Below are positions 1 to 35,507 of a stretch of DNA of 35,507 nucleotides, one piece after another. The translations under genes were made by a program, and so were the position numbers. Source of the stretch: Pseudanabaena biceps PCC 7429 (GTDB taxonomy: Bacteria; Cyanobacteriota; Cyanobacteriia; Pseudanabaenales; Pseudanabaenaceae); contig NZ_ALWB01000021.1 in NCBI RefSeq assembly GCF_000332215.1, forward strand, positions 1 through 35,507. The letters run 5' to 3'. The notes under the pieces were generated by a model. It was not told where the DNA came from and did no database searches. It worked only from the letters and a program-made list of their open reading frames with translations. The stretch's first letter is position 1. Each line of letters begins with the position of its first letter.

Positions 1-258
1 CTGCAACCATTTCTCTGAGACCTTGAGGACTCTAGCTATTCCAGCTAGTGGGATTTTTCTTAGCAGTAGTCTCTCTAAAAGGTCATAAGTGTCTTGGATA
101 CGCTCTGAAACTCTCTGCCACTGTGGATTTTCTACAAATTGACGACCACAGTCCCGACATTTATAATTTTGTTTGCCATGCCGAGTACTACCGTTTTTAA
201 CCACTGATACGGACTGGCAGGATGGACATGATGGACTTGATGGACTTGACTCTGACAT
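1..258 (-). CDS. IS1-like transposase, N-terminal part (cut by window edge)
   Basis: The reverse strand from the ATG at 258 reads open for 86 codons to base 1, so only the N-terminal part is visible. After a Ser/Pro-rich start it shows a zinc-finger pattern, CPSCQS followed by CRDCGRQF, and then a helix-turn-helix-like stretch with IPLAGIARVLKVSEKWLQ. This arrangement is typical of IS1-family transposases of cyanobacteria, in which the InsA-like finger and HTH precede a DDE catalytic domain; the catalytic part would lie outside the window. The upstream end of the element probably falls between 259 and about 325, just before the TIR gene, but the terminal repeat cannot be verified without the other end. 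The family assignment rests on the finger and HTH pattern. Confidence 0.75.
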   Translation of the reverse strand, partial: MSESSPSSPSCPSCQSVSVVKNGSTRHGKQNYKCRDCGRQFVENPQWQRVSERIQDTYDLLERLLLRKIPLAGIARVLKVSEKWLQ

Positions 259-373
259 TGCTTTAATCTGTAACAACCATCTAGATATTTTCCCTCATCC
301 TTTCCTTTTTAGGACTACCCTTCAGCACAATTATCATTATCATTGTAATTATTGCAGCAACAGGAGGAAAATA

Positions 374-907
374 ATGTCAAGACGAGTATTCTTCAGCTTT
401 CACTATCAACGAGATGTTTGGCGCATAAATCAGATTAGAAGTATTCCTAACATTACAGGCTGTGCAGCAGCTGGATTTCGAGATGCCTCACTTTGGGAAG
501 ATGCTAAAAAAAAGGGTGATGCCAACATTAAAAGAATGATTGACAATGCACTCTACAACACTAGCGTCACTGTTGTTTTCATTGGAAATCAAACTGCGAA
601 TAGAAAATATGTCAACTATGAGATTGAACAGTCTATTGCGCGTGGGAATGGAGTGGTTGGAATACAAATTCACCATTTATCAAATCATTATGGACAAAGC
701 GATCAACCAGGTGCTACCCCAAAACTGATTCTAGAGCATGGCTTTAAGGTCTATAAGTACTTTAACTATAAAATGTTGGCTGATAGAATTGAAGAAGCTG
801 CGGAGATTGCAAAAGCTAGGAAGATTAAGAAGAATTTGCGTAGTTTGGGCTTATTAAGCCAAAAACTTCCTCTTACAGCTAGAGCTATGTACAGACGAAA
901 TGATTAA
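374..907 (+). CDS. TIR-like (ThsB/DUF1863-type) domain protein
   Basis: This 177-residue protein begins MSRRVFFSFHYQRD, the beta1/loop signature of the MTH538/DUF1863 TIR-like family that includes ThsB of Thoeris anti-phage defence. Further matches are TVVFIGNQT at about 66-74 and the helix NYEIEQSIA at 81-89, which supplies the likely catalytic glutamate (E83 or E85). ThsB proteins use NAD to make a cyclic ADP-ribose-type signal that activates ThsA. The ATG at 374 is preferred over an in-frame upstream start at 173 because a strong AGGAGG lies at 362-367 and the family begins here; the extra 67 residues would overlap the transposase. No ThsA (SIR2/SLOG or membrane effector) is in the window; the left neighbour is an insertion sequence. 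The C-terminal 40 residues are basic and less conserved. The domain call is firm; an active defence role is inferred. Confidence 0.82.
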   Translation: MSRRVFFSFHYQRDVWRINQIRSIPNITGCAAAGFRDASLWEDAKKKGDANIKRMIDNALYNTSVTVVFIGNQTANRKYVNYEIEQSIARGNGVVGIQIHHLSNHYGQSDQPGATPKLILEHGFKVYKYFNYKMLADRIEEAAEIAKARKIKKNLRSLGLLSQKLPLTARAMYRRND

Positions 908-934
908 TCTTGTTTATCAAAGTTTTGGGGTTTT

Positions 935-976
935 AGGCGATCGCAATTTGTAGAGATTGAGTTGGGGGCGATCGCC
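935..976. repeat. HIP1-stem repeat, copy 1
   Basis: A 42-base unit starts with GGCGATCGC and ends with GCGATCGCC, so the two HIP1 octamers can pair as arms around a loop of about 24 bases. The same unit, nearly identical in the loop, occurs at 2687-2727, with a more diverged copy at 2091-2131. It lies between the TIR gene and the convergent DUF29 gene and may act as a bidirectional terminator. Confidence 0.7.
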
Positions 977-982
977 TTTATC

Positions 983-1432
983 CTAACTCCAGAAATTACC
1001 ATTTAACAAAGTATCGATATCACGATCAAACTGCCAAAGATCAGGAAAGTCATATTGTGGATAATCTTCTCGAACTTCCTTAATCACATCTTGCCAAATC
1101 TTATCAAAAATTTCAGGTAAATAGTTTTTGAGACTAGGAGACTTTTCTAAACGTCTTCTAATTTGCTTGCGTTGTTCTCTAATTGTTCTTTCCCAACCAT
1201 TGTAGTCATTAGGTAGAGGAACATATAATCGCTTCAAAATATGAGATAGCAATACATCCAAGCGGCTCTCTAGCTCATCCCGATAAGAACGCCCCAAATC
1301 CTCAATCTCCTCTATTAAATTTTCAAAGTCTATATGATCAAAGTCTCTAGCTTTTAACTTAGCTATAGTCTCCTGAGTCCAAAGAAGGTAGTCAGATTCA
1401 TATAAGAATTTTCTTGTAATTGTCTGAGTCAT
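983..1432 (-). CDS. DUF29 family protein (copy 1)
   Basis: A 149-residue protein of the DUF29 family, which is abundant in cyanobacteria. The N-terminal signature LYESDYLLWTQETIAKLK and the helix NLIEEIEDLGRS are both present, followed by HILKRLY and a C-terminal ...PDLWQFDRD segment. DUF29 proteins are small, helical, usually multicopy and of unknown biochemical role. A purine-rich AGGGAG lies about 11 bases before the ATG. A close paralogue lies at 2728-3183, and the similarity extends into the upstream DNA (about 1433-1507 versus 3184-3256), so the pair came from a segmental duplication. Confidence 0.88.
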   Translation of the reverse strand: MTQTITRKFLYESDYLLWTQETIAKLKARDFDHIDFENLIEEIEDLGRSYRDELESRLDVLLSHILKRLYVPLPNDYNGWERTIREQRKQIRRRLEKSPSLKNYLPEIFDKIWQDVIKEVREDYPQYDFPDLWQFDRDIDTLLNGNFWS

Positions 1433-1571
1433 TAGTTTGTAACTCCCTTAATAAATCCAACATTAACATTATCGTGCATAACATCTAGTATAGCGATCGC
1501 ATTTTGATGGGTTGTGTTTTAGGCGATCCAAGTTAGAATGCTATAAGTACCTGTAATAGGACTATAAAATC

Positions 1572-1838
1572 ATGTCAACACAACAAGTCACCTTTCAAGA
1601 ATGCAACACCCAATTTGCACAGATCTTTGAACGAGTATTAAAAAATCACGAAGTCATTTCAGTATATAAAGAACCTGAGCAGGGCATTGTCATGCTGGAC
1701 GCAAAAGAATATAGCAGCCTAGTCGAAACATTGTACTTACTAAGCAACCCAGTCAATCGCGATCGCTTATATCAAGGCATCTTGCAACATCAACAAGGTC
1801 AAGTAAGAGAAATAGATGTTAAAGCTTACTTGGACTGA
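1572..1838 (+). CDS. Phd/YefM-type antitoxin
   Basis: An 88-residue protein with the YefM/Phd fold pattern: N-terminal TFQECNTQFAQIFERVLKNH, then EVISVYKEPEQGIVMLDAKEYSSLVETLYLLSNP in two parts, and a C-terminal tail that would wrap the toxin (DVKAYLD). In the intact system it binds and neutralises the YoeB ribosome-dependent mRNase and represses its own operon. The reading frame is undamaged. Its last 23 bases overlap the start of the yoeB remnant in the usual antitoxin-first order, but that toxin carries two stop codons, so this is now an orphan antitoxin. An AGGA-like sequence precedes the ATG by about ten bases. Confidence 0.85.
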   Translation: MSTQQVTFQECNTQFAQIFERVLKNHEVISVYKEPEQGIVMLDAKEYSSLVETLYLLSNPVNRDRLYQGILQHQQGQVREIDVKAYLD

Positions 1839-2079
1839 AAATGCTTTAAAGGACTTAGATTAGTGGCAACAGAACGACATCAAGATGCTGAAAAAGATTA
1901 TCCAAATCTGTCTTGAAATTTGCAAAAATCCTACAACAGGACTGGGAAAGCCAGAACCTTTAAAATTTGAACTACAGGGTTACTGGTCTAGACGCATCAA
2001 CTAAGAACATCGCATTATTTATGCTTTTGATGAAAACCAAGTCACCATTACACAGTGCCGATTTCATTATCATAAATAG
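1816..2079 (+). pseudogene. yoeB: YoeB toxin pseudogene with two in-frame stops
   Basis: Reading from the ATG at 1816 gives a YoeB-like protein of normal length (87 codons): MLKLTWTENALKDLD, stop, WQQNDIKMLKKIIQ, then GKPEPLKFELQGYWSRRIN, stop, EHRIIYAFDENQ and CRFHYH. The first stop is TAG at 1861-1863, where the family has a tyrosine before WQ. The second is TAA at 2002-2004, where the family has a polar or acidic residue before EHR. The catalytic C-terminus (EHR, Y, RxHYH) is still recognisable, so inactivation looks recent. No single frameshift repairs it. It overlaps yefM by 23 bases, the normal architecture of the pair. Functional toxin is not expected unless stops are suppressed. Confidence 0.88.
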
Positions 2080-2090
2080 TTAGAGGAAAT

Positions 2091-2131
2091 GGCGATCGCA
2101 GGTTGTTGAGATTGAGTTGGAGGCGATTGCT
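2091..2131. repeat. HIP1-stem repeat, copy 2 (diverged)
   Basis: A variant of the unit at 935-976: GGCGATCGC, a loop containing GAGATTGAGTTGG, then GGCGATTGC, where one arm has lost the exact octamer. It follows the yoeB remnant directly. Confidence 0.55.
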
Positions 2132-2192
2132 ATCTCATCTAAAATATTGTCAGATAAGTTATGATCATTCTAATTGCTCTAGGTAATTGATT

Positions 2193-2669
2193 ATGAAATG
2201 GGAAGAAGTTTGTGAGAATAAACAGCTACAAGATTTACCCTTCAAAATTGAGTTAAACAAGTGGGGGCAAATCGTCATGAGTCCAGTCAAAATCAAACAT
2301 TCTTTTCATCAAGGAAGAATCCAACGTCTATTAGAGTCTTTAATTAGCAATGGAGAAGTCATGCCAGAATGCGCGATCGACACAACAGATGGTGTTAAAG
2401 TTGCTGATGTGGTGTGGTGTTCGGAAGCAAGATTTGACAAAATCCAAGATGAAGTATCAGCATCCATTGCACCAGAAATTTGTATAGAGGTTAAATCTAT
2501 TGGCAATACTTTGGGTGAAATGGAATTCAAGAAGAAATTGTATTTTGAAGCCCAAGCTCTTGAAGTATGGTTATGCAATGAAGAAGGTCAAATGAGATTT
2601 TATAACGAGCAAAGGGAGTTAGAGCAATCCTTGCTAGTCCCTGATTTTCCAAAGCAAATTAAAAGGTAA
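2193..2669 (+). CDS. Uma2 family (DUF820) PD-(D/E)XK nuclease-fold protein
   Basis: This 158-residue protein has the Uma2 layout: an N-terminal MKWEEVCENK segment, the VMSPVKIKHSFHQGRIQRLL helix (in two parts), and the core strands VADVVWCS and APEICIEVKS, which provide the D and ExK residues of the PD-(D/E)XK fold. The tail ends PDFPKQI, as in the family. The ATG at 2193 is chosen over the TTG at 2187 because the family starts MKW. Uma2 genes are very numerous in cyanobacteria; nuclease activity is annotated by fold and their cellular role is unsettled. It lies alone between the yoeB remnant and a convergent DUF29 gene. Confidence 0.88.
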   Translation: MKWEEVCENKQLQDLPFKIELNKWGQIVMSPVKIKHSFHQGRIQRLLESLISNGEVMPECAIDTTDGVKVADVVWCSEARFDKIQDEVSASIAPEICIEVKSIGNTLGEMEFKKKLYFEAQALEVWLCNEEGQMRFYNEQRELEQSLLVPDFPKQIKR

Positions 2670-2686
2670 TTTTAAAAGGTAATTTG

Positions 2687-2727
2687 AGGCGATCGCAATT
2701 TGTAGAGATTGAGTTGGGGGCGATCGC
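2687..2727. repeat. HIP1-stem repeat, copy 3
   Basis: Nearly identical to 935-976, with HIP1 octamers at both ends and the same GTAGAGATTGAGTTGGGG loop. It sits between the convergent Uma2 and DUF29 genes and directly touches the DUF29 stop codon, as copy 1 nearly does, so it appears to mark one edge of the duplicated DUF29 segment. Confidence 0.7.
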
Positions 2728-3183
2728 TTAGTCCCAAAAATCAATATTGACAATAGAGTCAGTATCTTTCTCAAACTCCCATTCGTTAGGGAAAGTAAAA
2801 CCTTTTGACTGATATTCTTTGCGAGTATGCTTTAAAGCAAATCGCCAAGCATCACTAAAATGTCTATCCCAATAGCTTTTGAGACTGGGATAGTTATTAA
2901 GTAATACCTCAATCTGTAAGCGCTGCTCTCGGATAGTATTTTCCCAGCCATTAAAACAGTCAGGCATATTTACATACATCCGTTTGAGCAAATGAGCCAA
3001 TAAAGTCGCAAGACGACTTTCTAACTCCTTTCTTTGCGATCGCCCCAAGTCCTCAATTTCCTCTATCAAATTTTCAAGGTCGAGATTCTCAAAATCTCTG
3101 TTTTTTAACTTAGCTATAGTTTCCTGAATCCAAAGTAGGTAATCAGATTCATATAAGGGTTTTCTTGCAACTATCTGAGTCAT
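2728..3183 (-). CDS. DUF29 family protein (copy 2)
   Basis: A 151-residue paralogue of the 983-1432 product. The N-terminal third is close to identical (LYESDYLLW.QETIAKLK.RDF, then LENLIEEIEDLGRS), while the C-terminal half diverges apart from the NGWE.TIREQR motif. An AAGGAG lies about ten bases upstream of the ATG in a region that matches the leader of copy 1. Function unknown, as for the whole family. Confidence 0.88.
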   Translation of the reverse strand: MTQIVARKPLYESDYLLWIQETIAKLKNRDFENLDLENLIEEIEDLGRSQRKELESRLATLLAHLLKRMYVNMPDCFNGWENTIREQRLQIEVLLNNYPSLKSYWDRHFSDAWRFALKHTRKEYQSKGFTFPNEWEFEKDTDSIVNIDFWD

Positions 3184-3253
3184 TGATTTGTAACTCCTTT
3201 AATAAATCCAACACTAGCATTATCCTGCATAAGATAATTATAGCGATCGCTTT

Positions 3254-3359
3254 TACAGCAATTATCGATCAAACGAACCACAAGAAGATTTTTGAAAGCT
3301 TTGCAAAGCAAAGCTTTCAAAAATCTTCTTGGTTTGGGTTTGAGTGCAAAGCGCTTTTA
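3254..3359. mobile_element. MITE-like palindromic element, family A copy 1
   Basis: An element of about 105 bp with a perfect 23-bp inverted repeat at its centre (arms 3282-3304 and 3308-3330, loop AAA). It is flanked on one side by TACAGCAATTATCGATC and on the other by GGTTTGGGTTTGAG and GCAAAGCGC. The reverse complement of nearly the whole unit recurs at 11017-11124. It has no coding capacity and starts just after a HIP1 site that ends the duplicated DUF29 leader. Confidence 0.75.
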
Positions 3360-3382
3360 ATCCAGCGTCCATAAACTATTTC

Positions 3383-3931
3383 CTATTGACTGCGTTCTAA
3401 CAATGCTACCCAGAGACGACGGGAACCAATTTGAGAACTATAAAATAGCAAATCGATTAACAATTTTAAGGCTAGTCGCTGAATCGCATCGGGTTTAGCC
3501 TGTTCTTCTTCTGCCATGCGTTCTTGATACAGACTATTAAAGCGATCTAGATAATCACCGAGAATCGGTTCGCGGTAGGGAGGGTGTTTGAGTGCAGTAC
3601 ATTTCTCTAATTGAGCGACCGCATTACGAATAGCAAACTGCTGCTGCGCCGCCAAGGTACAGCTGATTAAAGTCATTGCCCTTGCCTCATCAACATCTAG
3701 TTTCTTTCGTCCCTTCCCCTTGCGTAAGGGACTAGCCTGCCGTAACCGCCATAGAGTAATGCGATCGCTTAAAATCTCCTCCAAACCTAACTTTTCCGCA
3801 ACTGCCAGCATTTCATCGGAGCCAATCCCCGTTAGGGCTTCCAAGGACATTAGCACCAAATCCAGATGCGCTTTAATTGCCTGTAACTGAGGCAATTCTG
3901 GATCGTCAAAAGAAGGTGCAGGTTGGTTCAT
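3383..3931 (-). CDS. DUF3038 domain-containing protein
   Basis: A 182-residue soluble protein with LDLVLMSLEALTGIGSDEML near the N-terminus and a central RITLWRLRQASPLRKG region, a pattern I recognise from the cyanobacteria-specific DUF3038 family. No catalytic motif or membrane segment is seen. Its ATG overlaps the stop of the upstream ycf46-like gene in an ATGA arrangement (3928-3931), which suggests translational coupling and joint function. In other cyanobacteria DUF3038 genes often sit near DUF4335 genes, but none is seen here. Family assignment is from memory of the sequence pattern; role unknown. Confidence 0.7.
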   Translation of the reverse strand: MNQPAPSFDDPELPQLQAIKAHLDLVLMSLEALTGIGSDEMLAVAEKLGLEEILSDRITLWRLRQASPLRKGKGRKKLDVDEARAMTLISCTLAAQQQFAIRNAVAQLEKCTALKHPPYREPILGDYLDRFNSLYQERMAEEEQAKPDAIQRLALKLLIDLLFYSSQIGSRRLWVALLERSQ

Positions 3932-5577
3932 GAGTCAGAACTGGATTTAATTTGCGGTAAAGGAGGCAAGGGCAAAGGGCGATGTTTGCCTCTTGAGTTC
4001 TCAGCAAGAGCTTTTGGTAAATTGTCAAGCAAGGTAATATCGCCTAATTTACTGCTTAACTTATCGCTTGCTAGATCGATCGCTTCACCACGAGAAGCAC
4101 TCCTTGCCCTGCCTTGAGTTGCCCAAGCCTGCATGAAACTAATCTGTTCTCTCGCCGTACTTGCTAGGGGATAGGTTTCCTTGATAGCGCCTAAAATATC
4201 CTCTGTACTAACATCTCTCTGTTCGTGAAAAGCGCGATACATCCCTTCAACGATCGCCTGTTCTATTTCTGCACCGCTAAATTCCTTAGAGATAGCAGCC
4301 ATGCGCTCGATATCGAAACTAGGTAACTCGGTCGGACGAAAACGTTTTAAGTGGAGTAAAAAGATTTCTTTCCGTTCTTCATAGGTAGGCAAATTAATAA
4401 AGAAGAGTTCGTCAAACCTTCCCTTTCGCAATAACTCAGGGGGTAAGGCATGAATGTTATTTGCCGTTGCCACCACAAATACTGGGCTAGACTTCTCTTG
4501 CATCCAAGTTAATAGGGTTCCTAAGACCCGTTGACTGGTTCCCGAATCGCCCACACTATTAGCAATTCCCCCAAAGGCTTTGTCAATTTCGTCAATCCAG
4601 AGAATGCAAGGTGCGAGGGCTTCGGCAAGCTGGATCGTCTGGCGTGTGCGGCTCTCCGACTGTCCCACTAAGCTGCCAAATAGGCGACCAACATCCAATC
4701 GTAAGAGGGGCAATCGCCAAAGATTGGCGATCGCTTTAGCACAGAGACTTTTTCCTGTTCCCTGAATCCCCAACAATAAAACTCCTCTGGGATTGGGTAA
4801 GCCAAACGCTCTCGCTTCATCGGAAAAAGCCTGCTGTCGTTGCATTAACCAAAGTTTGAAATTGTCTAACCCCCCAATGCTATCTAAGGTCTCATTGGGA
4901 GTAAAGAACTCTAAGAACTCCGTTTGTCTGATGCGTTTTTGTTTCTCAACTAAAACGCGATCAATATCCGATTCGTTCACAAAATGCTTTTGGACGATTG
5001 ACTTAGAGAGCGTATGACAGATGCGATCGCGGGTCATGCCCATACAAGCTTTAATCAACTGTTCGAGACTATTACCCTCCATTCGCAACTGTTCGGGGGG
5101 AATCATCTGCTCAATAATATGACGGATTTCCGTCGTTTCGGGTAATGGGAAATAAAGAACCGCTATCTGTTCTTCGAGTTCCGAAGGCATCTCTAATAAT
5201 GGGCTCAACAGAATTAGGGTTTTACGCGAATTCCGAAAACTGCGATAAAGATTGCGAAGTTGACGTACCAAAATTTCATCTAGTCTTGGCGAAGCCAAAC
5301 GTCGATGTAAATCTCGAAATACATAAATAGTTGCCGTTTGGCGATCGCTATTCTCCACCACTTGGAGAGCTTGCAGTAAATTATTTTTACCTTCCTGATT
5401 ATGCTCGAACCCACGCACAAGATCGTAATAAAGCATCTGACGGGGCGGTCCACATTCCTGCGCGACCTGAGCGATCGCCTTTTCCGCACGCTCTTCCTCC
5501 CATGTCACGACATAAATAATCGGACATTTTGCGCGGATCAATAGACTAAGTTCTTCTTTAAAATTGAGAGATTTCAT
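3928..5577 (-). CDS. ycf46: Ycf46-like AAA ATPase
   Basis: A 549-residue AAA protein of the Ycf46 type, conserved in cyanobacteria and some plastids. Residues 1-220 form the family N-terminal domain, starting with CPIIYVVTWEEERA. The AAA module follows: Walker A GIQGTGKS at about 270-277, Walker B LWIDEID at 327-332, the FGSLVGQSESRTR pore/sensor segment and the arginine-finger region ELLRKGRFDE. The C-terminal 60 residues are a low-complexity basic/proline tail. The Synechocystis homologue Slr0374 has been linked to carbon uptake and utilisation. The length is normal. It is co-transcribed with DUF3038 by a 4-base overlap, and its own ATG overlaps the stop of a 20-codon GTG-started ORF (5574-5636). 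Confidence 0.88.
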   Translation of the reverse strand: MKSLNFKEELSLLIRAKCPIIYVVTWEEERAEKAIAQVAQECGPPRQMLYYDLVRGFEHNQEGKNNLLQALQVVENSDRQTATIYVFRDLHRRLASPRLDEILVRQLRNLYRSFRNSRKTLILLSPLLEMPSELEEQIAVLYFPLPETTEIRHIIEQMIPPEQLRMEGNSLEQLIKACMGMTRDRICHTLSKSIVQKHFVNESDIDRVLVEKQKRIRQTEFLEFFTPNETLDSIGGLDNFKLWLMQRQQAFSDEARAFGLPNPRGVLLLGIQGTGKSLCAKAIANLWRLPLLRLDVGRLFGSLVGQSESRTRQTIQLAEALAPCILWIDEIDKAFGGIANSVGDSGTSQRVLGTLLTWMQEKSSPVFVVATANNIHALPPELLRKGRFDELFFINLPTYEERKEIFLLHLKRFRPTELPSFDIERMAAISKEFSGAEIEQAIVEGMYRAFHEQRDVSTEDILGAIKETYPLASTAREQISFMQAWATQGRARSASRGEAIDLASDKLSSKLGDITLLDNLPKALAENSRGKHRPLPLPPLPQIKSSSDS

Positions 5578-5636
5578 GCAGGGATGCCTTGGATTTCTAA
5601 AAACTCGCTGGGTGACATTGGCAAGCGGTTTTTCAC
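5574..5636 (-). other. Possible 20-codon leader ORF overlapping ycf46 start
   Basis: On the reverse strand GTG at 5636 opens VKNRLPMSPSEFLEIQGIPA and stops at TGA 5574-5576, which shares ATGA with the ycf46 start. This is the same coupling geometry used between ycf46 and DUF3038. Just upstream is a threefold degenerate repeat of ATTATTTGTGAA. No clear ribosome binding site is seen. It may be a translated leader peptide or chance; protein-level evidence is lacking. Confidence 0.3.
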
Positions 5637-5668
5637 AGATAATTTGACAAATAATTTCACAAATAATT

Positions 5669-6472
5669 TTAGAAGAAATCGTCGTTTGCTAACTGTCGAT
5701 TTGGAGTTGGCAGCGATCTTAAATAGCTGAGAAATTGTAGTAGCTCGTCGTTACTTAATTGCTGCCGCGACTTTTTATCAAAAGTCCGTACTAAATAATC
5801 GCGCCCTTGGGCTTTTGTCCAGTTTAGACGCTCCATCTCCACATCGATTTTAGAGATCGGATCGGATAGATCGATTGGTTCGGGCGCGATCTGGGGTGCT
5901 GAAGCCTTGATCATCGTAGGATTATTCGTAGGATGAGACGAACGAGATGTTGTTACGGTTTCGCTAGGAGTTTCGTTAGGTGACGATAGGGCAGGTGCTG
6001 GTTCGCTCGACGCATAGTAGACATGCTCTTCGGGGATATATTCGCTTGTCCCATAGTTACTTGATGCATAGTTTAAAGTAGGTTCTGCTTGAATGGTTTG
6101 CATCGTATGGCTTAACTGGGGATTAGCATTACGCTCGGAAAGGTTCGCAGCACTGCCTAGAGCATTAAAATTAGCTGATGGCAGAGAATTGACCGTTGCA
6201 GGATCCCGCGAAACTTGGGTGAGCATGGGCGATCCATAATTGCCATAGTTATTATCAAATCCATTGTCAAAGGCAAGTCCCGCGATCGTCAGAGCCCGTT
6301 TAATGGCTCGATCCTCTGCTATTTCAAGATCGCTATCGACAGCCGTAGCAGTGCCCATAACTGCATCTCCTTCCGAGACGATCGCCCTAAAAGCATGGAG
6401 CCCGTCGATTTTGGGGAGCATCTCAGTTTGAATGCGACCTTGAGGATATTGAGAGCGAAACTGGGCAAACAT
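5669..6472 (-). CDS. Conserved cyanobacterial protein of unknown function
   Basis: A 267-residue protein in three parts. Residues 1-80 carry FAQFRSQYPQGRIQTEML and a compact alpha/beta stretch ending AEDRAIKRALTIAG. The middle (about 85-205) is low complexity, rich in Asn, Ser and Pro. The C-terminus has a conserved-looking helical motif DVEMERLNWTKAQGRDYLV followed by LSNDELLQFLSYL. The N-terminal and C-terminal blocks joined by a variable linker recall a family of cyanobacterial hypothetical proteins, with no function I can name. The ATG at 6472 is preferred to a TTG at 6490. No membrane segment. It lies upstream of ycf46 on the same strand, about 90 bases away, so the genes may be co-transcribed. 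Confidence 0.65.
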   Translation of the reverse strand: MFAQFRSQYPQGRIQTEMLPKIDGLHAFRAIVSEGDAVMGTATAVDSDLEIAEDRAIKRALTIAGLAFDNGFDNNYGNYGSPMLTQVSRDPATVNSLPSANFNALGSAANLSERNANPQLSHTMQTIQAEPTLNYASSNYGTSEYIPEEHVYYASSEPAPALSSPNETPSETVTTSRSSHPTNNPTMIKASAPQIAPEPIDLSDPISKIDVEMERLNWTKAQGRDYLVRTFDKKSRQQLSNDELLQFLSYLRSLPTPNRQLANDDFF

Positions 6473-6645
6473 AAATAAGTACGAAATCAATGTGGTTTAA
6501 GTAATTGGGGCAGGATCGAGGGTGTTTCACAAACCTAGATAACTTATTGAAGGGTTATGTTTAGTAAAGCCTTAAAAGGATATCGGCATTGGCGATCGCG
6601 TGCAACATATCTCCAACCTCAGCTCTAAAAATTCTCTTAGTCTAT

Positions 6646-6680
6646 TAGGTATGGGTGGCGTTTCACGCCGCCCATACCTA
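6646..6680. terminator. Hairpin downstream of the HD-GYP gene
   Basis: TAGGTATGGGTGGCG pairs with CGCCGCCCATACCTA across the loop TTTCA, a 15-bp stem with one G-T type mismatch. It lies 1 base past the HD-GYP stop codon, in the right place for a transcription end. Confidence 0.6.
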
Positions 6681-6681
6681 C

Positions 6682-8340
6682 CTATTTAGTACCAACATTC
6701 GCTAAGGTTACCCTATACCCAGGAATCTTATCCTCATCGACTTCATCGATCTGATCGGGATCGAGGTACTCATTGGCATAGCGTAAATACACTTTCTCGC
6801 TGACAAATAGATCGAACAGATCGGGGTCGATATGATTTTCCAACTTCATCTTACCGAGAATTTGGAGGCATTCAGTTAAAGTTTTACCCTGTTTATAGGG
6901 GCGATCTTTAGCGCTGAGGGCTTCAAAAATATCAGCAATTCCCATCATCCTTGCAGGCAGAGACATTTGCTCGCGCGTTAAGCCTCGCGGATAGCCTTTC
7001 CCATCCATTCTCTCATGGTGACCGCCAGCATATTCTGGTACGCGACGAAGATTGCGAGGATAGGGTAATTGTTCGAGCATTTCGATCGTAACCACAATAT
7101 GATCATTGATAATTTTGCGCTCTTCGGCAGTAAGGGTTCCCCTAGAAATATTGAGGTTGTATAGTTCGTTATCAGTCAAGAAATTAGTTTCGACACCCAT
7201 CGGATCGATCCATCGATAGGTCGCAATGATTTGCAGCCTTTCTTTATATTCATTACTCATGAATTCGCCACCAACATTACAAATGCGAAGAAAATCTTGG
7301 TCGCTAGAATATTGAGCGAGTTTTTGCTTAAAAGTCTCTTCTAGGGCAGGAATAATGCTGAGATTGCCTGACTCGATCGCCGCAATTTTTTGATTAAGAA
7401 AACTAATTTCGGCATCGCGTTTGAGGACTTCAAAGCGAGTATTAATTAAGTGAATGCGATCAAATATTGTTTCGAGTTTAGTTGCTTTATCGATTACATG
7501 TACTGGCGTAGTTACTTTACCGCAGTCATGGAGCAGCCCTGCAATTTTTAGCTCGTATCTTTCCTCATCATCCAAACGGAAATTTTTGAAAATGCCATAA
7601 TCTGCCTTACAGGCAGCATCGGCAATCATCATGGTCAAGGTGGGGACGCGACGGCAGTGAGCGCCGTTGTAAGGCGATTTTTTGTCGATCGCCTCAGACA
7701 TGAGATTAATAAACGATTCAAATAACTCGCGAAATTGACCGATTAGTTTGTTATTGGTTAAGGCGATCGCGGCTTGGGATGCTAAGGATTCGCCAATGCG
7801 CTGGGCAATCTTAGAAAATTCAATAATTTGACGATCATCTCCCTTAGCGTTAATCAACTGCAAAACGCCAATCAATTCATTTTCATGATTGAGCATTGGC
7901 AAGGTCAAAAACGACTGCGATCGATAGCCCGTCTTGGTATCAAAAGCTCTAGTCCCCGCAAAGTCGAAACCCTTGGCAGTATAGGCATCAGGAATATTAA
8001 TCGTTTTTTTGTACAAAGCGGCATGGGCTGCCACCATCGTGTTATTGGGATTACCATCCGCGTCGTAGAGAGGCAAGGGATCGAAAGGAATCGGCTCTCC
8101 GAGTTGTGCGCCCATCATGATACCAAGAGAATCATTCATGATGATTTCAAATTGAAGATGCCGTTTGTCCTCCGTGGCTAGATATAGCGTTCCACCATCG
8201 GCGTTTAAGATAGCCTTTGCCCCTTTTAAGATCATTTCTAGCAACTTGGGCGTATTTTTTTCGGTCGAGAGTGCTATACCGATCTCATTTAACTTTTCGA
8301 TTAGTTCAAAGGATTCCGTTTTTGTTTCGCCCATATCCAT
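6682..8340 (-). CDS. GAF and HD-GYP domain phosphodiesterase
   Basis: This 552-residue cytoplasmic protein has an N-terminal GAF domain (about residues 15-200, including ADGGTLYL and the GVLQLINAK strand) and a C-terminal HD-GYP domain. The metal-binding dyad is H271-D272 in GLLHDCGK. The second signature HHERMDGKGYPRGL and the following helix MSLPARMMGIADIFEALSA (in two parts) are intact. HD-GYP proteins hydrolyse cyclic di-GMP. An insertion of about 100 residues separates the HD dyad from the HHE motif, as in some cyanobacterial relatives. The GAF domain probably senses a small ligand. No GGDEF or effector partner is nearby. All expected catalytic motifs are present, so it is probably active. 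Confidence 0.9.
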   Translation of the reverse strand: MDMGETKTESFELIEKLNEIGIALSTEKNTPKLLEMILKGAKAILNADGGTLYLATEDKRHLQFEIIMNDSLGIMMGAQLGEPIPFDPLPLYDADGNPNNTMVAAHAALYKKTINIPDAYTAKGFDFAGTRAFDTKTGYRSQSFLTLPMLNHENELIGVLQLINAKGDDRQIIEFSKIAQRIGESLASQAAIALTNNKLIGQFRELFESFINLMSEAIDKKSPYNGAHCRRVPTLTMMIADAACKADYGIFKNFRLDDEERYELKIAGLLHDCGKVTTPVHVIDKATKLETIFDRIHLINTRFEVLKRDAEISFLNQKIAAIESGNLSIIPALEETFKQKLAQYSSDQDFLRICNVGGEFMSNEYKERLQIIATYRWIDPMGVETNFLTDNELYNLNISRGTLTAEERKIINDHIVVTIEMLEQLPYPRNLRRVPEYAGGHHERMDGKGYPRGLTREQMSLPARMMGIADIFEALSAKDRPYKQGKTLTECLQILGKMKLENHIDPDLFDLFVSEKVYLRYANEYLDPDQIDEVDEDKIPGYRVTLANVGTK

Positions 8341-8403
8341 TAGTTTGCATCTCTATTTATCAACAGCGTCTTGGTTTGGAAATATCATGAGGGAATTAAT
8401 TTA

Positions 8404-9252
8404 TTAACTTTTCTTGGGTTGATTCGGTTGAATAAATATTTTTGGTAGCGGAGGCAACCCAGTTTTTTCCCAGAACTGTTGAAATTGTTGAGGTTGAGCT
8501 AGCTTCCATCCAAACAATAAAATCGTAGCTAAAAATGTTGTTGCTAGACCAAATTTTATAAAATTGATTGCATTAAAGCCTTTGAAATTAGAGCTTGTGC
8601 GAGGGCTGGACTGTGGACTTGTATCTTGATGGTCTACACCTAGATAGGCAGATTTTGAGGTTTCATTGGGTGAATTAGTGGGTTGGTGAGAGGATTGAAC
8701 GGATGTTTGCTCTAATTGTTCCTGTAGCTGTTTGATGACGAGTTGCACAATTGGTGGTTCTCGATCAGTTCTAGACCATTGTCTGGCAACCGCTGAAGGA
8801 ATAGCGCAGAGATTTTTAAACTCTAGCTTGGCAATGCGATCGCGTAAGGATATTTCATCAGAAATTAAAACTACACATTGTTGCGGATGAGCATTAGCAA
8901 CTCCAGCGGCACTTCGAGCAACGTTCATCATCAATTTTGCCTTACGACTAAGATTTTGGGTAGCCCTAATCGCTAAATCGCTACGGTCAGAAGTTAAGGG
9001 GGTAGTTTCCCAGTTGAGTTTTGGGAGTAATTTTTGAAATTGTTTAGCGGCTGATTCGTTACCTTCAGTTTTGCCACTGGCGATATTTCTAATTTCTACT
9101 GCTACAACCTCTGGCAAAAGACATTCGCCCAATTTGGCGATCGACTGCCAAGTATTAGGATCGGTTTGGGTAATGATACTTGTTTCCACAAGCAATAGAT
9201 AAGAAATGTTGTACATAGGCAAAACACGGGTTTTATTTTTAGATAGCGTCAT
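8404..9252 (-). CDS. PIN-like domain protein with C-terminal membrane anchor
   Basis: A 282-residue protein. The first 160 residues resemble a PIN nuclease fold: YLLLVETSIIT as strand 1, VAVEIRNIA, and VLISDEISLRDRIAKL as the C-terminal acidic cluster. The usual first aspartate is a glutamate here (VETS). A linker rich in Gln, Ser and Thr follows, then one membrane segment (FIKFGLATTFLATILLFGW, about 230-248) and a short Pro/Gln tail. An internal ATG at 9216 would start directly at PIN strand 1 and may be the true start; neither start has a clear ribosome binding site. The PIN call is from pattern only, and activity is uncertain given the substitution. Confidence 0.55.
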   Translation of the reverse strand: MTLSKNKTRVLPMYNISYLLLVETSIITQTDPNTWQSIAKLGECLLPEVVAVEIRNIASGKTEGNESAAKQFQKLLPKLNWETTPLTSDRSDLAIRATQNLSRKAKLMMNVARSAAGVANAHPQQCVVLISDEISLRDRIAKLEFKNLCAIPSAVARQWSRTDREPPIVQLVIKQLQEQLEQTSVQSSHQPTNSPNETSKSAYLGVDHQDTSPQSSPRTSSNFKGFNAINFIKFGLATTFLATILLFGWKLAQPQQFQQFWEKTGLPPLPKIFIQPNQPKKS

Positions 9253-9301
9253 CTATCTAAACAATTGAGTAAAATAAAATGAATAAAATCAAAACCTAAG
9301 C

Positions 9302-9877
9302 TTATTTGAGCAGACGAGAACCTTGCCAATTACCGAAATTATTTGTACTACCCCCAATCCCATAGCTACCGTAAAATTCTTTACAACCCTCACCAAAAAC
9401 TATAATTCCTTTGCCCTGTTGCTTCGGCTGTTGATTGGGCGTTTCCTGCCAATCAAAGGAAAGAACATTGTTGTTCAGCCTACCAGTTAATTCACCGCTA
9501 ATTTTACCGCGTTCAAAATTTGTATATTCATATTTTCCTGAAACGAGGTTCTCTGCCTCTGACTGCAAGGTTACTTTGCCAAAGGGCGTTTGCCAATCTC
9601 CACCGATCTTAGATTTACAGATGAGGTTGCTATCTGGAGTTGCTTCGGGTGCAGTCAGATACTGCAATCCAAACATTGCGACCATAATCACTCCGCCGAC
9701 TCCTAAAGCTACAAAAAACCAAGCCGCTGAAACTTCCCATTCAAAGGTTTTGGCAGGGAGGCTGGTTTCCTCTGAGTTTTGCTCTGGGGTGGTTTCGCTT
9801 GCCGATGACGATAGAGATTCCTCTGCGGGAGGTAAAGGCTGTGGCTGCTTGCTTTTACTAAACCAAAGTTTTTGCAT
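9302..9877 (-). CDS. Single-pass membrane protein, unknown
   Basis: A 191-residue protein with a Pro/Ser/Glu-rich N-terminus, one membrane segment (AAWFFVALGVGGVIMVAMFG, about 51-70) and an outer domain of about 115 residues rich in beta-forming sequence (GDWQTPFGKVTLQSE, ISGELTGRLNNNVLSFDW). The repeated Gly and the GxWxGxR ending suggest a small beta-sandwich or lipocalin-like fold, but I do not recognise a family. It is 49 bases upstream of the PIN-like gene on the same strand, so the two anchored proteins may be co-expressed. Confidence 0.6.
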   Translation of the reverse strand: MQKLWFSKSKQPQPLPPAEESLSSSASETTPEQNSEETSLPAKTFEWEVSAAWFFVALGVGGVIMVAMFGLQYLTAPEATPDSNLICKSKIGGDWQTPFGKVTLQSEAENLVSGKYEYTNFERGKISGELTGRLNNNVLSFDWQETPNQQPKQQGKGIIVFGEGCKEFYGSYGIGGSTNNFGNWQGSRLLK

Positions 9878-10002
9878 AGTTAGGGCAATGGTTGTGTTGC
9901 CAATATCTAGTATTACATTGTTGCATGATGATAAAACTCGTGCCGATCGATCCGCTCAGCGATTATGCTTAGCAATGGTGTAAGTAGCTTTTAGGTAACT
10001 CC

Positions 10003-10716
10003 ATGTCTCAACCTTCGGAAACTGATATCCAGCAGATTTTCGATCGCATTGCCCCATTGTACGATCGCTTTAACGATCTTCTGAGCTTAGGACAGCATCG
10101 CGTTTGGAAAAAGATGGCTCTGCGCTGGTGCGAACCGCGACAGGGGGAAAAATGGCTCGATCTTTGCTGTGGTTCTGGGGACATGACGACCTTGCTAGCT
10201 CAACTAGTTGCGCCAAGGGGGCAGGCGATCGGCGTAGATTTTTCTAAACAACTATTAGCGATCGCCGCCGATAAAGCTAATAACTACGCGCCCAAAATTC
10301 AAAAATGTCTCACATGGCAAGAAGGGAATGTTTTGGAGCTCCCCTTTAGCGATAATACCTTTGACGGAGCCACCCTCGCCTATGGGTTACGAAATGTGAC
10401 AAATATTCCTCAATGTTTAGCCGAATTGCACCGCGTTCTCAAACAGGGAGCAAAAGCAGCCATCTTAGACTTTCATCGCCCTAGCGATCGCCTAATGCAA
10501 AGTTTTCAAGATTTTTACTTGGAGCGAGTGGTCGTACCCATGGCTGACCGATTTGCGATGACCGAGGAATATGCCTATATTGCCCCAAGTTTAGCGAGGT
10601 TTCCCATCGGTACTGAGCAGGTAAAATTAGCCAAAGCCGCAGGATTTATGCAGGCAACCCACTATGCGATCGCCAATGGCATGATGGGAGTATTAGTTTT
10701 GCAGAAAAAGCTTTAG
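10003..10716 (+). CDS. menG: Demethylphylloquinone/UbiE-type methyltransferase
   Basis: A 237-residue SAM-dependent methyltransferase of the UbiE/MenG family. The N-terminal IFDRIAPLYDRFNDLLSLGQHRVWKK is diagnostic, followed by the SAM motif I WLDLCCGSGDMT at about 52-63, post-I GVDFSKQLL, and LPFSDNTFDGATLAYGLRNV. In cyanobacteria this enzyme performs the final ring methylation of phylloquinone, the secondary acceptor in photosystem I; plastoquinone-related substrates are also possible for the family. Length is typical. The stop codon (10714-10716) lies within the left arm of a 27-bp perfect inverted repeat. It is transcribed divergently from the membrane-protein gene to the left. Confidence 0.93.
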   Translation: MSQPSETDIQQIFDRIAPLYDRFNDLLSLGQHRVWKKMALRWCEPRQGEKWLDLCCGSGDMTTLLAQLVAPRGQAIGVDFSKQLLAIAADKANNYAPKIQKCLTWQEGNVLELPFSDNTFDGATLAYGLRNVTNIPQCLAELHRVLKQGAKAAILDFHRPSDRLMQSFQDFYLERVVVPMADRFAMTEEYAYIAPSLARFPIGTEQVKLAKAAGFMQATHYAIANGMMGVLVLQKKL

Positions 10717-10768
10717 TAATTTTAAGGATGGGCGGCGCGAAGCGCCGCCCATCCTTAAAATTACTAAA
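10712..10768. terminator. 27-bp perfect hairpin over the menG stop codon
   Basis: Arms 10712-10738 and 10742-10768 are exact reverse complements with a three-base loop GAA. The stem contains GGATGGGCGGCGC at its top and A/T-rich ends, so it could act as a terminator in either direction. The menG stop TAG is part of the left arm. Confidence 0.75.
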
Positions 10769-10900
10769 ATTCGATCAATTTGTATTTTTTTGCGGTTTAC
10801 AGTCTATAGATTTATTTGCTTGGTTACAATTGATGAAGTACATACTGCCCAATAAACGAGCATATACTCTGGTTTTGATTTTTAACCCTGCCGAACTACT

Positions 10901-11004
10901 TAAGTAAGTGGGCTTAATTAAATATAAAACCCTAAAACCTGCGGCGCAAGCTGCGCGTACACCGCAGGTTTTAGCAATGGATTTTAATTGTGCTGAGGTA
11001 CTTA
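10901..11004. mobile_element. MITE-like element, family B copy 1
   Basis: About 104 bp starting TAAGTAAGTGGGCTTAATTA and ending TTTTAATTGTGCTGAGGTAC, with imperfect terminal inverted repeats. The centre holds CCTAAAACCTGCGG pairing with CCGCAGGTTTTAG. Very close to 24081-24186 and related to 13759-13857. Non-coding. Together with the adjacent family A copy it fills most of the menG-rodA gap. Confidence 0.75.
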
Positions 11005-11016
11005 TTTAAATGCCAA

Positions 11017-11124
11017 TTTACAGCGCTTTGCGCTCAAACCCAAACAAGAAGATTTTTGAAAGCTTTGCGAAGCAAAGCTTTCAAAAATCTTCTCGTGGTT
11101 CGTTTGATCGATAATTGCTGTAAG
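11017..11124. mobile_element. MITE-like palindromic element, family A copy 2
   Basis: The reverse complement of the 3254-3359 unit, with core arms 11047-11068 and 11072-11093 (22 bp, loop GAA). Its ends read TTTACAGC and GCTGTAA, a clear terminal inverted repeat. The flanks TTTAAATGCCAA (about 11005-11016) and TTTTAAATGCCAA (about 11145-11157) are near-direct repeats, and TAAGTACCAATTTT is tandemly duplicated just right of the element. Confidence 0.75.
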
Positions 11125-11187
11125 TACCAATTTTAAGTACCAATTTTAAATGCCAAGTCAAACTTCAATGCTGAATTATCTGAATTT

Positions 11188-12444
11188 ATGGTCGTAAAAG
11201 TTTTAGAACTGCCAAGTTGGGAAAATATTAAACGGGAATGGCGTGATGCTGATGTATTACTGCTGGTTTTTCCGATTTTATTGACGATTCTAGGTGGTGT
11301 TGCCATTTTTAGCTCGGACTATAGCGCTAGACGTACTGAATGGTGGCAGCATTGGGCGACTGGTTTAGTAGGATTGACCGCGATGTTTTCGATCGCGCGA
11401 TTTCACTATGATCGCCTGTTGCGCTTACATTGGGTTACCTACGCCATTACCAATATTTCCTTGATTTTGGTATTAGCGATCGGGACGACCGCGTTAGGTG
11501 CAGAGCGGTGGATTACGATCGGCGGCTTTAACATTCAGCCTTCGGAATTTGCGAAGGTGGGCATCATTATTTCTTTAGCGGCAGTGATGCACGATCGCCC
11601 AATTCACAGTCCCATCGATGCCTTTAAAGTCGCTTGGGTAACATTGCCCCCTTGGATTTTGATCTTTTTACAACCAAATTTAGGTACAGCTCTGGTATTT
11701 GCGGCAATTACCATTGGAATGCTCTATTGGGCGGGGGCGAGTCTAGGCTGGCTGGTATTGATATTTTCCCCAATTGTTTCGGCGGTCTTGTTTTCGCTTT
11801 ATTTACCTGTTTGGATTGTCTGGGTGATCTTGATGGGGGTGGCGGCATGGATCTCTCTACCTTGGTTTCGCATTGCTAGCACGATCATAGCTGTGGTTGT
11901 TAATTTAGTGGCGGGGCAAGCTGGGGCGATCCTGTGGAATGTCTTGCATGATTACCAAAAAAAGCGTTTACTTCTTTTTGTCGATCCCAATCAAGATCCC
12001 CTTGGCGCTGGTTACCACGTCATTCAGTCAAAAATTGCGATCGGTGCAGGGAAATTGCTCGGTCAGGGTTGGTTGAAGGGTACGCAAACCCAATTAAATT
12101 TTATTCCCGAACAACATACAGATTTTATATTTTCCGCAATCGGTGAAGAGTTTGGCTTTATTGGCTGTATCTGTGTGTTGCTATTGTTCGTTGGTATTTG
12201 CTGGCGTTTGCTGGTAATTGCGGTAAATGCAAGGGATAATTTCGGTTCATTGTTGGCGATCGGTGTATTTTCCTTTGTGCTATTTCAAACCTTTGTAAAT
12301 ATTGGCATGAATATTAATGTCGCCCCTGTAACGGGTATTCCCCTGCCTTGGCTCAGTTATGGGCGATCGGCATTACTCGCTAATTTTATGGCGATCGGTT
12401 TGGTGGAGTCGGTTGCCGCCCATAAGCGGACAATCAAGTTTTAG
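11188..12444 (+). CDS. rodA: RodA, SEDS-family peptidoglycan polymerase
   Basis: A 418-residue membrane protein of the FtsW/RodA/SpoVE (SEDS) family with about ten predicted membrane helices. Diagnostic stretches are GAERWITIGGFNIQPSEFAKVG, LQPNLGTALVF, the long extracytoplasmic loop with GAGYHVIQSKIAIGAGKLLGQG (in two parts) and FIPEQHTDFIFSAIGEEFGF, and the ending GIPLPWLSYGRSALLANF. RodA polymerises lipid II glycan strands for lateral wall growth with a class B PBP partner. RodA rather than FtsW is preferred because of the QSKIAIGAG and QLNFIPEQHTDFIF forms. The start at 11188 gives a normal length. No wall-synthesis partner is adjacent. Confidence 0.9.
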   Translation: MVVKVLELPSWENIKREWRDADVLLLVFPILLTILGGVAIFSSDYSARRTEWWQHWATGLVGLTAMFSIARFHYDRLLRLHWVTYAITNISLILVLAIGTTALGAERWITIGGFNIQPSEFAKVGIIISLAAVMHDRPIHSPIDAFKVAWVTLPPWILIFLQPNLGTALVFAAITIGMLYWAGASLGWLVLIFSPIVSAVLFSLYLPVWIVWVILMGVAAWISLPWFRIASTIIAVVVNLVAGQAGAILWNVLHDYQKKRLLLFVDPNQDPLGAGYHVIQSKIAIGAGKLLGQGWLKGTQTQLNFIPEQHTDFIFSAIGEEFGFIGCICVLLLFVGICWRLLVIAVNARDNFGSLLAIGVFSFVLFQTFVNIGMNINVAPVTGIPLPWLSYGRSALLANFMAIGLVESVAAHKRTIKF

Positions 12445-12539
12445 GTAATAAGTTCGCTTTTCGCTCATTTTTTTGCTCATTTTTTCGCTCATTGAGGACT
12501 GCTATAGCAATATAGAAATGCGAGCTTTACATTGGCAAT

Positions 12540-12594
12540 AAAACTCAAAAGGTGAGTGGCTATGCTTTGCATAGCCACTCACCTTTTGAGTTTT
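12540..12594. terminator. 26-bp perfect hairpin downstream of rodA
   Basis: AAACTCAAAAGGTGAGTGG plus CTATGC forms the left arm (12541-12565), pairing exactly with 12569-12593 around a TTT loop; bases 12540 and 12594 also pair. The rest of the rodA-mdh gap (12445-12758) holds only A/T-rich sequence and a possible TATACT -10 element at 12711-12716 ahead of mdh. Confidence 0.65.
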
Positions 12595-12758
12595 GATTTG
12601 TTCTATACCAATTCCCAAAAGAGAGTTGATTTTGTTTGGCGGTAGCTATAATTTTAAATAAGCTCAGAAAGGCTTAATTTTGCCTACAACAAATTTAAAA
12701 CTGCTGTGGTTATACTATTAAAGCTAATTTAAGTGCTTCTTGAGCAGTTTTTATAATT

Positions 12759-13703
12759 ATGCCGACACAAGTTGAAGATTATCGATCGCCTAAGGTCACC
12801 GTTGTTGGTGCAGGTAATGTTGGCGGCATGTTAGCTCAGCGCATTGCTAAGCAAAATTTGGCAGATGTGGTGTTATACGATATCGTTCAAGGCAAACCCC
12901 AAGGTATTGCCCTCGATCTATTACAAGCCCATACAATTTCCGATCTTGATCGCCAAATTATTGGTACTAATGACTATAGCGATACCAAAGATTCCGACAT
13001 CATCGTAGTCACTGCGGGCTTACCACGCAAAGATGGAATGAGCCGCAATGATTTATTGAGGATTAATGCTTCGATCGTCAAAGATGTAGTGCAATCGACG
13101 ATCTCTCTATCCCCGAACGCGATTTTACTGATAGTTACTAATCCGCTAGATGTAATGACCTACCTAGCATGGCAAGTAAGCGGATTACCACCTCAGCGGG
13201 TAATTGGTATGGCCGGAGTTCTAGATGCTGCGAGATTCCAAACCTTTATTGCGATGGAACTAAAAATTTCCAGTGCTGATATCTATACTACTGTTTTAGG
13301 TGGTCATGGCGATTTGATGCTTCCTTTACCACGTCTATCAACGGTAAATGGCGTGCCAATTACAGAACTACTATCTCAGGAGGCGATCACTAGACTAGTG
13401 GAGAGAACGCGTAATGGCGGTGCTGAAATCGTGCAGTTACTGCAAAATGGCAGTGCTTATTTCGCTCCATCGGCGGCAGTCAATGTCATGGTGGAATCGA
13501 TCATTAGTGATCGGCATCGGGTTTTGCCTGCCGCAGCTTATCTGACAGGCGAATATGGCTTAAGGGATATATTTATGGGTGTTCCCGTGCAATTAGGGCG
13601 ACAAGGTGCGGAAAAAATCGTCGAGCTAAAGCTTTTAGATGAAGAACTTGCTGCACTCCACGCGTCAGCAGCATCCATCCAAGCAAATATTAATCTATTG
13701 TGA
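12759..13703 (+). CDS. mdh: Malate dehydrogenase (LDH-like type)
   Basis: A 314-residue NAD-dependent dehydrogenase. The Rossmann motif VVGAGNVGG is at about 15-23. Substrate specificity is set by R90 in GLPRKDGMSR (arginine for malate, where lactate dehydrogenases have glutamine), with R96 as the second binding arginine. D156 and R159 lie in VLDAARF, and the catalytic H183 is in GGHGDLMLPL. The enzyme interconverts malate and oxaloacetate. The length matches the LDH-like MDH group. A TATACT -10-like hexamer lies about 45 bases upstream, but no good -35 is seen. The gene stands alone, with a hairpin before it and a MITE-like element after it. Confidence 0.93.
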   Translation: MPTQVEDYRSPKVTVVGAGNVGGMLAQRIAKQNLADVVLYDIVQGKPQGIALDLLQAHTISDLDRQIIGTNDYSDTKDSDIIVVTAGLPRKDGMSRNDLLRINASIVKDVVQSTISLSPNAILLIVTNPLDVMTYLAWQVSGLPPQRVIGMAGVLDAARFQTFIAMELKISSADIYTTVLGGHGDLMLPLPRLSTVNGVPITELLSQEAITRLVERTRNGGAEIVQLLQNGSAYFAPSAAVNVMVESIISDRHRVLPAAAYLTGEYGLRDIFMGVPVQLGRQGAEKIVELKLLDEELAALHASAASIQANINLL

Positions 13704-13758
13704 GATGAATATCCTGCTTGCCCCCTCACCAGTGAATATTTAATGGTAATTATTTTTG

Positions 13759-13857
13759 CTAAGTAGTTCAGCATAATTAAAAACCAAAAAACTGTGGTGC
13801 AAGATGCCCTTGCGCCATAGTTTTTCCATCTGGATTTTAATTATGCCCAGAGCTACC
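13759..13857. mobile_element. MITE-like element, family B copy 3 (diverged)
   Basis: About 99 bp with ends CTAAGTAGTTCAGCATAATT and TTTTAATTATGCCCAGAGC, matching the family B termini, and an imperfect central palindrome (AAAAACTGTGGTGC against TGCGCCATAGTTTTT). It occupies part of the mdh-kinase gap (13704-14274), in which no gene is visible. Confidence 0.6.
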
Positions 13858-14049
13858 TATGAATTTTTTAATACTTATTCTTCTGATATATTTCTTCGGA
13901 TATATCAATCTTGAATGATCGATTCTAAATGTTTATGGAATTGCATCGCTAAGGGATGTACCTTCATAAACCCAAAATCATTTTTAGATTTTGGATTGCT
14001 ATAGAAAGGATGAATGGAGATAAAGAAATTATGTTTAACTGGCTAGGTG

Positions 14050-14110
14050 CAATTAAATATAAAGCCCTAAAGCCTGTGATGTAAGTGCAGAAAATACCAC
14101 AAGCTTTGAC
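14050..14110. repeat. Decayed fragment of family B element
   Basis: CAATTAAATATAAAGCCC and TAAAGCCTGTG match the left half of family B (TTAATTAAATATAAAACCC, TAAAACCTGCG). A weak return arm ACCACAAGCTTT follows. The right end is not recognisable. Confidence 0.4.
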
Positions 14111-14274
14111 TCTTTATAACTCAAATACCATAACTCAAATATAAAGATATAAACTTTTTGATAAAGCGACAAAAAATAACTTATATGTTAAATCCCTAAA
14201 GAATTTTCCGAGCATTAATTGTCACTGTATTATAAAAAAGATGTTACTTAAAACTGTAATCTATTTAGAACACC

Positions 14275-16218
14275 ATGACCAATGCTGAAGCAGTCCTTGC
14301 AGGCAGATATCAAATTATAAAGCCACTTGGTGGTGGTGGTTTTGGCTGTACCTATTTAGCAAGAGATTTACAGTTACCTAACAAGCCTGCCTGCGTAGTT
14401 AAACAACTCAAGGTTCAATTACATAATCCTCAAGAAATAGCGATCGCTAAACGATTATTTGAAAGTGAAGCCAAAACTTTAAATGATTTAGGTAGTCACG
14501 ATCAGATTCCTCGATTATTTGCACATTTTGAGCAAAATGGTGAATTTTATCTAGTACAGGAGTTTATTGAAGGACAAACATTAGATCGGGAGATTAGTGG
14601 TGGTCGCAGGTGGAGTCAAAAGGAATTAGTTTCCTCTTTATGGGATATTTTGCAAGTCTTGGCTTTTGTGCATAGTTCACAGGTGATTCATCGCGATATT
14701 AAGCCCGCCAATTTAATTCGCCGCAAGCGCGATCGCAAAATTGTCTTAATTGATTTTGGCGCGGTCAAAGCCTTATCAAAAGAATCTCCGAATTTTTTAA
14801 ATGAAGCAAATAAAGAGACAAGAACGGTGGTAGTCGGTTCGTTGGTATATATGCCCAACGAGCAATTAGCTGGGCAACCTAAATTTTGTAGTGATATTTA
14901 TGCTTTGGGAATTATGTGCTTGCAGGCTTTTACTGGGCTTGCATTTAAAGAGCTTCCCAAAGAAGAACAGACCAATGAGTACAACTGTGCGAAAGCAGTC
15001 GCTAAGGTGAATCTGCAAATTAATCGAGGATTAGCAGCAATTATTGACAAAATGATGCGCTACGATTATCGCCAACGTTATAAGGATGCTGGAGAAGTAC
15101 TGCAAGCCTTAGAAAGATTACTCAATATTACCAATACTACTAATACTGCGACGACACTCACAGCGACTTCTACCCCTAAGCCCCCTGCTTCACTATCACC
15201 ATTTCAGTTGGAAGAGCCTGAAGGACAAATAGAAGTAGGTTCTCCATTCTATATTCAACGTCCACCCATAGAGAAGGACTGTTGTGAAACAATGCTCAGG
15301 GCAGGTTCGCTCATTCGCATTAAAGCACCACGCCAAATGGGCAAGTCATCTCTCCTCTCACGGACGCTTGCCTTCGCTAAATATAAGGGATATCAAGTCG
15401 CGCACCTATATTTTCAACAAGCCGATAGCGATGTGTTTAGCGATCTAGACCTGTTTTTGCAATGGTTTTGTGCGAGCATCGCTGCCGAACTCGATCTAGA
15501 GGATAATTTGGATCAACAATGGCAGGGGGTTTTAGGAAGTAAAAACAAATGTACGAAGTATTTTCAGCGTTATTTACTGACTGCGAAGGAGCCTCCCTTA
15601 GTTCTAGGTTTGGACGAAGTTGATTTAGTTTTTCAATATCCTAAAATTGCGACTGACTTTTTTGGGCTTTTGAGAGCTTGGCATGAGAAAGCAAAGAATG
15701 AGGAGATTTGGAAAAAACTGCGATTGGTGATCGTTCACTCTAAAGATGTTTATATCCCTCTCAATATTAATCAGTCACCGTTTAATGTTGGTTTACCGAT
15801 CGATTTGCCTGAGTTGACATTGGCTCAGATTGCCGAGCTCGTCCAGCGCCATCAACTCTCTTGGCAATCCGTTCAGGTCGAGCAATTAATGCACCTTACA
15901 GGTGGACATCCCTATCTCGTAAGGCAGGCTCTCTATCAAATTAGTCGGGGGCGGATCGATTGGGAAAGTTTGTTACGAGTAGCAGCGACGGAAGAGGGGA
16001 TTTATGGCGATCACCTTCGCCGTCAATTCGGTAACTTAAGGGAAGATCCCGAACTACTGCAAGCTTACAAAGATTTAGTCTCGATTTCAGTTCCTCTTCA
16101 GTTAGATAGCCAAGTGGCTTTTAAATTGAGAAGTATTGGCTTAGTGAAGTTTGTTGGTAATCAAGTAATTCCCATGTGCGATCTTTATTACCAATATTTT
16201 CGAGAAGTTTTTCGGTAA
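14275..16218 (+). CDS. Ser/Thr protein kinase fused to AAA-like ATPase domain
   Basis: A 647-residue protein with two modules. Residues 10-285 are a complete Hanks-type kinase: glycine loop LGGGGFGCTYLA, lysine K43 in CVVKQL, catalytic loop HRDIKPANL (D141) and DFG at 160-162. After a Thr/Ala/Pro linker (about 285-310), residues 315-647 form an AAA-like domain of the AAA_35 type: a Walker A variant RQMGKSS near 353-359, Walker B-like LVLGLDEVDLVF, and the GGHPYLVRQALYQIS segment. No membrane segment is seen. Only 12 bases separate it from the next gene, which carries the same ATPase type, so the two are almost certainly co-transcribed and may form a heteromeric signalling complex. All kinase motifs are intact; the target is unknown. 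Confidence 0.9.
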   Translation: MTNAEAVLAGRYQIIKPLGGGGFGCTYLARDLQLPNKPACVVKQLKVQLHNPQEIAIAKRLFESEAKTLNDLGSHDQIPRLFAHFEQNGEFYLVQEFIEGQTLDREISGGRRWSQKELVSSLWDILQVLAFVHSSQVIHRDIKPANLIRRKRDRKIVLIDFGAVKALSKESPNFLNEANKETRTVVVGSLVYMPNEQLAGQPKFCSDIYALGIMCLQAFTGLAFKELPKEEQTNEYNCAKAVAKVNLQINRGLAAIIDKMMRYDYRQRYKDAGEVLQALERLLNITNTTNTATTLTATSTPKPPASLSPFQLEEPEGQIEVGSPFYIQRPPIEKDCCETMLRAGSLIRIKAPRQMGKSSLLSRTLAFAKYKGYQVAHLYFQQADSDVFSDLDLFLQWFCASIAAELDLEDNLDQQWQGVLGSKNKCTKYFQRYLLTAKEPPLVLGLDEVDLVFQYPKIATDFFGLLRAWHEKAKNEEIWKKLRLVIVHSKDVYIPLNINQSPFNVGLPIDLPELTLAQIAELVQRHQLSWQSVQVEQLMHLTGGHPYLVRQALYQISRGRIDWESLLRVAATEEGIYGDHLRRQFGNLREDPELLQAYKDLVSISVPLQLDSQVAFKLRSIGLVKFVGNQVIPMCDLYYQYFREVFR

Positions 16219-16230
16219 TAGAGAAGAATA

Positions 16231-19200
16231 ATGCTCGTGACAAAAGCAACAACGACGAATTATCTATACCAAGTTGGGGGAAGTTTATCTATTGATGCCC
16301 CAACCTACGTAGCGCGGCAGGCAGATAACGATCTGTATGAAAGTTTGAAGGCAGGAGAATTCTGCTATGTTCTCAACTCTCGGCAGATGGGTAAATCGAG
16401 TCTGAGAGTTCGGACGATGAAGCGTTTGCAGGAGGAAAATTTTACCTGTGCGGCGATCGATATTACTGCGATTGGTACGTCCGACATTACTCCAGAACAG
16501 TGGTATGCGGGATTAATTGATAGCATTATCAGTAGCTTGAATTTATATGATTCCTTTAATTTAGAAGAATGGTGGGAGCAAAATCATTTACTTTCGCCAG
16601 TCCAACGCTTTGGCAAGTTTCTAGATGAAGGTTTGCTAAAAAAAATCTCTTCGCCCGTAATTCTTTTTGTGGATGAAATTGATAGTATCCTCAGTTTGAA
16701 TTTTCGGGTTGATGATTTCTTTGCGCTCATTCGGGAATTATTTAATCGTCGAGCCGATCGCATTGCCTACAATCGCTTAACCTTTGCCCTTTTTGGCGTT
16801 GCTACGCCTGCCGATCTGATTCGCGATAAACAACGGACTCCTTTTAACATCGGACGGGCGATCGAGTTAAGAGGATTTCAGCTAAAGGAAGCGACTCCTT
16901 TAATGCGAGGATTATTATCGAAATCACAAAATCCTGTTGCGGTCATCAAAGCCATACTCGCCTATACAGGAGGACAACCCTTTCTCACTCAAAAACTTTG
17001 TCAGTTAATCTTGCTCTCCAAGGATTCCGTTCCCTTAAATCACGAACTCGTTTGGGTTAACAATCTGGTGCGATCGCGCCTCGTCGAAAATTGGGAAATA
17101 CAAGACCAGCCTGAACATTTTAAGACCATTCGCGATCGCATTCTTTGGAGTAGTGAAAATCGTCAGGGTAAATTACTGGGTTTATATCAACAAATTTTAA
17201 GTTCAGAACCGTCATTACACAAACTTGAATGCGGCATTGTTGCCGATGATAGTCCCGAACAAACCGAATTACGGATTACGGGATTAGTAGTCAAACGAGA
17301 GGGGAAACTGCGGGTTTATAACCCAGTCTATGCAGCGATTTTTAATCAAAATTGGGTAAATCAAGCCTTAGCAAATTTACGTCCCTATGGAGAAGCCTTT
17401 AAGGCTTGGATGGATTCTAATTACCAAGATGAATCGCGCTTATTACGGGGACAAGCTTTGCAGGATGCCCTGATCTGGTCAGCGGATAAGAATCTGAGTA
17501 ACTATGATTACCAATTCTTTTCGGCTAGCCAAGAACTCGAAAAAAGAGAAGTAGAAACTGCCCTCCTTGCTCAAGCTGAGGCTAATCAAATTCTCTCTGC
17601 TGCAAAGCGAAGACTAGAACAAACCTTAAAAGCGGAACAGGATGCGAAACTCCGTTTAGTGGAAATGCAACAAAGACTACAAGCCAGTCTAATGGAAGCA
17701 GAAGTTGTGCTCAAAAGTGCCTCTGCCAAAGCGACATTTATTCTCAATCAGCAATTTGAGGCGCTATTGGAGTCGATGGAAGCAGGCAAACAATTGCAAG
17801 CTTTAGAAACTTCTACAGGAGAAAAAGCAAGTTTGCGAATGCATGGACTAACGGCTCTCCATCAAGCAGTTTACAATGTATGTGAATACAATCATTTTGC
17901 AGGACATCTCGATACGGTCACCTGTATTGCGATCCAACCCAATGACACTCTAATCGCATCGGGTAGTAGCGATCGCACGATCAAAATATGGGATCAAAAG
18001 GGGAACTTACTACAAACTCTCATGGGGCATACAAACTGGATTACCAGCCTCAGCTTTAGCCGTACTGGCCAACATCTAGTTTCCGCCAGTCGTGATGGAA
18101 CCATTAGGCTGTGGAAGATGAGTCGCCTGACTAAGATGTTTATAGATCAGCCAATCCAAGTGCTTAAAGATCATCAAGCACCAGTTTTAGCGGTGAAATT
18201 TAGTCCCACGGATTCCATTTTCGCCTCCTGCGGTGAAGATACAAAAATTCGACTTTGGCGCGATGATGGTACTCCCTTTAACACCTTCGCAGGTCACCAC
18301 AAATGGGTAACCTGTCTTTGCTTTAGTCCAGATGGCGAACGGCTCGTTAGTGGGAGCGCCGATCGGACGATAATTATCTGGAATATTAATGGCACTCCGA
18401 TTAAAACCTTTAAAGCCCACGATAGCTTTATCGAAGATATTGATATATCTCCATCGGGACGTGTCATTGCCTCGGCAAGTCGCGGACGCGACGTTAAACT
18501 TTGGAATATGGAAGGGAATTTAATCGCATTTCTAGAGGGGCATACAGATAAGGTTTTGGGAGTGCATTTTCATCCCAATGGTCAATCTCTAGCCTCAGTC
18601 AGTAGCGATCGCACGATTAAAATTTGGGACTTCAAAGGGGAATTGCTCAAAACTCTCCAAGGGCATAAAGGTGGAGTCCATAGTATTACCTTCAACTCCA
18701 ATGGCAGTACAATGCTTACGGGTAGCCAAGATACGACCCTCAAGCTGTGGCGATTGCATGGTAATTCTCTGTCATATATGGATGGACATACGGACGAAAT
18801 AAATTGCGTAGCTTTTAGTAGTGATGGTCGCTTTTTTACTACAGCTAGTAGCGATAGTACCATCAAGATTTGGTTTGCCCATGCCAAAATGATTGCCTCT
18901 TTAGAAGGACATAAAGAGAGCGTTAATAGTGTTTGTTTTAGTCCAGACAACCGTTTTTTACTGTCCGTCGGAAGCGATCGCGCAATCAAAATTTGGAATG
19001 GGAAAGGAAACTTATTAAAAAGTATCTATAACGAACACGAATCATCAATCTATAGTATCGCCTATCGTGGTGATGGCGAGATCTTTGCCTCTGCTAGTGC
19101 TGACTGCACGGTTAAGTTATGGAATAAAGAAGGAGAATGGGTACATACTTTAAGCGGACATGCTAATGCCGTATATCAAGTTTGTTTCAGCGCTGATGGG

Positions 19201-19716
19201 AATATGTTGGCAACGGCAAGCCAAGATAAAACCGTTAAACTCTGGCATTGGGATGGAACTCTATTAAATACTTTGAGCGGACATACGGGCGAGGTCTACA
19301 GTGTTTGCTTTAGCCCTGACAGCCAGATCGTGGCTAGTGGTAGTAAGGATGGCAGTATTAAGTTATGGAGCCTTGATGGGAAATTATTGAGAACCTTAAA
19401 CGAGCATAATGCTGAAGTAAGGAGTGTTTGCTTCAGTCCCGATGGGAATGCTCTAGCTTCGGGCGGGAACGATCGCACAGTCAGGATCTGGAGTCTGGAT
19501 GGGAAAGAGCTTCTAACGCTGCAAGGGCATCATGCACCAGTAAAGAGGGTTTGTTTTAGTCCTAGCGGCGACACTCTCTTGTCAGCTAGTACCAATGGTC
19601 GAGCTATTCTTTGGGATTTCTCATTACCCCATCTGATGGAGCTAGGAAACAACTGGATTAAAGACTATTTGGAAACCCATGAGCCTCCTAATTTAAGCTC
19701 GCAATGTGAAAGATAG
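16231..19716 (+). CDS. AAA-like ATPase with coiled coil and 14 WD40 repeats
   Basis: A 1161-residue STAND-like protein. The AAA_35-type ATPase covers about residues 10-350, with [15 protein letters not shown] as Walker A and [12 protein letters not shown] as Walker B. A helical region follows, with a strong coiled coil at about 440-520 ([19 protein letters not shown] onward). From about residue 556 to 1145 there are 14 WD40 units, each ending in forms such as TIKIWD, TIRLWK, TVKLWN or SIKLWS and starting near a GH or EH; 14 blades would make two seven-bladed propellers. The architecture matches sensor proteins in which the propeller binds a ligand or partner and the ATPase oligomerises. It follows the kinase-ATPase gene by 12 bases and ends at a pair of hairpins. 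Confidence 0.92.
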
Positions 19717-19723
19717 CCAAGTA

Positions 19724-19766
19724 ATACCAAAGCTGAAAATGGCTACGCCATTTTCAGCTTTGGTAT
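19724..19766. terminator. 20-bp hairpin, TAC loop, after the WD40 gene
   Basis: ATACCAAAGCTGAAAATGGC pairs exactly with its reverse complement at 19747-19766 across the loop TAC. It lies 7 bases after the stop codon. Confidence 0.65.
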
Positions 19767-19767
19767 A

Positions 19768-19820
19768 AAGCCCAAAGGATAAGTGGCGGCGCTCCGCGCC
19801 GCTACTTATCTTTTGGGCTT
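19768..19820. terminator. 25-bp hairpin, TCC loop, between convergent genes
   Basis: Arms 19768-19792 and 19796-19820 pair with two C-to-T differences, each still allowing G-U pairing in the rightward transcript. The loop is TCC. A further small palindrome GAGCGC-TTT-GCGCTC follows at about 19827-19841. The double structure separates the convergent WD40 and beta-helix genes. Confidence 0.6.
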
Positions 19821-19853
19821 GGTTTTGAGCGCTTTGCGCTCTATGAAATATTT

Positions 19854-21572
19854 CTATGGATTAATAGTTTCAATTCTTGCGGATAATCCCTGTTGGGCGA
19901 GGCGTGAAACTTGTACCTCCGCAATGCGGCGATCGCTATAGGCTCCGATCTGAACCACTAGATAACCGTTAAGACGAGAGGCAAAGGAATTAGGGACAAT
20001 CTGGCGCACTTGCGCAACCGCATTGGGGGAAGAGACAGGAACAACTACTCGATAGCGTGGTGGTGTTTGGGGGGTGAGACTTGTGTTCGCGAGGGGTGCA
20101 ATTTGGATGGGTTGATTTACAGGTTCTCCACTGGGAGGAAAAGATCGGACAGGACGCAAACTCGAAGTAATTTCTGTGTTCGTTGGTATGGGGGAATCCA
20201 ATCCCCTAGGGGAGATCCTGATGATAACGGAAGTAACGGGCTCATACCAGAAGGGATTATTAGCTTGATTGGCTTGATTTCCTTGAGTATTGACAAAATT
20301 AAAGCTATTGTTCGGATTAGAAGCGATCGGTCTAACCAATGCTGGTGGATTATCCAGATTAGATGCAAGGTTCCTGGGCTGACTGGCGGAAATCTCTTGT
20401 TCTAGTTTGAGGTTGGCAAAGCGATCGCTTTTAGGATTGCTGGGAATGGTGCTTGCGCTTGCAGCATTTGCTAAAGAACTATTCACAAAATTATTCACAA
20501 ATAAATTAGATGGCGGACGCACATTTAATAATTGCAAATTCCCTTTCACTCTTTTAATGTCTAATTGATTGCCGATTACGACAACCGCATTACGGCTGAC
20601 ATTTTGCAGATCGAGTGTACCATTTCCCTGCAAAGTATTATTGCCATCATCGTTAGCCTTGCCCAAATCTGGCTTTGCCAGATCGGAAATTGTTAAGCCA
20701 TAATTGCGATTATTAATGATCGCATTGCCTCGCAAAACTGGTTTTGCATTGGCTTGAATTAATATGCCATTCTGATTTTGCGTGAAAGTATTTTCGGTGA
20801 TTTGTGGAGTTGCATCTTGACGGATACTCATCCCGAACGTAGTTTGTTGAAAGAGATTGCTACGAATATCAGGGCTTGCTTCCCCCTCGATCGCTAAGCC
20901 GCTAGTTCCATTCCGAAAGAATTGATTGAAGGAGACGATCGCCGCCGATTTTCCCGTAATTAACGCTCCATCTTGCTGGTTGCCAAGAAAAGTACTATTG
21001 GAAACCGTGGGACTGGCATTTTCAATCCAGATTCCATAACCTCTAGAATTGGGGTTAGTTACGGTTACGCCGCGTAGTTCTGAGCGATCGCCTAAAGCGA
21101 TCGCCACATTTTGCGGAAAGCCCGATCCCGTTAAAAGCGTTCCTCCCCCTAAAATTGTAATCCCTTTCCCCTTAATGGTTTCATCTCCTCGCAAAGTTAA
21201 AGCTGAAGGCAGGCGAATGGGAAACTGCTCACCTGTGGTACTACTATAGGTTCCATTAGTTAGTTGTATGATCTGTTCGGACTGGGCGCGACTGAGGGCA
21301 TAGGTAATAGTCTTAAATGGTGATGTATTACTGCCGCGATCGGGGCGATCAATTCCCGTTAGTGGATTTACATAGATAATATTTTGGTTAGTATTTTGGT
21401 TAGTATTTTGGTTAATATTTTGTTTGGCATCCTTTGACGTTTGAGACGATTGCGTTTGTGCGGCAAGAGGCAATGCGATCATTAGGCAAGGAGACAGAAT
21501 CGCAATTGGTATTAAATTGGTGAGATTTTGCAAGATAAGGGCTTTAAATGTCTTACGGATAATTATTTTCAT
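19854..21572 (-). CDS. Secreted DUF1565/right-handed beta-helix protein with SPOR-like C-terminus
   Basis: A 572-residue protein. The N-terminus has a hydrophobic export signal ending ALPLAAQ. A short tandem repeat NQNTNQNTNQN precedes the DUF1565-type opening IYVNPLTGIDRPDRGSNTSP and FKTITYALSRAQ. Residues about 110-320 are beta-helix turns rich in SN..F..N..G (for example ATPQITENTFTQNQNGILI). After a Pro/Asn linker the last 40 residues, YLVVQIGAYSDRRIAEVQV..., look like a SPOR domain, a fold that usually binds denuded peptidoglycan. Likely located in the periplasm or at the wall; whether the helix binds or cleaves a polysaccharide is not evident, as no catalytic motif was recognised. Confidence 0.8.
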   Translation of the reverse strand: MKIIIRKTFKALILQNLTNLIPIAILSPCLMIALPLAAQTQSSQTSKDAKQNINQNTNQNTNQNIIYVNPLTGIDRPDRGSNTSPFKTITYALSRAQSEQIIQLTNGTYSSTTGEQFPIRLPSALTLRGDETIKGKGITILGGGTLLTGSGFPQNVAIALGDRSELRGVTVTNPNSRGYGIWIENASPTVSNSTFLGNQQDGALITGKSAAIVSFNQFFRNGTSGLAIEGEASPDIRSNLFQQTTFGMSIRQDATPQITENTFTQNQNGILIQANAKPVLRGNAIINNRNYGLTISDLAKPDLGKANDDGNNTLQGNGTLDLQNVSRNAVVVIGNQLDIKRVKGNLQLLNVRPPSNLFVNNFVNSSLANAASASTIPSNPKSDRFANLKLEQEISASQPRNLASNLDNPPALVRPIASNPNNSFNFVNTQGNQANQANNPFWYEPVTSVIIRISPRGLDSPIPTNTEITSSLRPVRSFPPSGEPVNQPIQIAPLANTSLTPQTPPRYRVVVPVSSPNAVAQVRQIVPNSFASRLNGYLVVQIGAYSDRRIAEVQVSRLAQQGLSARIETINP

Positions 21573-21733
21573 GTGCGGATTGCTTCCCTTAAATGCTGAA
21601 TTTATTGAACGGGATATGGAGCAAGGCTATTTAAAATATTAAATGAAATATTAAATGAAATATTAAATCTAGATTAAATTTAAAATCCATATCTTACGCA
21701 TCATAAACTACCCTAAGTACAGACTAATGACAA

Positions 21734-21778
21734 GTACAAAAGGTAAGGCGGCGCTTTGCGCCGCCTTACCTTTTGTAC
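21734..21778. terminator. 21-bp perfect hairpin after the sugar permease gene
   Basis: GTACAAAAGGTAAGGCGG plus CGC pairs exactly with 21758-21778 across a TTT loop. It ends 6 bases beyond the permease stop codon and lies between it and the beta-helix gene on the same strand. The 12-bp unit AAATATTAAATG is tandemly repeated three times just left of it (about 21631-21665). Confidence 0.65.
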
Positions 21779-21784
21779 AGAGCT

Positions 21785-22645
21785 TTACCCCTTAACGCCG
21801 ATGCTCGCTTCGGTAGGAATGATGTAGCGTTGGAGAAAGACAAACACGATCGCTACAGGCACCATAGAAATCGCGGAACCTGCGGCGATTAAACGCCAAT
21901 CCTCAGAAAAAGCACTGGCAAGACTGGCGATTCCGCGTGGTAAAGTATATAGCTCGGCTTTATCCACGATCGCTAATGGCCATAAAAAATCGCCCCACAT
22001 TGCCACAAAAGTAAACACGGCTAGGGTAGTTAATGCAGGATATGCCGCAGGCAACATAATGTGCCACCAAATCCCTAAACTCGAACAACCATCCATCCTT
22101 GCTGCTTCTTCCATTTCTTTGGGTACGCTTTGAAAGGCTTGACGCAATAAAAAGATTCCAAAAGCCGAAATTACGTAGGGAAAAATTAAACCCGCATAGG
22201 TGTTTTTTAGATTTAGCTGTACTGCCAAGATATATAGGGGGATCATCGTAATTTGAAAGGGGATCATGGTTGTTCCCACGATCGCCCAAAAAATGGGATC
22301 CCTTCCTTTAAATTCCAGTCTCGCCAGAGGGAATGCGGCAAGGGAGCAGAATAGAAGATTAAGCACGACGGTGATGCTGGAAACAAAAAAACTATTCCAA
22401 AGATAAAGATCGAATCGAGAGTTTTGCCAGACCTTGATAAAATTTCCCAACGTGGGCTGAGAAGGCAATAGCTGCGGTACAGATTGGAAAATGTTCTCTG
22501 TGGGCGACTTAAAGGCAGTACTCACGAGCCAGAGTAAGGGAAATACCGTTACAGTGGCGATCGCGATTAAAAGCATAAATTGAGGAATATTTTTCAGGAT
22601 ATTAAATGATGATTTCTGGGATGATTTTTGGCTTTTTTTGTTCAT
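21785..22645 (-). CDS. Sugar ABC transporter permease, MalG/UgpE type
   Basis: A 286-residue inner-membrane permease with six predicted helices (first at about 22-42, LLIAIATVTVFPLLWLVSTA). The MalG-type cytoplasmic EAA loop reads EEAARMDGCSSLGIWWHIMLP, and the C-terminus ends QRYIIPTEASIGVKG, typical of the carbohydrate-uptake CUT1 group. It would pair with the MalF-type permease at 24183-25088 and an ATPase encoded elsewhere. The usual malF-malG adjacency is broken here by a beta-lactamase gene and a deleted cupin gene. Substrate not deducible; in cyanobacteria relatives import disaccharides or glucosylglycerol. Confidence 0.9.
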   Translation of the reverse strand: MNKKSQKSSQKSSFNILKNIPQFMLLIAIATVTVFPLLWLVSTAFKSPTENIFQSVPQLLPSQPTLGNFIKVWQNSRFDLYLWNSFFVSSITVVLNLLFCSLAAFPLARLEFKGRDPIFWAIVGTTMIPFQITMIPLYILAVQLNLKNTYAGLIFPYVISAFGIFLLRQAFQSVPKEMEEAARMDGCSSLGIWWHIMLPAAYPALTTLAVFTFVAMWGDFLWPLAIVDKAELYTLPRGIASLASAFSEDWRLIAAGSAISMVPVAIVFVFLQRYIIPTEASIGVKG

Positions 22646-22675
22646 AATTAATAAAAATATCTTAAAATATTCTTT

Positions 22676-22712
22676 CTAGAAAAGAGCCGTGCTTTGCGCA
22701 GCTCTTTTCTAG
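22676..22712. terminator. 17-bp hairpin, TTT loop, over the beta-lactamase stop codon
   Basis: CTAGAAAAGAGCCGTGC faces GCGCAGCTCTTTTCTAG across TTT with two mismatches near the apex. The stop codon of the class D beta-lactamase (complement of 22709-22711) is within the right arm. Confidence 0.6.
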
Positions 22713-23566
22713 TCAACGAGTTGTAAATCTCTCAAGGTATCAAATAAAATCTTTTTGCGAATGGAGATCATGTCAAACTTTGGATCTTGATTTGTCATAT
22801 TCAAAGCATAGAAATAGACATTATTATCTCTTTCTACATAACCGACATACCAACCAATATTTTGCAATCCATCAACATTACTGCCCCAGCCAGTCTTACC
22901 TCGAAGGGTGTAATTTTCTTGACGCTCGATAACCATGATGTCCTTAACTGTATTGATTACCGCAGGAGAGAAGGGTAAATCGCCTTTGTATAGTTTGACT
23001 AAAAACTTAATCTGCTCCTCAGGCGAAATCCTTAGTTTACCTTTCAACCAAAAAGTATCAATTTTATCTTCTATATTTTGATTACCGTAGCCAGCAGCTT
23101 CAATATACTTCGCCATCCTTTCCTTGCCAGCGCGCCGCGCTAAGTCTTGATAAAACCAAACTACCGATCGCTTAAAAGCAGTTCGCATGGTTTGGTCTTG
23201 ATTCCAATCGGGAAAGGATTGATTGCTAACTCCATTCCAAGGAATTACGGTATTTTCATCAGCGATCGCCTTGGTCTCAAGGGCAACCAGTGAATTAAAA
23301 ATTTTAAAGGTTGAGGCAGGAATATATCGCTTTTGACAGTGGATCGAGTTGTAGCGAATATAGCGATCGCGTTTTAGGTCGTATAAAACAAAACAACCCT
23401 CAGATTTTGCTTCCTGTAAGTTTTGAGCTAAATGACGCGAAAATTGGGATTGAAAGTCTAGATTTGTTTTGGGGATGCTGGGGAGCCGATCTTGAGAGAA
23501 TGCTGACGGAGCGATCGCCAAAGAAATACACAATAGAAATAATAGAGAATAAATAGTTTCAAACAT
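22709..23566 (-). CDS. Class D (OXA-like) beta-lactamase
   Basis: A 285-residue exported serine beta-lactamase. A signal peptide (MFETIYSLLFLLCISLAIAP, cleavage near AFSQ) is followed by all class D motifs: S85-T-F-K88 with the nucleophile and the lysine that is carbamylated in the family, S134-V-V136 (SxV), Y160-G-N162, W173 in FWLKGKLRISPEEQ, and K224-T-G226. These fit an active enzyme acylated by penicillins; the spectrum cannot be read from sequence. The ATG lies beside a tandem duplication of about 15 bp (GAAACCCATGT), so an alternative upstream ATG exists out of frame. Its position between two sugar-permease genes is odd. Base composition is not obviously foreign. Confidence 0.92.
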   Translation of the reverse strand: MFETIYSLLFLLCISLAIAPSAFSQDRLPSIPKTNLDFQSQFSRHLAQNLQEAKSEGCFVLYDLKRDRYIRYNSIHCQKRYIPASTFKIFNSLVALETKAIADENTVIPWNGVSNQSFPDWNQDQTMRTAFKRSVVWFYQDLARRAGKERMAKYIEAAGYGNQNIEDKIDTFWLKGKLRISPEEQIKFLVKLYKGDLPFSPAVINTVKDIMVIERQENYTLRGKTGWGSNVDGLQNIGWYVGYVERDNNVYFYALNMTNQDPKFDMISIRKKILFDTLRDLQLVD

Positions 23567-23584
23567 GGGTTTCAGACATGGGTT

Positions 23585-23899
23585 TCAAACATTAGTAATA
23601 TTGTCGAAATCGACAATTTGCCTTTGCTGGTGACTCCGAAAATTACGTTTTTGTTTCTTTGGATATTCAGATATATCAAAATCTAATCTTTCGCCACCCA
23701 TCAAATAAACCAAGTCCTCTGCAAAGGGATTCCGCATTCCATGCGGCAAAGATGGGGCAGTAAAATTGGCGTTGAGAAAATGGAGCTTTGTAACCTCTGG
23801 TAAATTGGCAATATCACTCGCTGTTAGTAAATGTGGAACTTTGCGATCGCTCGGCTTATTATTACTTGGATTATTACTTGGTATATGATCACTTGGCAT
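23585..23899 (-). CDS. Cupin remnant with internal deletion of the metal-binding core
   Basis: A 104-residue ORF. Residues 22-45 (VPHLLTASDIANLPEVTKLH and FLNAN) resemble the N-terminus, and residues 49-96 (SLPHGMRNPFAEDLVYLMGG, then ERLDFDISEYPKKQKRNF) resemble the C-terminus, of single-domain cyanobacterial cupins that are about 150-160 residues long. The middle, which should carry the GxxxxxHxH and E metal-binding strands, is absent, so the gene appears internally deleted in frame. The first 20 residues are low complexity (Asn/Ser/Pro repeats, echoing tandem repeats in the DNA). It is 18 bases upstream of the beta-lactamase gene. The alignment to cupins is from memory and not computed. Confidence 0.5.
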   Translation of the reverse strand: MPSDHIPSNNPSNNKPSDRKVPHLLTASDIANLPEVTKLHFLNANFTAPSLPHGMRNPFAEDLVYLMGGERLDFDISEYPKKQKRNFRSHQQRQIVDFDNITNV

Positions 23900-23960
23900 G
23901 ATTTCTGTTTTCCAGTTGTTTTCTAGTTGTTTTCTAATATTTTCTAATATTTTCTAATAC

Positions 23961-23995
23961 CAAGTTAAGAAATGGCTACGCCATTTCTTAACTTG
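23961..23995. terminator. 16-bp perfect hairpin, TAC loop
   Basis: CAAGTTAAGAAATGGC and its exact reverse complement surround TAC. It is preceded by three tandem copies of TTTCTAATAT (about 23931-23959). The rest of the 23900-24182 gap is mostly a family B element. Confidence 0.6.
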
Positions 23996-24080
23996 AAAAC
24001 CCTTACTAGATTTAGCTTTTAATTCACAAAAGTGTTGTCCCACTTTCGTGCATTGGTATAAATCAATATGGGTAGAGTCT

Positions 24081-24186
24081 CTAAGTAAGTGGGCTTAATT
24101 AAATATAAAACCCTAAAACCTACGGCGCACGCTGCTCGTGCGCCGCAGGTTTTAGATCTGAATTTTAATTATGCTGAGTTACTTAG
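24081..24186. mobile_element. MITE-like element, family B copy 2
   Basis: About 106 bp, the best-preserved family B copy: ends CTAAGTAAGTGGGCTTAATT and AATTATGCTGAGTTACTTAG, central arms 24113-24131 and 24137-24155. Its right terminus provides the stop codon of the MalF-type permease (TAA, complement of 24183-24185), so the element abuts or trims that gene's end. Confidence 0.75.
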
Positions 24187-25088
24187 GTAATTACCTTAGC
24201 GGGATTAATAAATTTAAAGGTTAGAATTGAAATAATAAAGATGATTAGAAATAAAAACACTCCGATCGCCGATGCATATCCCATTTCCAAGCTGGTAAAA
24301 CCTTTGTCATATAAATAGTAAACAACGGTTTTCGTACTATTAGCAGGACCACCTTGAGACATGATATAGACTTCTTCAAAGACTTTCATTGCCCCAATCG
24401 CAGAAATTACTGCCACTAAAATAATATATGGTTTCATTAGCGGAATGGTAATATCCCAATGCTTTTGCCAACCGTCAGATCCATCAATTGCTGCCGCCTC
24501 ATACAAGTCGGCGGGGATTGCCTGCAATCCCGCAAGATAAATTACCATATAGTAGCCAACACCTCGCCATACAACTACGGCGATAATGGCAAAGATAGCG
24601 GTTTTAGGATCGGTAAGCCAAGGAATTGTTACAGATTGAAATGAGATCGCCGAAAGAAAATAGTTTAAGATTCCATTCTGGGCGTAAACCCACTTCCAAG
24701 CAATTCCTGCCACAACTACAGAAACAATAACTGGGAAGTAATAAATTGCCCTAAAAAAATTAATACTACGTAATTTTTGATTGACTAATATTGCTAAGAA
24801 TAGAGGTAAAACAACTAGGCTGGGAACTGCAAATATTAAGTAGGTGAGAGTGTTACCTAGGGTTTTCCAGAAGGTTTGATCTTTGAAAAGGTTTATATAG
24901 TTGCGCCACCCCGTAAAGGTTGGGCTACCGACAAAATCATAATCAGTAAAACTCAGATATATTGCTTGTAATACTGGTAAAAATGAGGTTAGACCAAGAA
25001 AAGCGATCGCTGGTAATAGAAATAAGTAGGGAGTCCAAGAAAATTTCTTACCTAGTTTTTGCCGTTTTAGTTTTACATTGGGCTGCAT
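24183..25088 (-). CDS. Sugar ABC transporter permease, MalF/UgpA type
   Basis: A 301-residue inner-membrane permease with six predicted helices. The first begins at YLFLLPAIAFLGLTSFLPV, and the N-terminal pattern AIYLSFTDYDF.GSPTFTGWRNY is typical of CUT1 MalF-like subunits. The EAA loop is YEAAAIDGSDGWQKHWDITIPL. The ATG at 25088 (MQPNVKL) is chosen over a TTG at 25100. The C-terminus, FINPAKVIT, ends within the terminal repeat of a family B element. It is the upstream half of a MalFG pair now separated from malG by about 1.5 kb. No binding protein or ATPase is in the window. Confidence 0.9.
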   Translation of the reverse strand: MQPNVKLKRQKLGKKFSWTPYLFLLPAIAFLGLTSFLPVLQAIYLSFTDYDFVGSPTFTGWRNYINLFKDQTFWKTLGNTLTYLIFAVPSLVVLPLFLAILVNQKLRSINFFRAIYYFPVIVSVVVAGIAWKWVYAQNGILNYFLSAISFQSVTIPWLTDPKTAIFAIIAVVVWRGVGYYMVIYLAGLQAIPADLYEAAAIDGSDGWQKHWDITIPLMKPYIILVAVISAIGAMKVFEEVYIMSQGGPANSTKTVVYYLYDKGFTSLEMGYASAIGVFLFLIIFIISILTFKFINPAKVIT

Positions 25089-25204
25089 AAAAGATCTCAA
25101 AGCTTAACAACAAGCAAATTTAATTAGATTCAAAGTTTACATTCTTGACTAATTCTAAAGGTATTTCTAGCAATTCCACAATTTCATCTTCAGTCAAGCC
25201 GACA

Positions 25205-25256
25205 CTGGTCAGCTAATTTGGGATAGGTTCTGAAACGCCCATTTCATGCCAATAAA
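25205..25256. repeat. Repeat D, copy 1
   Basis: Begins CTGGTCAGCTAAT, continues with GGTTCTGAAACGCCCATTTCA and ends GCCAATAAA. It recurs at 35393-35444 in the same orientation with about ten differences. The inner TGAAAtG-CC-CATTTCA is palindromic in copy 2. It lies where the relE remnant loses similarity to RelE, so it may be the terminus of a transposable element or a recombination junction. Confidence 0.55.
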
Positions 25257-25298
25257 AAAGACGCAAATACGTCGATCACGATTTAGCGAACCAGTACC

Positions 25299-25534
25299 AA
25301 TCAGCCTATATCCCCCACTTTTACCTTTCTGAATATCACTATTTTTGATGCGAACTTTAAAACTGTATAGCCAGTATTTTGAACCTGATCGCCGACTAAA
25401 TCACCACATTGAAGTTGATCTAAAACTGGTTGAATATCTGATTTGATACGTCTATAGCGCTTTGCCAAATCTCGAACTTGACGCTTAAAAATATCTGTAA
25501 ACTGAATCCTCAATTTAGAATCATCACTAGACAT
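25299..25534 (-). pseudogene. RelE-family toxin pseudogene (frameshift and lost C-terminus)
   Basis: From ATG 25534 the frame reads MSSDDSKLRIQFTDIFKRQV and onward to GDQVQNTGYTVLK, a normal RelE start of the cyanobacterial RelE/RelB type. It then runs out of frame to a TGA at 25301-25303. Shifting by one base at the T-run near GTTTTAAAG restores FKVRIKNSDIQKGKSGGYRLI, the expected continuation, so one T appears to have been lost. After GGYRLI (about 25299) the shifted frame no longer resembles RelE and runs into repeat D. The gene therefore carries two lesions and lacks the C-terminal catalytic part. The start overlaps the antitoxin end by 8 bases, as in intact operons. Confidence 0.8.
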
Positions 25535-25814
25535 CAATTCCATCCCAAAGCTCAGAAATATCGTGAACTCTTCCAGCTTTAACATCCTCTAAAGACTGGC
25601 GAAGATCTTGCAAGATTTTTTCTTTAGGATCATCATAATCTTCTATTAATTCACCAACATTTGTTGGTGATTCTAATTGTACTGATGAATGCTTTGCTTT
25701 AATAAACAAAAGAAAGTCTAAAACTTCGCTTAAGAGAGGATCTGAAGTCTGAGCAATTTCTTGGATTAAAGCCTGTCTAACATTTATTTGTGTAGAAGTA
25801 TCTGTAGCTAACAT
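25527..25814 (-). CDS. Antitoxin of a RelE-type toxin-antitoxin pair
   Basis: A 95-residue protein with a helical N-terminal half (VRQALIQEIAQTSDPLLSEV then LDFLLFIKAKH), as in DUF2281-like/RelB-associated antitoxins, and an acidic C-terminal half with LRQSLEDVKAGRVHDISELW, the typical tail that binds and blocks the toxin. The frame is intact and overlaps the relE remnant in antitoxin-first order. With the toxin broken it is an orphan, although it could still repress DNA or neutralise a related toxin elsewhere. Confidence 0.72.
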   Translation of the reverse strand: MLATDTSTQINVRQALIQEIAQTSDPLLSEVLDFLLFIKAKHSSVQLESPTNVGELIEDYDDPKEKILQDLRQSLEDVKAGRVHDISELWDGIDV

Positions 25815-25940
25815 GGCTTAACCTCAGTTCTAGTCATAAAATTACATAACATAAAGCTAACATACCTAGAAATACAGATTTATTTAAAAATTCGGCGTAG
25901 TTCTGCTGATAATTCAGTTAAATCCTGCTGCTGTACTAAG

Positions 25941-26081
25941 TCATTCTAGTGGAGCAGGTATCTCGACTCTGTAGCCATGATGCTTTAAATACTCCCAACT
26001 AGATTCAATATCAATTTCTTCACCTTCTTCAACTACGGCGATCCATTTAGATTCATCGTCCTCTTAGACTCGCGATCGCAT
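25941..26081 (-). pseudogene. Small ORF with in-frame stop, unknown family
   Basis: From ATG 26081 the frame reads MRSRV, then TAA at 26064-26066, then continues open as EDDESKWIAVVEEGEEIDIE and SSWEYLKHHGYRVEIPAPLE to TGA at 25941-25943. The continued frame is acidic and well structured, which suggests a real small gene with a nonsense mutation or with a lost start. Directly downstream in another frame lies DLVQQQDLTELSAELRRIFK and a stop, possibly part of the same locus. I do not recognise the family. It occupies most of the antitoxin-gcvP gap. Confidence 0.5.
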
Positions 26082-26134
26082 AACAAATTCAAGCAACGCT
26101 TAACACTTTGTAATAAATTTGTAATAGCATAGAT

Positions 26135-29100
26135 ATGTCTATACAAGTTATAAAATCTATGTTGGAACCTTCGCTCATCGTGACAGCCCAAGATTCTTCG
26201 ATCGCCGAAACCACAAAAATAGAAGAATCGAGGGTTCCAGCCTTTTCCCAAGCTCCAAACCATCGCGACTACTTAGCAGATTGTCTCAGTAATGATGCAC
26301 TTGCCCCAACTGATAGTTTTATCCGCCGCCATGTCGGCGTAACGTCCGCAGAGATTCAGCAGATGCTTGCTGTGATCGGCTGTGAATCTCTTGATGAAAT
26401 GATCGATAAGACCGTTCCTAATGCCATTCGCACTAGACAGCCATTACAATTGGGGGAAGCGCGTGGGGAATACGAGTTGCTACAGGAATTGAAAGCGATC
26501 GCCTCAAAAAACCAAGTTTGGCGCTCGTATATTGGCACTGGATATTACAACTGCATCACGCCACCGATTATTCAGCGCAATATTTTAGAGAATCCAGGGT
26601 GGTATACCCAGTACACTCCCTACCAAGCTGAAATCGCTCAAGGGCGTTTGGAAGCCCTACTGTACTTCCAAACCATGATTATCGATCTAACGGGTTTAGA
26701 GATTGCCAATGCTTCGCTTTTAGATGAAGGAACTGCGGCGGCTGAGGCAATGACAATGGCGGCGGGACTTGCCAAGAACAAAGGTAATAAATTCTTTGTA
26801 TCGGCTGATTGTCATCCGCAAACGATAGCTGTTGTGAAAACCCGCGCAATTCCTTTAGGGATTGAAGTGGAAATTGCGAAACATGACGAATTTATATTTG
26901 ATGAGAGTTACTTTGGCATTTTGCTGCAATATCCTGCTAGCGATGGCGCGATTTATGACTACAGCCAATGTATTCAGCAAATTCACGATCATGGTGGCTT
27001 AGCGATCGTTGCCGCCGACTTACTAGCGCTTACTTTGATTAAAGCTCCCGCTGAGTTAGGAGCCGATATTGCAATCGGTAGTGCCCAGAGGTTTGGCGTT
27101 CCCTTTGGCTATGGAGGTCCCCATGCTGCTTATATGGCGACAAAGGATGCCTACAAACGACAAATGCCAGGACGCATGATCGGCATTTCTAAAGATGTCC
27201 ATGGTCGTCCAGCCCTACGTCTAGCTCTACAGACCCGCGAGCAGCATATTCGCCGCGACAAAGCAACCAGCAACATTTGTACGGCGCAAGTTTTGTTGGC
27301 GATCATGGCGAGTATGTATGCGGTCTATCACGGCGCAGCAGGGTTAAAGCGGATTGCCCAGCGAGTACATCTCTTAGCTTCGACCCTTTCTGGAGCCTTA
27401 GAGAATTTAGGGCATACCGTTACCCATCACTCTTTCTTCGATACGATTCGGATAGAGTTGAACGGGCTCTCAATGAATGAAGTTAGAATCCGAGCTGCTG
27501 CTAGGCAAATTAACTTACGCTACTTTGAAGATGGTGCGATCGCCATTAGTTTAGATGAAACCGTCGCCAAACAAGATTTAACCGATCTGATCGAAATTTT
27601 TGCTAGCGAGAAAACAGCCAATCCCCAATCCCCAATTCCCAATTCCCAATTCCTAATTCCTAATTCCCTAATCCGTAATTCCTCCTATCTCACACATCCT
27701 GTATTCAATTCCTATCATTCTGAATCAGAACTACTCCGTTATATCTATCGTTTGCAAGCGAAGGATTTATCCTTAACAACATCAATGATTCCCCTCGGCT
27801 CCTGCACGATGAAGTTAAACGCCACTTCAGAAATGCTTCCCGTTACATGGGCTGAATTTGGGAACATTCATCCCTTTGTGCCATTAGAACAAACCCAAGG
27901 CTATCAAATTCTTTTTCAACAATTAGAAACTTGGCTGGCGGAAATCACTGGTTTCGCGGGAGTGTCGCTTCAACCGAATGCAGGTTCTCAGGGAGAATAT
28001 GCGGGACTACTGACTATTCGCGAATATCATCTCCATCGCGGACAAACCAATCGCCATATCTGCCTCATTCCGACTTCAGCCCATGGGACTAATCCTGCTA
28101 GCGCCGTTATGGCTGGGATGAAGGTGGTTACGGTAAACTGCGATCGGGAAGGCAATATTGATGTCAATGACCTGAAAGAAAAAGCCGCAAAGCATCAGTA
28201 CGAACTTGCTGCTCTCATGATTACCTATCCTTCAACCCACGGGGTATTTGAAGAATCGATTAAGGATATCTGTGACACCATTCACTATTACGGTGGACAG
28301 GTTTATATGGATGGCGCAAACATGAATGCCCAAGTTGGGCTTTGTCGTCCAGGAGATATCGGTGCGGATGTCTGCCACTTGAATTTGCACAAGACTTTTT
28401 GTATCCCCCATGGTGGCGGCGGTCCTGGAATGGGGCCGATTTGCGTCGCACCGCAGCTAGTACCATTTTTACCAAAACATCCTTTTACGGCTAATCCCGA
28501 TCAAACAACAATTTCGGCGGCTCCTTGGGGTAGTGCGAGTATTCTGACAATTTCATGGGTATATATTGCTTTAATGGGAGCGAAGGGACTTAAATTGGCG
28601 ACAGAAGTGGCAATTTTGAATGCTAATTACATGGCGCATCGTCTTGCTCCCCATTATCCAATTCTCTATAAGGGCAAAAATGGGTTTGTTGCCCATGAAT
28701 GTATTATCGATCTGCATGATTGCAAGGCGATCGCAGGGATTGAGGTGGATGATGTGGCAAAGCGCTTGATGGATTATGGTTTCCATGCACCCACCATGTC
28801 ATGGCCAGTTGCGGGAACGATGATGATCGAGCCGACGGAGAGCGAGTCGAAGACGGAAATCGATCGCTTCTGTGAGGCGATGATCGCAATTAAGCAAGAA
28901 GTTAAGGCGATTTCCATTGGTGATCTCGATAAACTTGATAATCCCCTCAAAAATGCGCCACATACAGCGGAATCTCTCTTAGCCGACCAATGGGCTCACC
29001 CCTATACCCGCCAACAAGCTGCCTATCCCGCGCCTTGGCTAAAGGAACATAAGTTCTGGACGAGCGTTGGACGGATTGATAATGCCTTTGGCGATCGCAA

Positions 29101-29143
29101 TTTTGTCTGTTCTTGCCTACCTCTAGAAGCCTACGAAGCCTAG
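26135..29143 (+). CDS. gcvP: Glycine dehydrogenase (decarboxylating), P-protein
   Basis: A 1002-residue PLP enzyme of the glycine cleavage system. It decarboxylates glycine and passes the aminomethyl group to the H-protein lipoamide, and is central to photorespiration in cyanobacteria. The N-terminal half has [17 protein letters not shown] and [31 protein letters not shown] (several parts). The C-terminal half has [15 protein letters not shown], the glycine-rich [10 protein letters not shown], and the PLP lysine K753 in [11 protein letters not shown]. It is slightly longer than usual because of an N-terminal extension of about 45 residues (an internal ATG at 26159 is also possible) and a repeat-derived linker at about residues 495-519. 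No glycine riboswitch fits in the short leader. Other gcv genes are absent from the window. Confidence 0.95.
27618..27692 (+). repeat. CCCAATTC-type short tandem repeat inside gcvP
   Basis: About 75 bases of degenerate 7-8-mers (CCAATCCC, CCAATTCC, CTAATTCC) encode [20 protein letters not shown]. Such repeats are usually intergenic in cyanobacteria; here they are translated in frame as the linker between the two halves of the P-protein, so folding would tolerate them. Confidence 0.75.
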
Positions 29144-29144
29144 A

Positions 29145-29183
29145 CTCAAATAAAAGCCCTGCTTTGCAGGGCTTTTATTTGAG
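29145..29183. terminator. 18-bp perfect bidirectional hairpin between gcvP and the methylase remnant
   Basis: CTCAAATAAAAGCCCTGC and its exact reverse complement flank a TTT loop. The arms end in A-rich and T-rich tracts, so each strand gives a stem with a following U-run. It lies 1 base after the gcvP stop and contains the last codons and TAA stop of the convergent methylase remnant. Confidence 0.8.
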
Positions 29184-30845
29184 AATTACCACTTCACCAC
29201 GCTCATTCGCCGCATTAAACTCTTCCCCAAAATCACAGGTCGAGATATCGCCTAGCTGAATATTCTGCTCAAAATTTGGCAAATAGACGTAGATTTCTAG
29301 CGATCGCAAACAGAGGGAAAGGCGCGTGATTTCAATAGATTCTTCCACAACATCACAGCCAAATAGATTATGTTGCAGAATATGGGCGATCGTCTCCGCA
29401 GGCGTTGTATAGGCGATCGATTCGACATCATTGGTAAACTTGGTTAATAAATGATAGATGCGCTCATGTTCAGAAAGTAAAAACTCTAAGGCAGTGACCA
29501 GAAATACCCCAGCCCCACACTTGGGATGCAAAACTTTAACCTTTAATAAACGCTCTTGATATTCTTGGCAATAGGCTAGAGTATCTTGAGTGAATCGGCG
29601 ATCGCCATCACGAGGAATCTTGGATATAGATAGGTGCTGTTTCAAAACCCGAATTACCGATTCACTTTGCAAAATCGCTTTACAAGGCAATTTGGGAATG
29701 CGGCGTTTACTGAGATTGCTCAGATCTTTACGATATTGTGATAATTCCTTGATCGATTCATCAAAAAGGCAGGTAAGGATATGACGGGTGATATCTTCGC
29801 AAAAGTCAAAACGGGTAATCTCTTTAATCTGACGGCATAATTCATCCCCAACAAATAAAGCCCGATCTAGAATGGGATCTCTCGCGAATAGCCCCGATGG
29901 ATAAGCATTGATCGGCATGGAATAATTAGCATTACCATTTTGTACCCAACCAAATATTGCTTTATAGTTTTCCCAAATTGGTTGCTCGATATAGGGATTT
30001 ACAAATTCGTAGGCATCCTTAATTAAATTGGCGGGTAATAGCTGCCGGTCTTCGCAGTAAGCGATAAATAAAATGCGGTTTAATAATTTTTGGGCTTGAT
30101 AAATGGCGATCGCGATCGCATCTTCCGCCTTAATCTGGAGATTTGTTTGTACAGACTGTGAAGGATGGGCTAACAATTGCAAACGATAGCGGAAATCCTT
30201 AATTAGCTGACTGCGAATTTTGTAGTAGTGACTGTAAAAATTTTTGAGAAATTCCGATTCGAGTTGGTGTGACTCCTCTAGTAAATGGGTAGTCCGCGAT
30301 CGTTCTTCACTATTAGCAATTCCCCTGAGTAAAGTTCGTCGTGACAGCAAAAAATAAAAAGCCTTGAACTGATCTAAATCCGCCAAAGACTCCCAAGAAA
30401 ATCGCTGACAGAACAAACTCGATACGTCACGGTGGTAAAGACAAATTTCTCGATAATCTAAAACAATCAGCCACTCAGTTGTTTCATACTCCGGTTCGGG
30501 CTTAACGATTGCTCCCTCTTCCGCAGTATTAACCCTAACTTCGGCAATTACATTGACTGAGGTTTCGGTAAAAAAACCAAGGGCAGGATTGGGGTGTAAT
30601 TCTAGCTCCCACGCACCACCACTGGTCTCAAAAGGAGACTTATATCCTAAAATATCAACAAAAATATCATGCAAAAATTGCGCTTCAGCAATTAAATTTG
30701 ATGGTTCCCCATCACTGGCAAAATACAGCCACTTCTGGACTATCTGAAAACGTTCTCCCAAATCTCTTGGGAAACCAAAAGAACTAATTCGCTTTGCGAG
30801 AGGTTTCGGATGAAACAGTGAGTAGTAAGGCGATCGCTGATTCAT
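29175..30845 (-). CDS. Truncated Eco57I/type IIG-like N6-DNA methylase remnant
   Basis: A 556-residue protein whose N-terminal 400 residues resemble the nuclease/helical part of Eco57I-like restriction-methylation proteins (FLHDIFVDILGYKSPFE, CEDRQLLP). Residues about 440-550 start an N6-adenine methylase domain: VLHPKCGAGVFLVTALEFLL is motif I but with the leading aspartate changed to histidine (usual DPxCGSG), and HNLFGCDVVEESIEITRLSL is motif II. The protein ends GEVVILK just where FDVVIGNPPY would follow, so the catalytic NPPY motif and the target-recognition domain are missing. The stop lies inside a hairpin shared with gcvP's end. It overlaps DUF3007 by ATGA (30842-30845). Methylation activity is very unlikely. 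Confidence 0.68.
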   Translation of the reverse strand: MNQRSPYYSLFHPKPLAKRISSFGFPRDLGERFQIVQKWLYFASDGEPSNLIAEAQFLHDIFVDILGYKSPFETSGGAWELELHPNPALGFFTETSVNVIAEVRVNTAEEGAIVKPEPEYETTEWLIVLDYREICLYHRDVSSLFCQRFSWESLADLDQFKAFYFLLSRRTLLRGIANSEERSRTTHLLEESHQLESEFLKNFYSHYYKIRSQLIKDFRYRLQLLAHPSQSVQTNLQIKAEDAIAIAIYQAQKLLNRILFIAYCEDRQLLPANLIKDAYEFVNPYIEQPIWENYKAIFGWVQNGNANYSMPINAYPSGLFARDPILDRALFVGDELCRQIKEITRFDFCEDITRHILTCLFDESIKELSQYRKDLSNLSKRRIPKLPCKAILQSESVIRVLKQHLSISKIPRDGDRRFTQDTLAYCQEYQERLLKVKVLHPKCGAGVFLVTALEFLLSEHERIYHLLTKFTNDVESIAYTTPAETIAHILQHNLFGCDVVEESIEITRLSLCLRSLEIYVYLPNFEQNIQLGDISTCDFGEEFNAANERGEVVILK

Positions 30846-31192
30846 TCATCTTTGACGGCTTTTTGATCTATAGGTTGAACTTGTCGAACTAACTGATTCT
30901 CTGCCTCTACTTCTGCCAGTAAAATATTCCGCTCCTCAGGTGACATTTCCTCTAAGCGCTTAGCCAAAACTGCTTTTTTGTAGTCATCAAGCTGTTGGTT
31001 ATAGGTCATAGTTTGCGTAACGGCTCGAAATACATAGGTAGAAATCCAAGCTATTAAAACACCAACTAAAACCACTTGGCTCCATACCCCTGCATTGGTT
31101 GTATCAAAACCATAGGCTCGAAACATCCAAAAGGCGAAACCACCAAATCCAAAAAAAGCTACCATAATCGCTATAGCATCAATACGGCGCAT
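30842..31192 (-). CDS. DUF3007 family membrane protein
   Basis: From the ATG at 31192 this is a 116-residue protein starting MRRIDAIAIMVAFFGFGGFA, with two membrane helices separated by RAYGFDTTNAGVWSQ. It then has the conserved tail TYVFRAVTQTMTYNQQLDDY and a charged helix LEEMSPEERNILLAEVEAE. DUF3007 is confined to cyanobacteria and plastid-bearing lineages and typically follows ndhL, as here. The in-frame ATG at 31234 is less likely because the family starts MRR. Its stop overlaps the start of the methylase remnant. Role unknown, with a possible link to NDH-1 complexes from context. Confidence 0.85.
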   Translation of the reverse strand: MRRIDAIAIMVAFFGFGGFAFWMFRAYGFDTTNAGVWSQVVLVGVLIAWISTYVFRAVTQTMTYNQQLDDYKKAVLAKRLEEMSPEERNILLAEVEAENQLVRQVQPIDQKAVKDE

Positions 31193-31293
31193 AGTTTTAA
31201 TCTCTAAGGGCTTCCTTCCAGCAGAAAATGTCAAGAACTGTCTTCCTAATATCTCCCGCTATTGGCTAAAATCTGACGATCACGAACTCATGG

Positions 31294-31346
31294 ATCTTAA
31301 AGATAAAATCTTAAAGAGCAAATATTTAAGATTTTATCTTTAAGAT
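31294..31346. other. 22-bp inverted repeat with 9-base loop between ndhL and DUF3007
   Basis: ATCTTAAAGATAAAATCTTAAA faces its reverse complement across GAGCAAATA. Unlike other palindromes in the window it is all A/T-rich and its loop is nine bases. It lies between two leftward genes of a conserved pair and could attenuate or process the transcript. Confidence 0.5.
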
Positions 31347-31358
31347 TGCGACCTAATC

Positions 31359-31589
31359 TCAAATGGCTCTTGCTTGAGGACGAAAATTAAAGAATGGGGA
31401 TAGTAATAATAGTCCAGGAAAGAAGAAAAAGGCTAAAAAGCAGAGAAATACTCTTTCTAGGGAACCTGTTTTGTACCAACGTGCTTTGAAATAAAAGAGC
31501 ACTAACAGGGGGATTACCAGTAAATATGCACCTGCGATCGTCGCATAGACAATGGGCGCAAGAAATGGCGAAGAGAGCAGGAATGACAT
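31359..31589 (-). CDS. ndhL: NAD(P)H-quinone oxidoreductase subunit L
   Basis: From the ATG at 31589 this gives 76 residues: MSFLLSSPFLAPIVYATIAG, then AYLLVIPLLVLFYFKARWY, TGSLERVFLCFLAFFFFPGL and LLLSPFFNFRP. The two membrane helices and the AYLLVIPL, KARWY and FPGLLLLSPFxNFRP motifs are diagnostic of NdhL, a small subunit of the thylakoid NDH-1 complex needed for cyclic electron flow and inorganic carbon uptake. An upstream in-frame ATG at 31649 would add 20 atypical residues. DUF3007 follows on the same strand, the usual cyanobacterial order. Confidence 0.9.
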   Translation of the reverse strand: MSFLLSSPFLAPIVYATIAGAYLLVIPLLVLFYFKARWYKTGSLERVFLCFLAFFFFPGLLLLSPFFNFRPQARAI

Positions 31590-31684
31590 ATTTCTAGACA
31601 GGATTGTGTAGATGTTTATAGATGTGTTTAAGCTTGATTTTAGCAGCAAAAAAGCATATCTCTATGCCTAAATCTACCTCAAAC

Positions 31685-33319
31685 CTACAAGTCTCCCTGC
31701 ACAGCGCGGGCAATACTGCAAGTATGCGAAGAAATCCGAGACATCGCATTCACCATTTCCAGATGAATCGAGCTAGCATCAAGATCTGTGGGCTCTCCAG
31801 AGCTTAGTTGTTGCAAATGACGCAAATACATCTCGCGCTTAATTTGGTTGAGATATTGACGATAGGCTAGCACCTCTTCCGCAATTTCAATATCTTGGGT
31901 CGCCACTCCCGCCAATACCCGTTGCAGAAGTCCTAACACTTCACGATGGTAAGACACGATATCGTTCCATTGTGGTTGGGGAAAGGCAATCTGTTTACGG
32001 CGTTTACGGCGAGCGAGGCGCATCAGTTGTCGATCCACAATATCGCCGATCGCTTCTAATTCGGTACTGATATGCAACAGACATAACTCACGCCGTGCCT
32101 GTTCTTCATTCAAAGATGCATCATTTAACTGGATCAAAAAATTTTTAATCGCGGCATCCAGTTTGTCTAAGCGATCATCTAAGTTACCAATTCGCTTCGG
32201 TAAATCCTTAGTCCCCTCTTCAAAAGCCTGAATGCTCAATTGCAACATTTCCGTGGTCAAGTCGGACATTCGCAGCACTTCTCGCATCGCCTGAGACAAA
32301 GCCACCGCAGGTAAGGTTAAAGCATCAGGATCGAGATAATACAATGTTTTTTTCGATTTTTTGGTTTTGTCTGGTTCTCGCCATAGCCCAGATGCTAGAG
32401 TTGCCAACTTATCGGCTAAGGGAACGAAGACGATCGCTAAAATCACATTAAAAGCCATATGGGCGATCGCCACTTGGGTCGCGGGATTAGGTAGTATTTG
32501 GGTTAATAAAGTTGCCAAGGGATTAAGCAACAACATCGCCACCAGCACCCCAACTAAGCGAGTTCCCATATAGATAACTCCCAGTCGCCGCCCCAACCTA
32601 TTCGTTTGCCCCAGTGCCGTTAGCAAAGGCGTAATCGTTGTACCAATATTTGCTCCTAGCATCACCGCCAGCGCCGCCGTTAAAGGTAAAGCCCCGCCTG
32701 ATGCAAGCACAATCACAATACCGATCGCCGCAATGCTGGAAACAAATACCGCCGCTAGTAGCATTCCCAATAACACCAATACCAATGGTGATTGAGCAAG
32801 GGTCTGCATGATCGCTCTTGTGATACTGCTATCGGCGATCGGGGTGCTACTAATGCCAATCATCCACAGCCCCACAATTACCAAACCAAAACTAAACACA
32901 GCGTGCCCAATATCCCGTAATTTCGTTTTGCGCGACAGAAAGGCGACCGTAGCGCCTATTCCCAAAAATTCTAGGGCATAGTCAGTAAACCGAAAAGCTA
33001 GTAACTGCACAATCAGCGTCGATCCCACCGAGGCTCCCAACAAAATAACGATCGCCGCCGCTAGGGGAATCAATTGAGCGCTCACCAAGCCAATCATGAT
33101 CGAAGCGGTTGCCGTAGAGCTTTGGGTAATCATGGTCACGACAACACCGACTCCGAAAGCTGTCAAGGGACGGTTGGCTAGAGTCATCATCGCTAACTGT
33201 AGCTTTGTGCCGAATGCGTGTTCCATAGAGTCGGTAATCAGCTTAACTCCATACAAAAGCAGCATGGAACCACCCAACAATAAGACCAACAACTGGGTTG
33301 GATCATTTGTTTGCAGCAT
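31685..33319 (-). CDS. Na/phosphate cotransporter family protein with PhoU-like tail
   Basis: From the ATG at 33319 this is a 544-residue protein. The ATG is preferred over 33379 because GAGG lies 5 bases before it. Two Na/Pi-cotransporter repeats are visible: the first contains QSSTATASIMIGLVSAQ and the second GANIGTTITPLLTALGQTN, both with the family QSS/GANIGTT signatures, within eight or so membrane helices. From about residue 350 the protein is soluble and helical (LRMSDLTTEMLQLSIQAFEE, then LEAIGDIVDRQLMRLARRKR), like PhoU. It probably moves phosphate together with sodium, in uptake or efflux. The adjacent genes give no clue to regulation. Confidence 0.9.
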   Translation of the reverse strand: MLQTNDPTQLLVLLLGGSMLLLYGVKLITDSMEHAFGTKLQLAMMTLANRPLTAFGVGVVVTMITQSSTATASIMIGLVSAQLIPLAAAIVILLGASVGSTLIVQLLAFRFTDYALEFLGIGATVAFLSRKTKLRDIGHAVFSFGLVIVGLWMIGISSTPIADSSITRAIMQTLAQSPLVLVLLGMLLAAVFVSSIAAIGIVIVLASGGALPLTAALAVMLGANIGTTITPLLTALGQTNRLGRRLGVIYMGTRLVGVLVAMLLLNPLATLLTQILPNPATQVAIAHMAFNVILAIVFVPLADKLATLASGLWREPDKTKKSKKTLYYLDPDALTLPAVALSQAMREVLRMSDLTTEMLQLSIQAFEEGTKDLPKRIGNLDDRLDKLDAAIKNFLIQLNDASLNEEQARRELCLLHISTELEAIGDIVDRQLMRLARRKRRKQIAFPQPQWNDIVSYHREVLGLLQRVLAGVATQDIEIAEEVLAYRQYLNQIKREMYLRHLQQLSSGEPTDLDASSIHLEMVNAMSRISSHTCSIARAVQGDL

Positions 33320-33533
33320 TACCTCACCTCTGGCAACAAGAAAATCAACTAAACAAGAAAAATACGGTAGCTCAATCAAGTTACCGTTTATTAAGAATAG
33401 GTTAAAACTAGGTTAAATCAAAGTAATCCCTAATGCATAATCGATTGACGAGTTTAAGTAGCCAAACTTCTTGTATTTTGTCTGCGATCGCTTTAGGTCG
33501 ATTTTGATTACTTTAAGCTTTCGCAAGATTTTT

Positions 33534-33562
33534 TTGATTTTATGGAATTAGAGTGCTAATAT
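33534..33562 (+). promoter_or_regulatory. Sigma70-like promoter for rpsJ
   Basis: TTGATT at 33534-33539 and TAATAT at 33557-33562 are separated by exactly 17 bases. The expected transcription start is near 33569, giving a leader of about 35 bases. This is the best promoter match seen in the window. Confidence 0.6.
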
Positions 33563-33603
33563 AAGAAACGCTGAAAATTTTACCCGAATAAATTCCTAAG
33601 ACT

Positions 33604-33918
33604 GTGGCACCTCAACAACAAAAGATTCGGATTCGTCTCAAAGCTTTCGATCATCGCCTGCTAGATTCTTCTTGCGAAAAAATCGTCGAAACTGCTAATC
33701 GTACAAACGCTGCGGCTGTTGGCCCTATTCCTCTGCCAACCCGCCGTCGTATCTACTGCGTCCTAAGATCGCCCCACGTAGATAAAGACTCTCGCGAACA
33801 TTTTGAAACACGTACCCATAGTCGAATTATTGACATCTATCAGCCTTCGGCAAAAACTATCGATGCACTCATGAAGCTCGATTTAGCAGCAGGTGTTGAC
33901 ATCGAAGTTAAACTTTAA
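33604..33918 (+). CDS. rpsJ: 30S ribosomal protein S10
   Basis: A 104-residue protein read from GTG at 33604: [20 protein letters not shown], then [20 protein letters not shown] and [20 protein letters not shown], ending [17 protein letters not shown]. It is full length and conserved throughout. S10 is part of the 30S head and also acts as NusE in antitermination. In many cyanobacteria rpsJ follows tufA; here it stands alone, with a divergent transporter gene upstream, its own promoter and a terminator-like structure downstream. Confidence 0.96.
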
Positions 33919-33978
33919 AGTTCATCTTTATAGTTAATAGTTTAAAAGATAGTAAATTTCAACAGATTCAAAACTAAA

Positions 33979-34060
33979 CAAAAGTCCAGACTTTTGAAAG
34001 TAAATAATTAGCGACCAAAGATCAGCTAGTGAGTACTTTTACAACTCTGGGCTTTTTTAT
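33979..34060 (+). terminator. Terminator-like structure after rpsJ with alternative pairings
   Basis: AAAAGTCCAGA (33980-33990) can pair with TCTGGGCTTTT (34046-34056, one G-U), followed by a T-run ending at 34058. The same left arm can instead form the local hairpin CAAAAGTC-CA-GACTTTTG (33979-33996). The long-range form resembles a Rho-independent terminator with a large loop. Confidence 0.45.
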
Positions 34061-34061
34061 T

Positions 34062-34210
34062 TAACGTGAGTTGGGGATAATTTGAAACTGGCTTAGAGAA
34101 AGGGTTTGCTTAGCAAACCCTTTCTCTAAGCCCAAAAATAAAAGCCTTGCTACGCAAGGCTTTTATTTTTGGGCTTTTAAAATTTGCCAGCTTAACCCGA
34201 ACTGACGTTA
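34062..34210. mobile_element. MITE-like element, family C copy 1, with two internal hairpins
   Basis: About 149 bp with termini TAACGTGAGTTGGGG and the inverted AACCCGAACTGACGTTA. Inside are two hairpins sharing bases: arms 34092-34109/34113-34130 (loop TTA) and 34128-34150/34154-34176 (loop TAC). The right half recurs inverted at 35445-35507. No coding capacity. It directly follows the rpsJ terminator's T-run. Confidence 0.7.
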
Positions 34211-34219
34211 GGATAAATC

Positions 34220-34274
34220 AAACCCCAAGAATTGATTGGCGGCACTTCGCGCCGCCAATCAATTCTTGGGGTTT
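34220..34274. terminator. 24-bp perfect hairpin between rpsJ and DUF1186
   Basis: AAACCCCAAGAATTGATTGG plus CGGC pairs exactly with 34251-34274 across the loop ACTTCGC. It lies between family C copy 1 and the convergent DUF1186 gene. The rest of the 33919-34359 gap holds no visible gene. Confidence 0.6.
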
Positions 34275-34359
34275 ATGTCCTAGTACAGCGACAGCTATGG
34301 GTAGCTAGGCGCAAGTAAAAAACATGTTGCGTGCGACACATATGTTTTGGGATTTTAAT

Positions 34360-35220
34360 TTATAGCTCCCAGAAGTTTTTTTTCTTTTTAGGTTTAAGAT
34401 TTGGCTGATTCCAAACTTGATTTGTTTTTGGCTTATTCATCTGTGGTTGAGTTATAACAGGAGAGGGAAGCATTTCGATCTGAGCACCAGGAAAGTATTC
34501 GAGAACCTCATAGATGTCATCTAAGGAAGCTTTAGCGATCTCTTCTCTGAGATGTGCGAGACTTTTCTCTTCCCCTAAATCTAAAGCTTTTTGAATATCG
34601 TCCCGATTGATACTTATCTCATCAACTAGCTCTCGGTCTAAAGCGTCGCTAAGGACATCTACTAATCCTTCAGGACAAATATCACACAAAGTGTAGGCTA
34701 GTTGAGAGTAAAAAAATGAATCTGGGGCAGCTTCATCTCCTGTAAATAGTCCACCCAAGAAAGATAACAATTCTGATCGGGGAACAATTCCCTCGACCCA
34801 CGCATAACTCATCGCAACTATGGCGGAACCACGACTAAATTCATAGGCATTCTTGTTGAGGATGAGAGATTTTATCCCTTCAATAGAGCCTCCGCAAGTT
34901 CGCAACAAAAGAATTGGTAAGTATTCGGTGACAATGTCCCCAAATAGGTCTTCTGGCCAGGGATCAGGCAAACTAAACAAATCGATAATTACTTGATGAG
35001 CTTTTGGTTCTTGAAAATGCCCTAATAATATTAAGGCATAGATATATAACTCACCTTCTTGCTCTTCTAACTGCCTTTCAGGATCGTCTCTAACTTGTTC
35101 CAAAGCGGCAATGAGATGGGGGGTGATCTCTTCTTTCTTGTCCAAGGCCGCTTCAACAAACTCGGGATTATATTTGAGTTCAAAAGATTTTAAGCCAGTT
35201 AAAATTGCATCTGTGTTCAT
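34360..35220 (-). CDS. DUF1186 domain-containing protein
   Basis: A 286-residue soluble helical protein resembling the DUF1186 family: LYIYALILLGHFQEPKAHQV, then LFSLPDPWPEDLFGDIVTEY, LRTCGGSIEGIKSLI and a SRGSAIVAMSYAW repeat-like helix pair. The pattern recalls HEAT-like helical repeats. Many family members end in an SEC-C zinc motif; this one ends in a basic Pro/Lys/Asn tail (KPKKKKNFWEL) without cysteines. Function unknown. It stands alone, convergent with rpsJ. Confidence 0.78.
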   Translation of the reverse strand: MNTDAILTGLKSFELKYNPEFVEAALDKKEEITPHLIAALEQVRDDPERQLEEQEGELYIYALILLGHFQEPKAHQVIIDLFSLPDPWPEDLFGDIVTEYLPILLLRTCGGSIEGIKSLILNKNAYEFSRGSAIVAMSYAWVEGIVPRSELLSFLGGLFTGDEAAPDSFFYSQLAYTLCDICPEGLVDVLSDALDRELVDEISINRDDIQKALDLGEEKSLAHLREEIAKASLDDIYEVLEYFPGAQIEMLPSPVITQPQMNKPKTNQVWNQPNLKPKKKKNFWEL

Positions 35221-35392
35221 TTTTTTAACTCAAATATCTTGTTAATGGTTTGCTTCAAACAGTATGAGATAGAAAAGTTTTGATAAGTATTTTTGAACTA
35301 GTATTTACCTCATTCTTTCAAAATAGCCTAAACGTAGTAATTATGGGTAAAATTTCCAAAATTTAATCTAACCGATTTTATTGTTTATGGTA

Positions 35393-35444
35393 CTGGTCAG
35401 CTAATGGGGGGTGGATTCTGAAATGCCCATTTCACGCTAATAAA
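35393..35444. repeat. Repeat D, copy 2
   Basis: CTGGTCAGCTAAT, GGATTCTGAAATGCCCATTTCA (split) and GCTAATAAA match the unit at 25205-25256. It directly abuts family C copy 2. The region 35221-35392 before it shows no gene or structure. Confidence 0.55.
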
Positions 35445-35507
35445 CGTCAGTTCGGGTTAAGCTGGCAAATTTTAAAAGCCCAAAAGTAAAAGCCTTGCTA
35501 CGCAAGG
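35445..35507. mobile_element. MITE-like element, family C copy 2 (cut by window edge)
   Basis: Starts CGTCAGTTCGGGTTAAGC, the inverted terminus of copy 1, then AAGCCCAAAAGTAAAAGCC TTGC-TAC-GCAAGG, the first arm and apex of the same hairpin. The window ends inside the second arm. Confidence 0.65.

Follow-up and report, generated by a model that had tools for sequence, protein, structure and literature searches.

Why do so many genes in one stretch of the genome of Pseudanabaena biceps, a cyanobacterium from freshwater, end in long, near-perfect palindromes that have different arms and almost the same tip? The question is raised by the inverted repeat at 10712-10768 and its counterparts in the window, i.e. 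the whole 35,507-nt stretch of DNA that was analyzed (42% GC), which lies within contig C21 of a 5.47-Mb draft genome. In P. biceps and its close relatives near-perfect hairpins occur in thousands, mostly at gene ends, and nearly all of them carry the same tip. We consider it likely that these palindromes are DNA hairpins that are repeatedly rebuilt and extended by template switching during replication.

The analysis used a sample of this genome that consisted of 60 stretches of 20 kb each plus the window (1.24 Mb, 23% of the genome). Within this sample, an inverted repeat was scored as a palindrome if it was perfect, its arms measured 12 bp or more and its loop 10 bases or fewer, and the null for the number of palindromes was an order-1 (dinucleotide) Markov simulation of the same 1.24 Mb. 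Genes for the analysis of intergenic gaps were called with a simple codon-usage script. The comparison collection comprised 22 further genomes of the same genus, and the nearest named relative in the genome collection was Pseudanabaena sp. UWO311 (GcvP 86% identical). Orthologous loci were compared between P. biceps and strain G004 (~95% identical), between G022 and both G012 and G005, between G008 and G018, and between G019 and G016.

Palindromes of the window

All inverted repeats that the initial annotation had listed for the window exist, and only small corrections to coordinates and perfection were required. The palindrome at 10712-10768 is perfect, with 27-bp arms and the apex GC-GAA-GC. 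It shares its inner 16 bp with a dispersed family, and its left outer arm takes in the last five bases (TTTAG, with the stop codon) of a ubiE-like gene. Further perfect palindromes are located 3' of an ftsW/rodA-like gene (12540-12594; 26-bp arms, GC-TTT-GC), just past the stop of a WD40 gene (19724-19766; 20-bp arms, GC-TAC-GC), after a sugar-permease gene (21734-21778; 21-bp arms, GC-TTT-GC) and between the convergent stop codons of gcvP and gene 29175-30845 (29145-29183; 18-bp arms, GC-TTT-GC), as well as at 23961-23995 (16-bp arms, GC-TAC-GC; family ...AAGAAATGGC). The palindrome at 19768-19820 (25-bp arms, GC-TCC-GC), which stands in tandem with the one at 19724-19766, is near-perfect (92% complementary), and the imperfect palindrome at 22676-22712 (17 bp with two mismatches, 88%; GC-TTT-GC) overlaps the stop codon of gene 22709-23566 on the minus strand. 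The predicted protein of this gene contains STFK and KTG motifs and looks like a class D beta-lactamase-type protein. Two palindromes were additional to those listed earlier: a perfect one at 34220-34274 (24-bp arms, 7-base loop ACTTCGC) and one at 6646-6680 (16-bp arms with one mismatch, apex GT-TTC-AC) just outside the stop of gene 6682-8340 on the minus strand.

The window also contains three families of MITE-like units (34062-34210; 10893-11013; 3253-3355 and 11017-11126), which recur many times in the sister strain G004. The palindrome at 3281-3331 (previously placed at 3282-3330; 24-bp arms, GC-AAA-GC) is the core of a unit of ~105 bp, and the one at 11047-11093 (22-bp arms, GC-GAA-GC), whose arms are those of 3281-3331, is the core of a second copy. 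This 105-bp unit has apparent short terminal inverted repeats (TTACAGC...GCTGTAA) in G004. The unit at 34062-34210 (~150 bp) holds two perfect palindromes, one at 34090-34132 (previously 34092-34130; 21-bp arms, apex GC-TTA-GC), which strictly has a 1-base loop (GCT-T-AGC), and one at 34128-34176 (23-bp arms, GC-TAC-GC). No match to Rfam was obtained anywhere in the window. Genes 983-1432 and 2728-3183 resemble each other (82% identity over a 222-bp stretch), apparently as a result of local duplication.

Abundance and apex of the palindromes

The 1.24-Mb sample contained 630 perfect inverted repeats, compared with one in the Markov simulation. Loops of three bases accounted for 406 of these, and 319 of the triloop palindromes had arms of at least 16 bp. 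Of the 406, 383 had the apex GC-NNN-GC and 397 a C immediately 5' of the loop, whereas GC amounted to only 6% of the dinucleotides in outer arms as well as genome-wide, which is the expected level. When each arm cluster was counted once, with the last two bases left out of the clustering, the GC apex was present in 52 of 72 clusters compared with an expectation of 5.9% (p about 1e-47). The near-constant apex noticed in the window was thus borne out by copies as well as by clusters, and its frequency was far above that expected from base composition.

The GC flanks proved to be nearly fixed as initially described, but the three bases between them were not free and mostly followed the pattern GNA/TNC. 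Counted on the canonical strand, the loops were GTA (137), GAA (76), AAA (59), GCA (41), AAC (29), GGA (27), ATA (15) and a few others, and the loops inside one family typically comprised one GNA triplet and its G-to-A derivative ANA. GNA or TNC loops were present at 281 of 429 GC-apex sites, among which the copies of a family are not independent, versus 474 of 4315 non-palindromic GCNNNGC sites. Loops of the ANA type and loops with complementary ends were also common. A separate group of palindromes has 4-base loops and an apex fixed as either GTGACAAC or GTAGCCAC (12 copies of each within the 1.24 Mb), and lies outside the GC-NNN-GC rule.

Judged by its sequence, the apex is mostly d(GCGNAGC), that of a hyperstable DNA mini-hairpin, in which a GNA loop is closed by C-G on a stem of two or more G-C pairs. 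Such loops form the exceptionally stable, nuclease-resistant DNA mini-hairpins described by Hirao and colleagues (PMC4686876; PMC6479982). The d(GCGNAGC) mini-hairpins of Hirao, Yoshizawa and colleagues, whose sequence is identical to the apex of the Pseudanabaena palindromes, are known in vitro and have been used in aptamers; here they are seen as genomic sequence, and our literature search found no description of d(GCGNAGC) tipping a genome-wide set of palindromes. The role considered for the apex rests on the published in vitro work, since the available folding parameters give GNA and TNC loops identical energies and do not separate them.

Families and locus-specific arms

Greedy clustering was used to group the arms because single-linkage clustering fused nearly everything. 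Based on the inner 12 bases 28 clusters were obtained, and the nine with at least five members included ~90% of the GC-apex copies. In the window GGCGGCGC is common to the palindromes at 10712, 19768 and 21734, and AATGGC to those at 19724 and 23961. Some families are fixed-sequence units, among them the window's MITE-like elements (105-150 bp). In other families, chiefly the GGCGGCGC family, members have the inner 8-12 bases in common and few conserved bases further out, and pairing runs from 94% to 60% out to ~22 bp at columns in which the majority base reaches ~50%. At the consensus columns of such families, 251 deviations were matched on both sides versus 203 that were one-sided or mismatched.

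The arms had been described as unrelated, and this applies in part: outer arms are often locus-specific, but most copies fall into about nine dispersed families and several arms are shared within the window. The arms thus come partway to a few ordinary families, since these nine hold most copies, yet the GC apex recurs across 52 of the 72 arm clusters. Common descent of the families could explain part of the shared apex. The initial view that the palindromes did not arise by copying of one element was therefore too strong, as the dispersed families indicate that element copying also occurs, and its suggestion of templated extension was supported.

Changes at orthologous loci

Comparison of orthologous gene ends revealed loops that had been inverted, arms that had changed in step with each other and arms that mirror the adjacent coding end, and these footprints support a common DNA process with templated arm extension as it had been proposed from the window. 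Loops inverted between strains while the arms remained intact included GTA/TAC, AAC/GTT and AAA/TTT. The 29 directional comparisons comprised 11 with an unchanged loop, eight with an exact inversion, four with an inversion plus a substitution, four with a substitution and two of another kind, and 13 concerted pair changes kept complementarity compared with ~0.3 expected from the one-sided rate; these counts are not all independent, because many loci were compared in both directions and counted twice. One-sided changes (43) outnumbered the concerted ones. Loci that could be compared base by base were few, and the direction of change was clear only where coding sequence was involved.

Closer examination of the window loci in G004 revealed several kinds of difference. 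At 10712-10768 the two strains are set apart by a substitution and a 1-nt indel, each with its match in the opposite arm, and the loop in G004 is TAA. The counterpart of 29145-29183 has the loop TTC and unchanged arms, and that of 21734-21778 has 13-bp arms and the loop GAA, with one arm overlapping the stop codon. The palindrome at 19724-19766 is absent from G004, where the left-flank part ATACCAAA alone is kept.

Arms copied from coding sequence were seen at the 3' end of the permease gene. Its coding end GGAGTCAAAGGATAA (GGTGTC... in G005) is followed by a short tip and then by the reverse complement TTTATCCTTTGA in G008, G005 and G012, and by a decayed, imperfect mirror in G010, while G002 and G013 carry different palindromes, with a tip of this type, at the corresponding position. 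Since the coding end is present in G001, G007 and G014 and the mirror is absent there, the mirror must be the copy. Similarly, the gcvP coding end ATGAATAG is mirrored in G003 and the ubiE coding end CAAAAATAG in G022. In the P. biceps sample 19 arms overlap the 3' end of a CDS (by up to 16 bases) and three overlap a 5' end. The longest palindrome among those checked for overlap with a gene 3' end (L040:234-314) is perfect and has 39-bp arms, one of which lies over the stop codon of a gene.

Position at gene ends and comparison with terminators

A palindrome was present in 68% of the gaps between convergent genes and in 36% each of the tandem and divergent gaps. For gaps of 30-200 bp the corresponding numbers were 44 of 75, 48 of 254 and 3 of 47. 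This placement fits a role as terminators or exclusion from promoters, and many of the hairpins at gene ends are probably bidirectional terminators. It could be argued that they are nothing but ordinary intrinsic, often bidirectional terminators, and that selection for the RNA hairpin maintains the perfection of their stems. The strong accumulation at 3' ends and in convergent gaps agrees with this, as do families that consist of an A-run, a GC stem and a T-run (AAAAGCCTTGC...GCAAGGCTTTT), a number of terminator-like matches twice the shuffled expectation, and the lack of Rho in cyanobacteria (PMC13289151). However, at least one third of the tandem and divergent gaps also hold a site, whole-triplet loop inversion and arms of 26-39 bp that copy coding sequence speak against this explanation, and selection on RNA is not expected to prefer a DNA-stable triloop over tetraloops.

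The RNA-level comparisons pointed in the same direction. Among imperfect palindromes close to tandem-gene 3' ends, 25 G.U and 32 A.C mismatches were counted on the transcript strand, compared with 11 and 2 in the T-tailed hairpins of an E. coli control (p=0.012 for the difference). RNA pairing is not what keeps the arms perfect, since G.U was not favoured over A.C as it is in E. coli terminators, and the proposal of an RNase target or selected RNA structure was not upheld. A general U-tract after the hairpin was absent at tandem gene ends (T ~0.3-0.5 per position), and T-rich 3' arms were common. Relative to transcription 71 loops were GNA and 51 TNC, a bias that was not significant (p=0.085), and unbiased orientation is expected if loops invert often. 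The palindromes thus share their 3'-end position, chiefly between convergent genes, and a GC-rich inner stem with intrinsic bidirectional terminators, but differ from them in the missing wobble bias, weak U-tracts, triloops and very long perfect arms. Overall, we regard it as unlikely that termination under RNA selection accounts for the palindromes.

Mobile elements, gene conversion and artefacts as alternative explanations

Another explanation is that one or a few mobile families of the MITE or REP type were spread by a transposase and that the apex was inherited with them or served as a recognition site. Roughly 90% of the GC-apex copies belong to the nine arm clusters, MITE-like units of 105-150 bp hold some of the palindromes, loci vary in presence and absence, and the genome has one RAYT gene, all of which would be consistent with such a spread. 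REP/REPIN elements, which are associated with RAYT transposases and GTAG or CGTC tags (PMC3733652, PMC3116915), are likewise short, extragenic, high-copy palindromes with short loops and are known in cyanobacteria. In contrast to these, the tags were not enriched at the foot of the 429 GC-apex sites (CTAC near the foot in 20, CGTC in 4), where A-rich 4-mers dominate, and arms measure 12-39 bp versus 5-13 in REP and have locus-specific outer parts. RAYT is missing or weak in several relatives that carry palindromes, and a clear RAYT is missing from G018 among them. RAYT as the general dispersal agent is therefore unlikely, and identity with the REP/RAYT system was rejected because of the missing foot tag and the patchy distribution of the gene in the genus. 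Locus-specific outer arms and copies of flanking genes, partly seen at independent loci, also argue against a purely mobile origin, and transposition does not explain loop inversion and matched arm changes at fixed loci, so we consider this explanation doubtful, though somewhat less so than termination. The cyanobacterial REP-like motif GCGTTA..GCNNNGC..TAACGC was not found in the 1.24-Mb sample. The RAYT gene of P. biceps itself (G000:C7:46963-47415; L099:1354-1953, minus strand) is intact (NCBIfam NF047646, 184.6 bits), and beside it there is no GC-apex palindrome of a main family and none of such length.

Ectopic gene conversion between dispersed copies could swap whole hairpins and thereby mimic concerted change and loop flipping. 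Inner arms are shared by many copies, and donors in flipped orientation exist for such exchange, but concerted changes also affect outer arms that seem to be unique to their locus, as at 10712 in G004, and the mirrors of coding ends are without an obvious donor elsewhere, which makes conversion quite an improbable source. Palindromes are hard to sequence, and loss of hairpin-processing enzymes would let long palindromes accumulate. An assembly artefact or missing hairpin-processing nucleases are nevertheless scarcely credible as the cause, since the same pattern is present in many independent assemblies, including genomes in a single or few contigs. Loss of SbcCD/ExoVII was rejected as a cause because XseA and, usually in two copies per genome, SbcD homologues occur throughout the genus. 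Repeated hairpin elements (RHE) in intergenic DNA have also been described from sponge mitochondria (PMC2800124); the likeness is one of repeated intergenic hairpins.

Proposed template switching at DNA hairpins

Replication template switching, the reading that we prefer, is known from comparable footprints. Homogenisation of arms and inversion of the spacer have been reported for yeast genes (PMC8604942) and rRNA genes (PMC8794818), in the latter together with stem extension. The authors of the rRNA study proposed that a loop stable in DNA bends the strand and thereby favours intrastrand switching. In their data GNRA tetraloops, which are stable in DNA and RNA, were enriched, 3-base loops were under-represented among such events, and loop inversion combined with a compensatory change was rare (PMC8794818). 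That the dominant triloop of the present set is one noted for its stability in DNA strengthens a reading at the DNA level. The perfect arms and inverted loops of Pseudanabaena would represent a new, extreme form of quasipalindrome correction, a process for which bacterial cases are attributed to van Noort et al. 2003 (as cited in PMC6649704). Matched arm changes, loop inversion, stem extension and perfect arms are common to both, whereas the present set is distinguished by thousands of sites in one bacterial genus and an almost fixed C-(GNA)-G apex.

From the footprints in related genomes the following course can be suggested. A strand at a hairpin would fold back or switch to the other strand during replication, copy one arm, occasionally together with the flank, into the other arm and then return, and this copying would result in identical arms, an inverted loop and longer arms. 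The GC-GNA-GC apex may be kept as the DNA sequence that best snaps into a minimal hairpin, with a benefit in nucleating the fold-back or in protecting the hairpin; alternatively, it may descend from a founder. Hairpins would be tolerated or useful at gene ends, many of them as bidirectional terminators between convergent genes, and ancestral hairpins, some within MITE-like units, would have dispersed into the present families. A bolder version, which we put forward only tentatively, would make GC-GNA-GC a genus-wide self-priming seed: the nascent strand would fold back near a gene end, copy it and grow a perfect palindrome, which would then act as a terminator and be perpetually re-perfected, so that mutation driven by DNA structure, and not selection on RNA, would write the architecture of gene ends.

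Inferences of template switching mostly rest on events that are rare and scattered. Hundreds of sites per Mb with a single apex make it possible to ask directly if the stability of the DNA hairpin tip sets the rate at which palindromes are born and repaired. They also offer a possible DNA-level source of the long, perfect gene-end hairpins of a phylum without Rho, in which termination is poorly understood, and they caution against taking matched changes in the two arms of a hairpin as proof of selected RNA structure.

Distribution in Pseudanabaena and other bacteria

The pattern is genus-wide and nearly absent from the other bacteria tested. Most of the other members of the genus that were sampled had 4-15 palindromes per 20 kb (2.5 in one 8-kb stretch), and 60 of their 71 pooled triloops had the apex GC-NNN-GC. 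Other cyanobacteria (215 kb) and mostly non-cyanobacterial contigs (1.18 Mb) contained 37-47 palindromes per Mb at arm lengths of at least 11 bp, and in these 215 kb and 1.18 Mb loop sizes were spread out and the excess of triloops was absent. In E. coli (250 kb) 21 palindromes were found, mostly with loops of 4-5 bases. Our literature search retrieved no paper on palindromes in Pseudanabaena, and an all-bacteria survey of inverted repeats is silent on these. Isolated triloop palindromes of the C-GNA-G type were observed in three distant cyanobacteria (L178 in G025, L180 in G027 and L183 in G030), and going by these sequences the tip preference may, at low density, be wider than the genus.

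Follow-up and report, generated by a model that had tools for sequence, protein, structure and literature searches.

A short, apparently non-catalytic descendant of Type IIG restriction-modification enzymes conserved, usually behind ndhL and DUF3007, in Pseudanabaenaceae

The window, i.e. the whole stretch of DNA that was analysed, comprises 35,507 nucleotides of Pseudanabaena biceps PCC 7429 (contig NZ_ALWB01000021.1). An open reading frame on its reverse strand (29175-30845, ATG start, 556 amino acids) is referred to as the window gene and its product as the window protein; orthologues of this length class are called short forms and full-length relatives long forms. The features of the locus were assigned as follows.

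29175..30845, (-): short, apparently catalytically dead gene derived from a Type IIG gene, 556 codons plus stop (open reading frame, genus and family orthologues, purifying selection)
30396..30845, (-): nuclease-like domain at the N-terminus (residues 1-150), lacking the PIELK of the long forms (motif counts; modelled helix-strand pattern)
29541..30377, (-): helical connector, residues 157-435, with motif X (YTP) lost near 388-390 (model, invariant columns, motif counts)
29178..29540, (-): half of a methylase fold, beta1 to beta4 (residues 436-556) (model; fold matches MmeI and CamA)
29508..29528, (-): motif I in the altered form HPKCGAG (residues 440-446); DPACGSG in long forms (sequence comparison)
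29352..29354, (-): Asp498 at the end of beta2, in the place of motif II (30/30 short rows reaching the position, 25/25 long rows)
30842..30845, (-): ATGA stop/start overlap with the DUF3007 gene (NTGA overlap in 30/33 short genes)
30842..31234, (-): gene for DUF3007, the domain found in CPLD38; assignment of its true start uncertain (Pfam PF11460, 8.7e-38)
31359..31649, (-): ndhL, true start uncertain (Pfam PF10716, 1.7e-23)
29145..29183, no strand: 18-bp inverted repeat with 3-nt loop, terminator-like, between the convergent 3' ends of the window gene and the presumed gcvP (read by eye)

The immediate neighbours of the window gene are thus DUF3007 and ndhL upstream and, downstream, a convergent gene of 1002 amino acids which we take to be gcvP. 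Two structural claims of the original prediction, the ATGA coupling to DUF3007 with ndhL upstream and a hairpin at the end of the frame, were recovered at these positions. The hairpin is a perfect 18-bp inverted repeat (arms 29145-29162 and 29166-29183) covering the stop codon and the last two codons of the window gene; it is absent from the output of the terminator scan, and its sequence varies between species of the genus (by eye). Because it lies between convergent genes and is variable in sequence, it was classed as terminator-like, and its interpretation as a truncation scar was rejected on the same variability. The promoter scan returned 3 sites where 10 were expected. The window protein is acidic (pI 5.6) with a maximum 19-residue hydropathy of 1.36, i.e. 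no strongly hydrophobic stretch.

Library searches with the window protein gave matches to Pfam MmeI_Mtase (23.8 bits) and Eco57I (14.8 bits) below the curated cut-offs of 27 and 25.3, respectively, and no PDB sequence match at E 1. The PADLOC Type IIG model PDLC03609 matched at 9.1e-31 over residues 246-533, and in BLASTP 25 long forms from cyanobacteria aligned to the protein with 28-34% identity; both support shared ancestry with Type IIG enzymes in the N-terminal and connector regions. BREX_6_MTaseX scored 23.5 bits where the cut-off is 900, which leaves the protein far outside the curated NCBIfam range for PglX. The nearest named relative is from Pseudanabaena sp. 'Roaring Creek' (99%), and no description of the short form was found in the open-access literature. 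A total of 39 plasmid records and 4 phage records gave matches at <60% identity; the ten listed plasmid matches are 26-30% identical and carry methylase or DNA methyltransferase annotations, some of them beside hypothetical proteins. Such relatives fit the capture of a mobile enzyme. By its sequence the short form descends from Type IIG enzymes, yet it lacks the features by which that family is defined.

These features were compared between short and long forms. The 33 short rows stem from 31 high-quality family genomes (completeness at least 90%, contamination at most 5%) plus G024 and G034. There were 30 strong long matches (28 non-family plus G024 and G032), of which 25 were examined for motifs, followed by G214 and G096, with G314, G288 and G145 left out. 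PIELK, [FY]YTP, DPACGSG and NPPY are all kept in 25/25 long forms, a selected set which mostly excludes broken frames and to which the count refers; one member, L156, has a shortened N-terminus. In the short forms PIELK, YTP and NPPY each occur in 0/33 (the rows of G031 and G034 end at contig ends before the NPPY place) and DPxCGxG in 1/33 (G028), so that the comparison with full-length homologues advised earlier separates the two sets, and the catalytic motifs of both activities are lost. At the PD-(D/E)xK nuclease site the column aligned with the Lys of PIELK (106) holds K in 0/33 short forms. Glu102 is present in 33/33, with a placement relative to PIELK that is ambiguous by two residues; were it the catalytic Glu, the place of the Lys (104) would be K in 1/33. 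The originally noted H for D in motif I was confirmed as His440 of HPKCGAG, which is found in 24/24 genus rows; outside the genus N, A or S stands there, and D in two rows. Gly446, like Asp498, is kept in 30/30 short rows covering the position and in the 25 long rows.

The C-terminal end was compared likewise. The window protein terminates in VVILK where motif IV (NPPY) would be due, as had been predicted, and since it stops at beta4 it has neither a target-recognition domain nor the complete, NPPY-containing gamma-class methylase of a CamA-like orphan enzyme. All 24 genus rows terminate in LK after a hydrophobic stretch; the C-termini in other genera are LLIYTKT, LLILK, LIMLSA, HLVYLDCG, HLVYLD and RPIYLE, and a separate downstream frame in G060 ends in NVLILP. 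The common end point is read as one ancestral truncation, an equivalence that is less sure for the eroded forms. The G028 orthologue (L035 7079-9526, (-)) measures 816 amino acids from its start codon yet has the same end; its extra length is due to long insertions near residues 226-243 and 403-423 of the window protein.

The predicted structure of the window protein (58-row alignment; pLDDT 88.7, pTM 0.90) begins with an alpha/beta domain, which is followed by a long helical region and by half a methylase whose strands lie at 437-441, 494-498, 529-531 and 552-554, the last of which (beta4) lies two residues before the end. With VIA-align the best solved matches were MmeI (Z 12.6, rmsd 4.0, 283 aligned residues, model residues 199-556) and CamA. 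Model residues 351-556 aligned with CamA residues 2-164 (Z 11.8, rmsd 3.4, 152 aligned), and the last model residue, 556, was paired with CamA residue 164. In CamA, motif IV follows beta4 and its NPPY spans Asn165 to Tyr168 (PMC8187626), so the last residue of the short form falls one position ahead of it. BrxX/PglX folds matched at Z 8.5-10.7. Residues before 196 are barely tested by the fold alignment, and the nuclease ancestry of the N-terminal domain therefore rests on the alignment to long forms. The eroded form of G033 (455 amino acids) was likewise modelled with confidence (pLDDT 90.4), again with a strand close to the C-terminus; since it matched no PADLOC family at 0.001, it is assigned to the group by alignment, tree and synteny.

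The short form was present in 24/26 same-genus genomes including that of the window, as frames of 548-582 codons without internal stops and with 72-99% identity; the other two genomes are 82% and 76% complete and also lack a detectable DUF3007. A profile search over the family gave some match in 37/38 genomes and in 31/31 of the high-quality ones, and the short gene itself is present in all 31, with two copies cut or frame-broken (G031, G060). In G031 and G034 the copy runs into a contig end, and that of G060 (L097 6204-7379, (-)) has frame breaks before the methylase part. In G006, G015 and G032 (74-82% complete) neither the short gene nor DUF3007 was detected and the profile matches were other methylases. 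In genus g6, G030 (77% complete) has DUF3007 with no short gene detected, and G059 (83% complete) has DUF3007 and only a frame-broken piece of the short gene elsewhere (L098 914-1876, (-)), beside a GAF-HD gene instead of DUF3007. True loss of the short gene in G030 and G059 is possible, both assemblies being incomplete, and the frame breaks in the draft-assembly copies of G059 and G060 may be decay or assembly error. G024 carries a short and a long gene.

The search was extended to the class (388 genomes, 32 of them family members). No short form occurred among the strong matches listed from the 356 other cyanobacterial genomes (listed to about E 6e-9, at most three candidates scored per genome, weak methylase-only matches in shorter frames left out). 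Two strong non-family matches have short frames, G214 (514 amino acids) and G096 (784 amino acids), and both keep NPPY. The G214 gene is a broken long Type IIG gene with pieces on two contigs (L169, L170). A split enzyme with its missing half in trans was considered and rejected: a search of 13 genomes with the C-terminal half of the long form L040 found no compact separate C-terminal half, with no match in 5/13, partial matches in 8 in frames of 849-1621 amino acids, and one weak match in a 175-amino-acid frame.

The gene order was analysed in the same genomes. The original prediction had called the place behind ndhL-DUF3007 unusual for a restriction-type gene and had raised the question of whether relatives share it; it is both unusual and conserved, ndhL-DUF3007 being directly upstream of the short gene in 31/33 cases and the 4-nt overlap of its start with the DUF3007 stop being kept in 30/33 over four genera (g1, g2, g4, g7). 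The G029 gene is linked to DUF3007 with no overlap. In genus g3 the short genes stand apart from ndhL-DUF3007, at a distance of about 260 kb in G027 and on a different contig in G034, and the link is therefore not obligatory. DUF3007 was found in 117/117 class genomes. In 25 of the 30 best-scoring non-family DUF3007 loci (L107-L136) a same-strand gene of 264-289 amino acids follows, which is trpA in the 3 of these 25 that were scanned; the five others differ (L108, L112, L125, L129, L130). trpA lies elsewhere in 9/9 family genomes tested (an extra short match in G026 was below the cut-off). The Chlamydomonas protein CPLD38 contains DUF3007; it is listed as necessary for cytochrome b6f to accumulate (PMC8448359), by a mechanism which another paper calls undefined in the passage concerned (PMC9279372). 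NdhL has been placed at the plastoquinone channel in a work on NDH-1 evolution (PMC12038448, in the part referred to).

In a tree of the 33 short and 25 long rows, rooted at midpoint, one branch separates the two sets with a support of 100/100; long branches and unusual composition were flagged for G031, G026, G033, G058 and G060. Codon-model omega for the 24 genus sequences was 0.080 over the whole gene and 0.052, 0.078 and 0.097 for the N-terminal, middle and half-methylase parts, respectively. Pairwise dN/dS, a check advised in the original prediction, was calculated for 15 genus pairs, 11 of them with dS between 0.1 and 1, and pointed to purifying selection (0.038-0.115), with 10/11 values at 0.038-0.067 and the highest for G018-G008. 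G022-G017 gave 0.050 (dS 1.56), G023-G025 gave 0.141 at a dS of 0.005, which is too low to inform, and two saturated pairs gave no value. Control values were 0-0.257 for DUF3007 (11 pairs) and 0.119 and 0.058 for gcvP. As judged from these alignments, the short forms thus make up one tree group that is present in nearly all family members, under purifying selection and with a conserved DUF3007 overlap.

Compared with known systems, the short form shares with Type IIG/IIL fusions (MmeI, DrdV, BpuSI; PDLC03609) the order of nuclease-like domain, helical connector and methylase; it differs in lacking PIELK, YTP, NPPY, the second methylase half and the target-recognition domain, and in being near-universal in its family, whereas restriction enzymes are usually mobile and sporadic. 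The orphan adenine methylase CamA has the methylase fold in common with it but is complete. BREX PglX/BrxX resembles it in fold and by weak family matches, while the short form scores far below the curated value, has no catalytic motif and is far shorter. The ndhL-DUF3007-trpA arrangement of other cyanobacteria has the same first two genes in the same order; in Pseudanabaenaceae, an early-branching cyanobacterial family, the third place is usually taken by the short gene.

The explanation we favour, with a probability of about 0.7, is that the short form is a Type IIG enzyme domesticated in the family ancestor as a non-catalytic binding protein. A Pseudanabaenaceae ancestor would have captured a Type IIG restriction-modification enzyme, and everything from the NPPY loop on (second methylase half and target-recognition domain) would then have been lost, along with the nuclease and cofactor-site motifs. 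What was left would have been kept as a stably folded, soluble protein, probably without enzymatic activity, for which we infer a binding or scaffold function exerted through the N-terminal and helical domains. The alternative origin, a very recent truncation (or a sequencing error), was rejected. A recently truncated pseudogene would account for the lost active site and the stop just before NPPY; the same end across the genus, the open frames and the omega of 0.080 make it wholly improbable. The original prediction had offered recent truncation and a retained non-catalytic role as its two options, of which the second is now supported, and had itself counted a widespread conserved short family against a truncation; such a family is what was found. 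Since the same end recurs in the genus and in other genera under purifying selection, the word remnant used for the gene is misleading.

The cellular process is less certain. Because the gene is usually coupled to a CPLD38-type DUF3007 behind ndhL, the leading, though tentative, candidate is a part in building or regulating the electron-transfer complexes of the thylakoid (cytochrome b6f, NDH-1). A more specific version is somewhat more doubtful still: a Pseudanabaenaceae-specific thylakoid accessory factor whose half methylase would bind or sense a ligand, SAM/SAH being one possibility, and which would act with the CPLD38-type protein in b6f or NDH-1 biogenesis. Against the thylakoid reading, an operon position can serve expression alone. 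An unrelated cytosolic role of the same conserved non-catalytic protein, with the ndhL-DUF3007 transcript used merely for steady expression, overlaps with domestication as a binding protein and differs in process only. It agrees with the retention of the unlinked genes in G027 and G034 and with an acidic protein that has no strongly hydrophobic stretch, and has to contend with the NTGA overlap kept across four genera; we give it about the same modest chance as a thylakoid process. A sensor of SAM/SAH (or a nucleotide), in which the half Rossmann fold could report methyl-donor status, would explain the invariance of Gly446 and Asp498 and the low omega of the half methylase (0.097), which indicates purifying selection. 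The two residues may have a structural role, motif X and the NPPY loop are missing, all rows but two, both outside the genus, have another residue in place of the motif I Asp, and the half methylase of G033 and G026 is shorter with an eroded motif I; a sensor is accordingly rated improbable. Less probable again is an immune accessory that would act as a decoy against anti-restriction proteins of phages or would modulate other restriction systems. Type IIG descent and the solved structures of the relatives BrxX/PglX bound to phage Ocr (by their entry titles) speak for it; the loss of the recognition domain speaks against it, as does a near-universal, slowly evolving gene behind photosynthesis genes, unlike sporadic defence genes.

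An apparently dead restriction enzyme has thus become a gene of nearly every family member with a fixed place behind two photosynthesis genes. This marks DUF3007/CPLD38 as having a possible lineage-specific partner, and an apparent truncated methylase can prove to be a conserved family below the Pfam cut-offs. Long-form-like fragments were also seen within the family, in G001, at contig ends (L043 152-1210, (-), and L068 3018-3398, (-)); one of them has an internal stop, and the same genome carries an intact short gene.
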